The notes under the pieces: model-generated
The model's database searches: none
Told to the model about the DNA's origin: nothing
What the model saw: only the letters and a program-made list of their open reading frames with translations
Source of the DNA: Herbiconiux daphne
Lineage (GTDB): Bacteria; Actinomycetota; Actinomycetes; Actinomycetales; Microbacteriaceae
DNA length: 64,000 nucleotides
Direction of reading: 5' to 3'
Assembly (NCBI RefSeq): GCF_024979295.1
Contig: NZ_JANLCJ010000003.1
Coordinates: forward strand, 310,001-374,000
Part shown: positions 1-64,000 of the stretch, piece after piece
How the letters are laid out: each line of letters opens with the position of its first letter
How positions within the stretch are numbered: the stretch's first letter is position 1
Position numbers and translations under genes: made by a program

Positions 1-828
1 GTCGCGGGTGACGAGCCAGGGGCCGAGATCCATGCCGCTGCGCACGAGCGAGCGGGGCGCGGGCACGAGGCAGGCGCCGTTCGCCCAGGCGAGCCACATC
101 TCCTCGCACGAGGCGTCGAACGCCACCGAGAGACCGGCCAGCACCCGGTCGCCCGGGGCGATCGGCTCGTCGCTCAGAAAGAGGCGCGCCTCGGCGTCGA
201 CGAAGGCGGCCGCCGAACGGTGGCTCACGGCGACACCCTTCGGCGTGCCGGTCGACCCCGAGGTGAAGATGATCCAGGCGTCGTCGGTGAGCTCGGGCGG
301 CGACACGATCGGCAGGGCCGCGGTGCTCGCGTGCGGCGGCTCGACGCGGGCGAACAGGCGGGTCGGGGCATCCGGTTCCGGCGCCTCCGGCTCCGGCTCA
401 TCATGTTCCGGCGCCGCGACGCCCCGCGGCGTGTAGACGCCGGTGCCCGAGATGACGCCGGCCACCCGCGCCTCGCCGAACACGAGCTCGGCGCGTTCGT
501 CGGGATCGTCGGCGTCGACCGGCACATAGGCGGCCCCGGCCACGAGCACCGCGAGAATCGAGACGTAGAGCTCACGCCGCCCTGACGGCATCCGGATGCC
601 CACCCGGTCGCCCCGGCGCACCCCGGCCACGTGCAGCTCACCCGCGGTGGCGAGCACGCGGGCCATCAGCTCGCGGTAGCTCAAAGCGCCGTTCGCGTCT
701 TCGAGGGCCGAGACCTCCGGATGCCGAGCAACGGTGTCGCGGAACACGTCGACGAGGGTGCGGGGCGGGGCGGCGGCGTCGCCCCGATCGAGCACCGCCT
801 GGATCGAGGGTGTGGCCATGCGGGTCAT
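1..828 (-). CDS. Pls/PosA-type non-ribosomal peptide synthetase, N-terminal part (runs off left edge)
   Basis: The first 276 codons of an amino-acid adenylation domain are visible; the rest lies beyond base 1. Adenylation domains activate an amino acid as its AMP ester and load it on a carrier domain. Seen here: core A2-like AGAAYVPVD (residues 98-106), the A3 phosphate-binding motif IFTSGSTGTPKG (187-198) and an A4-like VAFDASCEEMW (235-245). The stretch CEEMWLAW...LVPAPRSLVRSGMDLG is typical of the Pls/PosA group (epsilon-poly-lysine-synthetase-like, single-module enzymes with a C-terminal membrane part). The start is ATG 828; ATG 819 (MATPS) is equally possible. An acidic Glu/Pro-rich insertion sits near residues 141-154. 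It is divergent from the ArsR gene at 895, with only 66 bp between, so the ArsR operators could also affect it. Product and remaining domains cannot be seen. Confidence 0.82.
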   Translation of the reverse strand, partial: MTRMATPSIQAVLDRGDAAAPPRTLVDVFRDTVARHPEVSALEDANGALSYRELMARVLATAGELHVAGVRRGDRVGIRMPSGRRELYVSILAVLVAGAAYVPVDADDPDERAELVFGEARVAGVISGTGVYTPRGVAAPEHDEPEPEAPEPDAPTRLFARVEPPHASTAALPIVSPPELTDDAWIIFTSGSTGTPKGVAVSHRSAAAFVDAEARLFLSDEPIAPGDRVLAGLSVAFDASCEEMWLAWANGACLVPAPRSLVRSGMDLGPWLVTRD

Positions 829-858
829 TGTGCCCGACGAAGGTTAACGGCGAGATCA

Positions 859-902
859 TTGAACTATTCGGTTCATCGTTCTACACTGAACCACATGGTT
901 CA
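859..902 (+). promoter_or_regulatory. Leaderless promoter with two operator dyads for the ArsR operon
   Basis: Two copies of the dyad TGAACy-N4-GGTTCA lie at 860-875 (TGAACT/GGTTCA) and 887-902 (TGAACC/GGTTCA), 27 bp apart. A plausible promoter fits between them: -35 TTGAAC (859-864), 17-bp spacer, -10 TACACT (882-887), 7 nt before ATG 895. The first dyad covers the -35 and the second covers the end of the -10 and the start codon. Autorepression by the ArsR protein encoded next is inferred. Confidence 0.6.
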
Positions 903-1230
903 TCATGAAGTGCTCGACCGGGCGTTCGCCGCCCTCGCCGATCCCACCCGGCGTGACGTGCTGACCCGGCTCGGCGACGGGCCCGCCACCATCAGCCAGC
1001 TGGCCGACCCCGCGGGCATCACCGTGACCGGCATGAAGAAGCACGTGCAGGTGCTCGAAGCCGCCGGCCTCGTGGTGACCGAGAAGATCGGCCGCGCGCG
1101 GCAGTGCCGGCTCGGCACCGAGCGATTGGATGACGCCATGGCCTGGATCACCTTCTACCAGCGCCTCTGGGAACGCCGTCTCGACGGCCTCGAGGCCTAC
1201 TTCACCCTCACGAAAGGAACCGAGAAATGA
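895..1230 (+). CDS. ArsR/SmtB-family winged-helix transcriptional regulator
   Basis: A 111-residue protein with the compact ArsR winged-helix fold: N-terminal FAALADPTRRDVLTRL helix, a helix-turn-helix around residues 32-60 (ISQLADPAGITVTGMKKHVQVLE) and a wing AGLVVTEKIGRARQCRL. There is no Cys pair of the metal-sensing type, so it belongs to the non-metal subgroup that commonly pairs with SRPBCC (AHSA1) genes. The ATG at 895 was chosen because the homologous region begins here and a -10 element lies 7 nt upstream, suggesting leaderless translation. The stop overlaps the start of the next gene (ATGA), so it is co-expressed with the SRPBCC and DUF1801 genes. It probably represses its own operon through the dyads at 860-902. 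Confidence 0.88.
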   Translation: MVHHEVLDRAFAALADPTRRDVLTRLGDGPATISQLADPAGITVTGMKKHVQVLEAAGLVVTEKIGRARQCRLGTERLDDAMAWITFYQRLWERRLDGLEAYFTLTKGTEK

Positions 1231-1724
1231 CCGATCAGACCGCATCGAGCAGACCCGTCGACGACGACGCCCTCAGCCTGCGGATGACCCGTTACCTGCC
1301 CGCCTCGCCTGACGAGGTCTTCGACGCCTACACCGACGCCCGCAAGCAGAAGATCTGGTTCAGCATCCTCGACCAGACGCCCGGCATCGTCGAGATCGAG
1401 GTCGACCTGCGCGTCGGCGGCGTGCAGACGGCGGTCTGGGGCCCCGACGAGAACACGCTGTTCCGCGAGACGCAGACCTTCCTCGTGATCGACCGGCCGA
1501 ACCGGCTGGTCACCGAATCGACGGGGTCGAGCCCCGACGGAATGACCATGACCACCCGCATCGACATCCGGTTCGACGCGCAGGGCGACGGCACGCTCGT
1601 GACCGTCGAGCAGACCGGGTTCCCGGTCGTCGAGGTGCGCGACTTCTTCGCCGGCGACGTCTGGGTCGGCGCCTTCGACCGCATCGAGGCGTTCCTGCGG
1701 CAGGAGGGGGCGCCGGATGCCTGA
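1227..1724 (+). CDS. SRPBCC (AHSA1-like) ligand-binding domain protein
   Basis: A 165-residue START/SRPBCC-fold protein of the AHSA1 type, a fold with a deep hydrophobic pocket. Seen: RYLPASPDEVFDAYTDARKQKIWF at the N-terminus, the family-typical MTMTTRIDIRFD strand near residue 110 and the C-terminal helix DVWVGAFDRIEAFLRQE. The start overlaps the ArsR stop by 4 bp and its end overlaps the DUF1801 gene by 8 bp, so the three form one operon. ArsR-SRPBCC pairs are very common in Actinobacteria, but the ligand is rarely known; none can be assigned here. Confidence 0.85.
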   Translation: MTDQTASSRPVDDDALSLRMTRYLPASPDEVFDAYTDARKQKIWFSILDQTPGIVEIEVDLRVGGVQTAVWGPDENTLFRETQTFLVIDRPNRLVTESTGSSPDGMTMTTRIDIRFDAQGDGTLVTVEQTGFPVVEVRDFFAGDVWVGAFDRIEAFLRQEGAPDA

Positions 1725-2070
1725 CACACCCGAGTCGGTCGACGCCTACCTCGCGGGGTTCCCCGCCGAGCAGCGCGACGTGCTGCAGCGGGTGCGCGAC
1801 GCCATCCACCGCGGCGTGCCGGGTGCGACCGAGAAGATCCGCTACGCGATGCCGGCGGTCATGCTGGGCGGCCGCTACGCGATCCACTTCGCGGGCTGGA
1901 AGAAGCACATCGGGCTCTACCCGGTTCCGGTGTTCGACGACGGACTCGAGGCCGAGATCGCGCCCTACCGCAGCGAGAAGGACTCGGTGACCTTTTCGTG
2001 GAAGGAGCCGGTGCCCTACGACCTGATCGAGCGGGTCTCGCGCGCGATCGCGGGTCTTCGCGGGGCGTGA
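1717..2070 (+). CDS. DUF1801 (YdhG/YdeI-like) protein
   Basis: A 117-residue protein matching the iron chaperone-like DUF1801 family: SVDAYLAGFPAEQRDVLQRVRDAI at the N-terminus, PGATEKIRYAMPAV (residues 37-50) and the signature HFAGWKKHIGLYPVP (57-71). The fold resembles frataxin-like proteins, but biochemical function is not established. It is the third gene of the ArsR operon, overlapping the SRPBCC gene by 8 bp, which suggests translational coupling. DUF1801 and SRPBCC genes are often found together under ArsR control; the shared role is unknown. Confidence 0.85.
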   Translation: MPDTPESVDAYLAGFPAEQRDVLQRVRDAIHRGVPGATEKIRYAMPAVMLGGRYAIHFAGWKKHIGLYPVPVFDDGLEAEIAPYRSEKDSVTFSWKEPVPYDLIERVSRAIAGLRGA

Positions 2071-2113
2071 GCGACGGTCGCCCACGCACCGCGTGCGTCG
2101 TAGGGTGGGCCGC

Positions 2114-2860
2114 ATGACGACCCGCACCAGGCTCCTCGTGGGCGGCAGCATCGCCGCGGCCACCGCCACCGTCGCGCTCTGGGTGCGCTACCTGGCCCGC
2201 CGCCAGCACTACTGGCAGGGGCGGCTCTCCGACTCCATCCCCGTGAACTCGCAGTACTGGCGCGACCGGGCCACCCGCGAGGGAGAGTTGCTCTACGTCG
2301 CCATCGGCGACTCCACCGCGCAGGGAATCGGGGCCAGCCGGCCGGCCCACAGCTACGTCGGCTTCATCGCCCGGCACGTGCGGCAGGCGACGGGCCGGCC
2401 GGTGCGGGTGGTGAACCTCGCCATCTCGGGAGCGACGATCGGCGACGCGATCGCCCGTGAGCTCCCCCGGCTGGCGGCCCTCGATGCCGAGCTGATGACC
2501 GTGTGCATCGGCGCGAACGACATCGCCGCGTTCGACCCCGACCGGTTCGCCGCGCAGGTCGACACGCTGTTCGACGCGCTGCCGTCGCACGCGATCGTCG
2601 CCGATCTGCCCAGCTTCTACTTCTTGCCGGCGCAGAAGAAGGTCGTCATCGCCAACCGCATCCTCGTCGACGCCGCCCGGGCGAGGCGACTGCGGGTGGT
2701 GCCGCTCTACCGGGCCACCGACCGGCAGGGGCTCTGGGGCGTGTCGACGCAGTTCGCGGGCGACCTCTTCCATCCCAACGACCGCGGCTACCGCATCTGG
2801 GCCGACACCTTCGCGCCGGCGGTCGACGAGCGGCTCCGGGCGATCGGCGCCATCGCCTGA
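2114..2860 (+). CDS. SGNH/GDSL-family hydrolase
   Basis: A 248-residue esterase/lipase of the SGNH superfamily. Block I is IGDSTAQGIGASRPA with Ser as nucleophile (GDS), block II Gly is in NLAISGATI, block III Asn is in CIGANDIAAF, and block V supplies Asp/His in DLFHPNDRGYRIW. An N-terminal hydrophobic stretch (residues 7-25, LLVGGSIAAATATVALWV) looks like a membrane anchor or uncleaved signal. ATG 2114 was chosen because this anchor starts there; an upstream in-frame start would only add an Arg-rich leader. Substrate unknown. It follows the ArsR operon by 43 bp and may be a separate unit. Confidence 0.85.
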   Translation: MTTRTRLLVGGSIAAATATVALWVRYLARRQHYWQGRLSDSIPVNSQYWRDRATREGELLYVAIGDSTAQGIGASRPAHSYVGFIARHVRQATGRPVRVVNLAISGATIGDAIARELPRLAALDAELMTVCIGANDIAAFDPDRFAAQVDTLFDALPSHAIVADLPSFYFLPAQKKVVIANRILVDAARARRLRVVPLYRATDRQGLWGVSTQFAGDLFHPNDRGYRIWADTFAPAVDERLRAIGAIA

Positions 2861-2979
2861 GCCGCGGGTCGCGGGAGCGGCGCCGGCGGAGCGACGGGGC
2901 CGCCGGAACGGCTGTCGGGGCGGCCGGGGTTTGGGAACGCGTGTCCCATGCCTTTTCGCTACTGTCGAACTCGCTGCGT

Positions 2980-3016
2980 CGCGGCGCTCACCGTTTCGGG
3001 TACCGTGAGCGCCGCG
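2980..3016. terminator. Bidirectional hairpin between convergent genes
   Basis: A perfect 12-bp stem (left arm CGCGGCGCTCAC at 2980-2991, right arm its reverse complement at 3005-3016) encloses a 13-nt loop. It lies between the convergent SGNH hydrolase and epoxide hydrolase genes. There is no T-run, as is usual for high-GC hairpins. Termination is inferred from position. Confidence 0.6.
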
Positions 3017-3030
3017 GCCCAGCCCTCCGG

Positions 3031-4263
3031 TCAGCGCACGCGGCGGAAGAATCCGCGCAGCTCCGTCACGAAGAGCTCCGGCTGCTCGAGCGCCGGGAAG
3101 TGACCGCCCCGCGCCGGTTCACCCCACCAGCGGATGTCGGTGAACATGGTCTCGGCCCACCGCCGCGACGGCCTGATGGTCTCGGCGGGGAACACCGAGC
3201 AACCCGTCGGCACCGATACCGGTGCGGGCAGCGACACGCGGGCCGGAGCCGGCACGGGCACGGGCCGGTCGAGCCCCGGGGCAGTGGGCGAGGCGGCATC
3301 CGGCGCCGGTGAGAACCAGTTCTGCACCTCGCGGATGCTCTGCCAGTAGAGCCTGGCCGACGAAGCCCCTGTCGCCGTGAGCCAGTAGAGCGTGACGGTG
3401 TCGAGCAGCACGTCGCGGTCGATGGCGTCGAGGCCGCCGTCGGCCCACGAGGCGTATTTCTCGGCGATCCAGGCGCAGAGTGCGGCGGGCGAGTCGGTGA
3501 GCGCGTAGCCGATGGTCTGCGGCTTGGTGGACTGCTCGGCTGAGTAGCCGTCCTCCCACGACGCCGCGTGCTCCAGCGCGGCGAGCGCCGACCGCTCCGC
3601 GTCGGTGAGGTCGTCGAAGGTGGCTGGGTCGGGGGCGACGAGCGGAGGCATGAGGTGGATGCCGGTCAGCCGCTCGGGCGCCCTCCGCGCCATCACGGTG
3701 GTGATCGACGCGCCCCAGTCGCTGCCCTGGGCGCCGAAGCGGGGGTAACCGAGGCGCTGCATCAGCGTCAGCCAGGCATCCGCGATGCGCTCGATGCCCC
3801 AGCCGGCCTGCCCGGGTTTGTCGCTGAAGCCGTAGCCGGGGAGGGTGGGGCAGACCACGTGGAACGCGTCGCGGGCCGAGCCGCCGTGCGCCTCGGGATG
3901 GGTGAGCGGCTCGATCACGCGCAGGAACTCGAACACCGAGCCTGGCCAGCCGTTCGTGAGCACGAGCGGCAGGGCGCCCTCGTGCGGCGAGCGGGCGTGC
4001 ACGAAGTGGATGCCGAGGCCGTCGACCGTGGTGCGGAACTGCGGCACGGCGTTCAGCCGGCGCTCCCCCGCCCGCCAGTCGTAGTGCTCGGCCCAGGTGC
4101 GGCAGAGGTCGCGCAGTACGGCGAGCGGAACGCCCTGCGACCAGTCGTCGACCGTCTCGGCCTCGGGCCAGCGGGTGGAGGCGAGGCGGGCCCTCAAGGC
4201 GGCGAGCTCGACGTCGGGCACGGCGGAGCGGAAGGGTTCGATCGTGTCGTCGGCTCGCGGCAT
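3031..4263 (-). CDS. Epoxide hydrolase family protein (EHN-type alpha/beta hydrolase)
   Basis: A 410-residue enzyme with the epoxide-hydrolase N-terminal segment (FRSAVPDVELAALRARLASTRWP, residues 11-33) followed by an alpha/beta-hydrolase core. The nucleophilic Asp is in GSDWGA (Asp182), the oxyanion motif reads NGWPGS (104-109; many relatives have HGWPGS) and the catalytic His is in GGHFPALEQPE near the C-terminus. These enzymes open epoxides to diols through an Asp-ester intermediate. Odd feature: a Pro/Val/Ala-rich insertion between the cap and the last strand (around residues 328-352) absent from typical relatives. Transcribed alone; divergent from the Vms1-type gene at 4373. Confidence 0.85.
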   Translation of the reverse strand: MPRADDTIEPFRSAVPDVELAALRARLASTRWPEAETVDDWSQGVPLAVLRDLCRTWAEHYDWRAGERRLNAVPQFRTTVDGLGIHFVHARSPHEGALPLVLTNGWPGSVFEFLRVIEPLTHPEAHGGSARDAFHVVCPTLPGYGFSDKPGQAGWGIERIADAWLTLMQRLGYPRFGAQGSDWGASITTVMARRAPERLTGIHLMPPLVAPDPATFDDLTDAERSALAALEHAASWEDGYSAEQSTKPQTIGYALTDSPAALCAWIAEKYASWADGGLDAIDRDVLLDTVTLYWLTATGASSARLYWQSIREVQNWFSPAPDAASPTAPGLDRPVPVPAPARVSLPAPVSVPTGCSVFPAETIRPSRRWAETMFTDIRWWGEPARGGHFPALEQPELFVTELRGFFRRVR

Positions 4264-4372
4264 CCGCTGCTCCTCTCGGTGATGTGATCGCCTTCGACGA
4301 TTGTGCCTGGTGGGCCACGCGAGGAACGAGTACCGTCCGAAGAAGTTGGTCAGCGACGACGAAAGGCGACCA

Positions 4373-5548
4373 GTGGATCACTCGACGACCTATCTTCATG
4401 CCCTCGCGGAGATCTACCGCGAACCCGGGCCCTACTCCGCGGTATACCTCGACCTCTCGAGGGACACCGGCAACCCGCACGAGGTGACCGAGGAACGGCG
4501 GGCGAGTGTCGACGACACCCTCGTCAAGGCCGGCGCTCCGGCCGCCGACATCGCTGCGATCGGCGAGGTGCTGTCGGATGCCGACGGGGTGGCCGACCCG
4601 GTGACGGTGTTCGGCGTGGTGCGCGACGGCGAGGTGGTGCTCAGCGAGGTGGTGCGCACGACCCCCGTCGACCTCGAGTCGATCTCGTACGGCCCGCTGC
4701 CCGACCTCACGCCGGCCGTCAAGCACGCCCTGTCGGCGTTCCCCTATCTCGTGGTCGAGACCTCACGCGAGGGCGGCGAGATCTCGCTCTACCGCGTCGG
4801 GGTCTCGGCGTCGGCGGCCCAGCAGTCCGTCTCGGGCGACAGCGACGACATCCACAAGCCCAAGAAGGGCGGCGGCCTCTGGGGCGACCACATCGACCGG
4901 CACGTCGAGGAGGTGTGGAAGCGCAACCAGTCCGAGCTCGCGGCCGCGGTGAACGCCGCCGTCGACCGCTACCGCCCGCGCCTGGTCGTGGTGGCCGGCG
5001 ACATCCGGGCCCGTGCCCTGCTCGGCGATGCGCTCTCGCCCGCCGCGCGGGCCGTGCTCACGACCGAGCCGAGCGATCCGGTGCCGTTCGACGCCAGTGA
5101 CGCCCGACTCGCCGAATGGGTCGACGCCGAGGTCGAGCGCATCGTGCGCGACGACGAGAAGTCGATCGCCGACCTGATCGCGCTGCACGAGGGGCGCGGC
5201 GACAACCGGGCCGAGCTCACCGTCGGCGGCATCGTGCACGCACTCGAGTCGGCGCAGGTCGACGCACTGCTGATCGACGACGCGGCCCTCGGCGACCGCG
5301 AGCTGCTCGCCCTCGACGGCGCACCGTGGATCGCAACCGCGCCCGAAGACGCCCTGACGGCGTCGATCATCGCGAAGGTGCCGGCCCGGCTCGCCCTGCT
5401 GCGGGCGGCCCTGCTGACGGATGCGCGGGTCTACTACACGCGCGAGGCCGGGCTCGACGACGATCCGCTCACCCTTCCCGAGGGGGCCGCGGCCGCCGCA
5501 CTGCTGCGCTGGCAGACCGGACCGCCGGTTCCGGGAACAGAGAGCTGA
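4373..5548 (+). CDS. Vms1/Ankzf1-type (bacterial eRF1-like, baeRF) peptidyl-tRNA hydrolase family protein
   Basis: A 391-residue protein of the bacterial eRF1-like family that NCBI-style annotation names Vms1/Ankzf1 family peptidyl-tRNA hydrolase. Eukaryotic Vms1 cleaves nascent chains from stalled 60S subunits; the role of bacterial members is not settled. Seen: YSAVYLDLSRDTGNPHE at the N-terminus, the central GGGLWGDHIDRHVEEVWKRNQ segment, a Rossmann-like LVVVAGDIRARALL and C-terminal VDALLIDDAALGDREL. The GTG at 4373 was chosen because GAAAGG lies just upstream and homology begins at TTYLHALAEIY; an ATG-less extension from 4301 has no ribosome site. Single gene. Confidence 0.75.
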   Translation: MDHSTTYLHALAEIYREPGPYSAVYLDLSRDTGNPHEVTEERRASVDDTLVKAGAPAADIAAIGEVLSDADGVADPVTVFGVVRDGEVVLSEVVRTTPVDLESISYGPLPDLTPAVKHALSAFPYLVVETSREGGEISLYRVGVSASAAQQSVSGDSDDIHKPKKGGGLWGDHIDRHVEEVWKRNQSELAAAVNAAVDRYRPRLVVVAGDIRARALLGDALSPAARAVLTTEPSDPVPFDASDARLAEWVDAEVERIVRDDEKSIADLIALHEGRGDNRAELTVGGIVHALESAQVDALLIDDAALGDRELLALDGAPWIATAPEDALTASIIAKVPARLALLRAALLTDARVYYTREAGLDDDPLTLPEGAAAAALLRWQTGPPVPGTES

Positions 5549-5813
5549 ATCGAGGGTTCAACTGGCGTCGTAATCGACGTAGGATGAGCTCGGCCCGCTG
5601 AGGTGTCCGCACCGCTTCCATTGGCAGAGTCGCCGGTGACTAGCCCGGACGACATCGCTGCGTGGCCTGTGATCGGTCCGCTCGACCGGCCTTCGGATCA
5701 GTGTCGACCGCGGAGGCCGGCCGGCGGTTCAGATCGACGGGGGTTGCCGTCTTCGGTCGACCGGATCATGCTGGCCAGAGGCGCACTGCTTCGACCCGCC
5801 GGAAGGACCAGCG

Positions 5814-6653
5814 ATGGCCAATCACCTGTTCACGCTCGCGTCGGGACGCACGGTCGGGGTGTCGGCCGCCGGGGATCCGGTGTCGAACCGCCTGGTGGTG
5901 TTCTGCCACCCGACGCCGGGAGCCGGTGGCTTCGATCCCGATCCGTCGGTCACCGAGCGATCGGGCGTGCACCTGCTGATGCTCGACCGCCCCGGATACG
6001 GCGCCTCGGAACCCTTGCGTCCCGGCGAGCCGCCCACGATCGAGCGCCAGGCCGACGATCTCGCCGAATACCTGCGGGCGGCGGTGTCGACGGCGCGCTC
6101 GCAGAGCGGGGTCGACTTCGGCTCGGCCGGGGCCATCGGCTGGGGCACGGGGGGAATGGTGGCCCTCGCTCTCGCGGCGCGGCATCCGGACCTCATCGAC
6201 CGGGTGGCCACCGTGGCCACCGCGTCGCCCGTCGGACTCGCGTTCGACCCCGACGTGCAGGAGCGGCTGCCCTTCACGCTCGCGAGCCTCGGCGTCGACG
6301 AGCGCGATCGCGTGCTCGAGCGGGCGGGGCTGCGCAATCGGCTCGCCCGCATGCTCGACGACGGCTCCGAACAGGGCCTCGCCGGCGCGAAAGCCGACTT
6401 CACCGCGATCCGCGACGGCGATTGGACCAGACGCCTGCGGCGCATCACGGCGACGAGTCTGCTGGTCTACGGCGACGACGACCCGTCGGCCTTCGTCGAA
6501 GACGGGCGGTGGTATCGCCGCCGGATGCCGCGCTCGCGCACCCGGGTGGTGCGGGTGGCCGGGGCCGGGCGTCTGGCACTGGTGTCGGAGTGGCGCCGCA
6601 TCCTGCGGCAGGTCGCTCCGTCGACCGACACGAAGGAAAGGAACGGCAGATGA
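5814..6653 (+). CDS. Alpha/beta-hydrolase fold protein lacking catalytic Ser and His
   Basis: A 279-residue alpha/beta-hydrolase: HPTPGAG oxyanion loop (residues 32-38), DRPGYGAS (58-65), nucleophile elbow and a late acid strand LLVYGDDDPSAF. The elbow reads G-W-G-T-G (109-113), so the nucleophile position is Gly111 where relatives have Ser. The position of the catalytic His is Arg253 (GAGRLAL, normally GAGHLAL). Two triad residues are therefore replaced, which argues that the protein is not a conventional hydrolase. Its TGA overlaps the ATG of the following SRPBCC gene, so the two are coupled. It may be a binding or regulatory partner. Confidence 0.8.
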   Translation: MANHLFTLASGRTVGVSAAGDPVSNRLVVFCHPTPGAGGFDPDPSVTERSGVHLLMLDRPGYGASEPLRPGEPPTIERQADDLAEYLRAAVSTARSQSGVDFGSAGAIGWGTGGMVALALAARHPDLIDRVATVATASPVGLAFDPDVQERLPFTLASLGVDERDRVLERAGLRNRLARMLDDGSEQGLAGAKADFTAIRDGDWTRRLRRITATSLLVYGDDDPSAFVEDGRWYRRRMPRSRTRVVRVAGAGRLALVSEWRRILRQVAPSTDTKERNGR

Positions 6654-7111
6654 CCGACACGACCAAGGGGTTCACCCTCACGCGCAACTACGACGCGACC
6701 CCGGAGCAGATCTGGCAGGCGTGGACCGATCCCGACCAGGCAGCCCAGTGGTGGCATCCGGCCGGCCTGTCGACCCCGCGCGACTCGGTGAGCATCGACG
6801 CCCGGGTGGGCGGGCTCTACACCTACACGATGGTCGACGACGCCTCGGGCGAGGAGTACCCCACCGGGGGCGAATACCGCGAGGTCGTGCCGAACGAGAA
6901 GCTCGTCTTCACCTGGGGCGACCCGTCGGGCGATCCGGATGACGCCATGCTCGTCACCGTGTCGATCGAGCCCCTTGGCGAACTCACCCGCTTGGTGTTC
7001 GACCTGCGCGGAGCGGACGGCATGCGCGGCGACGACAGCTTCTACGACGGGTGGGACGGCGCGCTCGACGAGCTCGCCCAGCTGCTCGGCCAGACGCCGG
7101 TGGCCGGCTGA
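6650..7111 (+). CDS. SRPBCC (AHSA1-like) domain protein
   Basis: A 153-residue AHSA1-type START-fold protein. It has the family signature TLTRNYDATPEQIWQAWTDPDQ...QWWHP at residues 8-36, the conserved GGEYREVVPNEKLVFTWG block and the C-terminal FYDGWDGALDELAQLL helix. GAAAGGAACGG precedes the ATG, which overlaps the stop of the alpha/beta-hydrolase gene (ATGA). The pair is an operon. Ligand unknown. Confidence 0.88.
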   Translation: MTDTTKGFTLTRNYDATPEQIWQAWTDPDQAAQWWHPAGLSTPRDSVSIDARVGGLYTYTMVDDASGEEYPTGGEYREVVPNEKLVFTWGDPSGDPDDAMLVTVSIEPLGELTRLVFDLRGADGMRGDDSFYDGWDGALDELAQLLGQTPVAG

Positions 7112-7134
7112 GCGAGCCCCGAGCGAGGGTCGAG

Positions 7135-7548
7135 GTGCTGCCGAAGGCCACATCGGGGCAGTGGATCGAGTGGAATCTGCGCAACTACGCCACGCAGGGC
7201 TACGGACTCTGGATCGTCGAGACCTCCGACGGCGAGTTCGTGGGCGACTGCGGGCTGACCTGGCAGGTCGCGGGCGGCCGGCGCGTGCTCGAGGTGGGCT
7301 ACCACGTGCTGCCCGGCCAACAGGGGCTGGGCTACGCCACCGAGGCCGCCGCCGCGTGCCGCGACCTCGCCCGCGAGCTGGAGCTCGCGCCGGAGCTCGT
7401 GGCGATCATCCACCCGCAGAACACGGCGTCGGGGCGGGTGGCCGAGAAGATCGGCATGCGACGCATGGGCGACGACCACGGCGATGACCACAGCGGCGTG
7501 CCGGCGGTGCGCACGGTGTTCGGCCCGAGGCTGGCGCCGGCGGAGTAG
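7135..7548 (+). CDS. GNAT-family acetyltransferase, N-terminally shortened
   Basis: A 137-residue RimJ/RimL-like N-acetyltransferase fragment. The core is clear: GLWIVETSDGEFVGDCGLTWQ, GYHVLPGQQGLGYATEAAAACRD (the Q/R-x-x-G-x-G/A acetyl-CoA loop) and AIIHPQNTASGRVAEKIGM. Relatives carry about 40-50 further N-terminal residues (strand 1 and helix 1, usually beginning TERLxLR). Here the homology begins abruptly at QWIEWNLRNYA, 23 bp after the stop of the SRPBCC gene. The GTG at 7135 has GAGGG upstream; an ATG at 7051 would lie inside the SRPBCC gene. A deletion that joined the two genes is the simplest reading, so the enzyme may be inactive. Confidence 0.65.
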   Translation: MLPKATSGQWIEWNLRNYATQGYGLWIVETSDGEFVGDCGLTWQVAGGRRVLEVGYHVLPGQQGLGYATEAAAACRDLARELELAPELVAIIHPQNTASGRVAEKIGMRRMGDDHGDDHSGVPAVRTVFGPRLAPAE

Positions 7549-7583
7549 CGTCGCAGTCCGGGGTGGGTCGCTGTCAGTGGCCC

Positions 7584-8072
7584 TCAGACGCGGGCGAGCC
7601 ACCGGGTGAGGATGGGCTCGAGCGCGCGGCGATCGGCGGCCGAGAGCTGGTCGACGAGGCGACGCTCGTTCGCCATGTGCTCGGTGAAGGCCGCGTCGAT
7701 CACCTCGACGCCGCGCTCGGTGAGGGCGACGACCCGGCGACGGCCGTCGCCCTCGACGCCCCGCCGAACCACCAGCCCGGCCTCGGCGAGGCGGTCGAGA
7801 CGCTTCGTCATCGCGCCCGTGGTCACCATGGTGTGCTCGGCGAGCTCGCCCGGGGCTCGCTCGAACGGCGCCCCGGCACGCCGGAGCGTCGCGAGCACGT
7901 CGAACTCCCCCTCGCCCAGGCCGTGCCGGGCGTAGACCTCGGTGAGCTCGTCGGTGAGCCGCGCCGCCAGCCGGTGCAGACGGCCGATGATGCCCTGCGG
8001 CGACACGTCGAGGTCGGGGCGCTCGCGCCGCCACTCCTGCTGGATGCGTGCAACGTGATCGATGTCGTCCAT
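7584..8072 (-). CDS. MarR-family transcriptional regulator
   Basis: A 162-residue MarR regulator: dimerisation helices at both ends and a winged helix in the middle (EGEFDVLATLRRAGAPFERAPGELAEHTMVTTGAMTKRLDRLAEAGLVVRR), with the wing VEGDGRRRVVALTERG. MarR proteins bind palindromes as dimers and release them with small ligands. The ATG at 8072 (MDDIDHV) was chosen because a TATAGT -10 lies 7 nt upstream, giving a leaderless message. It is divergent from the DMT transporter at 8113, with the whole 40-bp gap formed by nested palindromes; control of both genes by this protein is inferred. Confidence 0.88.
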   Translation of the reverse strand: MDDIDHVARIQQEWRRERPDLDVSPQGIIGRLHRLAARLTDELTEVYARHGLGEGEFDVLATLRRAGAPFERAPGELAEHTMVTTGAMTKRLDRLAEAGLVVRRGVEGDGRRRVVALTERGVEVIDAAFTEHMANERRLVDQLSAADRRALEPILTRWLARV

Positions 8073-8120
8073 AGTCTCGACTATAGCTTCCGGGGAAGCT
8101 ATAGTCGCTTCCATGGAAGC
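8071..8120. promoter_or_regulatory. Overlapping divergent promoters inside a large MarR-type palindrome
   Basis: The core is a 28-bp palindrome: arm GACTATAGCTTCC at 8079-8091, centre GG, and the exact reverse complement at 8094-8106. It is flanked by two further dyads, ATAGTC-TC-GACTAT (8071-8084) and GCTTCC-AT-GGAAGC (8107-8120). Each arm holds a -10 TATAGT: on the plus strand at 8100-8105 with -35 TCGACT at 8077-8082, and on the minus strand at 8085-8080 with -35 GCGACT at 8108-8103, both with 17-bp spacers. The start codons follow 7 nt downstream on each side. Confidence 0.72.
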
Positions 8121-9036
8121 TAAATGGCGCTGGATTCTGGTGACGGCGATCGCCCCGGTCGCGTGGGGGTCGAACTACTACGTCACGCGCCAGTTCCTGC
8201 CCGACGACAGCCCGCTCTGGGGGGCCGTGCTGCGCGCGGTGCCGGCCGGACTGCTGCTCATGGCCGTCGCCCGCGCGCGCCCGCACGGCTCGTGGTGGTG
8301 GCGGTCGCTCGTGCTCGGCGCCCTGAACGTCGGCGCCTTCTTCGTGCTGATCTACCTGGCCTCGCAGCTCCTGCCCTCGAGTGTCGCCTCGACCATCATG
8401 GCCACGTCGGCGGGCGTGCTGATGCTGCTCGCCTGGCCACTCCTCGCCGACCGACCGACGCTGCTGCCCGCCCTCGGCGCGCTGCTGGGCTTCGCCGGGG
8501 TCGCCGTCATGCTGCTCGGCGACACGGGTGGCGTCGACGCGCTCGGGGTGGCGGCATCCGTCGCGGCCATGCTGATGTCGTCGACCGGGTTCATCCTGAC
8601 CAAGAAGTGGGCGGCCGACCAGAAGATCCTCGCCGTGACGTCGTGGCAGCTCATCGGCGGCGGTCTGCTGGTGCTGCCGTTCGCCCTGGTGTTCGAGGGC
8701 GGCGTGCCGGCCCTCGACGGGCCGGCGCTCGCCGGGTTCGCCTACGTCACGGTCATCGCGACGGCGGTGGCGTTCGTCGCGTGGTTCGCCGGGCTGCGGC
8801 ACCTGCCGGCCGGAACCGTCGGGCTGGTCGGGCTGCTCAACCCGGTGACCGGGGTGCTGCTCGGCACCCTGCTGGCCGCGGAGCCGTTCGGCTGGCGCCA
8901 GGCATTCGGCACGGCGCTCGTGCTGGCGGGCGTGTTGCTCGGGCAGCACCGACGGCCGCCGACTCGACGGATGCGCCCCGAAAACCTAGGCTTGACGTCG
9001 TGGCCGGCAAGCGGGAGCGAAGTGATTCGCGACTGA
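8113..9036 (+). CDS. DMT-superfamily (EamA) drug/metabolite exporter
   Basis: A 307-residue integral membrane protein with about ten hydrophobic helices in two EamA repeats (N-terminal WILVTAIAPVAWGSNYY...; second repeat VAASVAAMLMSSTGFILTKKW...). Each repeat ends in the family's LAGVAVMLLG / LNPVTGVLLGTLLAAEPF motif. It likely exports small metabolites or drugs. The start codon lies inside the palindrome shared with the divergent MarR gene, so expression is probably derepressed by a MarR ligand that may also be the substrate. The C-terminal tail (TRRMRPENLGLTSW...) is longer than usual and overlaps the next gene by 37 bp. Confidence 0.85.
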   Translation: MEAKWRWILVTAIAPVAWGSNYYVTRQFLPDDSPLWGAVLRAVPAGLLLMAVARARPHGSWWWRSLVLGALNVGAFFVLIYLASQLLPSSVASTIMATSAGVLMLLAWPLLADRPTLLPALGALLGFAGVAVMLLGDTGGVDALGVAASVAAMLMSSTGFILTKKWAADQKILAVTSWQLIGGGLLVLPFALVFEGGVPALDGPALAGFAYVTVIATAVAFVAWFAGLRHLPAGTVGLVGLLNPVTGVLLGTLLAAEPFGWRQAFGTALVLAGVLLGQHRRPPTRRMRPENLGLTSWPASGSEVIRD

Positions 9037-9641
9037 ACGTCGCCCGATATCGCGTCGAGCGCCTGGCCCACGAGACCGGTGACGACGAGGCACTTCCGGC
9101 CGTCGGCGCCGGGCAGCCCGAACCCGAGGGTGACAACGACGCCGGCCGGCCCACGATGGAGCAGCGGTCGCAGTTCGTCGAGATCGCCATCGCCCAGGCC
9201 ATGCGCCGCGGCGACTTCGACGACCTCCCGGGCGCGGGCAAGCCGCTCACCCATCTCACGCAGACGCACGACCCGAACTGGTGGATCCGGCGAAAGATCG
9301 AGCGCGAGCAGCTCACCGGGCTGGGGCCGCCCGCGCTCACGCTGCGCACCGAGAACGCCGGCCTCGACGAGCGCCTCGACGCCGCGCCGACCGAGAACGC
9401 CGTGCGCGACATCCTGACCGACTTCAACGCGCGCGTGATCGAGGCGCGACGGCAGCTGCTCGGCGGCCCGCCGGTCGTCACGCCCGTGCGCGACGTCGAC
9501 GACGAGGTCGCCCGCTGGCACGAGCGGCGGGCGGCGAGGCGCCGGGCCGCCGACGAGGAACGCGAGCGGGATGCCGCCTACCTCGCCTCACTGAGCCGCC
9601 GGGAACGCCGGCGCGTGCTGCGCGAGCGCCGCGGTCTCTGA
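9000..9641 (+). CDS. DUF1992 (DnaJ-homologue subfamily C member 28-like) protein
   Basis: A 213-residue soluble protein. The DUF1992 signature EIAIAQAMRRGDFDDLPGAGKPL is at residues 62-84, followed by PNWWIRRKIEREQ. The C-terminal third is highly charged (Arg/Glu-rich coiled coil, residues about 170-213). Function unknown. The GTG at 9000 is the best start in frame with homologues; it overlaps the DMT transporter C-terminus by 37 bp in another frame, so a later start (for instance near 9042) cannot be excluded, and the transporter tail or this N-terminus may be over-extended. Confidence 0.75.
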   Translation: MAGKRERSDSRLNVARYRVERLAHETGDDEALPAVGAGQPEPEGDNDAGRPTMEQRSQFVEIAIAQAMRRGDFDDLPGAGKPLTHLTQTHDPNWWIRRKIEREQLTGLGPPALTLRTENAGLDERLDAAPTENAVRDILTDFNARVIEARRQLLGGPPVVTPVRDVDDEVARWHERRAARRRAADEERERDAAYLASLSRRERRRVLRERRGL

Positions 9642-9726
9642 CCGCGCGTCACAGATCGACCGGGTGCCCGGTCATTCTTCAGTGACGGTGGCGGATCAGC
9701 CGCCCCGCACGACAGAAAGGTCGATC

Positions 9727-10512
9727 ATGTCGAAGATCGTGGTCATCGGCGGCACCGGACTCATCGGTTCGAAACTCGTCGCGACGCTCAGCGCCCACGG
9801 GCACGAGGCCGTGCCCGCCTCACCCGCCACGGGTGTCGACACCCTCACCGGCGAAGGACTCGCCGCTGTGCTCGACGGCGCCGAGGTCGTGGTCGACGTG
9901 TCGAACTCCCCCTCGTTCGACGACCAGGCGGTGCTCGACTTCTTCACCACCTCGACCACGAACCTCATCGCCGCCGCGAAGGCCGCCGGGGTCGGCCACT
10001 ACGTGGCACTGTCGGTCGTGGGCACCGAGCGGCTGCCCGAGAGCGGCTACTTCCGGGCCAAGGTGGCCCAGGAGCGCCTGATCAGCGGCTCCGGCATCCC
10101 GTTCTCGCTCGTGCACGCCACCCAGTTCTTCGAGTTCGTGAAGAGCATCGCGGATGCCGCGACCCATGACGGGGTGGTGCGCCTCTCCCCTGCGCGCGTT
10201 CAGCCCATCGCGGCCCACGACGTGGCCGCGGCCCTCGCCCGCGTCACGGTCAGCGCACCGCTCGAGGGAACCCACGAGGTGGCGGGACCCCAGACGTTCG
10301 GGCTCGACGAGTTCGTGCGCACCGGCCTGCGTCTTCGCGGCGACGACCGGCCGGTGGTGACCGACCCGGCCGCGCGCTACTTCGGCGAGGTGCTGGGCGA
10401 GCAGACGCTCTTGCCCGCGGCCGACGCCGAGATCGCGCACACGAGCTACACCGACTGGTTCCCGTCGAACAACCCCACCGCGGCAGCGGCCTCACGACCG
10501 GCCGCGTCATGA
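9727..10512 (+). CDS. NAD(P)-binding atypical SDR (NmrA-like) protein, copy 1
   Basis: A 261-residue Rossmann protein with the nucleotide-binding GGTGLIGSK at residues 8-16. Other family motifs are EVVVDVSNSPSFDD, GHYVALSVVGTERL and FSLVHATQFFEF. It lacks the Tyr-x-x-x-Lys pair of classical SDRs, placing it with atypical NmrA/UDP-epimerase-like binders. Start ATG 9727 follows GAAAGG. The stop overlaps the start of a second, closely related gene (ATGA). Similar proteins in Actinobacteria are often under sigma-factor or TetR control, but function is not known. Confidence 0.8.
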   Translation: MSKIVVIGGTGLIGSKLVATLSAHGHEAVPASPATGVDTLTGEGLAAVLDGAEVVVDVSNSPSFDDQAVLDFFTTSTTNLIAAAKAAGVGHYVALSVVGTERLPESGYFRAKVAQERLISGSGIPFSLVHATQFFEFVKSIADAATHDGVVRLSPARVQPIAAHDVAAALARVTVSAPLEGTHEVAGPQTFGLDEFVRTGLRLRGDDRPVVTDPAARYFGEVLGEQTLLPAADAEIAHTSYTDWFPSNNPTAAAASRPAAS

Positions 10513-11282
10513 CGATCGTCGTGGTCGGCGGCACCGGCCTCATCGGCACCAAGGTGGTGGCGCGATTGCGCGCCCTCGGCCACGATCCCGTGGTGGCCGC
10601 GCGCGCGACCGGGGTGAACTCCTACACCGGCGAGGGGCTCGCCGAGGCGCTGGCCGGCGCCGGCACGGTGGTGGATGTCTCGAACTCGTCCTACCTCGAC
10701 GAGGCCGGCGCACTCGACTTCTTCGAGACCTCCACGCTCAACCTGCTCACCTTCGGAGCAGCGGCGGCGGTCGCGCACCACGTGGCGCTCTCGGTGGTGG
10801 GCACCGACCGGCTCGCCCGGGGCGAGGGTGGCTACTTCCAGGCGAAACAGCAGCAGGAGAACCTCATCCGCTCGTCGAGCCGGCCGTTCTCGATCGTGCA
10901 CGCGACACAGTTCTTCGAGTTCGTGGGCGACATCGCCGACAGCGCGAGCCGCGACGGCCGGGTGCGGGTGGCGCAGGCGCTGATGCAGCCGATGGCGGCC
11001 GACGACGTGGCGGACGCCGTGGTGCGCACGGCGCTCGGCGCGCCGACCCGCGCGGTCACCGAGTTCGCCGGTCCCGAACCCGGGAGGCTCGACTACTTCG
11101 TGCGACGCCTGCTCACGGCCGGAGACGACGTGCGCGAGGTGCGCGCCGACCCGCTGGCCCGCTACTTCGGCAGTGCCCTCACCGAGCGCGAGCTGCTACC
11201 CGGCGACCGCGCCGTTCTCTCGAGCCTGCGGTTCGATCAGTGGCTGAAGGGCGTGCGGCCGGCCGCTGTCGCGGCGGGCTGA
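10509..11282 (+). CDS. NAD(P)-binding atypical SDR (NmrA-like) protein, copy 2
   Basis: A 257-residue paralogue of the preceding gene. The same blocks occur in the same order (GGTGLIGTK, VVDVSNSSYLDEA, HHVALSVVGTDRL, FSIVHATQFFEF, VQPxAADDV-like, LARYFG, LLPGD), so the pair arose by tandem duplication. The copies have diverged well beyond recent duplication, and the overlap of 4 bp suggests they are translated together and may form a heterodimer. It ends only 6 bp from the convergent SRPBCC gene at 11289, leaving no room for a terminator. Confidence 0.8.
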   Translation: MTIVVVGGTGLIGTKVVARLRALGHDPVVAARATGVNSYTGEGLAEALAGAGTVVDVSNSSYLDEAGALDFFETSTLNLLTFGAAAAVAHHVALSVVGTDRLARGEGGYFQAKQQQENLIRSSSRPFSIVHATQFFEFVGDIADSASRDGRVRVAQALMQPMAADDVADAVVRTALGAPTRAVTEFAGPEPGRLDYFVRRLLTAGDDVREVRADPLARYFGSALTERELLPGDRAVLSSLRFDQWLKGVRPAAVAAG

Positions 11283-11288
11283 CCGGCG

Positions 11289-11810
11289 CTACCGCGCCCC
11301 GGCCTGCGCCCGGCCCTGGGCCAGGGCGGCCAGCTGAGCGGTCACGGCGCCCCACCCGTCGAAGAAGCCCAGCTCGGCGTGCTGGGCGGCGTCGCCCGGG
11401 CTCTTGTGCATCGCCCGGGCGGCGTACTCCGTGCCCTCGGGGTGATCGCGGAACGTGATCTCGGCGGTGAGGAACGGCTCCTCCGCCGGGCGCCAGCCTT
11501 CGACGAGCGCGTTGGTCCAGACGATCCGTTCGAGGTCGTCGATCGCAAGGAAGCACCCCGTGATGTGCGCGCCGAACTCCCCGCCCGGCTCACGGATCTC
11601 GGTCGTGAACGCGCCTCCCGGGCGCAGCTCCATGGCGACGACCCGGCAGGCGGCGGGGGCCGGCACCCACCACTGTTCGAAGCTCGCCGGGTCGGTCCAG
11701 GCGCGCCAGACCACTTCCCGCGGGGCGGCGATGACCCGCGAGATCACGAGGTCGAGCTCCGGATGCTGCGGAGCGGTCGTGCGGGCCGAACTCGAGGTCG
11801 ACGCGGTCAT
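11289..11810 (-). CDS. SRPBCC (AHSA1-like) domain protein
   Basis: A 173-residue AHSA1-type protein: LDLVISRVIAAPREVVWRAWTDPASFEQWWVP at the N-terminus, MELRPGGAFTTEIREPGGEF, the LERIVWTNAL block and the C-terminal LGFFDGWGAVTAQLAAL helix. Its ATG overlaps the stop of the upstream ArsR gene (11807) so both are one operon, the second ArsR-SRPBCC unit in this window. The first ~17 residues are Thr/Ser-rich and not part of the domain. Confidence 0.88.
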   Translation of the reverse strand: MTASTSSSARTTAPQHPELDLVISRVIAAPREVVWRAWTDPASFEQWWVPAPAACRVVAMELRPGGAFTTEIREPGGEFGAHITGCFLAIDDLERIVWTNALVEGWRPAEEPFLTAEITFRDHPEGTEYAARAMHKSPGDAAQHAELGFFDGWGAVTAQLAALAQGRAQAGAR

Positions 11811-12208
11811 CTCGGGGGTTCTTTCTCGTAGGGGCGACCGGACGGGCGCGCGTGGTTCGGGAGCGTGTGGTTCGGGAACGGACCGGCGACGCCGGTGACG
11901 AACGCCTCCAGACGGTCGGTGCGCCCTTCCCAGACGGCTCGCTCGGCCGACAGCCAGCTCTCGACAGCGGTGAACGCCTTCTTCTCGATCGCGCACACGC
12001 GCACCCGGCCGAGTTTGCGCGTGCGGATGCATCCGCTCGCCTCGAGCGACCGGATGTGCTTCAGGAACGACGGCAGCGCCATGTCGAACGGCTCCGCGAG
12101 CTCGCCGACGCTGGCCGGGCCGGCACCGAGCCGACGCAGCACGGCGCGGCGCGTGGGGTCGGACAGCGCCTGGAAGATGCCGTCGAGCCGATCCGAATAC
12201 TGAGCCAT
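11807..12208 (-). CDS. ArsR-family winged-helix transcriptional regulator
   Basis: A 133-residue ArsR regulator: LDGIFQALSDPTRRAVLRRLGAGPASVGELAEPFDMALPSFLKHIRSLEASGCIRTRKLGRVRVCAI spans the winged helix (residues 7-73). The C-terminal extension ends in a Pro/Arg/His-rich tail (residues about 108-133). No metal-binding Cys pair is present. The ATG at 12208 has a GATACT -10 seven nt upstream and lies in a 24-bp dyad (12197-12220), so leaderless, autoregulated expression is likely. Co-transcribed with the SRPBCC gene. Confidence 0.87.
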   Translation of the reverse strand: MAQYSDRLDGIFQALSDPTRRAVLRRLGAGPASVGELAEPFDMALPSFLKHIRSLEASGCIRTRKLGRVRVCAIEKKAFTAVESWLSAERAVWEGRTDRLEAFVTGVAGPFPNHTLPNHARPSGRPYEKEPPR

Positions 12209-12220
12209 AAGGCAAAGTAT
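12197..12220. promoter_or_regulatory. Operator dyad over the start of the second ArsR gene
   Basis: A broken palindrome ATACT-GA-GCC-ATAA-GGC-AA-AGTAT covers 24 bp. It contains the minus-strand -10 (GATACT, 12221-12216) and the start codon (12208-12206). The position mirrors the first ArsR operon, where a dyad also covers the start codon. Confidence 0.5.
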
Positions 12221-12300
12221 CACGGAGGTGCCGCCGCCAGGAAGGGCTCGGTGCGGGTCGGCTCAGGGGCGTCGCGCCCGACGGCCGGCTCCGTGGCCGG

Positions 12301-14502
12301 TCACATGAGGCCCTGCGCCGCGAACTCCCAGCGCAGCGCGGGGGCGATGTGCGCCGAGTACTCCGGCGTCATGTGCACCGTGTCGTATTTCGTGGGCAGG
12401 GTGCCGGCGAACGCCGGGCACACCCCGTTCGCGCAGCTGAAGGGCAGCGAACTCACGACGTGGTCGCCAGTGGCCGACGCGGCGGCCGTGGTGGCGGCCA
12501 GGAAGTCCTGCCAGGCCTGGTCGACACCCACGTTGCAGCTCTGCGGGCTCGACACCGGTGAGTAGCACTGCCCGAGCGACGCGCCGAGCGGCGGCGGGGC
12601 GAGGTAGACCACTCGCCCGGCCGCGCCGTACTGCGCCACCTCCGCGCCGGTCGACGCCACAATGTCGGTCGTCGACAGCGCGCGGCCGTCGGCCGACTTG
12701 CCCAGGGCGAACGCGTTCGACACCACCACCAGCTGAGGGGCGTTCGCCGCGATCTCGCGGGCGATGTCGTCTTTGCGCTGCGGACAGGCATCCATCACGC
12801 CGGCGCCGTCGTTCTGCATCAGCACGTCGGTGAACCGGCAACCGTAGAGCCCGATCGTGGTGATCTTCCACTGCCCGCCGCTCGACTCCGCCAACGCCTT
12901 GAACGCGGGCGCATAGGCGAGCGCGGTGGAGTCACCCACGAGGTACAGGTGGTTCGGTGCGTTGCCGTCGCCCCAGGTGCACGAGCCGAAGTCGGGCGTG
13001 GAGCCGATGTCGAAGCATTTCTTGGCCGGGTTGCGGTCGGAGGTGTGCGAGATCGCGTCGTCGAGCGAGGGCGACAGGTTTCCGGGCCACTCGGTGGCGG
13101 ATGCCGCGGCGGCGAGATCGGCCTGCAGCTGGTCTTCGGGGTTCACGGGCGCTGCCGCAGCCCCGTCGGCCGGGGCCGCCGCCGGCGCGCCACCGCCGGG
13201 GCCCGCGGCGGACGGACCGCCGCGCACGGTCACCTGGGCCGTCACGACCACCGCGACCACGATCACCACGAGCCCGAGCGACGACAGGATGAACTGTGCA
13301 CTGAACCGGTCGCGCCACGACTGCCAGGCGTCGCGCCGGGCGTCGCGCCGGGCCTCGGCGTCGCTCTCCTGCGACCCCACCCGCTGCAGCCACGGCGAGC
13401 GGTGGATCGGCTGCTCGACGAGGAAGTACGACACCATCGACACGGCGAGGGTGAGCCCCAGGATGATGAGGGTCACGGTCTGCGTCTGCTGGGGCATCAG
13501 CATCAGCAGGAACACCAGGATCGGGAAGTGCCAGAGGTAGAGCGAATACGAGATGTCGCCGAGGAACACGCTCACCGGGTTGTGCAGGGGGAAGAGATAG
13601 CGCTGCGGGCCGCCGATGCCGGCGACCACCACGAGCGCCGTCGCGGCCACGGGCAGCGCCGCCCACGGGCCGGGGAAGGGCGTCTCGCTCGAGACCACGA
13701 AGAACGACCAGACCACACCGGCGAGCCCCAGCCAGCCCAGCACGAACCGCACCGCGATCGGCAGCTTCGCGAACAGCGGGGCGGCGACGGCGAGCAGCGC
13801 ACCGGCGCCGAGCTCCCAGGCGCGCGAGAAGGTCGAGAAGTAGGCCACCGTCGGGTTCGCAGCTGTCTCCCACAGCGCGAACGCGAACGACACGGCGATC
13901 ACGACCGCCACCACCGCGCCCACGATCAGCAGCCGGCGTGCGCGGGTGCGCACCAGCTTCGCGGTGACGAACAGCAGGATGACCAGCAGCCACGGCCATA
14001 CCAGGTAGAACTGCTCCTCGACCGACAGCGACCAGAAGTGCTGCAGGGGCGACACGGCGTCGGTGGCATGGAAGTAGTCGGTGCCCTCGGCCGCGAAATG
14101 CCAGTTCGACACGAAGAAGAACGAGTAGACGGCATCCCACAGCGTCGCGACGGCCCGCGGCCGGTTGAACAGGAACCATGCGGCCACCGAGGTGGCGACG
14201 AGCACCGTGACCGCCGCCGGCAGGATGCGCCGCAGGCGCTTGCCGTAGAACCGGCGCAGCGAGACACGCCCGTTCGCGTCGAGGTCGCGCACGATCAGGC
14301 CGGTGATGAGAAAGCCTGAGATCACGAAGAAGACGTCGACGCCCGCGAAGCCGCCGGCCGGCCAGCCGATCACGTGATTGAGGATGACGGCGACCACGGC
14401 GAGGGCCCGAAGACCCTGGATGTCGGCACGCACCGCGCGCCTCGCGTTCGGTGTCGCCGCGGCGATCTCGGTCGTCTCGGCGTCAGGCCCCACGGTCTTC
14501 AT
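12301..14502 (-). CDS. Acyltransferase-3 / SGNH two-domain O-acyltransferase
   Basis: A 733-residue OafA-type protein. The N-terminal acyltransferase-3 domain (residues about 24-375, ten or so membrane helices) starts with ADIQGLRALAVVAVILNHV and contains GGFAGVDVFFVISGFLITGLI, RFYGKRLRRILPA and HFWSLSVEEQFYLVWPW. One further membrane helix (around residue 410) is followed by a Gly/Pro/Ala linker, then an extracellular SGNH domain with the nucleophile in LVGDSTALAY and the catalytic His in YDTVHMTPEY. Such enzymes move acetyl groups onto cell-surface glycans. It is a single gene, divergent from the AraC regulator, and the substrate is unknown. Confidence 0.9.
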   Translation of the reverse strand: MKTVGPDAETTEIAAATPNARRAVRADIQGLRALAVVAVILNHVIGWPAGGFAGVDVFFVISGFLITGLIVRDLDANGRVSLRRFYGKRLRRILPAAVTVLVATSVAAWFLFNRPRAVATLWDAVYSFFFVSNWHFAAEGTDYFHATDAVSPLQHFWSLSVEEQFYLVWPWLLVILLFVTAKLVRTRARRLLIVGAVVAVVIAVSFAFALWETAANPTVAYFSTFSRAWELGAGALLAVAAPLFAKLPIAVRFVLGWLGLAGVVWSFFVVSSETPFPGPWAALPVAATALVVVAGIGGPQRYLFPLHNPVSVFLGDISYSLYLWHFPILVFLLMLMPQQTQTVTLIILGLTLAVSMVSYFLVEQPIHRSPWLQRVGSQESDAEARRDARRDAWQSWRDRFSAQFILSSLGLVVIVVAVVVTAQVTVRGGPSAAGPGGGAPAAAPADGAAAAPVNPEDQLQADLAAAASATEWPGNLSPSLDDAISHTSDRNPAKKCFDIGSTPDFGSCTWGDGNAPNHLYLVGDSTALAYAPAFKALAESSGGQWKITTIGLYGCRFTDVLMQNDGAGVMDACPQRKDDIAREIAANAPQLVVVSNAFALGKSADGRALSTTDIVASTGAEVAQYGAAGRVVYLAPPPLGASLGQCYSPVSSPQSCNVGVDQAWQDFLAATTAAASATGDHVVSSLPFSCANGVCPAFAGTLPTKYDTVHMTPEYSAHIAPALRWEFAAQGLM

Positions 14503-14716
14503 CGCAGATGAGCATAGCGGGCGCCGGTGACGTCGACGCACCGGCCGCTCCCCGGGCTGCGGGCCGTCGCACCCCCGGGCGCGACACCCGCCGCACTACC
14601 GAGCGCACTACCGAGGCTCTACCGGTTCGCCGGTGCAGACACGCGGCACCGATCTACCGTGACAGCACGGCAGCGCGACGGCTCGTTCGCACGATCCTGC
14701 CGGGTGGGACACGGTG

Positions 14717-15679
14717 ATGACGGCGACGCTGACCAGACACGACCTGACGAATCGCTTCCGCACGCGCTCGTCGTCGATCGGCGCCGTCGACATCACCGTG
14801 ATCCGCATGCCGAAGGGCGCCGTCGTGGTGCGGCCCTCGGCTGCCGTGAGCGACCCGACGGTGCACCTGCTGCTGCCGCTGGATGCGCCGCTGCTGGTGC
14901 GCGAACGCGATGGCGACCAGTACGTCGTCGGTCTGCAGTCGCTGACCTGGTTGCCGGAGTGGATGACCGCCGCGCTCTACTGCGCGAGACCGTGCGACGT
15001 GGTCTGCGTCGAACTGCCGGTGCGCGGTCGCGACGGCCAGGTGATCCCGAACGGCGCGATGCCGAACGGCGCGATGCCGAATGGCGCGGTGCCGAACGGC
15101 GCGCTGCCGGCCCGCCCGGTGCTGAACGGCCGCGAGCTGAACGGCCCGCTGCCGCCGCACCCGGCCGCGGACTCGTCGCTCGTGCCGTCCGTTCGCGCTT
15201 TCGTGCAGAGCGCTCTGGCGATCCCGGCCAACCGGGAGCCGCTGGCCGCGCGCCTGTTCGAGGACATACTGCGCGCCATGGTGGAGGCGCTGGTGGTCGA
15301 GGCGCGGGGCTCGGGGCGCGGGCCCGGCGGCATCCGTCAGCCCTTGCGCGAACAGGCCGTCGCCCACATCGCCGCCTACCGCGGCGACCACGGGCTGTCA
15401 CCCAAGAGCGTCGCGACCAGCCTGCGCGTGTCGTTGCGGCAACTGCAGCGGGCCTTCGAGGAAGCGGGGTCGACGGTGGCGGGTGAGATCCGGCAGCAGC
15501 GACTGGATGCCGCGATCGTGATGCTCGGCGACGCGCGGTGCGACTCGCTCTCCGTGGCCGAGGTGGCGGCCCGTGCCGGATTCCGCAACGACGCCGAGCT
15601 GCGGCGTGCGCTCAACGCCGGCACCGGCACCACCCCGTCGGCCCTGCGCGGCCGGCGCCAGGCGGTGCGACCGGGCTAG
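14717..15679 (+). CDS. AraC-family transcriptional regulator with a PNGAM repeat linker
   Basis: A 320-residue regulator. The N-terminal part resembles the AraC-binding-domain-like sensor of AraC family members (VDITVIRMPKGAVVV...). The C-terminal ~105 residues are a clear AraC DNA-binding domain: AVAHIAAYRGDHGLSPKSVATSLRVSLRQLQRAFEE, then LSVAEVAARAGFRNDAELRRALNAGTGTTPSALR. Between them a linker of four tandem PNGA(M/V/L) pentapeptides (residues 111-130) and further LNGxxLNG copies is encoded by perfect 15-bp repeats. GTG 14714 is an alternative start. The target may be the divergent acyltransferase, but no operator was identified. Confidence 0.82.
   Translation: MTATLTRHDLTNRFRTRSSSIGAVDITVIRMPKGAVVVRPSAAVSDPTVHLLLPLDAPLLVRERDGDQYVVGLQSLTWLPEWMTAALYCARPCDVVCVELPVRGRDGQVIPNGAMPNGAMPNGAVPNGALPARPVLNGRELNGPLPPHPAADSSLVPSVRAFVQSALAIPANREPLAARLFEDILRAMVEALVVEARGSGRGPGGIRQPLREQAVAHIAAYRGDHGLSPKSVATSLRVSLRQLQRAFEEAGSTVAGEIRQQRLDAAIVMLGDARCDSLSVAEVAARAGFRNDAELRRALNAGTGTTPSALRGRRQAVRPG
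15047..15106 (+). repeat. Four tandem 15-bp units inside the AraC gene
   Basis: Unit CCGAACGGCGCGATG repeated four times with only third-base or final-codon changes; each encodes Pro-Asn-Gly-Ala-Met/Val/Leu. The length is a multiple of three, so copy-number change would keep the frame and only alter linker length. Confidence 0.9.
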
Positions 15680-15704
15680 CGGCAGGCCTGCTCGGCTGCC
15701 CTAG
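15676..15704. terminator. Short hairpin containing both stop codons of convergent genes
   Basis: CTAG-c-GGCAG (15676-15685) pairs with CTGCC-CTAG (15696-15704) around a 10-nt loop, with one bulged C. Both TAG stops (AraC gene on plus, methyltransferase on minus) lie in the stem. A bidirectional terminator role is inferred. Confidence 0.5.
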
Positions 15705-16501
15705 TGCGGCACGCGGCCGACCGCGTAGCGGAAGGCGTTGCGCAGACGGTAGCCGCCCTCGGCGGTGCGGAACGGCTGCGCCGCCGTCACCACGACCGGC
15801 GTGAGATCGGCTTGGGTGGCCGCGTCCTCGCCGAGGAGGACGCCGCGCACGAGGGTGTCGTCGTCGGCCGCGGCCCACTCGGCCTCCACCAGCCCCGCGT
15901 CGACGATCTCGAGGCCGGTCAGCAGCCGCTCCAGCCCCCCGGCGACCCGCAGGTCGTCGTCGGGCGCGAGCGTCTCGCCCCAGTAGCCGGCGACGGCCGC
16001 CTCGACCGCGTCGATCTCGTTCTCGGCGTGTTCGGCCCAGTTGGCGACGGCGAGGCGGCCGCCGGGAACGAGCACGCGGGTGAGCTCGTCGAGCGCCTCG
16101 AGCCCGTCGCCGGCGAACTGCAGCGAGTTCACCGCCACCACCACGTCGAACGTCGCGTCGGACCACGGCAGCGCCTCGGCTCGCGCGAGCACGACCCGGG
16201 CGTCGGCGACCCGGTCCCGGGCCAGCTCCACCATGCCGGGAGCCGGGTCGGCGCCGGTGGCATCCGCCCCGGCGTACACGAGCATCTCGAGGAACTCGCC
16301 GCTGCCCGATCCAACGTCGAGCACCCGGATGCCGGCACGCACGCCCGTCGCCTGCATCAGCACACGCCGCACCGGATCGGCGAACGACCCCCACAGCGCC
16401 GACCACTCCCCGGCGATCTGCGACCAGGTCTCGTCGGGCACGAACACCTCCGGCCCGGTCTCGCCGTCGTGGCCGGATGCGGTCTCGGGCGACTCGGTCA
16501 T
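15701..16501 (-). CDS. Class I SAM-dependent methyltransferase
   Basis: A 266-residue UbiE/Methyltransf_11-type enzyme. SAM-binding motif I is VLDVGSGSGEF (residues about 60-70), motif II ARVVLARAEALPWSDATFDVVVAVNSLQF and motif III LDELTRVLVPGGRLAVANW. The N-terminal WSQIAGEWSALWGSFADPVRR segment is typical of actinobacterial members acting on small molecules. Start ATG 16501 (MTESPETASG). It lies 7 bp downstream of the CYTH-CHAD gene on the same strand and may be co-transcribed with it. Substrate unknown. Confidence 0.85.
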   Translation of the reverse strand: MTESPETASGHDGETGPEVFVPDETWSQIAGEWSALWGSFADPVRRVLMQATGVRAGIRVLDVGSGSGEFLEMLVYAGADATGADPAPGMVELARDRVADARVVLARAEALPWSDATFDVVVAVNSLQFAGDGLEALDELTRVLVPGGRLAVANWAEHAENEIDAVEAAVAGYWGETLAPDDDLRVAGGLERLLTGLEIVDAGLVEAEWAAADDDTLVRGVLLGEDAATQADLTPVVVTAAQPFRTAEGGYRLRNAFRYAVGRVPH

Positions 16502-16508
16502 GGCCCGG

Positions 16509-18152
16509 TCACAGGGTGTGCTTGAGGGCACGCCGGGCGTCGTCGGCCAGGTCGAGCGCCCGCCGGGCCTGATCGACGGAGCGCTGGTAGAGCACCCCAT
16601 AGGTGAACGAGCTCTCGCCCGCGGCTTCGGCCCGGCGCGAGGTCAGCAGCACGAACTCGGCGAACAGCGACGCGTCGCGGTGCCAGCCGAGCGCATCCTG
16701 CAGCTCCTCGGCGCGGTCGCCGATCTCTTCGGCGTGGCTGCCCAGCACGCCCGCGGCGCCCTCGGTCGAGAACTCGGCGGCGTGCCGCAACCGGCGCGCG
16801 GCCTTGCGGGCGTCGTGCAGCGCGCCGAGCGCGCCCGCGGCCGCCACGATGTCGGGGCCGAGCACCCGGCGGGCCTCCCGGGCCTTGACCGAGCGCGCGA
16901 TGGCCCGTTTGCCGGTCTTCTGCAGGGCGCGTTTGGCGGTCTTGCGCGCAGAGGCGGCCGCGGCATCCGCCTGCGCCGACGGCGCCGCGGCCACGAACGC
17001 CTCAAGCTCGTCGAGCAGGCGGAAGTAGGCCGGCCCCGACATCATCGCCACGAGTCGGGCGTGAGCGCCGTCGTGTTCCGCGCGGATGTCGTCGACCAGG
17101 CGGCGGCGCGCATCCGGGTCGTCGACGCCACGGTCGGCCTGGAGCTCGTCGAGCGCGAAGGCCGCCCACTCCGCCCGCACCTCGAGGTCGCGGGTCTCAC
17201 CGAGCACGGAGCCGAAGCGCGACAGGTCGTCGCGCACGGTCTCGAGCGGCGGCTGGTCGAAGAGCGGCCGGTAGGTGGCCAGCACGTTGCGCAGCCGGCG
17301 CACGGTGGTGCGCAGGCGGTGCACGGCCTCGTCGTCGTCGGCGCGCACGGCCGGGTCGAGCTCGACGACCGCTGCCACGAGCTCCGCCACCCCCGCCGCC
17401 ACGAAGCCGGCGGCCGTGCGCTCGACGCCGGTGCCGACGCTGTCTCCGTCGGGCGTGCCGCCACCGGCCGGCGACGCGCCGAGGCCGGTGCGCCCGAGCG
17501 CCTGGGCGAGCTTCGACACGCTCGGCGACGCCGTGGCGCCGGCCGCGAGCACCCGTTTCTCGAGCGCGTCGAGCAGGGCGGACCGCTTCTTCGCAGTCTC
17601 GGGCGCGGCCGGGCCGAGCTCGACCTCCCACTCCCGCCAGAGGCGCACCGTGCCCTGCCGGGCGTCGGCGGCGGTGACGTCGTCGTCGGCGATCTCGGCG
17701 ATCACGGCTCCCGAGGCGTCGAGCAGGTTGCTCACCGTCCTCGTCGTCTCGACCCGCGCGAGCGGCGTCAGCGGGCGGTCGCGCACGTGCACGTGCACGA
17801 GCACGGCCTCGACCACCTCGCGGGGCACCGCGTCGCCACCTGCTCCTTCGCCGTCGGCGCCGCCCTCCCCCAGCGACAGCGGCCACTGCAGCTCGGTGCG
17901 CCCCTCGTCGGCCGGCAGCTTGATGTGCCAGCCCTCGTCGTGGCCGCCGCGACGCCGGCGCAGGGCGATGCGGTGCGACGCGAGAGCGCCGTCCTCCGTG
18001 TCGAAGTAAACCGCCTCGAGCGTGAGGGGCTCGAGTGTCTCGATGCTCGCCACCTCGACCTCCCCCGTTCCGGCGCCCGTGAAGTCGGGCAACCGGGCTC
18101 CCTCCTCGACGGCGTACTTGCGTTCGATCTCGGTCTGCACTGTGTGGGCCAT
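16509..18152 (-). CDS. CYTH and CHAD domain-containing protein
   Basis: A 547-residue two-domain protein. The N-terminal CYTH (triphosphate tunnel metalloenzyme) domain starts with TEIERKY (residues 7-13, the ExExK signature) and carries paired basic strands such as HRIALRRRRGG and the acidic VIAEIADDDVTA. The C-terminal CHAD domain (residues about 265-547) has the His-rich helical signature: DEAVHRLRTTVRRLRNVLATYRPLF, LGETRDLEVRAEW and LHDARKAARRLRHAAEF. CHAD domains bind polyphosphate and CYTH domains hydrolyse triphosphates, so a role in polyphosphate metabolism is likely but inferred. The ATG at 18152 has an excellent AAGGAGGAGA site upstream. Divergent from the fold-IV PLP enzyme at 18220. 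Confidence 0.88.
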   Translation of the reverse strand: MAHTVQTEIERKYAVEEGARLPDFTGAGTGEVEVASIETLEPLTLEAVYFDTEDGALASHRIALRRRRGGHDEGWHIKLPADEGRTELQWPLSLGEGGADGEGAGGDAVPREVVEAVLVHVHVRDRPLTPLARVETTRTVSNLLDASGAVIAEIADDDVTAADARQGTVRLWREWEVELGPAAPETAKKRSALLDALEKRVLAAGATASPSVSKLAQALGRTGLGASPAGGGTPDGDSVGTGVERTAAGFVAAGVAELVAAVVELDPAVRADDDEAVHRLRTTVRRLRNVLATYRPLFDQPPLETVRDDLSRFGSVLGETRDLEVRAEWAAFALDELQADRGVDDPDARRRLVDDIRAEHDGAHARLVAMMSGPAYFRLLDELEAFVAAAPSAQADAAAASARKTAKRALQKTGKRAIARSVKAREARRVLGPDIVAAAGALGALHDARKAARRLRHAAEFSTEGAAGVLGSHAEEIGDRAEELQDALGWHRDASLFAEFVLLTSRRAEAAGESSFTYGVLYQRSVDQARRALDLADDARRALKHTL

Positions 18153-18219
18153 GTATCCGGTCTCCTCCTTCACGGCGCGTTCCGCATCTGCACGATGCGA
18201 TTCGGAGGACACTGACAGT

Positions 18220-19146
18220 GTGTCGGTCCCTACTCTCATTCTGGTCACACGACCTGTCACGGGCGTAGCCGGTGAGCGAACGGATGCCGCCGGCACCCCG
18301 GCCCAGGTGCCGCACTCCGACCTCGGTTTCGTGGTCGCCCGGGCCTCCGAGCCGCAGCTGAGCGTGCTCGATCTCGGCGTCACGCGCGGCGACGGCATCT
18401 TCGAGACCGTCATGGTGTCATCCGGTCAGGCGCCCGCGATCGATGCCCACCTCGCCCGCTTCGCCGAGTCGGCCCGGCTGCTCGACCTGCCCGAACCCGA
18501 CGAGATCGTCTGGACCTCGGCCATCGCCGCCGCGGTCGCCCTGCACCCGCGGGTGCCGGTGCTCGCCGTCAAGCTCGTGCTCACCCGGGGCATCGAGGGC
18601 ACCGGGCGCCCCACCGGGTGGGTGGTGGCGCAGGCGGCCCGCGACTTCACCGCTCAGCGCGAGAACGGCATCCGCGTGGTCACGCTCGATCGCGGCTACC
18701 GCCACGACGTGGCGCAGACCTCGCCGTGGCTGCTCCAGGGCGCCAAGACGCTCTCCTACGCCCTCAACGCCGCAGCCCTGCGCGAGGCCGCGCGCCGCGA
18801 CGCCGACGACGTGATCTTCATCAGCTCCGACGGTTTCGTGCTCGAGGCGCCCACGGCGAGCGTGCTGCTGCGCGAGGGCAACCGGTTCTGCACGCCGCCG
18901 GCCGAGCTCGGCATCCTGCCCGGCACCACCCAGCGGCGGGCGTTCGAGTTCTTGCGCGTCTACGGATTCGAAACGGATGCCGTGCGCCTGCGCGCCAGCG
19001 AGCTCAAGCGCGCCGACGCCATCTGGTTGCTCTCGAGCATCCGTCAGGCGGTCGCCGTGATCGAGCTCGACGGCGCTGACGTGGGGTTCGACCGCACGCT
19101 CACGGCGCAACTGAACGAGCACCTCGCGGCGGCCGGGCCCGCCTGA
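18220..19146 (+). CDS. Fold type IV PLP enzyme (aminodeoxychorismate lyase / branched-chain aminotransferase-like)
   Basis: A 308-residue class IV PLP protein of the PabC/IlvE group. Seen: LSVLDLGVTRGDGIFETVMV (residues 45-64), AIDAHLARFAESARLLDLP, the PLP lysine in GAKTLSYALNAAALREA, DDVIFISSDGFVLEAPTASV and GILPGTTQRRAFEFL. 4-Amino-4-deoxychorismate lyase makes p-aminobenzoate for folate; the actinobacterial PabC-like group fits length and motifs, but specificity cannot be read from sequence. GTG 18220 was chosen for the GGAGG at 18203-18208 and because homology begins at TLILVTRPV. Single gene. Confidence 0.8.
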   Translation: MSVPTLILVTRPVTGVAGERTDAAGTPAQVPHSDLGFVVARASEPQLSVLDLGVTRGDGIFETVMVSSGQAPAIDAHLARFAESARLLDLPEPDEIVWTSAIAAAVALHPRVPVLAVKLVLTRGIEGTGRPTGWVVAQAARDFTAQRENGIRVVTLDRGYRHDVAQTSPWLLQGAKTLSYALNAAALREAARRDADDVIFISSDGFVLEAPTASVLLREGNRFCTPPAELGILPGTTQRRAFEFLRVYGFETDAVRLRASELKRADAIWLLSSIRQAVAVIELDGADVGFDRTLTAQLNEHLAAAGPA

Positions 19147-19162
19147 GCGCGGACGGCCGGGG

Positions 19163-19552
19163 TCAGGCGCTCGCGCGGAGCGGCTGATCCGTGCGGGCGA
19201 CGGTGTCGCTGACCCACTGCACCAGCGGGATGAGCAGCTCGCCGAGCTCGCGCCCCCGTTCGGTGAGGCTGTAGTCGACCCGGGGCGGCACCGTGCCCTG
19301 TGATTCGCGCAGCACGAAGCCGTCGCCCTCGAGCAGGCGGAGGGTCTGGGCGAGCATCTTCTCGCTGATGCCCTCGACGTAGCGGTGCAGCTCGCCCCAG
19401 CGCATCGACCGGCGCGAGAGCGCCACGACGACGAGCACGCCCCATTTGCTCGTCACGTGGTCGAGCACCACCCGGCTCGGGCAGTTCGATGCGAACGGCG
19501 TGGTCGCGGGCGGCTCGTCGGCGTGGATGGCGTTCCAGATGCTTTCCTGCAC
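19163..19552 (-). CDS. HxlR-family transcriptional regulator
   Basis: A 129-residue HxlR winged-helix regulator: NCPSRVVLDHVTSKWGVLVVVALSRRSMRWGELHRYVEGISEKMLAQTLRLLEGDGFVLRE, wing PPRVDYSLTERGREL. The single Cys24 sits where redox- and quinone-sensing HxlR members (YodB, HypR, QorR) have their sensing Cys. The start is a GTG preceded by a TAAGCT -10 six nt upstream, again suggesting a leaderless transcript. Divergent from the NmrA/QorB-like reductase at 19664; such QorR-QorA/B-like pairs are known, with the reductase induced by oxidants. Target inferred from context. Confidence 0.87.
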   Translation of the reverse strand: MQESIWNAIHADEPPATTPFASNCPSRVVLDHVTSKWGVLVVVALSRRSMRWGELHRYVEGISEKMLAQTLRLLEGDGFVLRESQGTVPPRVDYSLTERGRELGELLIPLVQWVSDTVARTDQPLRASA

Positions 19553-19663
19553 GCCACTAGCTTACCGAAAAGTGGGTACCCGCCGTCGGGAAGTAAGACC
19601 GCGGCATCCGGGTTCCACTCCTCGAACGACCCGCGCGGGCGGGTCACGACAAGGAGATCACCC

Positions 19664-20527
19664 ATGACCATCGTCGTCACCGGAGCCACCGGCCACCTCG
19701 GCCGCCTCGCCATCGAGCACCTGCTGGCACGAGGCGTCGCCGCCTCGAGCATCGTCGGCGTCGGCCGCAACGTCGAGAAGCTGGCCGAGCTGGCCGCCTC
19801 GGGCGTCGGCACCGCCGTCGTCGACTACGCGGATGCCGCCTCGCTCGACGCCGCGCTCGCCGGCGCCGAGAGCCTGGTGCTCGTCTCGGGCAGCGAAGTC
19901 GGCCACCGTGTGGCCCAGCACGGTGCTGTCATCGATGCGGCGAAGCGCGCGGGCGTCGGCCGCATCGTCTACACGAGCGCGCCGCACGCGACGACGTCGG
20001 AGCTCGTGATCGCTCCCGAGCACAAGGTGACCGAGGAGCTCATCGCCGCCTCGGGCATCCCGGCGACCATCCTGCGCAACAACTGGTATCACGAGAACTA
20101 CGCGGCGACCCTTCCGCAGGTGGCCGCGACCGGCGTCTACGTCGCGAGCACCGGCGAGGGGCGGGTGGCGAGCGCGGCCCGCTCCGACTACGCCGAGGCC
20201 ATCGCCGCCGTGCTGACCGGCGACGGCCACGAGGGTGCCGTCTACGAGCTCTCGGGCGACACCGCCTGGAACGGGCACGAGTTCGCGGCCGCGGCATCCG
20301 AAGCCCTCGGCCGTGAGGTGCTCTACCGCTCGGTGACCCCCGAGGAGCACGTGCAGATCCTCGCCGACGCCGGGCTCGACGAGGGCACGGCGGGATTCGT
20401 CATCGCCCTCGACGCCAACATCCGCGCCGGGCTGCTGGCTGAGACCGACGGGTCGCTCGCGCGACTCATCGGTCACCCCACCCAGCCGCTCGTCGACTAC
20501 TTCCGGGCCCAGACCGTCTCGGCCTGA
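19664..20527 (+). CDS. NmrA/QorB-like NAD(P)H-binding oxidoreductase
   Basis: A 287-residue atypical SDR: GATGHLGRLAIEHLLARGV Rossmann motif (residues 7-25), VGRNVEKLAELAASGV, VVDYADAASLDAALAGAESLVLVSGSEVG, IVYTSAPHATTSEL, ILRNNWYHENYAATL. This set matches the quinone oxidoreductase QtorB/QorB (YtfG-like) group, which reduces quinones with NADPH. Strong ribosome site AAGGAGA upstream of ATG 19664. Divergent HxlR gene with a single sensing Cys supports a quinone or electrophile stress response. Confidence 0.85.
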   Translation: MTIVVTGATGHLGRLAIEHLLARGVAASSIVGVGRNVEKLAELAASGVGTAVVDYADAASLDAALAGAESLVLVSGSEVGHRVAQHGAVIDAAKRAGVGRIVYTSAPHATTSELVIAPEHKVTEELIAASGIPATILRNNWYHENYAATLPQVAATGVYVASTGEGRVASAARSDYAEAIAAVLTGDGHEGAVYELSGDTAWNGHEFAAAASEALGREVLYRSVTPEEHVQILADAGLDEGTAGFVIALDANIRAGLLAETDGSLARLIGHPTQPLVDYFRAQTVSA

Positions 20528-21164
20528 TCGGGAGGAAACGCTCGATCGGGTCGATGCCGCTCCTCGACAGGGCGGACCGGCCACCCCGGTTGGATGGAGA
20601 AGACCGCAATCCAGGCACGAAGCCGCTCCGAATAACAGTCGTGCTGACCGTACCGATTCGACTCGAGGGAGTCGGATCGCATGCGACAGCACCGGCTGGG
20701 CTGAACCTGGGGGATCAGCTCAGTCTTCGGCGATCCCGGTGCCGCAGCGTTGCGGTTAACCGCATGCGTCTGCATAAACCGCAAAAATCCCGCAACGTCG
20801 GATTCCGCACGGTTTCGCGACGCGCAGTCAGCCCTACTCTGACGGAGGCCAGCCGCTTCAGGTCCCCACCCGGGCGGCGGGCTAGATGGCCAGCTCGGGT
20901 CCCCAACCGAGCGGCTGCACGTACCAGGCACTCGTGCTTGGGACACCTCGGTCGAGTGACCAGCAATGAGGCTGCTCGACCGAGGGTCTCCACGAATTTG
21001 AAGACGAAGGAATCCTGAGTGACGCTTCTCCAGCGAATCAGAGACCGCGTGCAGGCCGAACTCATCGCGCTCGACGCGATCTTCGACCGCATCAGCTAGA
21101 ACGACCAAAGAGCCCTTACCGCGTCCTCACCGAGACGGACGAGGATCGCGCCGACCGCTGGTGA
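20528..21164. other. Gene-poor interval with lower G+C and a perfect 14-bp palindrome
   Basis: About 640 bp without a recognisable gene, visibly less GC-rich than its surroundings. It holds a perfect 14-bp palindrome TGCGGTTAACCGCA (20751-20764) and an 8-bp inverted pair CGTTGCGG (20748-20755) / CCGCAACG (20790-20797). The only open frame with a good ribosome site is the 26-codon one at 21019. Open frames of 150-200 codons on either strand here have no recognisable content. The interval adjoins a truncated LamG-like gene, so it may be an eroded phage or island scar. Confidence 0.55.
21019..21099 (+). CDS. Possible 26-residue small protein
   Basis: GTG 21019 is preceded by GAAGGAAT at a normal distance and opens a 26-codon frame (MTLLQRIRDRVQ...IFDRIS). 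The sequence has an amphipathic-helix pattern with alternating hydrophobic and charged residues. It lies in the gene-poor interval beside the LamG remnant. There is no family to compare by eye, so this is tentative. Confidence 0.3.
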   Translation: MTLLQRIRDRVQAELIALDAIFDRIS

Positions 21165-21431
21165 TCAGGCGATCATCGTAGCGAGCGCCGTTGCGATCTG
21201 AGCGTCGGACAGCACACGCTGCACCGTGGCGTAGGCCACGCAGCTGCCATTGAGATGGCGGGTTCCCGTCTTTGTTTCGCCCAGGCACAGGACTGTCCCG
21301 CCGGTGGTCGACGCGATCGCGCCGCTCGTCTTGACCCCGTCGATCGTGACCGAGGTCGAGGCGCGGTTCGCCAAGGCTGCGATCTTGTGGAATGCCAGCG
21401 CGCCGTTGGCGGCGAGAGTCTCCGCCTCCAC
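21165..21431 (-). pseudogene. C-terminal remnant of a LamG-like (concanavalin-fold) protein, possibly phage-derived
   Basis: An 88-codon frame containing the end of a LamG/jelly-roll domain: LAFHKIAALANRASTSVTIDGVKT, CLGETKTGTRHLNGSCVAYATVQRVL and the typical closing helix LSDAQIATALATM. The domain's first half and any N-terminal region are absent: upstream the frame runs straight into the end of the F420-type oxidoreductase gene (21441). Such domains are common in phage tail and surface proteins. It reads as a truncated relic left by an insertion or deletion. Confidence 0.6.
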
Positions 21432-21440
21432 CAGAACCGA

Positions 21441-22412
21441 TCAGGAGAGGGCGCGCAGCTTCTCCAGCAGCGGGCCCGCGGCCTCGGCGAGGAACCGGTC
21501 CTGACCCTCGTCGCCCACCTGCACCAGCGCGATGTCAGTGAAACCGGCGTCGAGATAAGGGCGGAAGCTCTCGGCGATCTCGTCGAGGTCGGGGCCGCAG
21601 GCGATCGACTCGGCGACGTCGTCGGGCCGCACGAACTGGCTGGCGGCGGCGAAGCCGGCGGGCGTCGGCAGGTCGGCGTTCACCGACCAACCGCCGCCGA
21701 ACCAGCGGAACTGCTCGTGCGCCGTGGCGATGGCCGCCTCTTTGTCGGGCCCCCAGCAGATCGGGATCTGCCCGATCGACCGCGGAGACCCACCGCCCGA
21801 TGCCTTCTTCCAGCCCGCCACGAGGTCGGCGTCGGGCTCCACCGCGATGAGGTGGTCTCCGTGCGGCGCGAAGCGCGCGATCGACTTGTCGCCCGAGACG
21901 GCCAGCCCGATCGGCACGCCCCCGTCGGGGGCGTCCCAGATGCGCGCCGAGTCGACCCGGAAGTAGTCGCCCTCCCAGGTCACGAGTTCACCCGTGTGCA
22001 GCTCGCGGATGATCTGCACGGCCTCCTCGAGCATGTCCTGCCGGGCGTCGACGGCCGGCCAGCCTTCGCCGACCACGTGCTCGTTGAGGTTCTCACCCGA
22101 GCCGAGCCCGAGGATGAACCGGCCGTCGGAGAGGATCTGCAGCGTCGCGGCCTTCTGGGCGATCACGGCCGGGTGGTAGCGCATCGTCGGGCAGGTCACG
22201 TAGGTCGCAAGCTCCACGCGCGACGTGGCCTGGGCGACGGCGCCGAGCACAGTCCAGGCGTAGGGGGCGTGGCCCTGCTCGGTGAGCCAGGGCGAGTAGT
22301 GGTCGCTCGAGACCTCGAAGTCGAAGCCCAGCTCCTCGGCGGCCACGGCGTACCGCACCAGTTGCTTGGGACCGCTCTGCTCGGTCATCAGGGTGTAGCC
22401 GAAGCGCACCAT
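21441..22412 (-). CDS. TIGR03557-type F420-dependent LLM-class oxidoreductase
   Basis: A 323-residue luciferase-like TIM barrel. It shows FGYTLMTEQSGPKQLVRYAVAAEELGFDFEVSSDHYSPWL at the N-terminus, ATYVTCPTMRYHPAVIAQKAATLQILSDGRFILGLGSGENLNEHVVG and the C-terminal VRPDDVAESIACGPDLDEIAESFRPYLDAGF. This is the F420-dependent glucose-6-phosphate-dehydrogenase-like subfamily (TIGR03557), found in F420-producing actinobacteria. The cofactor assignment is by family; the substrate is unknown. Single gene on the minus strand; its end abuts the LamG relic. Confidence 0.88.
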   Translation of the reverse strand: MVRFGYTLMTEQSGPKQLVRYAVAAEELGFDFEVSSDHYSPWLTEQGHAPYAWTVLGAVAQATSRVELATYVTCPTMRYHPAVIAQKAATLQILSDGRFILGLGSGENLNEHVVGEGWPAVDARQDMLEEAVQIIRELHTGELVTWEGDYFRVDSARIWDAPDGGVPIGLAVSGDKSIARFAPHGDHLIAVEPDADLVAGWKKASGGGSPRSIGQIPICWGPDKEAAIATAHEQFRWFGGGWSVNADLPTPAGFAAASQFVRPDDVAESIACGPDLDEIAESFRPYLDAGFTDIALVQVGDEGQDRFLAEAAGPLLEKLRALS

Positions 22413-22515
22413 GTCATCCTCCGCTCATCGTGCAGCCGCTGGTCGCGGCATCCGTTCGGCCTCCACGCTGCCACGGTGTCGCCGAAGCCGCACGGGGGTT
22501 GACGGCGCGCCCGGG

Positions 22516-22581
22516 TCAGAACACGCGGCTCAGAACAGGCGGCTCAGAACCTGCGGCTCAGAACCCGCGGCTCAGAACAAC
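22516..22581. repeat. 14-bp tandem repeat at the 3' end of the MOSC gene
   Basis: Four full units and one partial unit of TCAGAACNNGCGGC start at 22516, 22530, 22544, 22558 and 22572. The final unit contains the stop codon of the minus-strand MOSC gene (22574-22572). Every unit contains a minus-strand TGA in the same relative place, so expansion duplicated the gene's end. Confidence 0.85.
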
Positions 22582-23105
22582 TGTGCTGCCGAGCCGACGT
22601 CGTCGAGGATGCCGTCGGGCGCACGCAGCAGCGTCAGGCCGAGCCGCAACGTGCCGTCGGTCAGGGGTTCGCACCGCACGCCACCGCGGCCGCGGAGCGC
22701 CTTGTGCGCGCCCTCGGCGAGCGTCACGTTCATCCACGCGCACGGATTCGCGGGCCGGTGGCCCTGGAAGAGCACCGGCCCGAGCCCTGCGTCGAGACTG
22801 AACTCGACACCCCGCAGCGCGTCGACGTCGACCCCGCGCAGCACGATGTTGCGCCGGGCGGCGGCCGGATCGAGCGCGGCGTCGAGCCCGAGCGCGAACT
22901 GCACGTGCTCGAGCGACTCGACCGCCATCACCGTCACGGCCGCACGCCGGTGGGCCGGGCGCCCGAAGTAGCGGTCGCCCACGACGCCCAGATGGGCCCG
23001 CACCTCGATCGACTCGCGCGACTCGATCTCGCCCTCGCGGGCCGGCAGGGGCCCGTCGGCGGGGCGCCCCTCGTAGCGGTGCAGCGACGAGGCGAGAAGG
23101 TGCAC
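22572..23105 (-). CDS. MOSC-domain protein
   Basis: A 177-residue MOSC (molybdenum cofactor sulfurase C-terminal) domain protein: HLLASSLHRYEGRPADG, GVVGDRYFGRPAHRRAAVTVMAVESLEHV, the RRNIVLRGVDVDALRG core and RPANPCAWMN with the conserved Cys. MOSC proteins bind or transfer Moco-bound sulfur or reduce N-hydroxylated compounds; the specific role is not visible. The GTG at 23105 (IVHLLAS) is the first plausible start after the PEBP-like gene ends at 23126, so the two are probably co-transcribed. The gene ends inside a 14-bp tandem repeat. Confidence 0.82.
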   Translation of the reverse strand: MHLLASSLHRYEGRPADGPLPAREGEIESRESIEVRAHLGVVGDRYFGRPAHRRAAVTVMAVESLEHVQFALGLDAALDPAAARRNIVLRGVDVDALRGVEFSLDAGLGPVLFQGHRPANPCAWMNVTLAEGAHKALRGRGGVRCEPLTDGTLRLGLTLLRAPDGILDDVGSAAQLF

Positions 23106-23125
23106 GATCTCGACCTCGCGCGTGG

Positions 23126-23653
23126 TTACTGCGCCTCCCACCAGGTCTCGATCACTCCGCGGCCGAGCGTGTGGCCGAACATGCCGAACCCGAGCGACGA
23201 GGGCGTCGAGTCGGCGTCGACCCCGGGGTCGTCGACGTCGAGCGCGTGCACGGCGATGTAGTAGCGGTGCGGCCCATGGCCGGGAGGCGGCGCCGCGCCC
23301 ACGTAGCGGGCCAGTCCGCCGTCGTTGCGCAACTGCACGGCGCCGGCCGGCAGCGCGGCGCCGCCCTCGTCGCCCGCTCCGCTCGGCAGCGAGGTGACGG
23401 ATGCCGGGATGCCGGCCACGGCCCAATGCCAGAACCCGGCCCCCGTGGGGGCATCGGGGTCGTAGACGGTCACGGCGAAGCTCTTGGTCTCTGGCGGGAA
23501 CCCGCTCCAGCTCAGCTGCGGGCTGACGTCGCCGCCGCCGGCGCCGAGGATGCCGCTGACCTGCGCCGTGGGCAGGCGGCCACCCTCGGTCACGTCGGTG
23601 CTCGTGAGCTCGAAGGCCGGCACGTCGCCGATGCGGTCGTAGGGCGTTGCCAT
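23126..23653 (-). CDS. YbhB/YbcL-family (PEBP-like) protein
   Basis: A 175-residue phosphatidylethanolamine-binding-like protein: [57 protein letters not shown] (the DPDAP and FWHW signature) and [16 protein letters not shown]. The C-terminal GVIETWW is also typical. Bacterial members bind small ligands; no enzymatic activity is assured. It precedes the MOSC gene by 20 bp on the same strand. Confidence 0.9.
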
Positions 23654-23697
23654 GGATGCTCCTGTCGGTTGAATGGTGGAAAGCGGTGCTGCCGGAG

Positions 23698-24435
23698 TCA
23701 GTGCTGATGGTCGGACTCGGCGTGCCGGATGGCTCCGTCGACGTCGTCGAGATCGAGGTCGGCCGCGAGGTAGTCGGCCGAGGTGGGCAGCCGCACCGTC
23801 ACCCCGGCGTAGGTCTCGATCGAGAGCTCGCCGGTGGCATCCGTCAGCCCGAGCACGTGGCCGCCGACCTCGCCGCTCGCGCTGACGAAGTGGAAGTGCG
23901 GGCCGGCCACGCTGATGCCCTGAAAGAAGCGGGGGGCGACGAACCCGAGCAGGGTGCCCGCGACATCCGTCACCACCGCCTCGCGCTGATCGTGCACGGC
24001 GTCGGCGAGCGGACGGTAGGGCTTCGCCTGGCGCTTCGCCTCGCGCAGGCTCACGCTCGCGAAGTGCGCGTCGAACCGCACGGCGTGGAAGACGTTCTCG
24101 CTCACGACCCGCTGCCGGATGTCGGCCACCAGCGCGTCGAGCGACGGCACCGTCTCGACGAGCTCGCTGCTGTCGGCCTCGAAGTCGACCACCTCGGCGA
24201 ACGCGACCGACTCGCCGGCGTCGAGCACGGTCACCGTGCCGTCGCCGTGGAACAGCCGGAACACGCCGTCGAGCACCACGAGCTCGCCGTCCATGTGGTC
24301 GCCGCAGCCGAGGCCCAGATGGCCGCTGCGGCCGACCTGTTCGACGGTGAAGACCCCGTCGAACAGACCCGCGACGAGCGCGTCGACGATCGAGAACTGG
24401 GTGACGACCTTTTCACGGGCTGCATTTCGGCGCAT
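23698..24435 (-). CDS. budA: Alpha-acetolactate decarboxylase
   Basis: A 245-residue enzyme converting alpha-acetolactate to acetoin. Zinc ligands are visible in GPHFHF (His-x-His) and GGHVLG; the pocket Glu/Arg are expected in [14 protein letters not shown]. The order [21 protein letters not shown] ... [16 protein letters not shown] ... [19 protein letters not shown] ... [20 protein letters not shown] matches the family over its full length. No acetolactate synthase or acetoin reductase lies nearby, so acetolactate probably comes from branched-chain amino-acid synthesis elsewhere. Single gene, divergent from the gene at 24485. Confidence 0.9.
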
Positions 24436-24484
24436 AAGCGCTCATTCTCGCGCACTCCCCAGCAGAACGCACCAGAGTAGGAGC

Positions 24485-25324
24485 ATGGCCACTCGACTCG
24501 AGCGCAACATCGACCGACTGCTGAGCGTTCACCGCCCGGTGGTTCTCGCCCATCTGCGCGGCATCCGTCGCCTCCACCCACAGGCCAGCCCGCAAGAACT
24601 CCTCGTCATCCTCGAGCGCCGCTACGTCACGGCCGTGACCACCGGGGGCGCCGCGGTCGGCGCGAGCTCGATGCTGCCGTTCGTGGGCACCGGCATCTCG
24701 CTCGGGCTGAGCGCGGCCGAGACCGCCGGGTTCCTCGAGACCACCGCCCTGTTCGCGCAGTCGGTCACCGAGGTGCACGGCATCGCGGTCGACGACCCCG
24801 ACCGCGCCCGCGCCCTCGTGATGACGCTCCTGATGGGCAAGGCCGGCAGCGACCTGTTGAAGCAGATCGCCGGGCAGGCCACCGGCGGTGTCACGCGCAA
24901 CGCCTACTGGGGGCAGGTGGTCACGAGCAGCCTGCCGCAGTTCGTCGTGGGACCGGTGGCCGATCAGCTGAAGAACGTGTTCATCCGGCGGTTCGCCGTG
25001 GGTCAGGGCACCAACATCGTGGGGCGCGCCATCCCCTTCGGCATCGGCGCGGCCATCGGCGGTGTCGGCAACCTCGTGCTCGGGCGCACGGTCATCCAGA
25101 GTGCCCGCACGGCGTTCGGGCCCGCGCCGTTCACGTTCCCGGCCGAGCTCGCGGTCACCGTGAAGGCGCCGAAGACGCGCGAGGTCAAGGCGCCGAAGAG
25201 GCGCGAGGTCGGCGAGAAGACCGGGCTCAAGAAGCTGCTGCCGGGCCGCAACGCCAAGAAGGCGATCGAGGCGCCGGCACCGGCGCGCGACACGATGGAC
25301 GAACTTCCTGACATCCGCATCTGA
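24485..25324 (+). CDS. Uncharacterised actinobacterial protein with a hydrophobic core and basic repeat tail
   Basis: A 279-residue protein not recognised as a defined family. Residues about 1-48 form a basic helical N-terminus (LERNIDRLLSVHRPVVLAHLRGIRRLHP). A Gly/Ala-rich hydrophobic stretch follows (about 50-85, GAAVGASSMLPFVGTGISLGLSAAETAGF), then a second near residues 185-205 (IPFGIGAAIGGVGNLVLGRTVI). The tail contains an imperfect repeat KAPKTREV-KAPKRREV and other Lys/Arg-rich residues. The hydrophobic hairpins suggest membrane association, loosely EcsC-like, but this is not claimed. The ATG at 24485 follows AGTAGGAG. Confidence 0.7.
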   Translation: MATRLERNIDRLLSVHRPVVLAHLRGIRRLHPQASPQELLVILERRYVTAVTTGGAAVGASSMLPFVGTGISLGLSAAETAGFLETTALFAQSVTEVHGIAVDDPDRARALVMTLLMGKAGSDLLKQIAGQATGGVTRNAYWGQVVTSSLPQFVVGPVADQLKNVFIRRFAVGQGTNIVGRAIPFGIGAAIGGVGNLVLGRTVIQSARTAFGPAPFTFPAELAVTVKAPKTREVKAPKRREVGEKTGLKKLLPGRNAKKAIEAPAPARDTMDELPDIRI

Positions 25325-25413
25325 ATGCGGGCTATTCACAGCGGAGTGGTAGCCTTGACACCAGCAGGGGCTTGACACAGAGACACAGGTATCGCGACGT
25401 TTGGGGGGAAGCC

Positions 25414-25671
25414 GTGAAGCGCATGATCGCCGCAGTTTCCGCTGCAATGCTCGCCACCTTCGTCTTCCTGGGCCTCGGCGCGTCGGCCGCGTTCGCGGGA
25501 ACCGCCGCTCTGCGGGTCTCCGAGGCCGACGACCCCGCGGCCCAGCCCACTCTGGCGCAAACCGGCTACGACTTCACGCCCATGCTCATCACGGCGGCCG
25601 TCGTGCTGCTGATCGCCGGCATCACGGTGATCATCGCCAAGTACGCGTTGACGCGGTCGAGCCACTCCTGA
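25414..25671 (+). CDS. Very small LAxTG sortase-anchored surface protein
   Basis: An 85-residue precursor: basic start (MKR), signal peptide ending AFA after residue 28, then only 22 residues before a sortase signal LAQTG (47-51). That is followed by a hydrophobic segment PMLITAAVVLLIAGITVIIA and a short tail with Lys76 and Arg81. LAxTG is the recognition motif of actinobacterial class E sortases. The mature product would be a peptidoglycan-linked peptide of roughly 22 residues, rich in Ala, Asp and Pro. The GTG at 25414 follows TTGGGGGGAA. No sortase gene is present in the window. It stands alone, so its role is unknown; a minimal scaffold or a decayed surface protein are both possible. Confidence 0.75.
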   Translation: MKRMIAAVSAAMLATFVFLGLGASAAFAGTAALRVSEADDPAAQPTLAQTGYDFTPMLITAAVVLLIAGITVIIAKYALTRSSHS

Positions 25672-25677
25672 CCACTC

Positions 25678-25701
25678 CGCGCCCGGCGACCACCGGGCGC
25701 G
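25678..25701. terminator. Hairpin between convergent genes
   Basis: Perfect 9-bp stem CGCGCCCGG (25678-25686) / CCGGGCGCG (25693-25701) with a 6-nt loop CGACCA. It lies between the LAxTG protein gene and the convergent glycerophosphotransferase gene, so it can serve both. Confidence 0.65.
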
Positions 25702-25715
25702 ATGACCGGCCGCGA

Positions 25716-27002
25716 TCAGATTCGGTCGTCGACCTCGATCGCCGCCTCGGCGTCGTGCTCATCGATCGGTTCGTCGCGGGCGTGCAGGGCGGCGTTGCGG
25801 TCCCACTCGGCGAGCAACTGCTCGATCGCCGCGTGGAAGCGCTTCGTGGCCGCACCCGGTGACGTGTCGCCGAAGTAGTGCGTCACCCACCGGCCGAGGC
25901 GCACGCCCGCGGCGGAGTCGTGCGAGACCTGCTCGATGCGCTCCAGCACGCGTGGGGCGTCGTCGGCGAGCAGCCACTCGCTGTCGGAGAGATAGCCGCC
26001 CGTGTCGATCTCGGCATCGGGTGAGACCGGCCGGGTGATGAGCAGCGGCTTGCCGGTGGCGAGCCGGTCGTAGACCATGGCCGACACGTCGACCACCGCG
26101 ACATCCGCCTTCGCCAGCTGCCAGCCGAGCTCGGCCCCGGTGTCGTGGATGTGCCCGGCCGTAGGGTCGTCGCGGTTCGCGGCGGCGATGGCCGCGATGA
26201 TCTCGCGGTTCGCCGCGGCATAGGCGGGGTCGAGCACACCGCTGCGGGGGTGGGGCCGGTAGATCAGCCGGTGCGCGGGCGACGACAGGATGTCGCGGAT
26301 GAGGGCAACGCCGTGACTGGCGATCGACCCGTAAGCCGCGGCGGGGCGGTCGCCCTCCCAGGTCGGGGCGTAGAGCACCACGGTGCGACCGTCGTCGGGC
26401 AGCGCGGGCCCGCCTCCGTAGTGGTCGGCCTGCGGGCGACCGATCGGCAGGGCGCGCTTGTCGAAATCGTAGTCCCAGAGCACCCGCTGCAGCCGCGAGA
26501 CGGCCGCGTCGCCGGCCACGAGACTGTAGTCGTAGGCCTTGAACTGGTTGGTCGTCATGTACATCTTGTCGCTCTCGCCATGGTTGACGAACACGTGCCA
26601 GCGGCGCCCGTAGCGCATCATCTGGAAGTTGCGGGCGTTCTGGTTCACGTAGAGCACGATCTTGAGGTCGTGGTCGTCGAGGAAGCTCTCGAGGTCGCTC
26701 ACGCTGCGCACGTAGGCGACCGGAACGGGCGACTCGTCGAGCATCGCGCTCGCGCCGCTCGGGTTGCGGCTCAAGATCACCACGGGATGCGTCTTCGACA
26801 GCTCTGCCAGCGGTTTGTACCACTGACGGATCTGGTAGAGGTTCACGTCGCCGTCGGCGAAGTAGACGCCGATCTCGAACCGGCGCGGCGGCAGCGGAGC
26901 GCGCGCCGCGAGCTGGCCGGCAAGCTTCGAACGGATCGAGCGGGCCTTCACCAGGTCGCGAACGACGTTCCAGCCCAGCTTCAGATCGTTCAGCACACCC
27001 AC
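25716..27002 (-). CDS. CDP-glycerol glycerophosphotransferase family protein
   Basis: A 428-residue teichoic-acid-type polymerase/transferase. Family motifs: VNQNARNFQMMRYGRRWHVFVNHGESDKMYMTTNQFKAYDYSLVAG (the His-Gly-Glu core, residues about 117-162) and VVLYAPTWEG, RLIYRPHPRSG (the second conserved His), then VAVVDVSAMVYDRLATGKPLLITRPV. These enzymes add glycerol-phosphate or related units from a CDP-activated donor onto a membrane-linked or glycolipid acceptor at the inner face of the membrane. It is the last gene of a minus-strand envelope cluster (25.7-29.9 kb). The acidic C-terminus (EHDAEAAIEVDD) is unremarkable. Confidence 0.85.
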   Translation of the reverse strand: MGVLNDLKLGWNVVRDLVKARSIRSKLAGQLAARAPLPPRRFEIGVYFADGDVNLYQIRQWYKPLAELSKTHPVVILSRNPSGASAMLDESPVPVAYVRSVSDLESFLDDHDLKIVLYVNQNARNFQMMRYGRRWHVFVNHGESDKMYMTTNQFKAYDYSLVAGDAAVSRLQRVLWDYDFDKRALPIGRPQADHYGGGPALPDDGRTVVLYAPTWEGDRPAAAYGSIASHGVALIRDILSSPAHRLIYRPHPRSGVLDPAYAAANREIIAAIAAANRDDPTAGHIHDTGAELGWQLAKADVAVVDVSAMVYDRLATGKPLLITRPVSPDAEIDTGGYLSDSEWLLADDAPRVLERIEQVSHDSAAGVRLGRWVTHYFGDTSPGAATKRFHAAIEQLLAEWDRNAALHARDEPIDEHDAEAAIEVDDRI

Positions 27003-27089
27003 GTTTCAAGGCTAATCACGCCAGAGCGGCGCCCCCTGCGGATCGCTCCTGTGAGGGTGCTTCTTTAGGCAATCGTGACCTTGGCGCGC

Positions 27090-27980
27090 TCAGACGATCG
27101 GTGGCCGCCCCGCCTTCGTCATGCGCCAGACCGTGCGCCACGAGATCGGGCGCCGCTCGCCGGCATCCGTTCGCCAGCCCTCGGCCCAGCCGCCGAACCA
27201 CGCCGCGAGTGCCGACGGACGACGGGCCCAGCGCAGCACCTGGATGCCGGTCCAAGTGGCCACGTAGACCGGCGCGAGCACCCAGGGCAGGTTGCGCTTC
27301 GCGAGCCACACGCGATTGCGGGCGTTGAGCCGGTAGTAGTAGGCGTGCCGGGTCGGCTCGATGGCCGGATGATTCGCCACGAGTGCGCCGTCGTACCAGG
27401 TGCGCAGACCCTGGTTCCACACCCGCCAGGCGAGTTCGATGCCCTCGTGCGCGTAGAAGAACGGAGCCGCCCAGCCGCCGGTGGCGTCGAACACGCGCCG
27501 CGGCAGCAGGGTCGCCCCCTCCCAGACCGAGAACACGTTTCCCGACTCGGTCGCCTCGCCCTTGCGGATGCGGGGCACCCAGCGCCTGGGATTCGTCGCG
27601 CCCGACGGGTCGACCACGCGAGGCTGCAGCAGCCCGATGCCGGGGTCGTTCCGGATGCGCGCGACCGCGTCGGCGAGAAAACGCGGGTCGGGCAGGCTGG
27701 CGTCGTCGTCGAGGAAGAAGATGTACTCCCCCGACACGACCGCCGCACCCGCGTTGCGGCCGGCCGGGATGCCGATGTTCTCGGGCAGCGCGAGGGTGCG
27801 GAGCGACATCGGGGCCGCGGCATCCGGAAGCCCCGTGGGCACCCAGCCGTTGCCCACGCACACGATGTCGAGCACGACGCCCTGCTGCGCGAGCAGCGAC
27901 AGGGCGCCCCGCCACAGGTCGTCGGGGCGGGTGCCCTGGGTGAGCAGCACGACGCCGATGGTGGGCGGCTCCGCGGTCAT
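27090..27980 (-). CDS. Family 2 glycosyltransferase
   Basis: A 296-residue GT-A fold transferase: VVLLTQGTRPDDLWRGALSLLAQQ at the N-terminus, ENIGIPAGRNAGAAVVSGEYIFFLDDDASL with the DDD metal site, and WEGATLLPRRVFDATGGWAAPFFYAHEGIELAWRVW as the acceptor-loop region. The C-terminal KRNLPWVLAPVYVATWTGIQVL has a hydrophobic segment. It is likely to add a sugar to a cell-surface glycopolymer. It lies between the CDP-alcohol transferase and glycerophosphotransferase genes, 10 bp after the former, in the same direction. Confidence 0.87.
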   Translation of the reverse strand: MTAEPPTIGVVLLTQGTRPDDLWRGALSLLAQQGVVLDIVCVGNGWVPTGLPDAAAPMSLRTLALPENIGIPAGRNAGAAVVSGEYIFFLDDDASLPDPRFLADAVARIRNDPGIGLLQPRVVDPSGATNPRRWVPRIRKGEATESGNVFSVWEGATLLPRRVFDATGGWAAPFFYAHEGIELAWRVWNQGLRTWYDGALVANHPAIEPTRHAYYYRLNARNRVWLAKRNLPWVLAPVYVATWTGIQVLRWARRPSALAAWFGGWAEGWRTDAGERRPISWRTVWRMTKAGRPPIV

Positions 27981-27990
27981 GCCGGGCCTC

Positions 27991-28803
27991 TCAGGAGCGA
28001 ACCCGTTTCGAGGCCATGATCGCCACGAAGTGTCCGATCAGGGCGAGGATCGACAGCGGCACGAGCGCGATCAGCAGGATGCGGTCGGCCAGCACACCGC
28101 CGATGACGAGCCCCACGATCGCGAACACGAAGATGAGGATGGTCAGCTCGACCGAGTGGTAGAGACGGTGGAACGGCAGGAACCGCGCGGCCCGGCGCAG
28201 GCGGGCGACGAGCGCCTGCGAGGGTTCGGACTCGCCCTGCTTGTCGGCCAGTTTGTCGAGACCGGCGTTGGCGCGGGCCACGTGCACCATGTCGTTGAGC
28301 GCCTTGTTGAGCACGATGACGAGGGCGAGCAGAAGGCCGAGCGTCGTCCAGAGGAAGTCGTCGGGGGTGTCGAACGGGTAGCCGGCCGCCCGGATGCCGA
28401 GGGCGATCGGAATGAGCGACTCGGTGGTGTAGTGCCCCACCTTGTCGAGGAACACCCCCGCGGGCGACGACGTGCGGCGCCAGCGCGCGACCTCGCCGTC
28501 GCAGCAGTCGATGAGCATCTGCAGCTGGCCCAGCACCAGCGCGAGCGCCGGGCCCGCGAAGCCCGGGATCAGCAGCGCGGCCGCGGTGGCCCAGCCGGTG
28601 AGGATCATCAGCCCGGTCACGCCGTTGGCCGAGATGGAGGTCTTCAGCAGCAGCCACGTGACGTAGGGCGAGAGACGGCGCAGGTAGAGCGACGCCGTCC
28701 AGTGCTCGGCATTTCGGCGACCCCGCACCTCGGGGGGCTGCGCCACGGCCTTGAGCTCGGCGATCGACGACGGACGCGCCGCGCGCGGAGGAAGTTGCGA
28801 CAC
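27991..28803 (-). CDS. CDP-alcohol phosphatidyltransferase family membrane protein
   Basis: A 270-residue integral membrane enzyme with about six hydrophobic helices. The CDP-alcohol motif reads DCCDGEVARWRRTSSPAGVFLDKVGH, i.e. D-x2-D-G-x2-A-R-x8-G-x3-D-x3 and then His where most family members have the last Asp. These enzymes transfer a phosphoalcohol from CDP-activated donors. In an envelope cluster it may build a phospho-polyol lipid or headgroup. Start GTG 28803 follows AAGG at 6 nt; GTG 28809, which overlaps the upstream stop, is an alternative. Co-transcribed with the two glycosyltransferases. Confidence 0.82.
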   Translation of the reverse strand: MSQLPPRAARPSSIAELKAVAQPPEVRGRRNAEHWTASLYLRRLSPYVTWLLLKTSISANGVTGLMILTGWATAAALLIPGFAGPALALVLGQLQMLIDCCDGEVARWRRTSSPAGVFLDKVGHYTTESLIPIALGIRAAGYPFDTPDDFLWTTLGLLLALVIVLNKALNDMVHVARANAGLDKLADKQGESEPSQALVARLRRAARFLPFHRLYHSVELTILIFVFAIVGLVIGGVLADRILLIALVPLSILALIGHFVAIMASKRVRS

Positions 28804-28805
28804 TG

Positions 28806-29870
28806 TCACCTTCCCGTGTGCGCCGTGATGTTCTTCGTCAGCTTGAGGAAGCCCAGAATGAAGCCGAGCCCCCAGCTGAAATGGATGCAGGGCAAGACTA
28901 CGAGAAACCATGCCCCCGTGCGACCGCCGCCCCGCCGGGCCGCGTCGATCGCCGCGACGCCCACGAAAAGCAGGTAGACCACCGGCACGATGAAGCCGAA
29001 CAGCAGCCCGGCGCCGACCGCGGAGGCGCCGGCGGCGATGAGCACGAGGCCCACGACACCCGCGACGAACCCGAGCAGCGCGAGCGTGACCGTCACCGGG
29101 GGCACGAAGTACTTCAGCGCGTTGCCGGTGAAGAACCGGCGCGCCAGCTCGCCGCGCCAGAGGCCGGTCGAGAAGAACTGGCGGGCGAGACGCTCGAGCG
29201 ACGGGCGGGGGCGGTAGATCACCACGAGGCGCGGCGTGAACCACACCACGCCGCCCGCGGCCCGCAGGCGCCGGTTGAGCTCCCAGTCCTGCCCGCGCCG
29301 GATGTCTTCGTTGAACAGGCCGACCCGGGTGAGCCAGTCCCGCTGGAACACGCCGAGGTAGACCGTCTCGGCCGGCCCCTCCTCACCGCCGACGTGGTGG
29401 GCGCCGCCGCCGAGCCCGGCCTTCGAGCCGTAGGCGATCGCAACCGCGCGCTCGAACGGCGTCGTGCCCTCGGCCTTCATGATGCCGCCCACGTTCGCGG
29501 CATCCGTTCGCTGCATCGCCTCGACCGCGATGCGCGTGTAGTCGCGCGGCAGCAGGGAGTGCGCGTCGACCCGCACCACGATCGGGTACCCGGATGCCCC
29601 GATCGCCACGTTCAGGCCGCTCGGAGTCGAGCCCGTGGGGTTGTCGATCACCCGGATGCGCGGGTCGACCGTCGAGAGTCGCTCCACCAGCTCGGTGGTG
29701 CCGTCGATCGACGGACCGAGCGCGACGATCACGTCGAACGGGCCGGTGTAGTCCTGGTCGAGCAGGCTCGCGATGGCCGCCTCGACGTGCGTCACCTCGT
29801 TGAGCACCGGCATGACGTAGGAGACCCCGGGCAGCTCTGCCATGGGGTCGTCGGGTGTGTGCTCGGTCAT
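28806..29870 (-). CDS. Family 2 glycosyltransferase with C-terminal membrane segments
   Basis: A 354-residue transferase: VSYVMPVLNEVTHVEAAIASLLDQDYTGPFDVIVALGPSIDGTTEL, IVVRVDAHSLLPRDY (the DxD-type metal site), FNEDIRRGQDWELNRRLRAAGG and GLWRGELARRFFTGNALKYFVPP. The last ~110 residues carry three to four membrane helices. This resembles ExoA-like succinoglycan-type glycosyltransferases. First gene of the minus-strand envelope cluster; the stop at 28806 overlaps or abuts the start of the CDP-alcohol transferase. Start ATG 29870. Confidence 0.87.
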   Translation of the reverse strand: MTEHTPDDPMAELPGVSYVMPVLNEVTHVEAAIASLLDQDYTGPFDVIVALGPSIDGTTELVERLSTVDPRIRVIDNPTGSTPSGLNVAIGASGYPIVVRVDAHSLLPRDYTRIAVEAMQRTDAANVGGIMKAEGTTPFERAVAIAYGSKAGLGGGAHHVGGEEGPAETVYLGVFQRDWLTRVGLFNEDIRRGQDWELNRRLRAAGGVVWFTPRLVVIYRPRPSLERLARQFFSTGLWRGELARRFFTGNALKYFVPPVTVTLALLGFVAGVVGLVLIAAGASAVGAGLLFGFIVPVVYLLFVGVAAIDAARRGGGRTGAWFLVVLPCIHFSWGLGFILGFLKLTKNITAHTGR

Positions 29871-30069
29871 CGCATCCGCTCGTCGGTGGTTCGGGCGTCG
29901 TGTCGCGGCCGCACGCGGCGGGTCCGCGTCGCGGCTGCGCTGCGGCTCCGCGCTGCGGCTCACCGCGAAAAAGGCCGGCGGGCCGCCGCCGCATACAGCG
30001 ACGACGAGCCTACCAGCCTGTTCGCGGGCGACCTCGTGGGAGGCCTCCGCCCGGTGGTGGTGATGCGTG

Positions 30070-31833
30070 CTACCCCGCGAGCTGGCCGAGTGTGACGTCG
30101 ACCGTCTTCGAGGTGCCGCCGCGGGTGTAGGTGATCTTCGCGTCGCCGCCGGCGGGCTGCGTGCGCACCTGCGCGGTGAGGTCGATGGAGTCGGTGATCG
30201 GCAGGCCGTTGAACTCGGTGACGACGTCACCGGCCTGGAGGCCGGCCTTCTCGGCCGCGCCGCCCGACGAGACCGACTGGATGACCGCGCCGGCCGTGGT
30301 GCTGTTCTCCTGCGAGGCGGCGTCGCCGACCGTCGCACCCAGCAGACCGTGGGTGGCCGCGCCGTTGGCGATGATCTCGTCGGTGATGCGCTTGACGAGG
30401 CTCTCTGGAATCGAGAAGCCGACACCGATGCTGCCCGACTGCGCACCGGTGTCGCCCGAGCCCGCGCTCGCGATGGCCACGTTGATGCCGATCAGCTTGC
30501 CCTCGGAGTCAAGCAGCGCTCCACCCGAGTTGCCGGGGTTGATCGCGGCGTCGGTCTGGATGACCGACAGCGAGATCGACGACTGCTGCGTGGGCGTCTG
30601 CGACTGGCTCTGCCCGCCCTGACCCGGGATGTCGAAGTTCCAGAAGTCGTAGGGGCCCTGGTCGCCGTTGCCGTTGCCGTCATCCGGGGTCGGGTTCGTC
30701 TCGGTGTCGTCGGGAGCGGCCGACGAGGCGACGGTGATGCTGCGATTGAGAGCGCTCACGATGCCGTTGGTCACGGTGCCGTTGAGGCCGAGCGGCGAGC
30801 CGATCGCGATGGCGACGTCGCCGACGTTGAGCTTCGAGGAGTCACCGAACTCGATCGGGGTGAGGCCCGAGGCATCCGTCAGCTTGATCACGGCGAGGTC
30901 GGCCACGGGGTCGGTGCCCACCACGGTGGCGTCGTAGATGCGCCCGTCGTTGGTCTCGACCTTGATGGTCGCGTCGGCGGTGGCGCCGTCGAGGGTGACC
31001 ACGTGGGTGTTGGTCACGATGTAGCCGTCGTCGGTGAGCACGACGCCCGAGCCGGTGCCGGCCGCCTGGTCGCTCGAGACCGAGATGGTGACCACCGAGG
31101 GCGATGCCTTGGCGGCGACCGCGGTGATGAGGTTGGCGTCGTCGGGGTTGTTGACCGTGATGCTCGACGGGCTCGAGGCCGAGTTCGTGGTGGAGCCGCC
31201 GTTCTGGCTCACCGCCCAGGCGGTGACGCCGGCACCGGATGCGCCGCCGATCAGGGCGCCGATCGCGAGCGCGGCGATGAGGGCGACGCCTCCGCGCCGT
31301 TTCTTGGCGGGGGCCGCCGTGGCCTGGGCCTGGTTGGCGTAGGCTCCCGAGGCCGCGTACATGGCCGAGTTGAAGTTGGGGTCGGGCACCGCTCCGTAGG
31401 AGGGGGTGCTGCCCGTGGGGGTGCCGAACGAGCCGTTGCCGTAGTTCGGGGTCTGCTGCTGGCCGTAGGGGGCGTGCTGGCCGTAGGGGGCCTGCTGGTT
31501 GTAGCCAGCCGGCTGCGTGTAGGGGGGCGTCGGCTGCGCTGCCGTGGGCTGGGGCGCGGTGGGCTGCGTTGCCGTGGGCTGGGGCACGGTGGGCTGCGGG
31601 GTGGTGGGCTGCGCTGCCGTGGGCTGGGCCGGCACGACCGGGGCGACGACGGTGGTGTTGTCGCGGTAGGGGAACTCCGGGGCGATGGGGGTCGTCTCGG
31701 CTGTGCGGGTCGCGTCGCCAGGGGTGTTCTCGGCGGTGGGGACGACCTCGGCGTTCGACTCCGAGTGCTGTGCGTCCTTCTGCACGCTCGCGTCGTCGCC
31801 GATGCCGTCGCGGTTCTCGGTGCTGTCTGACAT
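30070..31833 (-). CDS. HtrA/DegP-type trypsin-like serine protease with PDZ domain
   Basis: A 587-residue membrane-anchored protease. Residues about 1-170 form a disordered cytoplasmic region rich in Pro/Thr/Gln (repeats of QPTAPQPTAA type and PYGQHAPYGQQ). One membrane helix follows (GGVALIAALAIGALIGGASGAGV, about 175-200). The protease domain has catalytic His in TNTHVV, Asp in DLAVIKL and Ser in GNSGGAL. A C-terminal PDZ domain contains GAVIQSVSSGGAAEKAGLQAGDVVTEFNG. It acts outside the membrane in envelope protein quality control. A Gly/Asn/Gln-rich insertion lies between the Asp and Ser blocks. Start ATG 31833 with GGAGC upstream. Single gene; divergent from the aminotransferase at 31984. 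Confidence 0.92.
   Translation of the reverse strand: MSDSTENRDGIGDDASVQKDAQHSESNAEVVPTAENTPGDATRTAETTPIAPEFPYRDNTTVVAPVVPAQPTAAQPTTPQPTVPQPTATQPTAPQPTAAQPTPPYTQPAGYNQQAPYGQHAPYGQQQTPNYGNGSFGTPTGSTPSYGAVPDPNFNSAMYAASGAYANQAQATAAPAKKRRGGVALIAALAIGALIGGASGAGVTAWAVSQNGGSTTNSASSPSSITVNNPDDANLITAVAAKASPSVVTISVSSDQAAGTGSGVVLTDDGYIVTNTHVVTLDGATADATIKVETNDGRIYDATVVGTDPVADLAVIKLTDASGLTPIEFGDSSKLNVGDVAIAIGSPLGLNGTVTNGIVSALNRSITVASSAAPDDTETNPTPDDGNGNGDQGPYDFWNFDIPGQGGQSQSQTPTQQSSISLSVIQTDAAINPGNSGGALLDSEGKLIGINVAIASAGSGDTGAQSGSIGVGFSIPESLVKRITDEIIANGAATHGLLGATVGDAASQENSTTAGAVIQSVSSGGAAEKAGLQAGDVVTEFNGLPITDSIDLTAQVRTQPAGGDAKITYTRGGTSKTVDVTLGQLAG
31531..31628 (-). repeat. Repetitive Pro/Thr/Gln-coding DNA in the HtrA gene
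   Basis: A series of near-identical 15-30-bp units around GGGCTGCGCTGCCGT encodes tandem QPTAAQPT-type peptides in the cytoplasmic tail. Copy number may vary between strains without frame loss. Confidence 0.75.
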
Positions 31834-31983
31834 GTGGGGTGCTCCTTCCAAGCACTCGCAAGCATCGTCAGCGAACCTGAGGGTTCTCTATGGACAGGCT
31901 GTGCGCAGACTGCCGTGTCGTTATGACTCGGCTTAGATCGGCCAGCGGCTAAGTTGGAAGCCGAACAGAATGCCGGGGACACA

Positions 31984-33189
31984 ATGACCATCAGCGGATC
32001 GTGGCAACGCACTGCGCGCGGAGCAGGACTGCTCGCACCCGACGGACGCATCGCATCCACCATCTTCGCCGAGATGAGCTCGCTCGCGCAGGCCACCGGA
32101 GCGATCAACCTCGGTCAGGGCTTCCCCGACGAAGACGGCCCGGCCGAGGTGCTCGACGCCGCGCGCCGCGCCATCGCCGACGGGGTGAACCAATACCCGC
32201 CGGGAACCGGCATCCCGGCGCTCCGCCAGGCCATCGCCGAGCACCAGCAGCGGTTCTACGGTCTGCGCGTCGACCCCGACCGCGAGGTGCTCGTCACCGC
32301 CGGAGCGACCGAGGCGCTGGCGGCGACCATCCTCGCGCTCGTCGACGACGGCGACGAGGTGGTGACCCTCGAGCCCTTCTACGACGCCTACGGCGGACTC
32401 ATCTCGCTCGCCCGCGGCATCCACAAGACCGTGCCGCTGCGGCGGCCCGACTTCCTGCCCGACCACGACGAGCTGCGGGCGGCCGTGACCGATCGCACCC
32501 GGGTCATCCTCATCAACACGCCGCACAACCCCACCGGCACCGTGCTGCCGCGCGAGACGCTCGAACTGATCGTCGAGCTCGCGCACGAGCACGACGCCAT
32601 CATCGTCACCGACGAGGTCTACGAGCACCTCACGTTCGGTTACCCGCACATTCCGGTGGCGGCCCTGCCGGGCGCCCGTGAACGCACGGTCACCATCTCG
32701 TCGGCGGGCAAGACGTTCAGCACCACGGGGTGGAAGATCGGCTGGATCGTGTCGACGCCCGAGCTCGTGACCGCGGTGCTCGCGGTGAAGCAGTTCCTGA
32801 CCTACGTCAACGGGGCGCCGTTCCAGCCGGCCATCGCCCTCGGCCTGGCGCTGCCCGACTCGTTCTACGACGGCATCGCGGCCACGTTGCAGGCGAAACG
32901 CGACCTGCTCTCGCAGGGGCTCGTCAAGGCGGGCTTCGACGTGACGGTGCCGCACGGCACCTACTTCGTGGTGGCCGACGCGGCGCCGCTCGGCTACGCC
33001 GACGCCGCCACGCTCTGCCGCGAGTTACCGGCGCTGGCGGGTGTCGTCGGCGTGCCGATCAGTGCGTTCTGCCACGAGGAGGTCGGGCAGGAGTACGCCA
33101 GTCTGGTGCGGTTCGCGTTCTGCAAGAAGGTCGACGTGCTCGAGCGCGCGGCGGCGCAGCTGGCGCAGCTGGCGCGGCTCGGGCGCTGA
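31984..33189 (+). CDS. Class I/II PLP-dependent aminotransferase
   Basis: A 401-residue fold type I aminotransferase: INLGQGFPDEDGPAEVLDAARRAIADGVNQYPPGTGIPALRQAIAEH (residues about 41-87), LINTPHNPTGTVLPRETL with the conserved Asn-Pro, DEVYEHLTF with the PLP Asp, and the PLP-binding Lys in SSAGKTFSTTGWKIGW. The C-terminal SLVRFAFCKKVDVL carries the substrate-carboxylate Arg. This set matches the YbdL/kynurenine aminotransferase and actinobacterial DapC-like group; which amino acid is used cannot be decided. Start ATG 31984. Single gene. Confidence 0.9.
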   Translation: MTISGSWQRTARGAGLLAPDGRIASTIFAEMSSLAQATGAINLGQGFPDEDGPAEVLDAARRAIADGVNQYPPGTGIPALRQAIAEHQQRFYGLRVDPDREVLVTAGATEALAATILALVDDGDEVVTLEPFYDAYGGLISLARGIHKTVPLRRPDFLPDHDELRAAVTDRTRVILINTPHNPTGTVLPRETLELIVELAHEHDAIIVTDEVYEHLTFGYPHIPVAALPGARERTVTISSAGKTFSTTGWKIGWIVSTPELVTAVLAVKQFLTYVNGAPFQPAIALGLALPDSFYDGIAATLQAKRDLLSQGLVKAGFDVTVPHGTYFVVADAAPLGYADAATLCRELPALAGVVGVPISAFCHEEVGQEYASLVRFAFCKKVDVLERAAAQLAQLARLGR

Positions 33190-33224
33190 GCGGTCACCGT
33201 TCGGGATGTGGTGCCGGAACGGGA

Positions 33225-33273
33225 TAATTTTCCGGCCGCCGTCCACCATTGCGGTTCGGCGAGCGGAAAATTA
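33225..33273. terminator. Long hairpin between convergent aminotransferase and nitrilase genes
   Basis: Perfect 10-bp arms TAATTTTCCG (33225-33234) and CGGAAAATTA (33264-33273), with inner GCCG/CGGC pairs. The stop codon of the minus-strand nitrilase gene lies in the right arm. The AT-rich arms stand out in this GC-rich DNA. Terminator role inferred from position. Confidence 0.6.
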
Positions 33274-34215
33274 GTCCGTTCGCTCGACCACCGCGAAGCG
33301 GCGCAGTGCCAGGGCGGGGTTGATGCGCCGCACCTCGTCGATGCGGCGCGGGTCGATGAACGCCACCGCCACGTCTTCGCGCTCGCCGAGCGAGGCGATC
33401 GTCACGCCCATCGGGTCGACCACGAGGCTCGCGCCCACGCCGACCGGCGGCGTCTGGTCGGCCGCGGCGACGTAGATGGTGTTCTCCAGCGCTCGCGCGG
33501 TGACGAGGCTGCGCCAGTGGTGCTCTTTCAGCGGGCCGCGCACCCACTCGGCGGGCACGGCCACCACGTCGGCGCCGGCATCCACGAGTCTTCTCGACAC
33601 CTCGGGGAAGCGGATGTCGTAGCAGGTCTGCATGCCGATGGTCACGCCCTGGATCGAGAACGTCTCGGGTTCGTCGACCGAGCCCGGTTCGACCCATTCG
33701 CTCTCGTGGGCGCCGAAAGCGTCGTAGAGGTGCAGCTTGCTGTAGGTGGCGATGACGCCGTCGGCCGGCGATATGGCGACGAGCAGGTTCGAGAACCGGC
33801 GTTCGTCGCGCACCTCGGCGGCCATGCCGGCGATGATGTGCAGGTCGAGGTCGGCCGCGAGTCCCGCGAGCACGGTGACGAACGGTCCGTCGAGCGGTTC
33901 AGCGTTCTCGACCAGCTCGGGGCCGAGCGGGTCGACGAAGAACGACGAGTACTCGGGGAACACCACGAGGGCCGCGCCGCGCTCTTTCGCGACGCGGGCG
34001 AGGCGGGCGATGGTCTCGAGGTTCGCCGTCTTGTCGGCGCCGGGCGCGAACTGGGCCACGGCCACGCCGAAGCCGAGGTCGTCGGTGACGAGTTCGGCCT
34101 GCACGACCTCGCCCGGTGCGCTCTGCAGCAGGTCGGTGTGGGCGCCGTTCTCGTGTGCGCTGGTCGTGTGGGTGCTGGTCGTGTGGGTGCTGGTCGTGTG
34201 GGTGCTGTCGGTCAT
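33271..34215 (-). CDS. Nitrilase-superfamily carbon-nitrogen hydrolase
   Basis: A 314-residue hydrolase with the complete Glu-Lys-Cys triad: Glu in VFPEYSSFF, Lys in YSKLHLYD and Cys in QTCYDIRFPE. It probably hydrolyses an amide (omega-amidase or N-carbamyl type), not a nitrile. Domain homology begins near VAVAQFAPGADKTANL (about residue 50). Before it lies an odd N-terminus with three THTTS repeats encoded by perfect 15-bp units. The real start could therefore be internal (GTG of VTDDLG). Its ATG overlaps the stop of the alcohol dehydrogenase gene, so the two are an operon. Confidence 0.85.
   Translation of the reverse strand: MTDSTHTTSTHTTSTHTTSAHENGAHTDLLQSAPGEVVQAELVTDDLGFGVAVAQFAPGADKTANLETIARLARVAKERGAALVVFPEYSSFFVDPLGPELVENAEPLDGPFVTVLAGLAADLDLHIIAGMAAEVRDERRFSNLLVAISPADGVIATYSKLHLYDAFGAHESEWVEPGSVDEPETFSIQGVTIGMQTCYDIRFPEVSRRLVDAGADVVAVPAEWVRGPLKEHHWRSLVTARALENTIYVAAADQTPPVGVGASLVVDPMGVTIASLGEREDVAVAFIDPRRIDEVRRINPALALRRFAVVERTD
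34160..34204 (-). repeat. Three perfect 15-bp tandem units at the nitrilase gene 5' end
   Basis: The unit CTGGTCGTGTGGGTG is repeated three times without mismatch. In the minus-strand frame it encodes Thr/His/Ser repeats. Perfect identity implies recent expansion. Confidence 0.92.
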
Positions 34216-35249
34216 GAAAGCCTCGCCATCGCCTTGATCGCGCGGCGTTCGTCCATCGCCGCGTAGCCCTCGGGCAGCTGTTCGAATTCTACCGTGAGAT
34301 CGAACACCCGGCCGGGTTCGATCGACCCGTCGAGCACGTCGGCGAGCAGGTCGGGCAGGTAGGCGCGCACGGGCGCCAGCCCTCCCCCGAGCCCGACGTT
34401 GTTGTAGAAGGCGATGTCGATCGGGAACTCGACGCCGTGCGGCACCCCCACGAACCCCACCCGCGACCCGGGCCGCGCGATGGCGAATGCGGTGTTCATC
34501 GACTCGCCGGTTCCGACACATTCGAGGGTGGCGTCGGCACCCAGGCCGCCGGTGAGTTCGAGAACGGCGACCACGGCATCCTGGCCCCGCACCTCCACGA
34601 GGTCGGTGGCGCCGAACGCGGTCGCGACGGCCTGGCGCTCGGGGTTGCGGCTGAGGGCGATGATGCGCTCGGCTCCGAGGCGGCGGGCGGCGAGGATGCC
34701 GCTCAGCCCCACGGCCCCGTCGCCGACCACGGCCACGACCGAACCGGGGCGCACGCCGGCGCCGATCGCCGCGTGGTGCCCGGTGCCGCAGACGTCGGAG
34801 AGGGCGAGCAGGTGCGGGATGAGGGCGTCGTCGGGGCGGCCGCCGGGCACCACGACCAGGGTGCCGTCGGCGAGGGGAACGCGCACGAACTCGCCCTGTC
34901 CGCCGTCGACGCCGCGGGCGGCCCAGTAGCCGCCGTGCACGCACGAGGAGGTGATGCCGTTGAGGCAGTGCGGGCAGGTTCCGTCGCTGTACATGAAGGG
35001 GGCGATCACGAAGTCGCCGACGCGCAGGGTGCCGACATCCGTGCCGATCGCCTCGACGACGCCGACGAACTCGTGGCCGATGCGCGAGCCCGGTCTGCGG
35101 GGTGTGTCGCCGCGGTAGTACCAGAGGTCGGAGCCGCAGACGCACGTGGCGACGACCCGCACGATCGCGTCGGTCGCGACCTGGATCTCGGGGTCGGGAA
35201 CGTCTTCCATCGACACCGAATAGGCATCGTTGAACACAAGAGCTCGCAT
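34212..35249 (-). CDS. Zinc-dependent alcohol dehydrogenase (MDR superfamily)
   Basis: A 345-residue medium-chain dehydrogenase. The catalytic zinc ligands are Cys in CVCGSDLW and His-Glu in GHEFVGVV. A structural-zinc loop SDGTCPHCLNGITSSC has three Cys, with Asp where classical members have the first Cys. The NAD(P) site is VAVVGDGAVGLSGILAARRLGAERIIALSRN. The C-terminal block reads LPEGYAAMDERRAIKAM. This subgroup is common in actinobacteria; the substrate is unknown. First gene of an operon with the nitrilase, so the two may act in one degradation path (alcohol/aldehyde and amide steps), which is inferred. Confidence 0.9.
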   Translation of the reverse strand: MRALVFNDAYSVSMEDVPDPEIQVATDAIVRVVATCVCGSDLWYYRGDTPRRPGSRIGHEFVGVVEAIGTDVGTLRVGDFVIAPFMYSDGTCPHCLNGITSSCVHGGYWAARGVDGGQGEFVRVPLADGTLVVVPGGRPDDALIPHLLALSDVCGTGHHAAIGAGVRPGSVVAVVGDGAVGLSGILAARRLGAERIIALSRNPERQAVATAFGATDLVEVRGQDAVVAVLELTGGLGADATLECVGTGESMNTAFAIARPGSRVGFVGVPHGVEFPIDIAFYNNVGLGGGLAPVRAYLPDLLADVLDGSIEPGRVFDLTVEFEQLPEGYAAMDERRAIKAMARLS

Positions 35250-35353
35250 CGCTCGACTCTACCCGCGGCCCCGCCCGCCCCGCCCGCGCTGCCGCGCCCC
35301 GCGGCTGCGCCGCGGCGCGGCACCCGCCCCGCTCGCGCGGCCTCCACCCCCAC

Positions 35354-35408
35354 GAGAAGTCAAATTTCGTTGCAAACCCACCCTCATTGCCACACTTTTC
35401 TACTTCTC
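35354..35408. repeat. Palindromic element A1 (55 bp)
   Basis: Starts GAGAAGTCAA and ends CTACTTCTC, with internal TTGC at matching places in both halves and a C-rich core (ACCCACCC). It differs from A2 at 8 of 55 positions. Preceded by a C-rich tract. Confidence 0.8.
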
Positions 35409-35528
35409 GCGCCCGCCCGTCCCTGCGGCCCCACGCCCCCGCCCGCCGCCGCGGTGCCCGCACGCCGGCCGCGCCCGCGCGCCCCACGGCCCCGCTCGCG
35501 CGGCCCAGCGGCCCTCCACCCCCCCCAC

Positions 35529-35583
35529 GAGAAGTCGACTTCCGTTGCAAACCCACCCCCGCTGCCACACATTTCGACTTCTC
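35529..35583. repeat. Palindromic element A2 (55 bp)
   Basis: Termini GAGAAGTCGA and TCGACTTCTC are perfect 10-bp inverted repeats. The core matches A1 (CGTTGCAAACCCACCC). Confidence 0.85.
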
Positions 35584-35633
35584 ACGCCCGCCCGCGCCCC
35601 GCGTGGCTCCCTCCGCGGCCTCCCCTCCCTCGC

Positions 35634-35687
35634 GAGTGGTCACAAACGGCGCCAAGGCGCCGATTTTGGCGCACTTTGTGACCACTC
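35634..35687. repeat. Palindromic element B1 (54 bp)
   Basis: Perfect 13-bp inverted ends GAGTGGTCACAAA / TTTGTGACCACTC enclose a second dyad CGGCGCC-AA-GGCGCCG. Same length class and end pattern as family A, with TG/CA in place of AA/TT at positions 4-5. Confidence 0.85.
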
Positions 35688-35736
35688 GGCTACATCGGGA
35701 TAGGCCGGCCAAGGAGAGCGCACTCTCCACGCGCGT

Positions 35737-35790
35737 GAGTGGTCACTTTCGGCGGGAAGGCAGGAGGTTTGGCGCCGAATTTGACCACTC
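35737..35790. repeat. Palindromic element B2 (54 bp)
   Basis: Ends GAGTGGTCA / TGACCACTC (9-bp perfect), inner TTTCGGCG and CGCCGAAT-like arms. Same length and ends as B1, with a different core. Confidence 0.85.
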
Positions 35791-35884
35791 GCGGAAGGGG
35801 CGGAGGGTGCTGGGGGTCGGGCGAGCGGGGTGCGGGCGGGCCGGGGCTCGGGCGGGCTGCCGCGTGGAGGGAGGAAGCGGGCGG

Positions 35885-37144
35885 TCAGGCGCGGGCGAGG
35901 GTGAGGTGGGCGTAGCCGGGGATGAGGGTGCCGCGTTGGGGGCGACGGGAGGTGATGCGGAGGGGGGCTTGGGCGGCGGCATCCAGGATCGCGTTCAGGG
36001 TGGTGGTGATCTGGGCCATCGCGAGGGGCGCGCCGAGGCAGAAGTGGGCGCCGGCGCCGAACCAGAGTTGTTTGAGGGACGCCGCGGGGTTGGCGACGGG
36101 GTCGAAGCCGCCGGCGGCGCGATCTGCCAGGAAGGTGGCGAGGATGATCCGGTCGCCGGGATGCACGGCAACGCCGCCGACTGAAGATTCCGCGGCGACG
36201 CTGCGCAGCATCACGGGCGATGGGGTGGTGACGCGGAGCCCCTCGGCCACCGCGGCGTCGACGAGGGCGCGGTCGCGGGCGATGCGGTCGAGCCACGCGG
36301 TGTCCGAGAGGATCGCGATCAGCCGCGGGAGGTAGGACACGAGCGTCTCGGTTCCGGTCAGCACGAAAGCGCCGACGGCGCCCATGGCTTCGTCTTCGGT
36401 GAGTCCGAGTTGGCGCATGCGGGCCGGCACGGTGGCGGCCCCGAGGGTCGGTGGAGCGGATGCCGCGGCCGGGGCCGACGGGGCGGCGGCTTCGGCCGGC
36501 GAGGCGGCGGGGGCCTCGCGGTAGGCGCGGCGGGCGTGGTGGGTGAGTTCGTCGAGGACGTCGCGGGCCGCCGCGATCTGCGGGGGTGTGAAGCGGGGCC
36601 GTGACAGGCGCACGAATCCGGTGACGGCCGAGACGCGGGCGAAGAGGTCTTCGCCGATGACGTCGCGGTCGAGTCCGACCAGGCGACTGATCACCTGGCC
36701 CGCGTATTCGCGCACCTCGGCGACGAAGTCCACGCTCTCGCCGGAGACGAGGCGGCGGGTGAGGGCGTTCGCGGCCTCGCCGATCGTGGCTCGCGTGAGC
36801 TCCCCGACGTAGGCCGGGGCGAAGAGGGGCGCGAGGCGGCGGCGCAGGGTCGCGTGGTCGGCGCCCTCCATGTTGAGCAGCACCGAAGGTCCGAGCACGG
36901 GTGTCCACAGGTCGGCTGGTGAGCCGGGGCCGGTCTTCGTGAAGGCCGACGAGTCGAGCAGCACCGAGCGGAGCAAGGCGGCATCCGTCACCACCACCCC
37001 GAGGCCCGGCACGCGCACGACCGGCCGGCGGATGCTCGCCAGCATCGGATAGGCCACCGGATGCGCGGCCCGCTGCACCCGCGCCTCCCAGGCCCGCTCA
37101 CCGCCCGGGCGAGGGGTCGAGACGGTCGCGTCTGGCCGGGTCAC
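35885..37144 (-). CDS. Cytochrome P450
   Basis: A 419-residue soluble bacterial P450. The heme-binding loop is FGAGAHFCLGAPLA with the Cys ligand, and the K-helix ExxR is EGLR. The I-helix reads GAFVLTGTETL, with Thr-Gly-Thr in place of the usual AGxxT. A long Ala/Pro-rich insertion (APAASPAEAAAPSAPAAAS region, about residues 210-236) lies before the I-helix. It probably oxidises the lipid or polyketide-like product of this operon. GTG start 37144 overlaps the stop of the KAS III gene by 4 bp; last gene of the four-gene operon. Confidence 0.9.
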   Translation of the reverse strand: MTRPDATVSTPRPGGERAWEARVQRAAHPVAYPMLASIRRPVVRVPGLGVVVTDAALLRSVLLDSSAFTKTGPGSPADLWTPVLGPSVLLNMEGADHATLRRRLAPLFAPAYVGELTRATIGEAANALTRRLVSGESVDFVAEVREYAGQVISRLVGLDRDVIGEDLFARVSAVTGFVRLSRPRFTPPQIAAARDVLDELTHHARRAYREAPAASPAEAAAPSAPAAASAPPTLGAATVPARMRQLGLTEDEAMGAVGAFVLTGTETLVSYLPRLIAILSDTAWLDRIARDRALVDAAVAEGLRVTTPSPVMLRSVAAESSVGGVAVHPGDRIILATFLADRAAGGFDPVANPAASLKQLWFGAGAHFCLGAPLAMAQITTTLNAILDAAAQAPLRITSRRPQRGTLIPGYAHLTLARA

Positions 37145-38433
37145 AGGCGCACCACCATCGCGCCGAGCGAGATGCCGCCCGCCAGCCCGACCATCGCGAT
37201 CAGGCTGCCCGGACCCACGATGCCGCGCTCGAGTGCGAGCTCGAGCTGCCGCGGCAGGCTGACGGATGCGAGGTTGCCGTGGTCGGCGATCGTCACGACC
37301 GTGCGGCCGGGGTCGACGCCGAGCACCCGCACGATCGTCTCGTGGTAGCGCAGGGCGACCTGGTGCACGGCGACGAAATCAAGGTCGGGCACCGCGTAGC
37401 CGAGGTCGGCGACGGTCTGCTCGACGAGGCCGACGCCCACCTCGCTGAAGGCCTGTTGCAGGGCGGCGCCGTCCATGTCGAAGTAGCTGCCGCCCTCGGC
37501 GTGCGGGTTGACGGATCCGCCGGTGGGTAGGGTGCCGACGTTCCAGTGCGTTGAGTGGGCGACGAAGCGACTGCCCAGGATGCCGGCTGCCGGGGGCGCG
37601 GGGTGGGGCTCGGGCTTCGACTCGGGCTCGGGCGACGCGGGGTCGTGGGCGGCCCCGGTGACACGAGGGCGCGCCAAGGGGACGGTTGGCGCGGGGGCCC
37701 GGGTGGCGGCATCCGGGCCCGAGTCGTCGGTGCGACTTCGGTTCGTGGTGGCATCCGGGGTCGTGTCGTCGGTGCGCTCGAGGATCAGGGCGGCTCCGGC
37801 GTCGCTCATGGTGTAGCCGGCGAACGACCTCAGGAACTGGGCCTGGTCGGCCAGCTGCCAGCGCACGGCGTGTGAGGGCTGCTCGCCGCTCGCGATGAGC
37901 ACGCGGCGGTACTGCCCGGACATTATGAGGGCGTCGCCCACCTGCAGGGCGTTGAGCACGCTGTTGCAGGCGTTCTTGACGTCCATGACGGGGCAGTCGA
38001 GGCCGAGCTTCGCCGAGACGATGTGGCTCGTGGCGGGTTCGATCATGTCTTGGCTGGCCGAGGCGAAGAGGAGCAGGTCGATCGGTCCGGGTGAGCGTTC
38101 GAGCGCGGTGCGGGCGGCGGCGACCGCGAGGTCGGAGGTCTGCCACCCGTCGGGTCGCAGGTGCACGCGCTCGACGCCGGTGAGGCGGCGCACGAGTCCG
38201 GTGGGCAGGCGGAGCTCGGGGTTGAGGCGGCTGAGCAGCTCTTCGGTCTCGTCGGCCGACCGGGTGGTGTCGGGGAGGTAGGTGGCGACGGCGGCGATGC
38301 GCGAGCGGAGAGGGGCGGGGGCCGGCACGGTGGACGATGCCGGCGAGGGTGCGGACACGGACACCGGCGCGAGGGCGCGGACGGGCCGCTGGGAACCGAC
38401 CGGGTCGTGGCCGAGGGCGCGCGGGGTCGTCAC
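37141..38433 (-). CDS. KAS III / OleA-like 3-oxoacyl-ACP synthase family protein
   Basis: A 430-residue thiolase-fold condensing enzyme. The catalytic triad is complete: Cys in VKNACNSVLNAL, His in VAVHQVALRYHE and Asn in DHGNLASVSLP. It starts with a 45-residue Pro/Ser/Ala-rich N-terminus before RIAAVATYLPDTTRSADETEELL. A disordered insertion of about 60 residues rich in Asp, Thr, Pro and Glu separates GAALILERTDD from the SRFVAHSTHW strand. KAS III-type enzymes make a decarboxylative or head-to-head Claisen condensation; with an adenylating enzyme and SDR it recalls OleA. GTG start overlaps the SDR stop and its own stop overlaps the P450 start. Confidence 0.87.
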   Translation of the reverse strand: MTTPRALGHDPVGSQRPVRALAPVSVSAPSPASSTVPAPAPLRSRIAAVATYLPDTTRSADETEELLSRLNPELRLPTGLVRRLTGVERVHLRPDGWQTSDLAVAAARTALERSPGPIDLLLFASASQDMIEPATSHIVSAKLGLDCPVMDVKNACNSVLNALQVGDALIMSGQYRRVLIASGEQPSHAVRWQLADQAQFLRSFAGYTMSDAGAALILERTDDTTPDATTNRSRTDDSGPDAATRAPAPTVPLARPRVTGAAHDPASPEPESKPEPHPAPPAAGILGSRFVAHSTHWNVGTLPTGGSVNPHAEGGSYFDMDGAALQQAFSEVGVGLVEQTVADLGYAVPDLDFVAVHQVALRYHETIVRVLGVDPGRTVVTIADHGNLASVSLPRQLELALERGIVGPGSLIAMVGLAGGISLGAMVVRL

Positions 38434-39440
38434 GCGGGCTCCCGGGTGAGGGAGGCGACGAGGCGGTCGAGGCCCTCCGCCACCGAGACGGCCGGCTCGC
38501 CGAGCACGCGGCGGCAGAGGGTGGGGTCGAAGGTCTTCGAATACGCGTACACGATGACCGAGTATCTCGTGACCGGCGGCTCCCCCGCTCGCCGCGCGAG
38601 TCGCCACGCGGCCTCGACCGCCGTCGCGGCCCAGAGTGCTGCCCGTCGCCGCACCTCGCGCGTCGGCGTCGGCACAGCGAGGCGCTCGAGCAGCGTGAGC
38701 ACCGTGCGCTGCAGGTCGACGGGCTCGCCATTGGTGACGGTGATGGTGCGCCCGACGGCCTCCCGCTCCGACAAGGCCGCCACGAGCTGCTCGACGAACG
38801 TGTCGATGTAGACGAGATCCGAGAGCACCGGGCCCCGCCTCCCCTCGCGGAATCTCGGCAGGCGCCCCCGTTCCGCGGCCTCGATCACCCGGGGGAACAG
38901 CGTGGTGTCGCCCGGTCCGAACACCGCGCGGGGTCGCAGCACCACCCACTCGCCGGCGTAACCCCGCACCAGTTCCTCGGCGGTGAACTTCGAGGCCGCA
39001 TAGCCGTTCACGAACCGCCTGCCGACCGGAGCGTCGTCGGCCACCCCGACTTGATCGACCGCGCGATAGAGAACGGATGCCGTCGACACGAACACGAATC
39101 GCGGCCGGCGAGCCGCACTCCCGCGCCCAGCGAACTCCAGCAGAGCCCTCGTCGTGTCGACATTGTCTCGGGCGAAGTCGACGCGCGACCCCCAGGGAGA
39201 GGTGCGCGCGGCCGCATGCACGATCACGTCGGGCACGAACTCGAGCGCGCCGAGTGCGTCGGCAGCGCCGGGGCCGGCGAGATCGATGGCGCGGTAGTCG
39301 GCATCGGCGAGCGGCCGCCGCCCCAGCCCGACGACCTCGAACGACGGGTCGGCCTGCAGCCGGCGGAAGAGGGCGCCTCCGACGAATCCGGATGCGCCGG
39401 TCACCAGCACGCGCGTCGGGCGCGGGATCGACGCGGTCAC
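38430..39440 (-). CDS. NAD(P)-dependent epimerase/dehydratase family (extended SDR)
   Basis: A 336-residue extended SDR: GASGFVGGALFRRL (nucleotide loop), VIVHAAARTSPWGSR, VFVSTASVLYR, catalytic YAASKFTAEELV (Tyr-x-x-x-Lys), VLRPRAVFGPGDTTLFPRVI. It resembles 3-beta-hydroxysteroid dehydrogenase/OleD-like reductases, which reduce a beta-keto acid or ketone. GTG start 39440 overlaps the upstream gene's stop. In this operon it would reduce the KAS III product, which is inferred. Confidence 0.88.
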   Translation of the reverse strand: MTASIPRPTRVLVTGASGFVGGALFRRLQADPSFEVVGLGRRPLADADYRAIDLAGPGAADALGALEFVPDVIVHAAARTSPWGSRVDFARDNVDTTRALLEFAGRGSAARRPRFVFVSTASVLYRAVDQVGVADDAPVGRRFVNGYAASKFTAEELVRGYAGEWVVLRPRAVFGPGDTTLFPRVIEAAERGRLPRFREGRRGPVLSDLVYIDTFVEQLVAALSEREAVGRTITVTNGEPVDLQRTVLTLLERLAVPTPTREVRRRAALWAATAVEAAWRLARRAGEPPVTRYSVIVYAYSKTFDPTLCRRVLGEPAVSVAEGLDRLVASLTREPA

Positions 39441-41044
39441 GAGGTGGACTCCCGAACGATGCGGCGCACCTTCATGCCGGGTTCGGGCGGTGTCCACGGG
39501 TCGAAGACGATGGTGGCGTGGCATCCGTAGGCGTCGAACAGCTCGGTGAGGGCGGCTTCGGCCGCCACCGCGCCCGAGACTGCCGCTACGCGCGTCTCGC
39601 GCTGGGCCGCGGCCTCGGCCTCTGTTTCGTGTTCGGTGTCGACCTCGTCCAGCGAGACGTGGAGGTCGAGGCCGGTCTGGCGTATGCGCCAATCGGAATA
39701 TCCGCGCGACGCTACGGTCATCGCCCGTCTCACGACGTCGGGGAACACCTCGACGGTGCTGCGCCCGTCGAGCGACGGTAACCGCAGCACCGCGTCGGCC
39801 CGACCGTCGACGCCCGCCACGACCTCGGTGACCCGCCCGCAAGCGCAGCGCTCGCAGCGGGAGCCGGCAGCGGGGTCTGCCGAGCCAGGGGCTGCGCCGG
39901 CACCCATCGACGCCGAACCGGCGGCAGCGTCGGCGCCCACCGACGCAGACGACGACGACGGCGACGAGAAAGACCGCGCAGCCGAGCCCACCCGGATCAC
40001 GTCGTCGAGCCGATAGCGCGCGATGATCTGCGTTCGACGATCGAAGTCGGTGACCACGGGGATGAATCGCGTTCGCTCGGCGTCGAGCCACTCGCGCTCG
40101 ATGTGCACCGACTCCTCGTTCAGATGCAGCGCCCCGTGCTCGCACGTGATCGCCAGCAGACCCTCGGTGGCCTGATAGACCTGCCGCGGCGCCGCGCCCC
40201 AGGCGCGTTCCACGAGGTCGGCGACGTCGGGATCGAGCACCTCGGCGACCGAGATCACGAGCCGCGGCGACATCCGCGATCCACCAGCGAGGGATCCACC
40301 GGCGAGTTGCCCGCCATCGAGCGACCCGCCCTCGAGTGACCCACCGTCGAGCGATCGGCGGGCGAGGGCCGCCAGCACGGATGCCGGCGCCACCACGACG
40401 TCGGCCGCCTGGCCGCGTGACGCCGCAGCGTCGAGAACCGCCGCATGGGCCTCGATCGGGCGGGTGAGGTCGAAGAAGGCGAAGCGGATGCGCGAACTCG
40501 CCACCGACTCATAGAGCGACCCTCCGGCGCGCAGGAAGAACGCGATGCGCACCGGCGGGCGCCACGGTCGCAGCACCTGAGCCACCGTCTGCCGGTCGAG
40601 CACGCGCGCGAGGATCGTGCCGGCCCAGAGCATGCGCTCGCGCGGGCTCACCAGGAACACGCCACGCCGGCCCGAGGTGCCGCTCGACAGCCCCACCGAC
40701 AGGTCGCCGTCGACGACGCCCGAGAAGTCGCGGGTGCGCTCCCCCTCGAGCGCCACCGACATCGCGTCGGCCAGACGCACGCCGTGGGTGTTGAGCTCGT
40801 CGAACCGTGCGAGCAGCGTGCTCTTGTCGACGATCGGCAGCTGGTCGAGCAGGCGCAGGCGCCCCGGCCGGTCGGCTGCCGCGGCGATGTCGCGATAGAA
40901 CGGAGCCTCGGGCAGCCGCCGCAGGAACGAGCGGATGCGCCGCCGCTGCCAGGCGTCGAACCGCGCGCGCGAGCGGAACCGCATCCCCCACCGCGCGCGA
41001 ACGAATCTGGCGGCCAGCACGGCCACGAGAGCGCGGTCTGTCAT
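39437..41044 (-). CDS. F390-synthetase-related adenylate-forming enzyme
   Basis: A 535-residue protein of the PaaK/LuxE-like adenylating superfamily (the F390-synthetase-related group). Seen: RFDAWQRRRIRSFLRRLPEAPFYRDIA, LPIVDKSTLLARFDELNTHGV, the AMP-binding loop VGLSSGTSGRRGVFLVS, RQVYQATEGLLAITCEHGALHLNEE and IIARYRLDDVIRV, then a CxxC-type CERCACGR. Two insertions are odd: five LDGGS-like pentapeptides (residues about 232-256) and a Ser/Ala/Gly-rich linker before CERCACG. First gene of the operon. GTG 41056 with a TATTCT -10 six nt upstream is an alternative, leaderless start. Confidence 0.8.
   Translation of the reverse strand: MTDRALVAVLAARFVRARWGMRFRSRARFDAWQRRRIRSFLRRLPEAPFYRDIAAAADRPGRLRLLDQLPIVDKSTLLARFDELNTHGVRLADAMSVALEGERTRDFSGVVDGDLSVGLSSGTSGRRGVFLVSPRERMLWAGTILARVLDRQTVAQVLRPWRPPVRIAFFLRAGGSLYESVASSRIRFAFFDLTRPIEAHAAVLDAAASRGQAADVVVAPASVLAALARRSLDGGSLEGGSLDGGQLAGGSLAGGSRMSPRLVISVAEVLDPDVADLVERAWGAAPRQVYQATEGLLAITCEHGALHLNEESVHIEREWLDAERTRFIPVVTDFDRRTQIIARYRLDDVIRVGSAARSFSSPSSSSASVGADAAAGSASMGAGAAPGSADPAAGSRCERCACGRVTEVVAGVDGRADAVLRLPSLDGRSTVEVFPDVVRRAMTVASRGYSDWRIRQTGLDLHVSLDEVDTEHETEAEAAAQRETRVAAVSGAVAAEAALTELFDAYGCHATIVFDPWTPPEPGMKVRRIVRESTS
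40276..40350 (-). repeat. Five 15-bp tandem units in the adenylating-enzyme gene
   Basis: Five consecutive 15-bp units ending in CGA encode [SQ]-L-[DEA]-G-G pentapeptides on the minus strand. The units differ by several bases, so the array is older than the perfect ones elsewhere in the window. Confidence 0.85.
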
Positions 41045-41062
41045 CGACCGTGTCACTCCGCC

Positions 41063-41120
41063 AGAATACGATGCCCGGTGCCGCCGTCGCGCGGGCGTCG
41101 AGACGAGACACTCGTAGAAT
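41063..41120. promoter_or_regulatory. Divergent -10 elements, probably leaderless
   Basis: On the minus strand TATTCT (41068-41063) lies 6 nt before GTG 41056 of the adenylating-enzyme gene. On the plus strand TAGAAT (41115-41120) lies 6 nt before ATG 41127 of the membrane-protein gene. No strong -35 was seen for either. Confidence 0.45.
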
Positions 41121-41126
41121 GTGGCC

Positions 41127-41801
41127 ATGGCGGCCATCATCGGACACATCCTGCCGCTCGCCCTCGGTGTGGCGCTCAGCTCGGTTCCGATCGTGGTGAT
41201 GGTGCTCATCCTGCTCTCGCCGCGTGGTCGGTGGTCGAGCCTCACCTATCTGATCGGCGCCGTGATCGGCTTGCTCGGGCTGACGACCCTGTTCAGCGCG
41301 ATCGCCACGCTGCTGCCGCCGGCGCCGCCCGAGGCGAAGAGCCCGCTGATCGGAACCATCGAGATGCTCATCGGCGTCGGCCTGCTCGTGCTCGCCGCCA
41401 TCCGCTGGCGCCGCGGCCGCCGCCACGAGCACAACCCGGCCGCCGGCACGCCGAAGTGGATGTCGAAGGTCTCGAGCCTCGGCCCGATCCCCTCGCTCGG
41501 GCTCGGCTTCATCTTGATGCTGCGCCCCAAGAACCTGCTCTTCACCCTCGCCGCCGGTGTCGCGATCGGTGCCACCGGCGCCACCTTCGCCGAAGCAGTC
41601 GTCGGCATCGCCGTGTTCGTGGTGCTCGGCATCTCGACCATCGCCGCCCCGATCATCTTCGCGGTCGCCGACCCGGCCCGCATGCGCCGGCCGCTCGAGG
41701 GCACGCGCGAGTGGATCGAACGCAACAGCTCCACGGTCACCACCGTCGTGCTGCTGGTGCTCGGCACCGTCGTGGTGGGCAGCGGGCTCGCCCACTACTG
41801 A
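41127..41801 (+). CDS. GAP/Sap-family (sulfolipid-addressing protein-like) membrane protein
   Basis: A 224-residue protein with six hydrophobic helices (for example GHILPLALGVALSSVPIVVMVLILL; SLTYLIGAVIGLLGLTTLF; LGFILMLRPKNLLFTLAAGVAIG). This is the GAP family, named from the M. tuberculosis Sap involved in sulfolipid-1 transport, where members help move lipids or glycopeptidolipids to the surface. It starts next to, and divergent from, the P450/KAS III operon and could export its lipid product; this link is inferred. GTG 41121 is an alternative start. Confidence 0.82.
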   Translation: MAAIIGHILPLALGVALSSVPIVVMVLILLSPRGRWSSLTYLIGAVIGLLGLTTLFSAIATLLPPAPPEAKSPLIGTIEMLIGVGLLVLAAIRWRRGRRHEHNPAAGTPKWMSKVSSLGPIPSLGLGFILMLRPKNLLFTLAAGVAIGATGATFAEAVVGIAVFVVLGISTIAAPIIFAVADPARMRRPLEGTREWIERNSSTVTTVVLLVLGTVVVGSGLAHY

Positions 41802-41831
41802 GCCCCGCGTACTGATCTCCGCGTCCGCCGG

Positions 41832-41864
41832 CAGCCCCGTGACCCACCTGTCTGCGCGGGGCTG
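41832..41864. terminator. Hairpin downstream of the GAP-family gene
   Basis: CAGCCCCG (41832-41839) pairs with CGGGGCTG (41857-41864) over a 17-nt loop; a longer alternative uses AGCCCCGCG at 41801-41809. The gene-free gap between convergent genes (41802-42035) holds nothing else recognisable. Confidence 0.5.
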
Positions 41865-42035
41865 GCGGTGGTACTGGACAGCACGGGGATGTCGCCACCG
41901 CCCATGCTGCGCTGAGCGTCGCTCGAGCGACGCCGACACCCGAGCATCGAGGGTGGGCTGCGAGCATCGCAGCGAACCGCACCGTCGGGTACGTGCTGGA
42001 CGAAGTATGGTTGACGCTTGTCCCCGGGCCAGACC

Positions 42036-43586
42036 TCACCCGAAGTCGCGGATGAATCGCTCGAACTCGCTCCGGGCCACCGAACCGCTCGCCGTGACGT
42101 CCGACATCCGCAGCACCGTCAGGCCCGAGTAGCGTGACGGCGTGCCCGCGAACGCGTCGCGGATGTGCACCCAGCCCACCGAGCTCGCCGACCCGACGCT
42201 GCCGAGCCCGCCGCTCAGCGCGTTCTCGCCCTTCAGTGTCACGTGCGCCTTGCCCGCCGCCTGGGCCACCCAGCCCACCAGCGACGCCGCATCGGAGTAG
42301 GCGTGCGACCCGCCGTCCCACTCCCGCCCGTCGGGCATCTCGAGCGCCGTGAAGTGCAGGATGATGTCGTGCCGCGGCGACATGCCGTCGCCGTTCACGT
42401 CGAGGTCGTGCACCAGGTTCAGGATGCCGTCGTAGCCGTGATCCGTCGATGTTCCGTTGTAGTCCTGGTCGGTGTGGATGAGCCCGGCCGCCACCTCGGG
42501 CGCCCGCTGGATGGGGCTCGACGCCATGGTCTGCCAGTGCACACCGGGGATCTTCATGCCGAGCGGCACCGCGGCCAGCGCGCCGTCGAACGCCCCGATC
42601 GCCTGCTGCATGACCTCGCGGCCGTGCTGCAGCAGACTATCGTTGTACCACCGGGTGAAGTCACGGCCGTAGGCGATGGAGTGGAACGAACCCGAGTCGA
42701 TGAACCGCTCGTGGTCGGTGGGCGGCGAGATGGCGGTGTAGACGAGGCCCGGGATGCCCCATGCGGTGCCCACCCCGGCCACCGAGCCGTAGCGCGCCAC
42801 CGCCCAGTCGGCGAACGAGCGGATGGCGGCGGGCGTGTAGCTCTGGAACGTGCCGCGATTCGGGTAGCCGGCGGGGTTGCCCGCCACCTTCGAGTCGTGG
42901 GCGGCGTAGGACGGGAACCGCAGTTCGCCCGCCGGCCCCGTGCCGATGGTGATCTCCTGGAAGGCCGCGCTGAAGTCGGTGGCGCCCGAGCTGTAGTGCG
43001 CCTCGAAGGCGTTCATGAAGTCGCGCATGTCGATGAGCGTGCGGTCGTTGCCGACGCCCCAGGGCGACGGCGCCTCGCGATCGGTGTTGCCGTATTCGCT
43101 CACGAAGTAGTTCTCGACCGGCACGTTGCTGCACCAGCCGACGAACCCGCAGATCTGGTAGGGCTCCCAGACGAACGACGGGATGGGGATCGAGCACGAG
43201 TCGCCCACGTTGCCGCCGCACTGGTGGAACGACATCACCGGAACCAGGTCGAGACCGGCCGACCGCACCGCCGCGAACAGCTTGTCGTAGTAGGCCCAGT
43301 CGAAGTCGCCGCGGGTCGGCTCGGTCTTGCCCCACCAGACGTCGACCGCCACCGCGTCGGCGCCCTGGGCGTCGGCCACCGCGAGCGAGCCGACGAACGA
43401 CCGCCAGGCCGGCCCGTCGCTCGCCCAGTCGTCGATCCAGAGCGGGGCCATCACGTTGACCGTCGAAGCGGCCCCGGTCGACGCCTCTGCGGGAGAGGAG
43501 ACGACCGGGGCCGCGATGAGGCCGGTGGCGACCAGGGCGGTGGCTGCGACTGCAGACCCGAGACGGAAGGCGGAACGAAGAATCAT
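42036..43586 (-). CDS. Secreted GH14 beta-amylase
   Basis: A 516-residue extracellular glycosidase releasing maltose from starch chain ends. Signal peptide: basic start, hydrophobic LGSAVAATALVATGLIAAPVV, cleavage near AEA (about residues 33-35). GH14 signatures: VNVMAPLWIDDW, DAVAVDVWWGKTEP, VPVMSFHQCGGNVGDSCSIPIPSFVW, EITIGTGPAGELRFPSY (acid catalyst Glu) and KGENALSGG (base Glu). The gene ends in FERFIRDFG without a starch-binding module. Single gene. Beta-amylases are much rarer in bacteria than alpha-amylases. Confidence 0.9.
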   Translation of the reverse strand: MILRSAFRLGSAVAATALVATGLIAAPVVSSPAEASTGAASTVNVMAPLWIDDWASDGPAWRSFVGSLAVADAQGADAVAVDVWWGKTEPTRGDFDWAYYDKLFAAVRSAGLDLVPVMSFHQCGGNVGDSCSIPIPSFVWEPYQICGFVGWCSNVPVENYFVSEYGNTDREAPSPWGVGNDRTLIDMRDFMNAFEAHYSSGATDFSAAFQEITIGTGPAGELRFPSYAAHDSKVAGNPAGYPNRGTFQSYTPAAIRSFADWAVARYGSVAGVGTAWGIPGLVYTAISPPTDHERFIDSGSFHSIAYGRDFTRWYNDSLLQHGREVMQQAIGAFDGALAAVPLGMKIPGVHWQTMASSPIQRAPEVAAGLIHTDQDYNGTSTDHGYDGILNLVHDLDVNGDGMSPRHDIILHFTALEMPDGREWDGGSHAYSDAASLVGWVAQAAGKAHVTLKGENALSGGLGSVGSASSVGWVHIRDAFAGTPSRYSGLTVLRMSDVTASGSVARSEFERFIRDFG

Positions 43587-43650
43587 CCCCCCACGCTAGG
43601 TTGGCCGAGCCGCCGCCCTGGTTGAGTACTTTCCACCTATTTTGTGGCCC

Positions 43651-45351
43651 CTACTTCGGGGACGCATCCTCCCGCACGGGCTGAACCCGCGACCGCAGCC
43701 GCACCACCGTCAGCGCCACACCGGCCGCCACGATCAGCACGCCCAGGGGCAGTGCGCCGAACGCGCCGAGCGCGCCGTCGGCGGGCCCGGTGGCGGCCAG
43801 CTGGGGCCCGGTCGCAGCCGGGTCGACCACGGGCGCCGTCGTCGACGGCGGAGTGGTCGGCGCCGGTGGCTGCACGCCGTTGATCGCCGAGGTGTCGTTG
43901 GCGAGAGACGCCGTCACCGAGGCGATCGCGCCGGCCATGATGCCGAGGGCATCGGTGTTGATGTTCGCGATGTCATCGCTGGGCTGGTGGTAGTTCTGGT
44001 CTTGCTGCTCACCGGCGATGCCACCGAACAGGGCCACCTGCTCGGGCGTCTTCACCTCGTCAGCGCCCGTGAACAGACCCGACGACGCCACACCGTTCGC
44101 GATGAACGCGTCGTAGTCGCTGCGGCCGTCGAAGGCCGTGTCGATCCACGGCTGCCCGCTCGCGTCGAAGTAGTCGGTGAACGCCTTCTCGGTCTCGACC
44201 GAGCCGGCCGGCACCTCCACGGGCGCCTCGAACGTCGACTGGTTGGCGTCGTAGACACTGATCACGTAGTTCGGCGAGGCGACCATGTCGAAGTTCAGGT
44301 AGGTCGCGATCTCGTCGAGCTCGGCCGGGTTGTTCTCGACCAGGTCTTCGACGTAGTGGTTCGAGCCCACGAGCCCGACCTCTTCTGCACCCCACCAGGC
44401 GAACCGCACCTGGTTGTTCAGGGGCCCGGATGCCGCGAGCTGCACGGCCGTCTCGAGGATGGTGGCCGTTCCACTGCCGTTGTCGTTGATGCCCGGGCCC
44501 TCGGGAACCGAGTCGAGGTGCGCGCCCATCATGACGGTGTTGTCGGTGCGGCCGGTCGACGTCTCGGCGATGATGTTGAACGTGTCGACCGTGGTCGTCG
44601 TCTCTTCGATCGTGAGGTCGACGGTCGGGTCGGTCGGCAGGGCGGCGACCACGGCCGCGCCCTCGGCCTGCGTGAGGCCGACCGACGGGATGAGGCCCTC
44701 GACGGGCTCGCCCAGGGTGCCGTTCAGCGGCCCGTCCTCGTTGTTGTACACCAGGATCGCCACGGCGCCCGCCTCCGCCGCCGCGAGCGACTTCTCGGCG
44801 AACGAGCAGATGCCGCGGCTGACGATGGCGACCTGGGCGGTGGCGTCGACGCCGCCCCACTCCTCGGCCGAGCATCCGGTGGCCGTCGTCGGAGCGACGA
44901 TCGACGCGCCGACGATGGGCCCGCCCACCGCGACCGTGCCGGGCGTGAACTCCATCGGCACGCGCGCGGGCTCCTCCGGCGCGATGACGCCCGTCTCGGG
45001 GTCGAGCACGCTCGTGGTGCCGAGCAGGGCGAGCGAGAAGGCCTGCAGCGACTGGGTCGTGGCCTGGAAGTCCTGCCGAACGGGCGTGTAGCCCGCCGAC
45101 TGCAGCACCGACTCGACGTATTCGCCGCTGGCTTCGTAGCCGGGCGTTCCAATGGCGCGCGTGCCGCCGTTGACGTCGGCGATGTCCTGCAGGGCCTGCA
45201 GGTGGGTCATGATGCCGTCGACCGTCACGCGACTCTGCAAGTCGGCGGGATCGACGGCGAACGCGGCCTGCGACCCGAAACCGGCGACCCCTGCGAGCAT
45301 CACCCCCGTTCCGATGCTCAGTGCGGCAAGTCTCCGATGACGTGTCTTCAC
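43651..45351 (-). CDS. Sortase-anchored M28-family zinc aminopeptidase with PA domain
   Basis: A 566-residue precursor. Signal peptide ends near AFA (residue 32). A PA (protease-associated) insert is visible (VAIVSRGICSFAEKSLAAAEAGAVAILVYNN). The M28 zinc ligands are all present: His in MMGAHLDSV, Asp in GINDNGSGT, Glu-Glu in WWGAEEVGL, Asp in LNFDMV and His in QNYHQPSDD. A Pro/Thr linker leads to LAATG (518-522), a hydrophobic segment and a basic tail, i.e. a class E sortase signal like that of the small protein at 25414. It would act on peptides at the cell wall. Single gene. Confidence 0.9.
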   Translation of the reverse strand: MKTRHRRLAALSIGTGVMLAGVAGFGSQAAFAVDPADLQSRVTVDGIMTHLQALQDIADVNGGTRAIGTPGYEASGEYVESVLQSAGYTPVRQDFQATTQSLQAFSLALLGTTSVLDPETGVIAPEEPARVPMEFTPGTVAVGGPIVGASIVAPTTATGCSAEEWGGVDATAQVAIVSRGICSFAEKSLAAAEAGAVAILVYNNEDGPLNGTLGEPVEGLIPSVGLTQAEGAAVVAALPTDPTVDLTIEETTTTVDTFNIIAETSTGRTDNTVMMGAHLDSVPEGPGINDNGSGTATILETAVQLAASGPLNNQVRFAWWGAEEVGLVGSNHYVEDLVENNPAELDEIATYLNFDMVASPNYVISVYDANQSTFEAPVEVPAGSVETEKAFTDYFDASGQPWIDTAFDGRSDYDAFIANGVASSGLFTGADEVKTPEQVALFGGIAGEQQDQNYHQPSDDIANINTDALGIMAGAIASVTASLANDTSAINGVQPPAPTTPPSTTAPVVDPAATGPQLAATGPADGALGAFGALPLGVLIVAAGVALTVVRLRSRVQPVREDASPK

Positions 45352-45479
45352 GTAGTGCTCCCCTTATATGCGTGAACGTTTGTCGAAGACTACCCCCCTC
45401 CAGGGGTCACGAAGCAAGGGGTAACACGATGGAAACATTGCGGCCACGAACGCGGCCCTGACCGCGGCGACGCGGCACC

Positions 45480-46313
45480 TCACCCGTGGTCAGCCAACGC
45501 CTGCCGCAGCTCGCGCCGGCGCTCCCGGTCGACTCCTCCGCCGGTGAGCGTCGTGGCCGAGCCGACCAGCAGCCGGGTGTACGGATGCTGCGGCCGCGCG
45601 ATGATGTCGCGCGTCGATCCCACCTCGACGATGTCGCCCCGGAACAGCACGGCGATGCGGTCGGTGACCCCGGCCACCGACCCGAGATCGTGCGAGATGA
45701 ACAGCTTCGCGATGCCCTGATCGGTGCCGAGGGTGCGCAGCAGGTCGAGCACCTGGATGCGGTTGGCCGCGTCGAGCGCGCTCACCGGCTCGTCGAGCAG
45801 CAGCAGCCGCGGTTGCAGCGCGAGGGCCCGGGCGATGGCGACGCGCTGCCGCTGACCGCCCGACAGCTGACCGGGAACGCGCCCGAGCAGGTCGGCCGGC
45901 AGCCCCACCGAGGCCAGCGCGGCCTCGGCGCGGGTCGCGACATCCGGCGCCGTCAGCCCGCCCCGGATGCGCAGACCTTCGCCGATCGAGTCGCGCACGG
46001 TCACGTCGGGGTCGAGGCTCTGCAGAGGGTCCTGGAACACGTACTGCAGCCGCCCCGAGCGCCGGAACGATCGCAGCGCCCGCGCTCCGAGACCCGACAC
46101 GGTCTCGCCGTCGAACCGCACCGAGCCCGCCGTCAACCGGGTGAGACCGAGGATGGTGCGGGCGAGCGTGGTCTTGCCCGACCCGGTCTCGCCGATCAGG
46201 CCGACCGACTCGCCGGCCGCCAGCGACAGGCTCACGCCGTGCAGGATGCGCCGCTCGGCACGACCGCGGCCGTAGGACACCTCGACGCCGTCGACCTCCA
46301 GCAGCTCAGACAT
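45480..46313 (-). CDS. Peptide-type ABC transporter ATP-binding protein (DppF/OppF-like)
   Basis: A 277-residue ATPase with Walker A GETGSGKTT, Q-loop VFQDPLQSLDPDVTV, signature LSGGQRQRVAIARAL, Walker B LLLLDEPVSAL and H-loop ISHD. The peptide-transporter C-terminal region is present (RPQHPYTRLLVGSA). Its start overlaps the stop of the partner ATPase by 8 bp. Last gene of a six-gene minus-strand unit (monooxygenase, binding protein, two permeases, two ATPases). Confidence 0.92.
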   Translation of the reverse strand: MSELLEVDGVEVSYGRGRAERRILHGVSLSLAAGESVGLIGETGSGKTTLARTILGLTRLTAGSVRFDGETVSGLGARALRSFRRSGRLQYVFQDPLQSLDPDVTVRDSIGEGLRIRGGLTAPDVATRAEAALASVGLPADLLGRVPGQLSGGQRQRVAIARALALQPRLLLLDEPVSALDAANRIQVLDLLRTLGTDQGIAKLFISHDLGSVAGVTDRIAVLFRGDIVEVGSTRDIIARPQHPYTRLLVGSATTLTGGGVDRERRRELRQALADHG

Positions 46314-47127
46314 CGAGCACCTCCTCTGCCAGGAACTTCTCGATGCCGTAGGCCGTGTGGTGCTCGATCAGCGACCGGGTGTACTCGTGCTGCGGCCGCT
46401 TCAGCACGTCGTCGGCGGTGCCGGACTCCACCACCACGCCGTCACGCATCACCACGACGTGGTCGCAGATCTGCGACACCACGGCGAGGTCGTGCGACAC
46501 CAGGATGAGGGTGAGCCCGCGGTCCCGCCGCAGGTCTTCGAGCAGGTCGAGCACCTCGGCCTGCACGGTGACGTCGAGCGCGGTGGTGGCCTCGTCGGCG
46601 ATCAGCAGCTCGGGGTCGGCCGACAGCGCGATCGCGATCAGCACGCGCTGCAGCATCCCGCCCGACAGCTCGAACGGGTACTGCCGGTAGACGTGAGCGG
46701 GCTCCCGTAGGCCCATCTGCTCGAACAGCTCGAGGCTGCGGGCGTGCGCCGCCCGGCGGGAGAGCCCGGTCTTGACCCGCAGCACCTCGGAGAGCTGCTT
46801 GCCCACCGTGATGGAGGGGTTGAGATACGACGCCGGGTCTTGGAACACGGCCGAGATGCGGTTGCCGCGAAGTCCCTGCCAGCTCCGGTAGTCGAGGCCG
46901 GTGAGATCGATGCCGTCGAAGGTCACGGTTCCGGCGTCGACACGGAGCCCGGGCGGCAGGATGCCGAGGATCGAGCGGCAGGTCAACGACTTGCCGCTGC
47001 CCGACTCCCCCACGATGCCGAGGGCGCCGCCGCGCTCGACGGCGAGCGAGACGTCGTGCACCAGGGGGTCGCCGTCGCGGGTCACCACGCGCAGACCCGT
47101 CACGCTCAGGATGTCGTCACGCACCAT
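46306..47127 (-). CDS. Peptide-type ABC transporter ATP-binding protein (DppD/OppD-like)
   Basis: A 273-residue ATPase: Walker A GESGSGKSL, Q-loop VFQDPASYLNPSITVGKQLSE, signature LSGGMLQRVLIAIAL, Walker B LLIADEATTALDVTVQAEVL, H-loop VSHDLAVV and RPQHEYTRSLIEHH. Start ATG 47127 lies 11 bp inside the end of the permease gene. Energises import with the DppF-like partner. Confidence 0.92.
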   Translation of the reverse strand: MVRDDILSVTGLRVVTRDGDPLVHDVSLAVERGGALGIVGESGSGKSLTCRSILGILPPGLRVDAGTVTFDGIDLTGLDYRSWQGLRGNRISAVFQDPASYLNPSITVGKQLSEVLRVKTGLSRRAAHARSLELFEQMGLREPAHVYRQYPFELSGGMLQRVLIAIALSADPELLIADEATTALDVTVQAEVLDLLEDLRRDRGLTLILVSHDLAVVSQICDHVVVMRDGVVVESGTADDVLKRPQHEYTRSLIEHHTAYGIEKFLAEEVLDV

Positions 47128-47998
47128 GGGGCACCGCCTGGAGTTCGCGTCGCTTCTGCTTCGACACCGGCGGGGCGCCGGCATCCGTGGTCGCGTCTTT
47201 CAGGGCGTCGGCGAGGGCGTTGAGGGCCCAGACCGTGCCGATGATGACGAGCGCCGGCACCACCGGGCCGAACGGGCGCTGGTAGAGGTTGCCGAGGTCG
47301 GTGGCGAGGAGACCACCCCAGGTGGGCTCGGGAGGCACGATGCCGATGCCGAGGAAGGTCAGCGACGACACGATCACGAGGCTCGCGCCGGTCATGCTCG
47401 CCGTGGTCACGGCGATGGCCGGGAACACCTTCTTCCACACGTGCTTGCGCACCACCCAGGCCGTCGTGGCGCCGAACAGCTGCGCCGCCTCGACGTATTG
47501 CGAGTGCGACACCGTGAGCGCGGCGGCCCTCGTCACGCGGTAGAACGCCGGGGCGATCAGGATGCCGACGGCCACCATCGCCTGGGTCAGCCCGTTGCCG
47601 AGCAGGGCCGTCATGGCGATCGCGAAGACGAGGAAGGGCAGGGTGATGAAGCTGTCCATGATGCGGAGGGTGATCCACTCGAAGGTGCGGCCGAGGTAGA
47701 CCGAGAGCAGTCCCGGCAACGCGCCGAGCACGAGGCCGACCACGACCGACTGCATGGCGGCCAGCACCGACACGGTGGAGCCGGCGAGCAGGCGGCTGAA
47801 GACGTCGCGGCCGAGGTCGTCGGTGCCGAGCCAGTGCTCGAGGGTCGGCCCCTGCAGAAGATCTTTCGAGTTCTGCGCGTAGGGGTCGAACGGCGCGACG
47901 AGGGGCCCGAAGATCGCGAGGAACGCGATGACGATCAGGATGCCGACGGCGATCTTGGCGCTCGGCAGGCGCAGGGCGGCACGCAGCACGTCGATCAC
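47117..47998 (-). CDS. Peptide-type ABC transporter permease (DppC-like)
   Basis: A 293-residue permease with the N-terminal OppC segment (LAIFGPLVAPFDPYAQN), HWLGTDDLGRDVFSRLLAG and the EAA-loop region QYVEAAQLFGATTAWVVRKHV. There are about six membrane helices. The C-terminal tail (DATTDAGAPPVSKQKRREL) is cytoplasmic. GTG 47998 overlaps the DppB stop (GTGA). Confidence 0.9.
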   Translation of the reverse strand: MIDVLRAALRLPSAKIAVGILIVIAFLAIFGPLVAPFDPYAQNSKDLLQGPTLEHWLGTDDLGRDVFSRLLAGSTVSVLAAMQSVVVGLVLGALPGLLSVYLGRTFEWITLRIMDSFITLPFLVFAIAMTALLGNGLTQAMVAVGILIAPAFYRVTRAAALTVSHSQYVEAAQLFGATTAWVVRKHVWKKVFPAIAVTTASMTGASLVIVSSLTFLGIGIVPPEPTWGGLLATDLGNLYQRPFGPVVPALVIIGTVWALNALADALKDATTDAGAPPVSKQKRRELQAVPHGA

Positions 47999-49083
47999 CG
48001 CACCCGTCGGGAGGCCGGTCGCAGGCCGCCGAGCACGACGTTGACCACGATGTTGAAGAACAAGACGAGCACGATGGCCACGACGAGCGTGCCCTGCACG
48101 ACCGGCACGTCGCCCCGCAGTGCCGAGTCGGCCGAGAGCATGCCGAAGCCCGGCATGCTGAAGATCGTCTCGGTCACCACCGCGCCGCCCAGCAGCGTCG
48201 GGATCTTCATGCCCAGGATGGCGACCGCCGGCCCGGCGCCGTTGCGCAAGGCGTGGCCGAAGAGCACGCGCCGGCGGCTCAGCCCGCGCACCACCGCACC
48301 GGTCACGTAGTTCTCCTGCAGCGTCGCGACCAGGCCGGTGCGCAGTTGCCGGGCGATCTCGGCCACCGTGTCGAGGCTGAGCGCGATGGCGGGCATGGTG
48401 ATGAGGGAGAGCCAGCGCCAGAAGTCCTGCTGAGGGGGCACATAGCCCGCCGACGGGAGCAGGTGGAGCCACACGCTCAGCACCACGATGAGCCCGATCG
48501 ACACCACGAACGGAGGCAGCGTCGACATGAACGAGGCGACCGCCGTGATGGCGCGGTCGACGAACCTGCCCTGGTTCACGGCGGCGACCAGGCCGAGCAG
48601 CGTGCCGAACACGATGCCGATGATGAGCGCGAACCCGGCGATCGAGGCGCTGATCGCGAGCCGCTGGCCGATCAGCTCGGCCACGCTCGTGTGGTTGAAC
48701 CACGAGGTGCCGAGGTCGCCGGTGACGACCCCGCCGATCCAGTCGAGGTATTGCAGCACGATCGGCTTGTCGAGCCCGTACTGGGCGTTCAGCTGCGCGA
48801 TCATCTCGGGCGTCGCCGAGTCGCCGGCCAGGGTGGCGGCGGGGTTCAGGCCGCTCGCCGCCCCGAGCAGGAAGGTGATGAAGGTGGAGAAGAGGAACAC
48901 GGGCACGACGATCAACACGGTGCGCACGAGCCACAGCAGCACGCCGCGAACGTGGTGCCACGCATCCGCTCTCGCCCTGACCGGGGTCGCCGGTCTGGTC
49001 GATGCGGCCGCGTCGGCCGAGATGGCCGGGTCGGCGGGCGTCACCACCGGCGGCTGCCGTCGTGCGATCGTGTCGGTCGTCAT
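47995..49083 (-). CDS. Peptide-type ABC transporter permease (DppB-like)
   Basis: A 362-residue permease: long polar N-terminus, then LVRTVLIVVPVFLFSTFITFLLG, the periplasmic ATPEMIAQLNAQYGLDKPIVLQYLDWIGGVVTGDLGTSW block and the EAA loop ENYVTGAVVRGLSRRRVLFGHALRNGAGP. Six helices typical of OppB/DppB. Follows the binding-protein gene by 45 bp. Confidence 0.9.
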   Translation of the reverse strand: MTTDTIARRQPPVVTPADPAISADAAASTRPATPVRARADAWHHVRGVLLWLVRTVLIVVPVFLFSTFITFLLGAASGLNPAATLAGDSATPEMIAQLNAQYGLDKPIVLQYLDWIGGVVTGDLGTSWFNHTSVAELIGQRLAISASIAGFALIIGIVFGTLLGLVAAVNQGRFVDRAITAVASFMSTLPPFVVSIGLIVVLSVWLHLLPSAGYVPPQQDFWRWLSLITMPAIALSLDTVAEIARQLRTGLVATLQENYVTGAVVRGLSRRRVLFGHALRNGAGPAVAILGMKIPTLLGGAVVTETIFSMPGFGMLSADSALRGDVPVVQGTLVVAIVLVLFFNIVVNVVLGGLRPASRRVR

Positions 49084-49128
49084 GCGCCGTGCTCCTCTCG
49101 GGGTTGCGGATGCCGGGGCATCCGCGTC

Positions 49129-50691
49129 CTACTGCGTTACAGTGACGTCTTCCCAGCGGAACTGCGACGGCAGGAGGTTCAATTCGCTCACCTTGGGGCT
49201 CGACGCGATGATCCACGGCGAGCTGTAGATGTAGTTGGTGGGCGACTGCTCGACACCGGCCTTCACCGCGTCCTGCAACGCGGCCTGGTAACCCGGGTCG
49301 TCGAGCGGCGTCTCGCGCACCTTCTGCAGCGCCGCGAGGAACGCGTCGGAGGCGTTGGGGCCCGACAGGTTCATGATGCCCTGGGGGCCGTAGACGGCGA
49401 GCAGGTTCTGTACCGGCGTCTCACGCCCGATTGTGCCGTCGATGGCGAGCTGCGGGTTCTTGGCGATGTAGACCTCGCTCTGCCACGTCGACGATCCCGG
49501 CGGCACGAGCGAGATGGTGGAGTTCACGCCGATCTTGGCGAGCTGCGACTGCGCGATCTCGGCGCCCTGCTCGCTGAATGACGCGGCCGTGATCTCGATG
49601 GTCAGGTCGCCCTCGCCGTAGCCGGCGTCTTTCAGCAGCTGCTTGGCCTTGTCGGGGTCGTAGCTCCAGAGCTCGTCGACCTCGGGGTTGTAGGCCGGAT
49701 TGCCCTCGGGGAACGGCTGACTCGTCGGAGCGCCCTGCCCTTGCGTGATGACGTCGACGAACTCCTGGCGGTCGAACGCGTAGCGGAACGCCTCGACCAC
49801 CTTCGGGTCGTCGAACGGCGCCTTGTTGGCGTTGATCGACACGTCGCTCACGGCGAGCGACGGGGCGACCGTGACGGTGAGACCGGATGCCTTCGCCTCG
49901 TCGATCTTCGCGGCCGGCAGTGTCGCCACGTCGAACGAGCCCGACTGGATGCCGGCCACGAGCGTCGCCGGGTCGGGTGCGACCGAGAGCTCGAAGGTGT
50001 CGATGTGGATGTTGTCGGCATCCCAGTAATCGGGGTTCTTCTCGAAGGTCGCGTGCGACTCCGGCACGAACTCGGTGATCTTGAAGGGGCCTGCGCCGAC
50101 CGGCCAGGTGCTGAGCTTGGCCACGTCGTCGGTGGCCGCCTTCTCGCTCGAGATCGCTCCCGTGCGACCGGCGACGAGGGCCGGGATCTGGTAGTCGACG
50201 CCGGTGAGGTGCAGGGTGACATCCACGTCGCTGTCGGCCGAGACGGTGTCGACGGTGGCGAGCTGGTCTTTGAGGAACGAGTCCTCCTGGGTCTTGCCGC
50301 GCTCGAAGAAGGCCTTGACGGCTTCGGCGTCGAGCGGGGTGCCGTCGGTGAACACGAGGTCGGGGCGCAGCGTGAAGGTCACGTTCTTGCCGTCGTCGCT
50401 GTACTTCCAGCTCTCGGCGAGCGACGGGAGCACGTTGCCGTCCTTGTCGATCTGCGTGAGCGAGGCATACGCCAGGCTCACGGTGTTGATGTCGTTGCCG
50501 GTGCGACTGGTCACCGGGTCCCACGAGGTCGGCAGGCTGAAGGCCCAGCGCAACGTGGTGGGCTGCGCGTCGTCGCCGCCGCTCGACGCGCCGCTGCTGG
50601 CGGCGCAGCCGGAGACGAGGAGGGTCGCTGCGGTGATGATCGCGGCTGTTCTCACCGCCCGGGCGGCGAAGCGGGATGCTGTGGTGCTCAC
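49129..50691 (-). CDS. SBP-family-5 extracellular substrate-binding lipoprotein
   Basis: A 520-residue lipoprotein with lipobox LLVSGC (Cys about 29). SBP_bac_5 blocks: TLRWAFSLPTSWDPVTSRTGNDINTVSLAYASL, LPSLAESWKYSDDGKNVTFTLRPDLVFTDGTPLDAEAVKAFFER and GAGPFKITEFVPESHATFEKNPDYWD. GTG start 50691. This family binds peptides, opines, nickel chelates and other small molecules. Linked here to an FMN monooxygenase gene, the ligand may be an organosulfur or related compound (inferred). Confidence 0.9.
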   Translation of the reverse strand: MSTTASRFAARAVRTAAIITAATLLVSGCAASSGASSGGDDAQPTTLRWAFSLPTSWDPVTSRTGNDINTVSLAYASLTQIDKDGNVLPSLAESWKYSDDGKNVTFTLRPDLVFTDGTPLDAEAVKAFFERGKTQEDSFLKDQLATVDTVSADSDVDVTLHLTGVDYQIPALVAGRTGAISSEKAATDDVAKLSTWPVGAGPFKITEFVPESHATFEKNPDYWDADNIHIDTFELSVAPDPATLVAGIQSGSFDVATLPAAKIDEAKASGLTVTVAPSLAVSDVSINANKAPFDDPKVVEAFRYAFDRQEFVDVITQGQGAPTSQPFPEGNPAYNPEVDELWSYDPDKAKQLLKDAGYGEGDLTIEITAASFSEQGAEIAQSQLAKIGVNSTISLVPPGSSTWQSEVYIAKNPQLAIDGTIGRETPVQNLLAVYGPQGIMNLSGPNASDAFLAALQKVRETPLDDPGYQAALQDAVKAGVEQSPTNYIYSSPWIIASSPKVSELNLLPSQFRWEDVTVTQ

Positions 50692-50769
50692 GTGTGGTTC
50701 TCCGTTGTTCGGAATCGGACAGATGGTGCTGGGAAGTCGTGGGGGGCTGCGGCCACCGGATGCCGCGGC

Positions 50770-52218
50770 TCAGGCGTTGGCGGCGACCTGCTGCTCGAGG
50801 GCGTGCTCGCTCGTGAGCGCTTCGCGCTCGGCCCGCTCGGCGGCGTCGCGGGCGACGGTGTGCCGGTTGGGCACGAACGGCAGCCCGAGGTTCTCGCGCA
50901 GCGTGGTGCCTTCGTAGTCGCGGCGCAGCACGCCGCGCTCGCGCAGGATGGGCAGCACCTCGTCGACGAGGCGGCGGAACTGGTCGGGGTGGCCGACGTG
51001 GATGTTGTAGCCGTCGACCGCGCGCTCGTCGAACCAGCGCTGGAGCTCATCGGCGACCGTCTCGGGCGAGCCGACGAAGGGGGTGCGCTTGGGGCTCGAG
51101 ATCGTCTCGACGACCTGGCGCAGGGTCAGGCCGCCTGCCTCGGCGAACTCCACGATCTTCTTCGCCTGGGTGTGGAAGCTGCGCTCGGAGTACTGCAGCA
51201 CGTCGGCCGGGAACGGGGCGTCGAGGTCGTATTGCCGAAAGTCGTGCCAGCCGAACGAGCGGCCGAACTCGGCGAGCGACTGCTCGAAACCGCCGTCGGC
51301 CCGCTGGGTGGCGAGTTCGATCTCGCGCGCCTCGTCGTCGGTGTCGCCGACGAACACGGAGATGCCGGGTAGCACCAGCACGTGGTCGGGGTTGCGGCCC
51401 TTCGCCGCCGCCCGGCCCTTGATGTCGGCGTAGAAGGCCTGGCCGGCCTCGATCGAAGGCGCGTGCGTGAAGATGCCGTCGCCGATCTCGGCGCCGAGGT
51501 CGCGCCCCTGCTCGGAGTCGCCCGCCTGGAAGATGACCGGCTGGCCCTGCGGCGACCGCGAGATGTTGAGCGGGCCGACGACCCGGAAGTACTCGCCCTC
51601 GTGGTTCAGCGCGTGCAGTTTCGACGGGTCGAGGAACACCCCGGTCGCGCGGTCGCGGGGGAAGGCGTCGTCTTCGTAGGAGTCCCACAGCCCCTGCGCG
51701 GTGCGCACGTGCTCGAGCGCGCGGCCGTAACGGGTGTCGTAGTCGTAGTGCTCGTCGAGGCTGAAGTTGCCCGCGGTGCCCGCGTCGCCGCTCGTGACGA
51801 CGTTCCAACCCGCGCGGCCGCCCGAGATCAGGTCGAGTGACGCGAAGCGGCGGGCGGTGTTGAACGGGTCGTTGTAGCTCGTGGTGAGCGTGGCCACCAG
51901 GCCGATGTTCCGGGTCGACACCGCGAGGGCCGAGAGCAGGGTGAGCGGCTCGAGGCGGTTGAGGTAGTGGGGCGGCGAGTCGGGGGTGATGAACTGGCTG
52001 TCGACGATGAACACCAGGTCGAACTTCGCGGCCTCGGCGATGCGTGCCTGCTCGATGTACCAGTGGATGTCGATCGACGCGTCACCCGGGATCTCGGGGT
52101 CGAGCCAGGTGTTGAAATGCCCCGGGCCGCCGGTTCCGGTGAGCACGGCACCGAGTTTGATCTGGCGCGCGCCGCCCTCGATGCCGTCACGCTGCGTGTT
52201 CTCGAGCCGTTCGGTCAT
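50770..52218 (-). CDS. NtaA/SnaA/DszA-family FMN-dependent monooxygenase
   Basis: A 482-residue luciferase-like monooxygenase: KLGAVLTGTGGPGHFNTWLDPEIPGDASIDIHWYIEQARIAEAAKFDLVFIVDSQF, SLDLISGGRAGWNVVTSGDAGTAGNFSL, the FRVVGPLNISRSPQGQPVIFQAGDSEQGRDLGA block and TPFVGSPETVADELQRWFDE. Members oxidise sulfones, nitrilotriacetate or related molecules with FMNH2 from a separate reductase. First gene of the six-gene unit with the ABC importer, suggesting uptake and oxidation of the same compound. The MocR gene lies upstream with a dyad in between. Confidence 0.88.
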   Translation of the reverse strand: MTERLENTQRDGIEGGARQIKLGAVLTGTGGPGHFNTWLDPEIPGDASIDIHWYIEQARIAEAAKFDLVFIVDSQFITPDSPPHYLNRLEPLTLLSALAVSTRNIGLVATLTTSYNDPFNTARRFASLDLISGGRAGWNVVTSGDAGTAGNFSLDEHYDYDTRYGRALEHVRTAQGLWDSYEDDAFPRDRATGVFLDPSKLHALNHEGEYFRVVGPLNISRSPQGQPVIFQAGDSEQGRDLGAEIGDGIFTHAPSIEAGQAFYADIKGRAAAKGRNPDHVLVLPGISVFVGDTDDEAREIELATQRADGGFEQSLAEFGRSFGWHDFRQYDLDAPFPADVLQYSERSFHTQAKKIVEFAEAGGLTLRQVVETISSPKRTPFVGSPETVADELQRWFDERAVDGYNIHVGHPDQFRRLVDEVLPILRERGVLRRDYEGTTLRENLGLPFVPNRHTVARDAAERAEREALTSEHALEQQVAANA

Positions 52219-52303
52219 GAAAGTCGTCCCTCCGTCGGTGCGGTTGCCCCGCTGGAGTCGATTGTTGCCTCTTGACGAACAAAGGCCCGGTTTCTTTCAC
52301 TTT

Positions 52304-52335
52304 GTTTCTGTCATAAAACGTTATGTCACAGAAAC
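52304..52335. promoter_or_regulatory. Dyad upstream of the monooxygenase-ABC operon
   Basis: GTTTCTGT (52304-52311) and ACAGAAAC (52328-52335) flank an inner CATAA / TTATG pair (52312-52316, 52321-52325). The right half GTTATGTCACAGAAAC resembles the half-site GTTATGTTCTGAAAC at 54836. Probably an operator for the monooxygenase gene, with the MocR regulator as candidate binder. It could also serve as a hairpin after the MocR gene. Confidence 0.45.
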
Positions 52336-52354
52336 CCTGACGCGGGCGGCGAGG

Positions 52355-53893
52355 TCAGTCGAAGAACTCGCGCCGGGGTGCGGCGGCGGCCTCGGCCACG
52401 GCCCGCGCCAGGTCGGAGACGAGCGCGGCGTCATCCGGCAGCTGTGTCACAGAGATGCGGAGGAGTGCACGCGGCTGGGCGGTGACGAACGACTTCGCGC
52501 CCACACCCACGTAGATGCCCCGGCGGGCCAGCGCGAGGGCGGCGTCGGTCTCGTCGGCGACGTCGACCCAGACCACGAGGCTGCCGGGCCCGGAGTGCGC
52601 GGAGACCCCCTCGGCCTCGAGCGCGGCGAGCAGGGCGGCCCGGCGCGACGAATAGGCTGCCCGGGCGACGTCGACCGATTCGGCGGCCGCGGCCGAGTCG
52701 ACGAGGTAGGCGAGGGTGTTCTGCAGGATGCGGCTGTTCGAGCCGACGCCGAAGCTGCGCACACGGATGCTGCGATCGACGAGCTCTTTCGCCCCGGCGA
52801 TGACCGAAGTGCGCACGTCGATGCCGTAGGCCTTGCAGTAACTGCGGATTCGTATGACGCGATCGGGCACGAACGCCCCGAGCGACGGCGGCTCGGTGGC
52901 GGCGAGCGGGCCGATGGAGTCGTCTTCGACGACCCAGAACGGGGCCGGGCAGGCGGCGGGGTGTGGTGCGGGTGCAGGCCCGGGGGTCGTCTCGCGCGAC
53001 TCGGTGGGCTCGGTGGGGGGCGTCGCGGGGGCGTGCTCTGATGCGGCGGCGACGACCGCGGCGAGTTCGCGGGCACGGTCGGGCGTGAGGGCGTGGCGCA
53101 CGGCGAACGGGGCGCCGGGCTGCAGCACGAAGGCGACCGCGCCGGCGGCGATGGCGGCGCGGAGGGAGTCGGGAACGGGGCCGTCGTCGTCGACCGCGAC
53201 GCCGACGGGGGTGAGCTCGAGGTCGCGCAGGGTGTCGAGAAACCCCGGACTGAGCGGCTCGTCGACCGCCACCCGGGAGCCGGGCGGTGCGGCGGCCGCG
53301 GTGGCGAGGAGCAGCGCTTCGGTGCCGCCGCCCGCGGTGGTCCAGGCTTCGGCCGCGAACGGCCAGGTCGGTTCGACGGCGGCCTGCAGCCGGTCGGTCA
53401 TGTGTTCGCGGCCGAACACGTTGAGCTCTTTGTCGTCGAGGGTCGACAGCAGCGCGTCTCCGAGGGCGGGCTGCAGCGAGATGTCGGGAGCGCTCTGCGC
53501 CAGGTCGACCGCGGCCCAGCCGGCGAAGGGCTGCGTGCGTCCGCCCGGCTCGCGCGGCGCGGTGACGGTGGTGCCCCCGCGGCGGTGGGTCTCGATCAAG
53601 CCCAGTTCGCGCAGGGAGTTCCAGGCGGCGAGCACCGAGCCGATGCTCGTGCCGGCGGCCTGGGCGAAATCGCGCACCGTCGGCAGACGTGTGCCCGACT
53701 CGAGGGCGCCCGACCGGATGAGGCCCGCCACGAGCTCGCTGATGCCAGCGGGCGAGCGGTCGCCCAGACGGGCGGCCAGCCAGTCGGCGGCCACGACGGC
53801 GCGGTCGGCGCGGTCGGCGCGGTCGGCGCGGCCGGCATTGTCACTGCGGCCGGCATTGTCGCTGCGGCCGGGGCGGTCGGTCTTGGAGAGCAC
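52355..53893 (-). CDS. MocR-type GntR/aminotransferase-fold regulator
   Basis: A 512-residue regulator. The GntR winged helix is at residues about 45-110 (ISELVAGLIRSGALESGTRLPTVRDFAQAAGTSIGSVLAAWNSLRELGLIETHRRGGTTV). It is followed by an aminotransferase-like domain with the likely PLP Lys in IRIRSYCKAYG. MocR proteins sense PLP or amino-acid derivatives. A Pro/Thr-rich insertion occurs near residues 285-310. The N-terminus has GRSDNA and ADR repeats. GTG start 53893. Context suggests control of the adjacent organosulfur genes. Confidence 0.85.
   Translation of the reverse strand: MLSKTDRPGRSDNAGRSDNAGRADRADRADRAVVAADWLAARLGDRSPAGISELVAGLIRSGALESGTRLPTVRDFAQAAGTSIGSVLAAWNSLRELGLIETHRRGGTTVTAPREPGGRTQPFAGWAAVDLAQSAPDISLQPALGDALLSTLDDKELNVFGREHMTDRLQAAVEPTWPFAAEAWTTAGGGTEALLLATAAAAPPGSRVAVDEPLSPGFLDTLRDLELTPVGVAVDDDGPVPDSLRAAIAAGAVAFVLQPGAPFAVRHALTPDRARELAAVVAAASEHAPATPPTEPTESRETTPGPAPAPHPAACPAPFWVVEDDSIGPLAATEPPSLGAFVPDRVIRIRSYCKAYGIDVRTSVIAGAKELVDRSIRVRSFGVGSNSRILQNTLAYLVDSAAAAESVDVARAAYSSRRAALLAALEAEGVSAHSGPGSLVVWVDVADETDAALALARRGIYVGVGAKSFVTAQPRALLRISVTQLPDDAALVSDLARAVAEAAAAPRREFFD
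53800..53876 (-). repeat. Tandem repeats at the 5' end of the MocR gene
   Basis: Three to four 9-bp units (CGGTCGGCG type, encoding ADR on the minus strand) and two 18-bp units encoding GRSDNA lie side by side. All are in frame and could vary the N-terminal length. Confidence 0.75.
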
Positions 53894-54009
53894 GATGACG
53901 GAGCCTTTCCCGCTCTCGCCGGCACTGCGGCGATCAATCTCGCCTCATGGTATCCAATGTTCGGTGCGAGGCCGGTGACAATCGGCCCTGGTGACGGTCG
54001 CCGTCGCGC

Positions 54010-54819
54010 TCAGGCGGCGCCCGCGAGCACCTCGGTCGCCGGCACGACAACGCGGGTGCGTCCGGGCGTGCGCAACCGCTCGAGGAACAGCACGATGGTC
54101 GCGGCCACCGAACGATGGGTCACGTCGTTGAGGATGTCGTGGCGGCCTGCCTCGATCACGTAGCTCTCGGCATCCGGAATCGCCCGGTAGAGCGCGAGCG
54201 CCGTCTCCACGTCGCTCAGGGCGTCGGCGCCGCCGTGCACGGTGAGCACGGGCACCAGGATGCCGCCGGCCACCCGGGCATCGACGCCCTCGACCACCGC
54301 GTCGCGCCGGGCGAGCGCGCCGTGCTCGACGGCGCCGTCGCGGGCGAGCGCGCCGCGGTGCACGGGGCAGGCGCTGCGCACCTCGAGCTCGGCCTCCCAG
54401 TCGAGCGACCGGGCGGAGTCGGCGGCAGGCAGGCCGGCGAGCACGGCCACGTCGGCGAAGACGCGACCCTGGGCCAGCAGCACCGCGGCGACCGCCGCGC
54501 CGGTGTCGGAGCCGATCAGAACGCTCGGCACGTCTCCCCGGTCGGCGAGCAGACGAGCGGCGTCGCGAGCGGTCGCGTCGACGTCGCGGCTCGAGTCGGG
54601 CACCACCGTCACGCGGTAGCCGTCGTAGGCCAGGCGGTTCGAGAACCGCTCGTAGACGGCGGCGCTCTCGCCCCGCCCCGCGAGCACCACGATCGAGCCG
54701 CGCAGGGCGGCGGTGGGGTTCACCCACGGGTCGGTGGACTGCGGGTTCGAATTCACGTCGGCACTCACGTCGGCTCCTCGTGCTGGGCGGCGCTCGGCGC
54801 GCGCGTTTGTTTCGGACAT
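54010..54819 (-). CDS. Alpha/beta-hydrolase fold protein with Asp at the nucleophile position
   Basis: A 269-residue protein: LRGSIVVLAGRGESAAVYERFSNRLAYDGYRVTVVPD, elbow LIGSDTGAAVAAVLL, acid strand VPVLTVHGGADALSDVE and His in EAGRHDILNDVTHRSV. The elbow is G-S-D-T-G, so the nucleophile position holds Asp, as in dehalogenases and epoxide hydrolases. The start ATG at 54819 lies 17 bp from a 20-bp palindrome shared with the divergent sulfhydrylase gene. Its substrate is unknown; joint control with sulfur genes is inferred. Confidence 0.78.
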   Translation of the reverse strand: MSETNARAERRPARGADVSADVNSNPQSTDPWVNPTAALRGSIVVLAGRGESAAVYERFSNRLAYDGYRVTVVPDSSRDVDATARDAARLLADRGDVPSVLIGSDTGAAVAAVLLAQGRVFADVAVLAGLPAADSARSLDWEAELEVRSACPVHRGALARDGAVEHGALARRDAVVEGVDARVAGGILVPVLTVHGGADALSDVETALALYRAIPDAESYVIEAGRHDILNDVTHRSVAATIVLFLERLRTPGRTRVVVPATEVLAGAA

Positions 54820-54835
54820 TATGACCACATCGGCA

Positions 54836-54855
54836 GTTATGTTCTGAAACATAAC
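54836..54855. promoter_or_regulatory. 20-bp palindromic operator between hydrolase and sulfhydrylase genes
   Basis: Perfect 8-bp arms GTTATGTT (54836-54843) and AACATAAC (54848-54855) around CTGA. It sits in the divergent control region. A related sequence occurs at 52320-52335. The regulator is unproven; the MocR protein nearby is the leading candidate. Confidence 0.65.
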
Positions 54856-54900
54856 GTAAGACGATTGCCCCGCGTGACCCGGCCACCACAGACTCGATGC

Positions 54901-56340
54901 GTGACCACAGACGACTCCCCCACCGACGCCGCCGCCGATTCCCGCGACTCCGCCGATTCCGGCGACTCCCGCGGCGCCCGCGACTTCGCCGCCTCCGGCG
55001 AAGGCCGCTTCTCGACGCGCCAGATCCGCAGCGGGTTCACCACCGCCGCCGCGCAGAACCCGGCGGTCGTGCCGATCTACCAGACGGCGGCCTACGAGTT
55101 CGAGAGCTTCTCGGCGGCGCGCGACATCTTCTCGCTGCGCAAGAAGGGCAACCTCTACAGCCGCACCGGCAACCCCACCCAGACCGTGCTCGAAGAGCGC
55201 ATCGCCGCGCTCGACGGCGGCGTCGCCGCGCTGGCCACGGGATCGGGGCAGTCGGCCGTGTTGATCGCCCTGCTCACCCTCGCCAAGACCGGCGATCACA
55301 TCGTCGCCGCCCGCCAGCTCTACGGCGGCACGCTCGACCTTCTCACCGACACGTTCGCCGACTTCGGCATCGACGTCACGCTCGTCGACCAGCACGACCT
55401 CGCCGCCTGGCGCGACGCCGCCCGCCCGAACACCCGCGCCTTCTTCGCCGAGACCATCGGCAACCCCACCGCGTCGGTGCTCGCGGTTCAGGATGTCGCC
55501 GACATCGCCCACCGCGCGGGCGTGCCGCTCATCGTCGACAACACCATCGCCACCCCCTACCTGCAGCGCCCGAAGGAGTTCGGTGCCGACATCGTGGTCT
55601 ACTCGGCCACCAAATTCCTCGGCGGCCACGGCAGCTCGCTCGCCGGCGTGATCGTCGACCTCGGCACCTTCGACTTCGGCGCCGAGCCCGCCCGCTGGCC
55701 GCAGTTCACCGAGCCCTTCGGCCGTGTCGGCGACGTCGTGCTCTGGAAGCGGTTCGGGCGCGAGGGCAGCGCGTTCCTCGTTTACGCCAAGGTCAAGCTC
55801 GTGCACGACCTCGGGCCGTCGCTCTCGCCGTTCAACAGCTTCCAGATCATCCAAGGCATCGAGACGCTCGACCTGCGCGTCGCCAAGCAGACCGCGTCAG
55901 CCTTAGCCGTGGCGGCATTCCTCGAGTCGCACCCGGCGGTCGCGCTGGTGCGGCATCCGGGGCTCCCCGACGATCCGGGCTACGCGAGCGCTCAGCGCTA
56001 CCTGCCGCGCGGCGCCGGATCGGTGTTCTCGTTCGACCTCGTCGTCGACGACGCGCACGCCGATGCCGCGGGCGTCGAGCGGCTGATCGAGGGGTTCGTC
56101 GACAGCCTGCGCCTGTTCAAGCTGGTCGCCAACATCGGCGATGCGCGCAGTCTCGTCATCCACCCCGCCACCACCACCCACAGTCACCTCGGCGACAGCG
56201 AGCTCGCCCTCGCGGGGTTCTCGCGTGCCACTGTGCGGCTCTCGATCGGGCTCGAAGACGTCGAAGACCTCATCGCCGACCTCGACCGGTCGCTCGCCCT
56301 CGTCGCCGGCCCGTCGGTCGCTCTCAGCCGAGCCAACTAG
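54901..56340 (+). CDS. metY: O-acetylhomoserine aminocarboxypropyltransferase (sulfhydrylase)
   Basis: A 479-residue Cys/Met-metabolism PLP enzyme that makes homocysteine from O-acetylhomoserine and sulfide (or methionine from methanethiol). Seen: FTTAAAQNPAVVPIYQTAAYEFES, YSRTGNPTQTVLEERIAALDGGVAALATGSGQSAVLIALLTL, DNTIATPYLQRPKEFGADIVVYSATKFLGGHG with the PLP Lys, and LVANIGDARSLVIHPATTTHSHL. The N-terminal 40 residues are Asp/Ser-rich and variable. GTG 54901 is chosen; GTG 54873 is possible. It is followed by SfnG after 7 bp, so released sulfur could be captured directly. Confidence 0.9.
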   Translation: MTTDDSPTDAAADSRDSADSGDSRGARDFAASGEGRFSTRQIRSGFTTAAAQNPAVVPIYQTAAYEFESFSAARDIFSLRKKGNLYSRTGNPTQTVLEERIAALDGGVAALATGSGQSAVLIALLTLAKTGDHIVAARQLYGGTLDLLTDTFADFGIDVTLVDQHDLAAWRDAARPNTRAFFAETIGNPTASVLAVQDVADIAHRAGVPLIVDNTIATPYLQRPKEFGADIVVYSATKFLGGHGSSLAGVIVDLGTFDFGAEPARWPQFTEPFGRVGDVVLWKRFGREGSAFLVYAKVKLVHDLGPSLSPFNSFQIIQGIETLDLRVAKQTASALAVAAFLESHPAVALVRHPGLPDDPGYASAQRYLPRGAGSVFSFDLVVDDAHADAAGVERLIEGFVDSLRLFKLVANIGDARSLVIHPATTTHSHLGDSELALAGFSRATVRLSIGLEDVEDLIADLDRSLALVAGPSVALSRAN

Positions 56341-56347
56341 GAGAATC

Positions 56348-57409
56348 ATGCACTTCGGATACTGGACCCCCGTCTACGGCGGCTTCCTGCGCAACATCGG
56401 CGACGAGGGGATGCCGGCCACCTGGGACTACATCAAGCGCGTGTCGACCCTCGCCGACCGTCTCGGCTACCACACCACCCTCGTGCCGGAGCTCTACCTC
56501 AACGACCGCAAGGGCATCGACGCCCCCAGCCTCGAGGCGTGGTCGCTGTCGACCGCCATTCTCGCGGTCACCGAGCGGCTGCGGGTGATGACGGCGGTGC
56601 GCCCCGGATTCCACCTGCCGACGGTGATCGCGAAGACGTCCGCCACCATCAGCGACATCGGCGGTGCGGGCGCGGGCGACCCCGGCTCGCGGTTCGCACT
56701 CAACCTCGTGGCGGCCTGGTGGGCCGAAGAGGCCAAGCAGTACGGCGGCACGTTCGCCTCGCACGACGACCGCTACGTGCAGGCGCGCGAGTTCGTCGAC
56801 GTGCTCAAGGGACTCTGGAGCGAGACCCCGTTCGACTACTCGGGCTCCTACTACGACGTCGACGGCGCCATCCTGTCGCCGAAGCCCGCGACCGCACCCG
56901 TCATCTTCGCCGGCGGCGAGAGCGAGTCGGGCCGCGAGGCGATCGCCGGGTTCGCCGACGCCTACGTGCTGCACGGCGGCACCGTCGACGAGGCCCGCGA
57001 GAAGGTCACCGACCTCAACGAGCGGCGCCTGCGGGTCACCGGGGCACCGTTCCGCGAGTTCGGCATGGCGGCCTACGTCATCGTGCGCGACACCGAGGCC
57101 GAGGCCCAGCGCGAACTTGAGCGCATCACGACGGTCGACGCGGCGTCGCCCGGCTACGCGTCGTTCGAGGAGTTCCGCGCGAACTCGCGCCTGGACGTCG
57201 AGCTGTCGAAGCGCGAGTACTCGGTCGGCACCCGTGGCCTCCGCCCCAACCTGGTGGGAACGCCCGAGCAGGTGGCCGAACGCATCCGGAACTACCAGGA
57301 TGCCGGCATCACCCTGCTGCTGATCCAGTCCTCCCCCCTCGATGAGGAGCTGGAGCGCATCGCGAGCGACGTGTTCCCGCTGGTGGAGCGGGAGAGGGCG
57401 TTGCTCTAG
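56348..57409 (+). CDS. sfnG: SfnG-like FMN-dependent dimethyl sulfone monooxygenase
   Basis: A 353-residue luciferase-like enzyme. The N-terminus FGYWTPVYGGFLRNIGDEGMPATWDYIKRVS, then LNDRKGIDAPSLEAWSLSTAILAVTERLRVMTAVRPGFH, NLVAAWWAEEAKQYGGTFASHDDRYVQAREFVDVL and IFAGGESESGREAIAGFADAYVLHGG closely follow the pattern of Pseudomonas SfnG. That enzyme converts dimethyl sulfone to methanesulfinate and formaldehyde. Exact substrate is inferred. Start ATG 56348 with GGAGAA upstream. Second gene of the metY operon. Confidence 0.85.
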   Translation: MHFGYWTPVYGGFLRNIGDEGMPATWDYIKRVSTLADRLGYHTTLVPELYLNDRKGIDAPSLEAWSLSTAILAVTERLRVMTAVRPGFHLPTVIAKTSATISDIGGAGAGDPGSRFALNLVAAWWAEEAKQYGGTFASHDDRYVQAREFVDVLKGLWSETPFDYSGSYYDVDGAILSPKPATAPVIFAGGESESGREAIAGFADAYVLHGGTVDEAREKVTDLNERRLRVTGAPFREFGMAAYVIVRDTEAEAQRELERITTVDAASPGYASFEEFRANSRLDVELSKREYSVGTRGLRPNLVGTPEQVAERIRNYQDAGITLLLIQSSPLDEELERIASDVFPLVERERALL

Positions 57410-57466
57410 CTGAGGTGGGCGCTGTGCTGGTTGCCGGCGCGGCCGTGCTGCGCGCGGCTGCGCCGG

Positions 57467-57493
57467 GGCGCGCCGCCGCCTCTGCGGCGCGCC
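57467..57493. terminator. Hairpin after sfnG
   Basis: Perfect 10-bp stem GGCGCGCCGC (57467-57476) / GCGGCGCGCC (57484-57493), 7-nt loop. It lies 57 bp after the sfnG stop, so it probably terminates the metY-sfnG operon. Confidence 0.65.
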
Positions 57494-57610
57494 GCGACAC
57501 CTGAGCGCGCGGTCGCTGGCGCGGCCACGCGCTCAGCCCGGGTAGTCGAGTGCGGCCCGCTGCGTGCACCCCCGTGCCCTCGTCTTGCCTCGAACCGCCC
57601 CCACCCTCCC

Positions 57611-57665
57611 GAGAAGTCACTCCTCGGTGCAAAACCCGCCCGTACGCACCGAAAAGTGACTCCTC
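57611..57665. repeat. Palindromic element A3 (55 bp)
   Basis: Ends GAGAAGTCAC and GTGACTCCTC; inner arms TCGGTGC / GCACCGA are perfect. Core C-rich (AAAACCCGCCC) as in A1 and A2. Confidence 0.82.
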
Positions 57666-57716
57666 GGCGCGGGGGCTCGTTGAGCACGACGCGACGCCTC
57701 CCCCACCCACTATCGC

Positions 57717-57771
57717 GAGACGTCAAGAATCGGTGCACGAGCGGGGCGGATGCAACGGGAAGTGACTTCTC
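57717..57771. repeat. Palindromic element A4 (55 bp)
   Basis: Starts GAGACGTCAAGAATCGGTGCA and closes with GAAGTGACTTCTC; core is G-rich (GCGGGGCGGATGCA), i.e. opposite in sense to A1-A3. Preceded by CTATCGC as in A5. Confidence 0.82.
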
Positions 57772-57891
57772 GGCGAGGGTGGGGGCGCTGGCCGGAGCCG
57801 CCCCGCGCCACGCGACACCTGAGCGCCCACCCCCGACTCGCGTTGGCTCACGAACCGCCACCTACTATCGCGAGAGGTCAAGAACTATCGC

Positions 57892-57946
57892 GAGAGGTCA
57901 AGAATCGGTGCAATAGCAGCGCGGATGCAGCTTGAAATGACTTCTC
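57892..57946. repeat. Palindromic element A5 (55 bp) with a duplicated left end
   Basis: Starts GAGAGGTCAAGAATCGGTGCA and ends AATGACTTCTC. The 20-bp word CTATCGCGAGAGGTCAAGAA occurs twice in tandem (57865-57884, 57885-57904), so the left end was duplicated. Confidence 0.82.
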
Positions 57947-57996
57947 GGCGCGGAGTGCTGGCGTCGCCGGTCCCTGCACCACCACCCCGCCCTCGC

Positions 57997-58051
57997 GAGA
58001 CGTCAAGATTCGCTGCAGAAGGGGGGCGGATGGAGTGAGAAGTGACTTCTC
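57997..58051. repeat. Palindromic element A6 (55 bp)
   Basis: Starts GAGACGTCAAGATTCGCTGCA and ends GAAGTGACTTCTC; core GGGGGGCGGATGGA. Lies 30 bp beyond the monooxygenase stop. Confidence 0.82.
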
Positions 58052-58081
58052 GCGCGGCATGGGGTCGCCACACGAGGGCGG

Positions 58082-59449
58082 TCAGCGGGCCACGGGCGCG
58101 GGGGCGGAGGCGGGGGCGGAGACCGGCGCGGCGTGGGCGTGGCGGTTGAGGGGCACGGGGAGCTCGAGGTTGGCGCGGAGGGTGTCGCCCTCGTAGGTGG
58201 TGCGGAAGAGGCCGCGGGCGACCAGCAGCGGCAGCACCTCGGCGCGGAAGCGGGCGAAGTCCTCCGGATGCTGCACGAAGAGGTTGAAGCCATCGGCAGC
58301 ACCCGCGGCATACCACCGCTCGATCTCGGCGGCGATCGTGGCGGGAGCGCCCACGAACGTGGCCCAGTGATCGGACTGCAACGTGCGGAGCGTCTGCCGC
58401 AGCGTGAGTCCCTCGTCGAGTGCGCGCTGCTTGATGGCCGCGGCCCCGCCCAGGGCGCCGCCCTCGCGCGAGGCGTCGACGTCGGGGAACGGCGCGTCGA
58501 GGTCGTAACCGGTGAAGTCCCGCCCGCCGAACGCGCGGCCCAACTGGAACAGCAGCGGCGGCAGCGCCACCGACTCCTTGCGCGCCTCGTAGATCCGCCG
58601 AGCATCCGCGTCGGTGTCGCCGACAACGATCGTCAGCCCCGGCACGATGAGCACGTCGCCCGGGTCGCGATCATAGGCCGCGAGCCGCGACCGGATGTCT
58701 TCGGTGAACGCGACCCCCCACTCCAGGTCGGGCGCGAAGTTGAACACGATCTCGCCGACGCGGGCACTCAGGTCGCGGCCCTCCGGCGACGTGCCGGCCT
58801 GCACGAGCACCGGATGCCCCTGCCGCGACCCGATCAGGTTGAGCGGCCCGGTCACCCGGAAGAACTCGCCCACGTGATCGATGCGGTGCTGCTTGGCCGG
58901 GTCGAGGAATCGCTCCGCGGTCTTGTCGGTGCTGAAGGCATCCGGTTCGTAGCTGTCCCAGAGCGCCGTGACTGTTTCGACGCTCTCGAGCGCACGGCGG
59001 TAGCGGGTGGGGTAGTCCTCGTGGGCGTCGCGCCCGAAGTTGCCCGCCGTGCCCGGGTCTTGGCTGGTCACGATGTTCCAGCCCGCGCGCCCCCGGCTGA
59101 TCAGGTCGAGCGACCCCAGCCGCCGCGCGATGTCGAACGGCTCGCTGTAGGTGGTGCTGACGGTGGCGATCAGGCCGATCTGCGAGGTGCGCGCGGCCAC
59201 GGCGGCGAGCAGCGTCGACGGCTCGAGCCGGTTGAGGTGGTGGTTCGGAAAACTCGGCTCCACATATTGACTGTCGACGATGAACACGAAATCGAAGCCC
59301 GACTCCTCGGCCTCGCGCGCCTGCCGCACATACCAGTCGATGTCGATGCTGGCGTCGGTCGGCACGTCGGGGTGGCGCCACAGTTCCGGCGTGCTGCCGT
59401 CGCCGACCCCCACGAGCACTGCTCCGAGCTTGAGCTTGCGCCGCGCCAT
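58082..59449 (-). CDS. NtaA/SnaA/DszA-family FMN-dependent monooxygenase, second copy
   Basis: A 455-residue paralogue of the enzyme at 50770: KLGAVLVGVGDGSTPELWRHPDVPTDASIDIDWYVRQAREAEESGFDFVFIVDSQY, SLDLISRGRAGWNIVTSQDPGTAGNFG, FRVTGPLNLIGSRQGHPVLVQAGTSPEGRDLSARVGEIVF and TFVGAPATIAAEIERWYAAG. Its C-terminal ~15 residues are an Ala/Pro repeat (APVSAPASAPAP). Start ATG 59449. Single gene downstream of the SfnG operon, convergent with it. The two copies probably take different organosulfur or amine substrates. Confidence 0.88.
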   Translation of the reverse strand: MARRKLKLGAVLVGVGDGSTPELWRHPDVPTDASIDIDWYVRQAREAEESGFDFVFIVDSQYVEPSFPNHHLNRLEPSTLLAAVAARTSQIGLIATVSTTYSEPFDIARRLGSLDLISRGRAGWNIVTSQDPGTAGNFGRDAHEDYPTRYRRALESVETVTALWDSYEPDAFSTDKTAERFLDPAKQHRIDHVGEFFRVTGPLNLIGSRQGHPVLVQAGTSPEGRDLSARVGEIVFNFAPDLEWGVAFTEDIRSRLAAYDRDPGDVLIVPGLTIVVGDTDADARRIYEARKESVALPPLLFQLGRAFGGRDFTGYDLDAPFPDVDASREGGALGGAAAIKQRALDEGLTLRQTLRTLQSDHWATFVGAPATIAAEIERWYAAGAADGFNLFVQHPEDFARFRAEVLPLLVARGLFRTTYEGDTLRANLELPVPLNRHAHAAPVSAPASAPAPVAR

Positions 59450-59658
59450 CCTGTCGTCCCTTCGTCGTCGGCCGTTTCGTCGCGGGCCGGTTCGCCCCCA
59501 CGCTAACGAGCCGACGGATGCCGCAACCGCCCGTGACGCACTGTGACAACGGCCCCGATGCCCCCGACGGCGTCGCTTCGCACGCCGGTTAACCGCAAAT
59601 ACCGCCGACTTCGCCGTCGCCCCCGCGCGAGCCGCGGCCGGCGACGCAGAATGAGAGC

Positions 59659-60804
59659 ATGACCCGATCGGCCCGCTCCACGGGGGCGCTACTGGTCGCG
59701 GTTCTGACGGGGGCGGCGATGCTGACCGGTTGCGCGTCGGAACTCGCGGCCGGCGGCACCTTTCTGGGCTCGCCGCGCCCGACGCCGAGCAGCACCGGCC
59801 CGGCGGACCCCGAAACAACGACAACGACGCCGACACCGAGCAGCACCGACAGGCCGACCGACGAAGCCGACCCGTTCGGCGTCGAGGGCTACCTGCTCGT
59901 CGACGACGACTCCGTGCGGCACGTCACCGCCAACGCCGGGCTGGCCACCATGATCGGGGTCTTCGGCGCCACGATCACGGGCGACGGGAAGGCCCTTATC
60001 CCCCCGACCGACAGCGCCGCCGCGGTCGTCGCCGAAGCCCATGCGCACGGGCTCGACGCCGAGTTGCTGATCGCCAACTTCGACAGCGCCCTCAAAGACT
60101 TCTCACCCGGGATCGGCCGCGCGCTGCTCGCCGACCCCGCCAACCGCACGGCGGTGATCGGCCAGCTCATCGATACCGTCGTCGCGGGCGACTACGACAG
60201 CGTGCAGCTCGACATCGAATACCTCGCCGTCGACGACGCTCCGGGGCTGACCGCCTTCGCCCGCGAGCTCGACGCCGCGCTCGACCTCGTGCCGGGCCGC
60301 GGCCCGGGCACGGCCGCGGGCGAGATCCCCATCTCGATCGCCGTGATGTCGAAGGGCACCCCCGCCGATTACGTCGCCGCCGGCTACGACTTCGCCGGCC
60401 TGCTGCCGAGCGTCGACCGGGTCGTGCTGATGGGCTACGACCAGCACGGCCCGTCGTGGAGCCCACCCGGGCCCGTCGGCGGCCTGCCCTGGGTGAACGC
60501 CTCGCTCGACGCGCTGCTCGCCTCCGGCGTTCCTCCCGCATCGATCGACCTCGGCATCGGCGCCTACGGCTACTCCTGGCCGGGCGACGGCTCCCCCGGC
60601 ACGACGTTGCGCATCACGGATGCCCGCGCCATCGCCCACGACCGGGCGACCTACGATGCGGTGCAGGGCGAGTGGACGGCCACGCTCGACGACGCCACCG
60701 TGCTCTGGTGGAGCGACGAGCGATCCCGCGACCTGCGGATGCAGCTGGCCCGCGCCCGGGGCCTGCACGGCGTCGCGATCTGGGCGCTCGCCTCGGCCGA
60801 GTGA
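59659..60804 (+). CDS. GH18-like (chitinase-fold) lipoprotein
   Basis: A 381-residue lipoprotein: lipobox LTGC (Cys about 25), Pro/Thr-rich linker (STGPADPETTTTTPTPSS), then a TIM-barrel domain from about residue 73. GH18 hallmarks: AELLIANF strand, YDSVQLDIEYL (the D-x-x-D-x-E-like motif with Glu as acid), VVLMGYDQHGP and a closing GVAIWALASAE strand. This resembles YaaH/spore-cortex-type GH18 proteins that act on peptidoglycan-like glycans. The exact substrate is uncertain. It lies 35 bp before the small membrane protein. Confidence 0.8.
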   Translation: MTRSARSTGALLVAVLTGAAMLTGCASELAAGGTFLGSPRPTPSSTGPADPETTTTTPTPSSTDRPTDEADPFGVEGYLLVDDDSVRHVTANAGLATMIGVFGATITGDGKALIPPTDSAAAVVAEAHAHGLDAELLIANFDSALKDFSPGIGRALLADPANRTAVIGQLIDTVVAGDYDSVQLDIEYLAVDDAPGLTAFARELDAALDLVPGRGPGTAAGEIPISIAVMSKGTPADYVAAGYDFAGLLPSVDRVVLMGYDQHGPSWSPPGPVGGLPWVNASLDALLASGVPPASIDLGIGAYGYSWPGDGSPGTTLRITDARAIAHDRATYDAVQGEWTATLDDATVLWWSDERSRDLRMQLARARGLHGVAIWALASAE

Positions 60805-60839
60805 CCCGTTCCCGCGTACAGTGGAAGGCGGAGGCGATC

Positions 60840-61175
60840 ATGTCCGACGATCCCCGCGACGACCCCACCCGCGTGACCAACCAGCCCTCGCTCACCACCT
60901 CGAAGGGCACGAGCTGGCTCGTTCTCGGCGCCATCATGGGCGCGATCGCCGTCGTGCTGCTCTGGAGCCTGCAGCAGGTCAACTCCACGGGAGTCGCGAT
61001 CGTCGGCATCGTGGCGATCGCGCTGCTCTACGTCGCCATGGTCGAGGTGCGACTGCTGGTGCGGCCCGCGAGGTTGCGGCTGCTGCTCATGGCCGTCTGC
61101 TTCGGCGCCATCGCCGCCGTGGGGCTCGTCTGCGTGCTCATCATCTCCACCTCGGCCGCGGCGCCCGTCACCTGA
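60840..61175 (+). CDS. Small membrane protein with three helices
   Basis: A 111-residue protein with a polar N-terminus (MSDDPRDDPTRVTNQPS) and three hydrophobic helices (WLVLGAIMGAIAVVLLWSL; GVAIVGIVAIALLYVAMVEV; LLLMAVCFGAIAAVGLVCVLII). No family recognised. It follows the lipoprotein gene and its stop region has been duplicated (see repeat at 61150). ATG 60840 with GGAGG upstream. Confidence 0.72.
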   Translation: MSDDPRDDPTRVTNQPSLTTSKGTSWLVLGAIMGAIAVVLLWSLQQVNSTGVAIVGIVAIALLYVAMVEVRLLVRPARLRLLLMAVCFGAIAAVGLVCVLIISTSAAAPVT

Positions 61176-61217
61176 CCCGCGCACCTCGGCCGCAGCGCCC
61201 GTCACCTGACCCGCGCA
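61150..61217 (+). repeat. 34-bp tandem duplication at the end of the small membrane-protein gene
   Basis: Units 61150-61183 and 61184-61217 are identical except one G/A change, and each contains the gene's terminal codons and TGA stop. The second copy is therefore a non-coding echo of the gene's end. Confidence 0.9.
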
Positions 61218-61253
61218 CCTCTCCCGCGTCGGCCGATTGTGTAGCTTGGGGGA

Positions 61254-62267
61254 ATGCTCCCCTACCTGGCCGTCGTGCTGGCCGCCGTGTGCTTCGGCAC
61301 CACCGGCACGGCCCAGGCGTTCGGCCCGGTCGACGCGTCGGCCGGATCGATCGGAGCCGCACGCATCCTCATCGGCGGCGGCCTGCTCGGTGTGGTCGGC
61401 CTGCTCGCCTGGTGGCGGGGTCGTGGCGGTCAGGCCCCCGCCGCACGCCCGTCGCCGAGCGCGCGCCGCCTCCCCGCCGGAGTGCTGGTCGCCATCGGAG
61501 CGCTCGGCGTTCTCGCCTACCAGCCCGCGTTCTTCGCCGGCACGAGCGAGAACGGTGTCGCCGTCGGCACGGTGGTGGCGCTCGGCTCGGCCCCCATCCT
61601 CACCGGCCTTCTCGACTGGCTGCTCAGCCGCCGGTTCCCCGGAGTGCTGTGGCTCGTCGCCACCCTCATCGCCACCGTCGGCGTCGTGCTCATCAGCGGC
61701 CTGCTCGGCCAGGGGCCGGTCGGCTCGGTCGGCACCAGCGCCACGGATGCCGCCAGCGCCCTGGATGCCGCGGGCGCAACGGATGCCGCCATCAGCGTTC
61801 CCGGCCTTCTCGCCTCGGTCGCGGCCGGCGCCTCCTATGCCGTCTACACCCTGGCCGGCAAGGCCCTGCTCGAGCGCGGGTGGGCCCCCACCGCCACCAT
61901 GGGAGCGGTGTTCGGCGTCGCCGCCGTGCTGAGCCTGCCGCTGCTGCTCACCACCGACACCGCCTGGCTCGCCACCGGCCCGGGGCTCGCCATGGCGCTC
62001 TGGCTGGGGGTGGTCACCACCGTGGTCGCCTACCTGCTGTTCGGCTGGGGCCTCAAGCGCCTGCCGGCCTCGACCGTGTCGACCCTGACGCTCGCCGAAC
62101 CGCTCACCGCGACCCTGCTCGGCACCCTCGTGCTCGGCGAGACCCTGCAGCAGATGGCCGTCATCGGCCTCGTCGTGCTGGCCGCGGGGCTCGTGGTGCT
62201 CACGATCCCGCGCCGACCGCGGCATCCGGAACTGCCGCGATCCGCTTCGGCCGCTGCTCCTTCGTGA
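61254..62267 (+). CDS. DMT-superfamily (EamA) transporter
   Basis: A 337-residue permease with about ten membrane helices in two EamA repeats: YLAVVLAAVCFGTTGTAQAFGP and SVAAGASYAVYTLAGKALLERG, with repeat-ending EPLTATLLGTLVLGETL. An Ala/Asp-rich loop (TSATDAASALDAAGATDAA) separates them. GGGGGAA precedes ATG 61254. Its last 68 bp overlap the convergent glycosidase gene. Likely exports a metabolite. Confidence 0.85.
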   Translation: MLPYLAVVLAAVCFGTTGTAQAFGPVDASAGSIGAARILIGGGLLGVVGLLAWWRGRGGQAPAARPSPSARRLPAGVLVAIGALGVLAYQPAFFAGTSENGVAVGTVVALGSAPILTGLLDWLLSRRFPGVLWLVATLIATVGVVLISGLLGQGPVGSVGTSATDAASALDAAGATDAAISVPGLLASVAAGASYAVYTLAGKALLERGWAPTATMGAVFGVAAVLSLPLLLTTDTAWLATGPGLAMALWLGVVTTVVAYLLFGWGLKRLPASTVSTLTLAEPLTATLLGTLVLGETLQQMAVIGLVVLAAGLVVLTIPRRPRHPELPRSASAAAPS

Positions 62268-64000
62268 CGATGAGGTGGGCGACGAGCGCCGTCCAGCCTG
62301 TCTGATGCGACGCGCCGAGGCCCTGCCCGGTGTCGCCGTGGTAGTACTCGTAGAAGGTGATGTTGTCGCGCCACCGAGCATCCACCGAGAGCAGGGGGTA
62401 GCGGGCATCCGCCGGCCGCGGGCGGTCGCCGTCGCTGACGAACAGCCCCACGAGCCGCTCGGCCAGGTCGTCGGCGACCTCGCCCAGGGTGAGCAGCCGG
62501 CCCGACCGCGCCGGGTATTCCACGCGATGGGTCTCGCCGAGGCTCTCGTCGTAGCCGCGCAGCGACTCGATGATGAGCACGTTGAGCGGAAACCACACCG
62601 GCCCCCGCCAGTTCGAATTGCCCCCGAACAGACCCGACGTCGACTCGCCCGGCTCGTAGTCGACGACCGCCTCGGCGCCCCCGACGTCGACCCGGAACGG
62701 ATGCTCGCGGTGCCAGGCCGAGATGCTGCGGATGCCGTGCGGTGACAGCATGCCGTCTTCGTCGACCACCCCGCCGAGCACCCGTTTGAGCCGCTCGGGC
62801 TCGACGAGCGCCATCAGGCTCGTGAAGCCGGCGGCGCCCGACTCGCGCACGTGCACGAGCGAGCGGTAACCGGGGTTGCGGGTGAGGAACACCTGACCGC
62901 GGTGCAGGAACTCCTCGAGCCGGCCCATCTTAGTGCGGTCGAACACGAGCGAGGCCGTGACGGGCACGAGGCCCACGAGCGAGCGCACCTTCATCGGCAC
63001 CTCGCGGCCGTCGGCCAGGTGCAAAAGGTCGTAATAGAACGAGTCGGCGTCGTCCCACAGCCCGGCGTCGTTCGCCGACGACGCGATCACGAGGAAGTGC
63101 TCGAAGAACTTCGTGGCCACGTCTTCGTAGGCGCGGTCGTGGGCGGTGAGCAGCAGCGCCATGTCGAGCAGATGCAGCGCGTAGGTCGCCATCCAGGCGG
63201 TCGAGTCGGCCTGTTCGAGCACCCCGAGCTCGGGCGGCAGCGTCGAGCGGTCGAGCGGCGCGATGTTGTCGAGGCCCATGAAGCCGCCCTCGAACAGGTT
63301 GTTGTCGCCGTGGTCTTTGTTGTTCGTCCACCACGTGAAATTCATCAGCAGCTTGTGGAAGATGCGGCCGAGAAAATGGAAGTCGCGACCGCCGTCGATC
63401 TCGAACACCCGCAGCGCCGCCCACGCCTCGATCGGCGGGTTCACGTCGGCGAAGTCCCACTCGTAGGCGGGCAGCTGCCCGTTCGGGTGCATGTACCACT
63501 CGCGCAGGATGAGGATCAGCTGCGCCTTGGCGTATTCCGGGTCGATGTGGGCCATCGTCACGCAGTGGAACGCGAGGTCCCACGCGGCGAACCAGGGATA
63601 CTCCCACGGGTCGGGCATGAGGATGACGTCGCGGCTCGACAGGTGCCGCCAGTCGCCGTTGCGCACGTATTCGCGCCCGGGCGGCGGCGGGGGCGACGTC
63701 GGGTCGCCGGCCAGCCAGCGGCGCACGTCGAAGTGGAAGAACTGCTTCGACCACAGCAGCCCCGCGAACGCCTGCCGGGCGATCGCCGCCTCCTGCGAGG
63801 TGGTCGTCGCGGGCAGCACCGAGGCGTAGAACTCGTCGGCCTCGGCGGCCCTCAAGTGCATCACGGCGTCGAAGTCACCGAACGGGTCGACGCCGCCCGA
63901 CGGCTCGGCGGATGCCGCGGCGCCGCCCGACGGGTCGACGGATGCCGCGGCATCCGCCCGCTCCGTCAACCGCAGTCTGATCACGCGCGACCCGCCCGCC
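62200..64000 (-). CDS. MGH1/GH63-type glycoside hydrolase, C-terminal part (runs off right edge)
   Basis: The visible 600 codons lack the N-terminus and continue in frame to base 64000. An (alpha/alpha)6-barrel domain is recognisable: KQFFHFDVRRWLAGDP, NGDWRHLSSRDVILMPDPWEYPWFAAWDLAFHCV, PAYEWDFADVNPPIEAWA, FTWWTNNKDHGDNNLFEGGFMGLDNIAPLDRS and NSNWRGPVWFPLNVLIIESL, ending DTGQGLGASHQTGWTALVAHLI. These are the blocks of GH63/mannosylglycerate-hydrolase-like enzymes. Substrate unknown, perhaps a glucosylated or mannosylated compatible solute. Converges on and overlaps the DMT gene by 68 bp. Confidence 0.85.
   Translation of the reverse strand, partial: AGGSRVIRLRLTERADAAASVDPSGGAAASAEPSGGVDPFGDFDAVMHLRAAEADEFYASVLPATTTSQEAAIARQAFAGLLWSKQFFHFDVRRWLAGDPTSPPPPPGREYVRNGDWRHLSSRDVILMPDPWEYPWFAAWDLAFHCVTMAHIDPEYAKAQLILILREWYMHPNGQLPAYEWDFADVNPPIEAWAALRVFEIDGGRDFHFLGRIFHKLLMNFTWWTNNKDHGDNNLFEGGFMGLDNIAPLDRSTLPPELGVLEQADSTAWMATYALHLLDMALLLTAHDRAYEDVATKFFEHFLVIASSANDAGLWDDADSFYYDLLHLADGREVPMKVRSLVGLVPVTASLVFDRTKMGRLEEFLHRGQVFLTRNPGYRSLVHVRESGAAGFTSLMALVEPERLKRVLGGVVDEDGMLSPHGIRSISAWHREHPFRVDVGGAEAVVDYEPGESTSGLFGGNSNWRGPVWFPLNVLIIESLRGYDESLGETHRVEYPARSGRLLTLGEVADDLAERLVGLFVSDGDRPRPADARYPLLSVDARWRDNITFYEYYHGDTGQGLGASHQTGWTALVAHLIVTKEQRPKRIAAVPDAAVGAGS

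Follow-up and report, generated by a model that had tools for sequence, protein, structure and literature searches.

A putative leaderless PecS-PecM-type control region with tandem operators in Herbiconiux daphne and related actinobacteria

The divergent gene pair and its regulator

The stretch of DNA analysed here, referred to below as the window, consists of 64,000 nucleotides from Herbiconiux daphne. It contains two divergently oriented genes, coding for a regulator and an exporter, whose start codons (8072 on the minus strand and 8113 on the plus strand) are separated by a gap of 40 bp (Table 1). In profile searches, the regulator is matched by the Pfam families MarR_2 and MarR. The exporter matches Pfam EamA in two separate stretches, and has a match to TIGR00950 that lies below the cut-off for that model. 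A paralogous MarR regulator, 42% identical, is present in the same genome (G000:C1:876053-876514), while the viral contigs that were searched contain no relative of the regulator. Elsewhere in the window, at 9664-11282 on the plus strand, there are two neighbouring and similar open reading frames, which overlap by 4 bp and each have a GGTGLIG motif near the N-terminus. They are probably a tandem duplication of a gene for an NAD(P)-binding protein.

Table 1. Coordinates of genes and sequence features at the locus (positions in the window)
Feature	Position	Strand	Description
PecS-like MarR-family regulator gene	7584..8072	-	162 aa, ATG at 8072
Left dyad of the first-pass annotation, ATAGTC-TC-GACTAT	8071..8084		Incidental
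Weak -35-like hexamer TCGACT	8077..8082	+	17-bp spacer, 4/6 to TTGACA
Inverted repeat	8078..8107		14-bp arms, GG centre; O1 plus mirrored -10 elements
Regulator -10 element TATAGT	8080..8085	-	TA supplied by the left end of O1
Operator O1	8084..8101		TAGCTTCC-GG-GGAAGCTA, 16/16 to consensus
Exporter -10 element TATAGT	8100..8105	+	TA supplied by the right end of O1, final T by the first base of O2
Weak -35-like hexamer GCGACT	8103..8108	-	17-bp spacer, 3/6 to TTGACA
Operator O2	8105..8122		TCGCTTCC-AT-GGAAGCTA, 15/16 to consensus; centre is the exporter start codon
PecM-like EamA/DMT exporter gene	8113..9036	+	ATG at 8113

The PecS family is defined by an N-terminal helical extension that carries a conserved tryptophan (PMC6391409). 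In the structural model of the regulator, residues 2-17 form an N-terminal helix (mean pLDDT 85.7, with residues 1-10 at 68) containing W14, and this tryptophan, together with D58, R91 and R103, is present in all 92 regulators compared (79 actinobacterial and 13 proteobacterial). We take these four to be the equivalents of W20, D73, R106 and R118, the residues of HucR that contact urate; D58, R91 and R103 pair with the HucR residues in an ungapped alignment, and W14 lies outside that alignment. The nearest solved chains by sequence are 8ylf (9.3e-39) and 8ylh (1.2e-34), which are named MftR and PecS, and the top fold matches of the model are MftR-DNA (8ylg) and Pectobacterium PecS-DNA (8yli), at 46% identity, TM 0.68-0.72 and rmsd ~6.3. 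Other marks of PecS systems are also found: the divergent EamA gene has two EamA domains, the nearest matches in both sequence and fold are PecS, MftR and HucR, and palindromic sites of 16-18 bp occur within the shared gap, in the form of O1 and O2.

On these grounds, the regulator is assigned as a MarR protein of the PecS/MftR/HucR type, and the exporter as a PecM-like EamA transporter. PecS represses both pecS and pecM, and is described as answering to urate in several species (PMC6391409, PMC12288460). The gene pair is therefore taken to be an actinobacterial, probably leaderless version of this known autorepression module. Neither the PecS-PecM family nor the leaderless consequence was named in the first-pass annotation of this DNA.

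Tandem operators in related loci

Related loci were collected in two samples. For the first, 60 genomes including that of the window were searched, 48 gave a match, and the best 30 loci were kept; for the second, 568 relatives were confirmed in named genomes, of which the best 80 were kept. An EamA gene in divergent orientation is present in 97 of the 110 loci, and the merging of three duplicates left 94 distinct loci, 13 of them proteobacterial and 81 actinobacterial. The base set used for counting comprises 79 actinobacterial loci including the window, of which 58 come from the best 80 of 568 and 21 from the best 30. Two loci were left out of it, L024 (53.6% identity) and L028 (48.6%), which have a divergent EamA gene but not this operator, L024 being taken out by hand once this had been seen. 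The loci of the base set are related and are not independent events, and no probability is claimed for the counts of start codons and codons given below. A further group of loci, found by pattern (L033-L039, and L120 onward), was kept from the counts and provides examples only, such as L152.

The operator consensus of the 79 loci is an 18-bp sequence, TAGCTTCC-NN-GGAAGCTA, which occurs in tandem. At least two predicted operators are present in 77/79 loci, or 77/81 if both of the omitted loci are counted. In the window, the centres of O1 and O2 are 21 bp apart, which is two helical turns, and the last pair of operators has this same spacing in 70/77 loci, the others being at 20 bp (2 loci), 22 bp (2), 23, 28 and 32 bp. 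Because the operators were located by their likeness to the consensus, their agreement with it at individual positions is inflated. When the whole genome was searched for the core, O1 and O2 were the only sites found with one mismatch or none. Allowing two mismatches added five more sites, but a reversed control pattern gave 77 matches, and these additional sites therefore carry no weight.

O2 is not universal, in that two of the 79 loci checked (L020 and L081) have no consensus O2. In both of these the start codon is still 21 bp from O1, and lies inside another short inverted repeat (GACTC-GTG-GAGTC; CCCTG...CAGGG). A mirror operator on the regulator start, O0, was considered and rejected, its best score being 10/16 over 77 loci. 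Three operators are seen in L067, each 21 bp apart, and in L071, at 25 and then 21 bp, which suggests that arrays grow by whole operator units.

In a strict pattern search, the layout was found in 30 of 398 genomes of the family, and in 3 of 296 genomes of the phylum when part of the -10 element was also required, the genome of the window being included in each case. The strict layout is thus patchy across genomes. As judged from the loci compared, the layout itself appears to be common to many actinobacteria.

The recognition helix was compared with the operator word. Actinobacterial regulators, which have CTTCC sites, carry K90 in 79/79 and A or G at position 87 in 79/79, and proteobacterial regulators, which have CTTGA sites, carry N90 together with T87 in 13/13, although as a comparison of two clades this amounts to a single contrast. 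The PecS-PecM module would in this way gain an actinobacterial form, having its own operator word and matching residues in the recognition helix. In the proteobacterial relatives L101-L115 the sites read TATCTTGA-NN-TCAAGATA, and several loci of Rhizobium type have a weaker site located at the exporter ATG, with 15 bp to the next site.

The longest short-loop inverted repeat of the window is CGACTATAGCTTCC-GG-GGAAGCTATAGTCG, which has perfect 14-bp arms; no other in the window combines perfect arms of at least 11 with a loop of 0-4. In 20 first-order Markov copies of the window, arms of 12 occurred at 0.1 per window, and there were none of at least 13. The first-pass annotation described this as a 28-bp perfect palindrome. 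It is correct that 28 of the 30 positions pair, but the central GG is unpaired, so that the palindrome is not uninterrupted. Nor is a single palindrome the conserved unit, as had been supposed: what is conserved is the 18-bp operator, present twice and 21 bp apart, and the long palindrome consists of O1 plus the two mirrored -10 elements. Of the two flanking dyads that had been pointed out, the right one is O2, and is kept in relatives, but the left one is not conserved. As an operator the left dyad was rejected, because at least five of its six arm pairs match in only 1/77 loci, namely the window itself. A further reading of the palindrome, as an RNA hairpin or terminator, was rejected because the palindrome would lie upstream of both predicted start sites.

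Start codons, -10 elements and operator ends

In 77/79 loci, as found by script and by hand check, the last operator is centred on the exporter start codon; in this count L081 was not included, its start not being in a consensus operator, and L062 was added by eye. For the coding half of O2, the tests that are free of consensus bias are those in which O2 is defined by its non-coding half alone. When this was done (TTCC at +21), 68 loci were obtained, and 68/68 of them have GAA directly after an ATG or GTG. In the rest of the exporter genes, GAA accounts for 81/370 Glu codons. At codon 3, GCT is used for 32/44 Ala codons, compared with 157/3847 elsewhere in the exporter genes (both codon tallies include L081). 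This bias at codons 2 and 3 argues that the bases are kept for the DNA and not for the protein, and a constraint at the DNA level is apparent for both codons on comparison of the loci.

The TATAGT elements that had been noted on both strands, 7 nt from each ATG, are present, and the general arrangement of divergent overlapping promoters with a repressor site between them is borne out by the sequence and by the comparison. The claim of symmetric promoters with 17-bp spacing stands as far as the -10 elements and the spacing are concerned, but the -35 hexamers are poor matches (Table 1). Over the 77 loci, an exporter -35 matching in at least four of six positions is found in 25, against about 5% at random positions. 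In 69/77 loci the motif TANNNT precedes the exporter start by exactly 7 nt, and it is absent from that exact place in 8/77. At other offsets from 5 to 30 it occurs in 0-4 loci each, except for a gap of 5 (10 loci) and a gap of 23 (62 loci), the latter being the mirrored -10 element. Before the regulator start, TANNNT is found at 6 nt in 47 and at 7 nt in 23 of 71 loci, a count that is partly selected because regulator starts were picked within 18-23 bp of O1; in L052, L072 and L082 (3/77) the regulator starts further away than this.

Tetramers typical of a ribosome site are found before 1/77 exporters and 0/71 regulators, against about 10% at random positions. A leaderless gene is expected to have its -10 element about 7 nt upstream of the start codon and to lack a ribosome site, and this is the geometry seen here. 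Since the start codons come 6-7 nt after the -10 elements, both genes are probably leaderless. Promoters of the TANNNT type have been reported for Mycobacterium smegmatis, as have leaderless transcripts, at 24% (PMC6448022). The regulator might instead start at an upstream ATG at 8114 (minus strand), giving a protein of 176 aa, in which case the palindrome would be coding and the two transcripts would overlap. The frame is indeed open from 8114, but the matching frame extends uninterrupted to that codon in only 22/77 loci, and we find this start very hard to credit.

O1 ends in TA on its left side in 71/77 loci and on its right side in 69/77. O2 begins with T in 77/77, and its coding end is TA in 57/77 and A in 76/77; elsewhere in the exporter genes, TA across codon junctions occurs at a frequency of 64/23169. 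With O2 set by the non-coding TTCC alone, T is the first base in 68/68 and TA stands at the coding end in 51/68. Because TA recurs at the coding end of O2, where no promoter is needed, it would seem to be the end of the operator and not a part of the promoter. The spacing of 21 bp leaves three bases between the operators, so that the TA of O1 and the first T of O2 together make TANNNT, the -10 element of the exporter, while the -10 element of the regulator is made up of the left TA of O1 and, three bases beyond it, a T. The two -10 elements are mirror images because O1 is palindromic, and the palindrome is longer than the operator because each TA end of O1 starts a TANNNT, one on each strand.

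One reading of this arrangement is that the promoter is built out of repressor operators. Operators of 18 bp with TA ends, repeated every 21 bp, would create TA-NNN-TA junctions, each of which is a TANNNT on either strand, and the operator centre (CC-RTG-G) would fall exactly 7 nt downstream, where it fits a leaderless start. One sequence would then serve as operator, -10 element, +1 site and start codon, and would also encode Glu as the residue that follows Met. We give this reading about an even chance of being right.

In three compact members of the base set (L010, L045 and L074 of the 79) and in the pattern-found L152, the regulator start codon also lies in an operator centre. The two -10 elements overlap in these loci, and one junction serves both genes. 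Their predicted start sites are 20 bp apart, which is near the 18 bp reported as commonest in E. coli (PMC12825309). In L152 the regulator and the exporter, which are unrelated proteins, both begin MEGN.

There are other ways in which the symmetry beyond the operator could be explained. The long palindrome may be an extended operator, the protein reading beyond the 18-bp core and the symmetry of the -10 elements being a constraint of binding. The mirrored hexamers are identical in 21/77 loci against 5.9 by permutation, with the excess at hexamer positions 3 and 5, and arms of at least 13 are found in 3/33 representatives at a 75% cut (permutation mean 0.18, p 0.0006) and in 3/21 at a 70% cut (p 0.0028), which is in favour of such an extension. 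Nevertheless, perfect arms of at least 13 are found in only 9/77 loci, and beyond the core the excess at individual positions in the representatives is modest: at the 75% cut p is 0.02-0.04 for three positions, at the 70% cut one stays below 0.05, and the excess is inflated by relatedness. An extended operator is therefore considered rather unlikely.

Alternatively, the extra symmetry might be a by-product of mutation. In quasi-palindromes, correction templated by a hairpin makes one arm a copy of the other, and the symmetric hexamers differ by lineage (TATAGT, TAGAGT, TAGTAT, TAGACT and TATATT), with arms as long as 24 bp in the Streptomyces locus L062, as would suit such an origin. However, the shared -10 consensus explains much of the symmetry, and most loci have no extended symmetry at all, so that we see little likelihood in a mutational origin.

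Proposed control and comparison with known systems

We think it likely that 8072-8122 is an actinobacterial control region of the PecS-PecM type, which is leaderless, repressed by two dimers and released by a ligand. A dimer of the PecS-like MarR protein would bind to O1, between and overlapping both -10 elements, and a second dimer would bind to O2, centred on the first codon of the exporter. O1 and O2 are two helical turns apart, which would place the dimers on the same face of the DNA, and cooperation between them is proposed from this spacing alone. The bound dimers would keep RNA polymerase from both promoters, so that the regulator represses its own gene as well as that of the exporter, and the dimer on O2 would also occlude the exporter +1 site. 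A ligand, by homology urate or xanthine, would free the dimers and turn both genes on. Both mRNAs are expected to start at or beside the A of their ATG, and it is because both would be leaderless that the operator, the +1 site and the start codon can coincide. The model is built on the operators, their 21-bp phasing, the start codon inside O2 and the spacing of the -10 elements, all of which come from the comparison of loci; binding, repression, leaderless 5' ends, same-face cooperation and the ligand are predicted.

It had been suggested in the first-pass annotation that one bound dimer could silence both genes. O1 alone does overlap both -10 elements, but O2 is nearly as conserved as O1, and two dimers are to be expected. 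Joint silencing of both genes is likely, probably by two dimers. Taken further, the same suggestion becomes a model in which both promoters are contained in one palindromic site and silenced by one dimer, and in which they regulate one another mainly by exclusion of polymerase. Besides the overlap of O1 with both -10 elements, this model is helped by the expectation that, with the start sites separated by 41 bp, the two polymerase footprints would overlap, and by a report on E. coli bidirectional promoters in which one direction could be repressed by strong activation of the opposite one (PMC12825309). It is hard to reconcile with the presence of O2 in 77/79 loci and the lack of conservation of the left dyad, and the same source reports that at all five E. 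coli bidirectional promoters tested there was too little basal transcription for polymerases to compete (PMC12825309). We consider it quite improbable.

Mutual exclusion of polymerases is sterically plausible nonetheless, and simultaneous initiation would be unlikely given the overlap of the promoters. Since strong activation in one direction can repress the other in E. coli, exclusion may matter here once the gene pair has been induced. To judge from the comparison as a whole, the finding is real, and appears to be a conserved actinobacterial variant of PecS-PecM control and not a one-palindrome switch. If this account is correct, leaderless transcription allows one DNA word to be at once a repressor site, part of a promoter, a start codon and the N-terminus of a protein, and the specificity of the regulator would be locked to promoter strength and to the second codon of the exporter. 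These loci would also offer a clean test of the origin of promoters from repeated operators, and a design for a very short repressible two-way promoter.

A literature search combining PecS and leaderless returned no PecS study by title, though the layout may still have been published, and among the matches listed in a search for the operator words with MarR, most appeared to be bone-marrow or primer matches. PecS-PecM systems are known in Dickeya, Agrobacterium fabrum, Pectobacterium, Vibrio and Streptomyces coelicolor, and like the window they have a divergent MarR regulator and EamA exporter. The comparison of site maps covers V. vulnificus and A. fabrum. Sites in Vibrio are described as 18-bp palindromes with 9-bp half-sites, and these systems have more than one site (PMC6391409, PMC12288460), as in the window. 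In A. fabrum, two overlapping sites are reported to span the pecM promoter and part of the coding region (PMC6391409, PMC12288460), which is again similar. By contrast, the V. vulnificus sites are given as 57 bp apart, predicted to be on opposite faces, in a region of 200 bp (PMC6391409), whereas in the window the operators are 21 bp apart, the gap is 40 bp, and both genes look leaderless. The core word also differs, being CTTCC in the window and CTTGA in the rhizobial relatives.

CrtR of Corynebacterium glutamicum is likewise an actinobacterial MarR autorepressor that faces its target operon, and its own gene is reported to be leaderless (PMC5401885). It differs in that the crtE start site is placed 114 nt upstream of the start codon, in its TTAA-containing site, and in its ligands, which are given as isoprenoid pyrophosphates (PMC5401885).

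Bidirectional promoters as described by Warman and Grainger have opposed start sites beside or within one shared -10 element, mostly 18 bp apart but also commonly 10 or 23 bp (PMC12825309). The window does not belong to this class, its -10 elements being 20 bp apart and its predicted start sites 41 bp apart. Within the class, acrR/acrA of E. coli resembles the window in having divergent repressor and efflux genes, and symmetric promoter DNA with a repressor site (PMC12825309). Its two directions are described as sharing part of one -10 element (PMC12825309), whereas those of the window are separate, and among the relatives only the compact L010, L045, L074 and L152 resemble acrR/acrA in having -10 elements that overlap.

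In the ForZ-forAA system of Streptomyces formicae, a palindrome bound by a MarR-family protein contains the start site of a divergent exporter gene, much as predicted for the window, and the regulator transcript is reported to be leaderless and possibly auto-activated (PMC12421854). The source describes a single genomic site and a different palindrome, and the gene it states to be leaderless is that of the regulator (PMC12421854), which sets it apart from the window. ForZ is the nearest functional precedent found.
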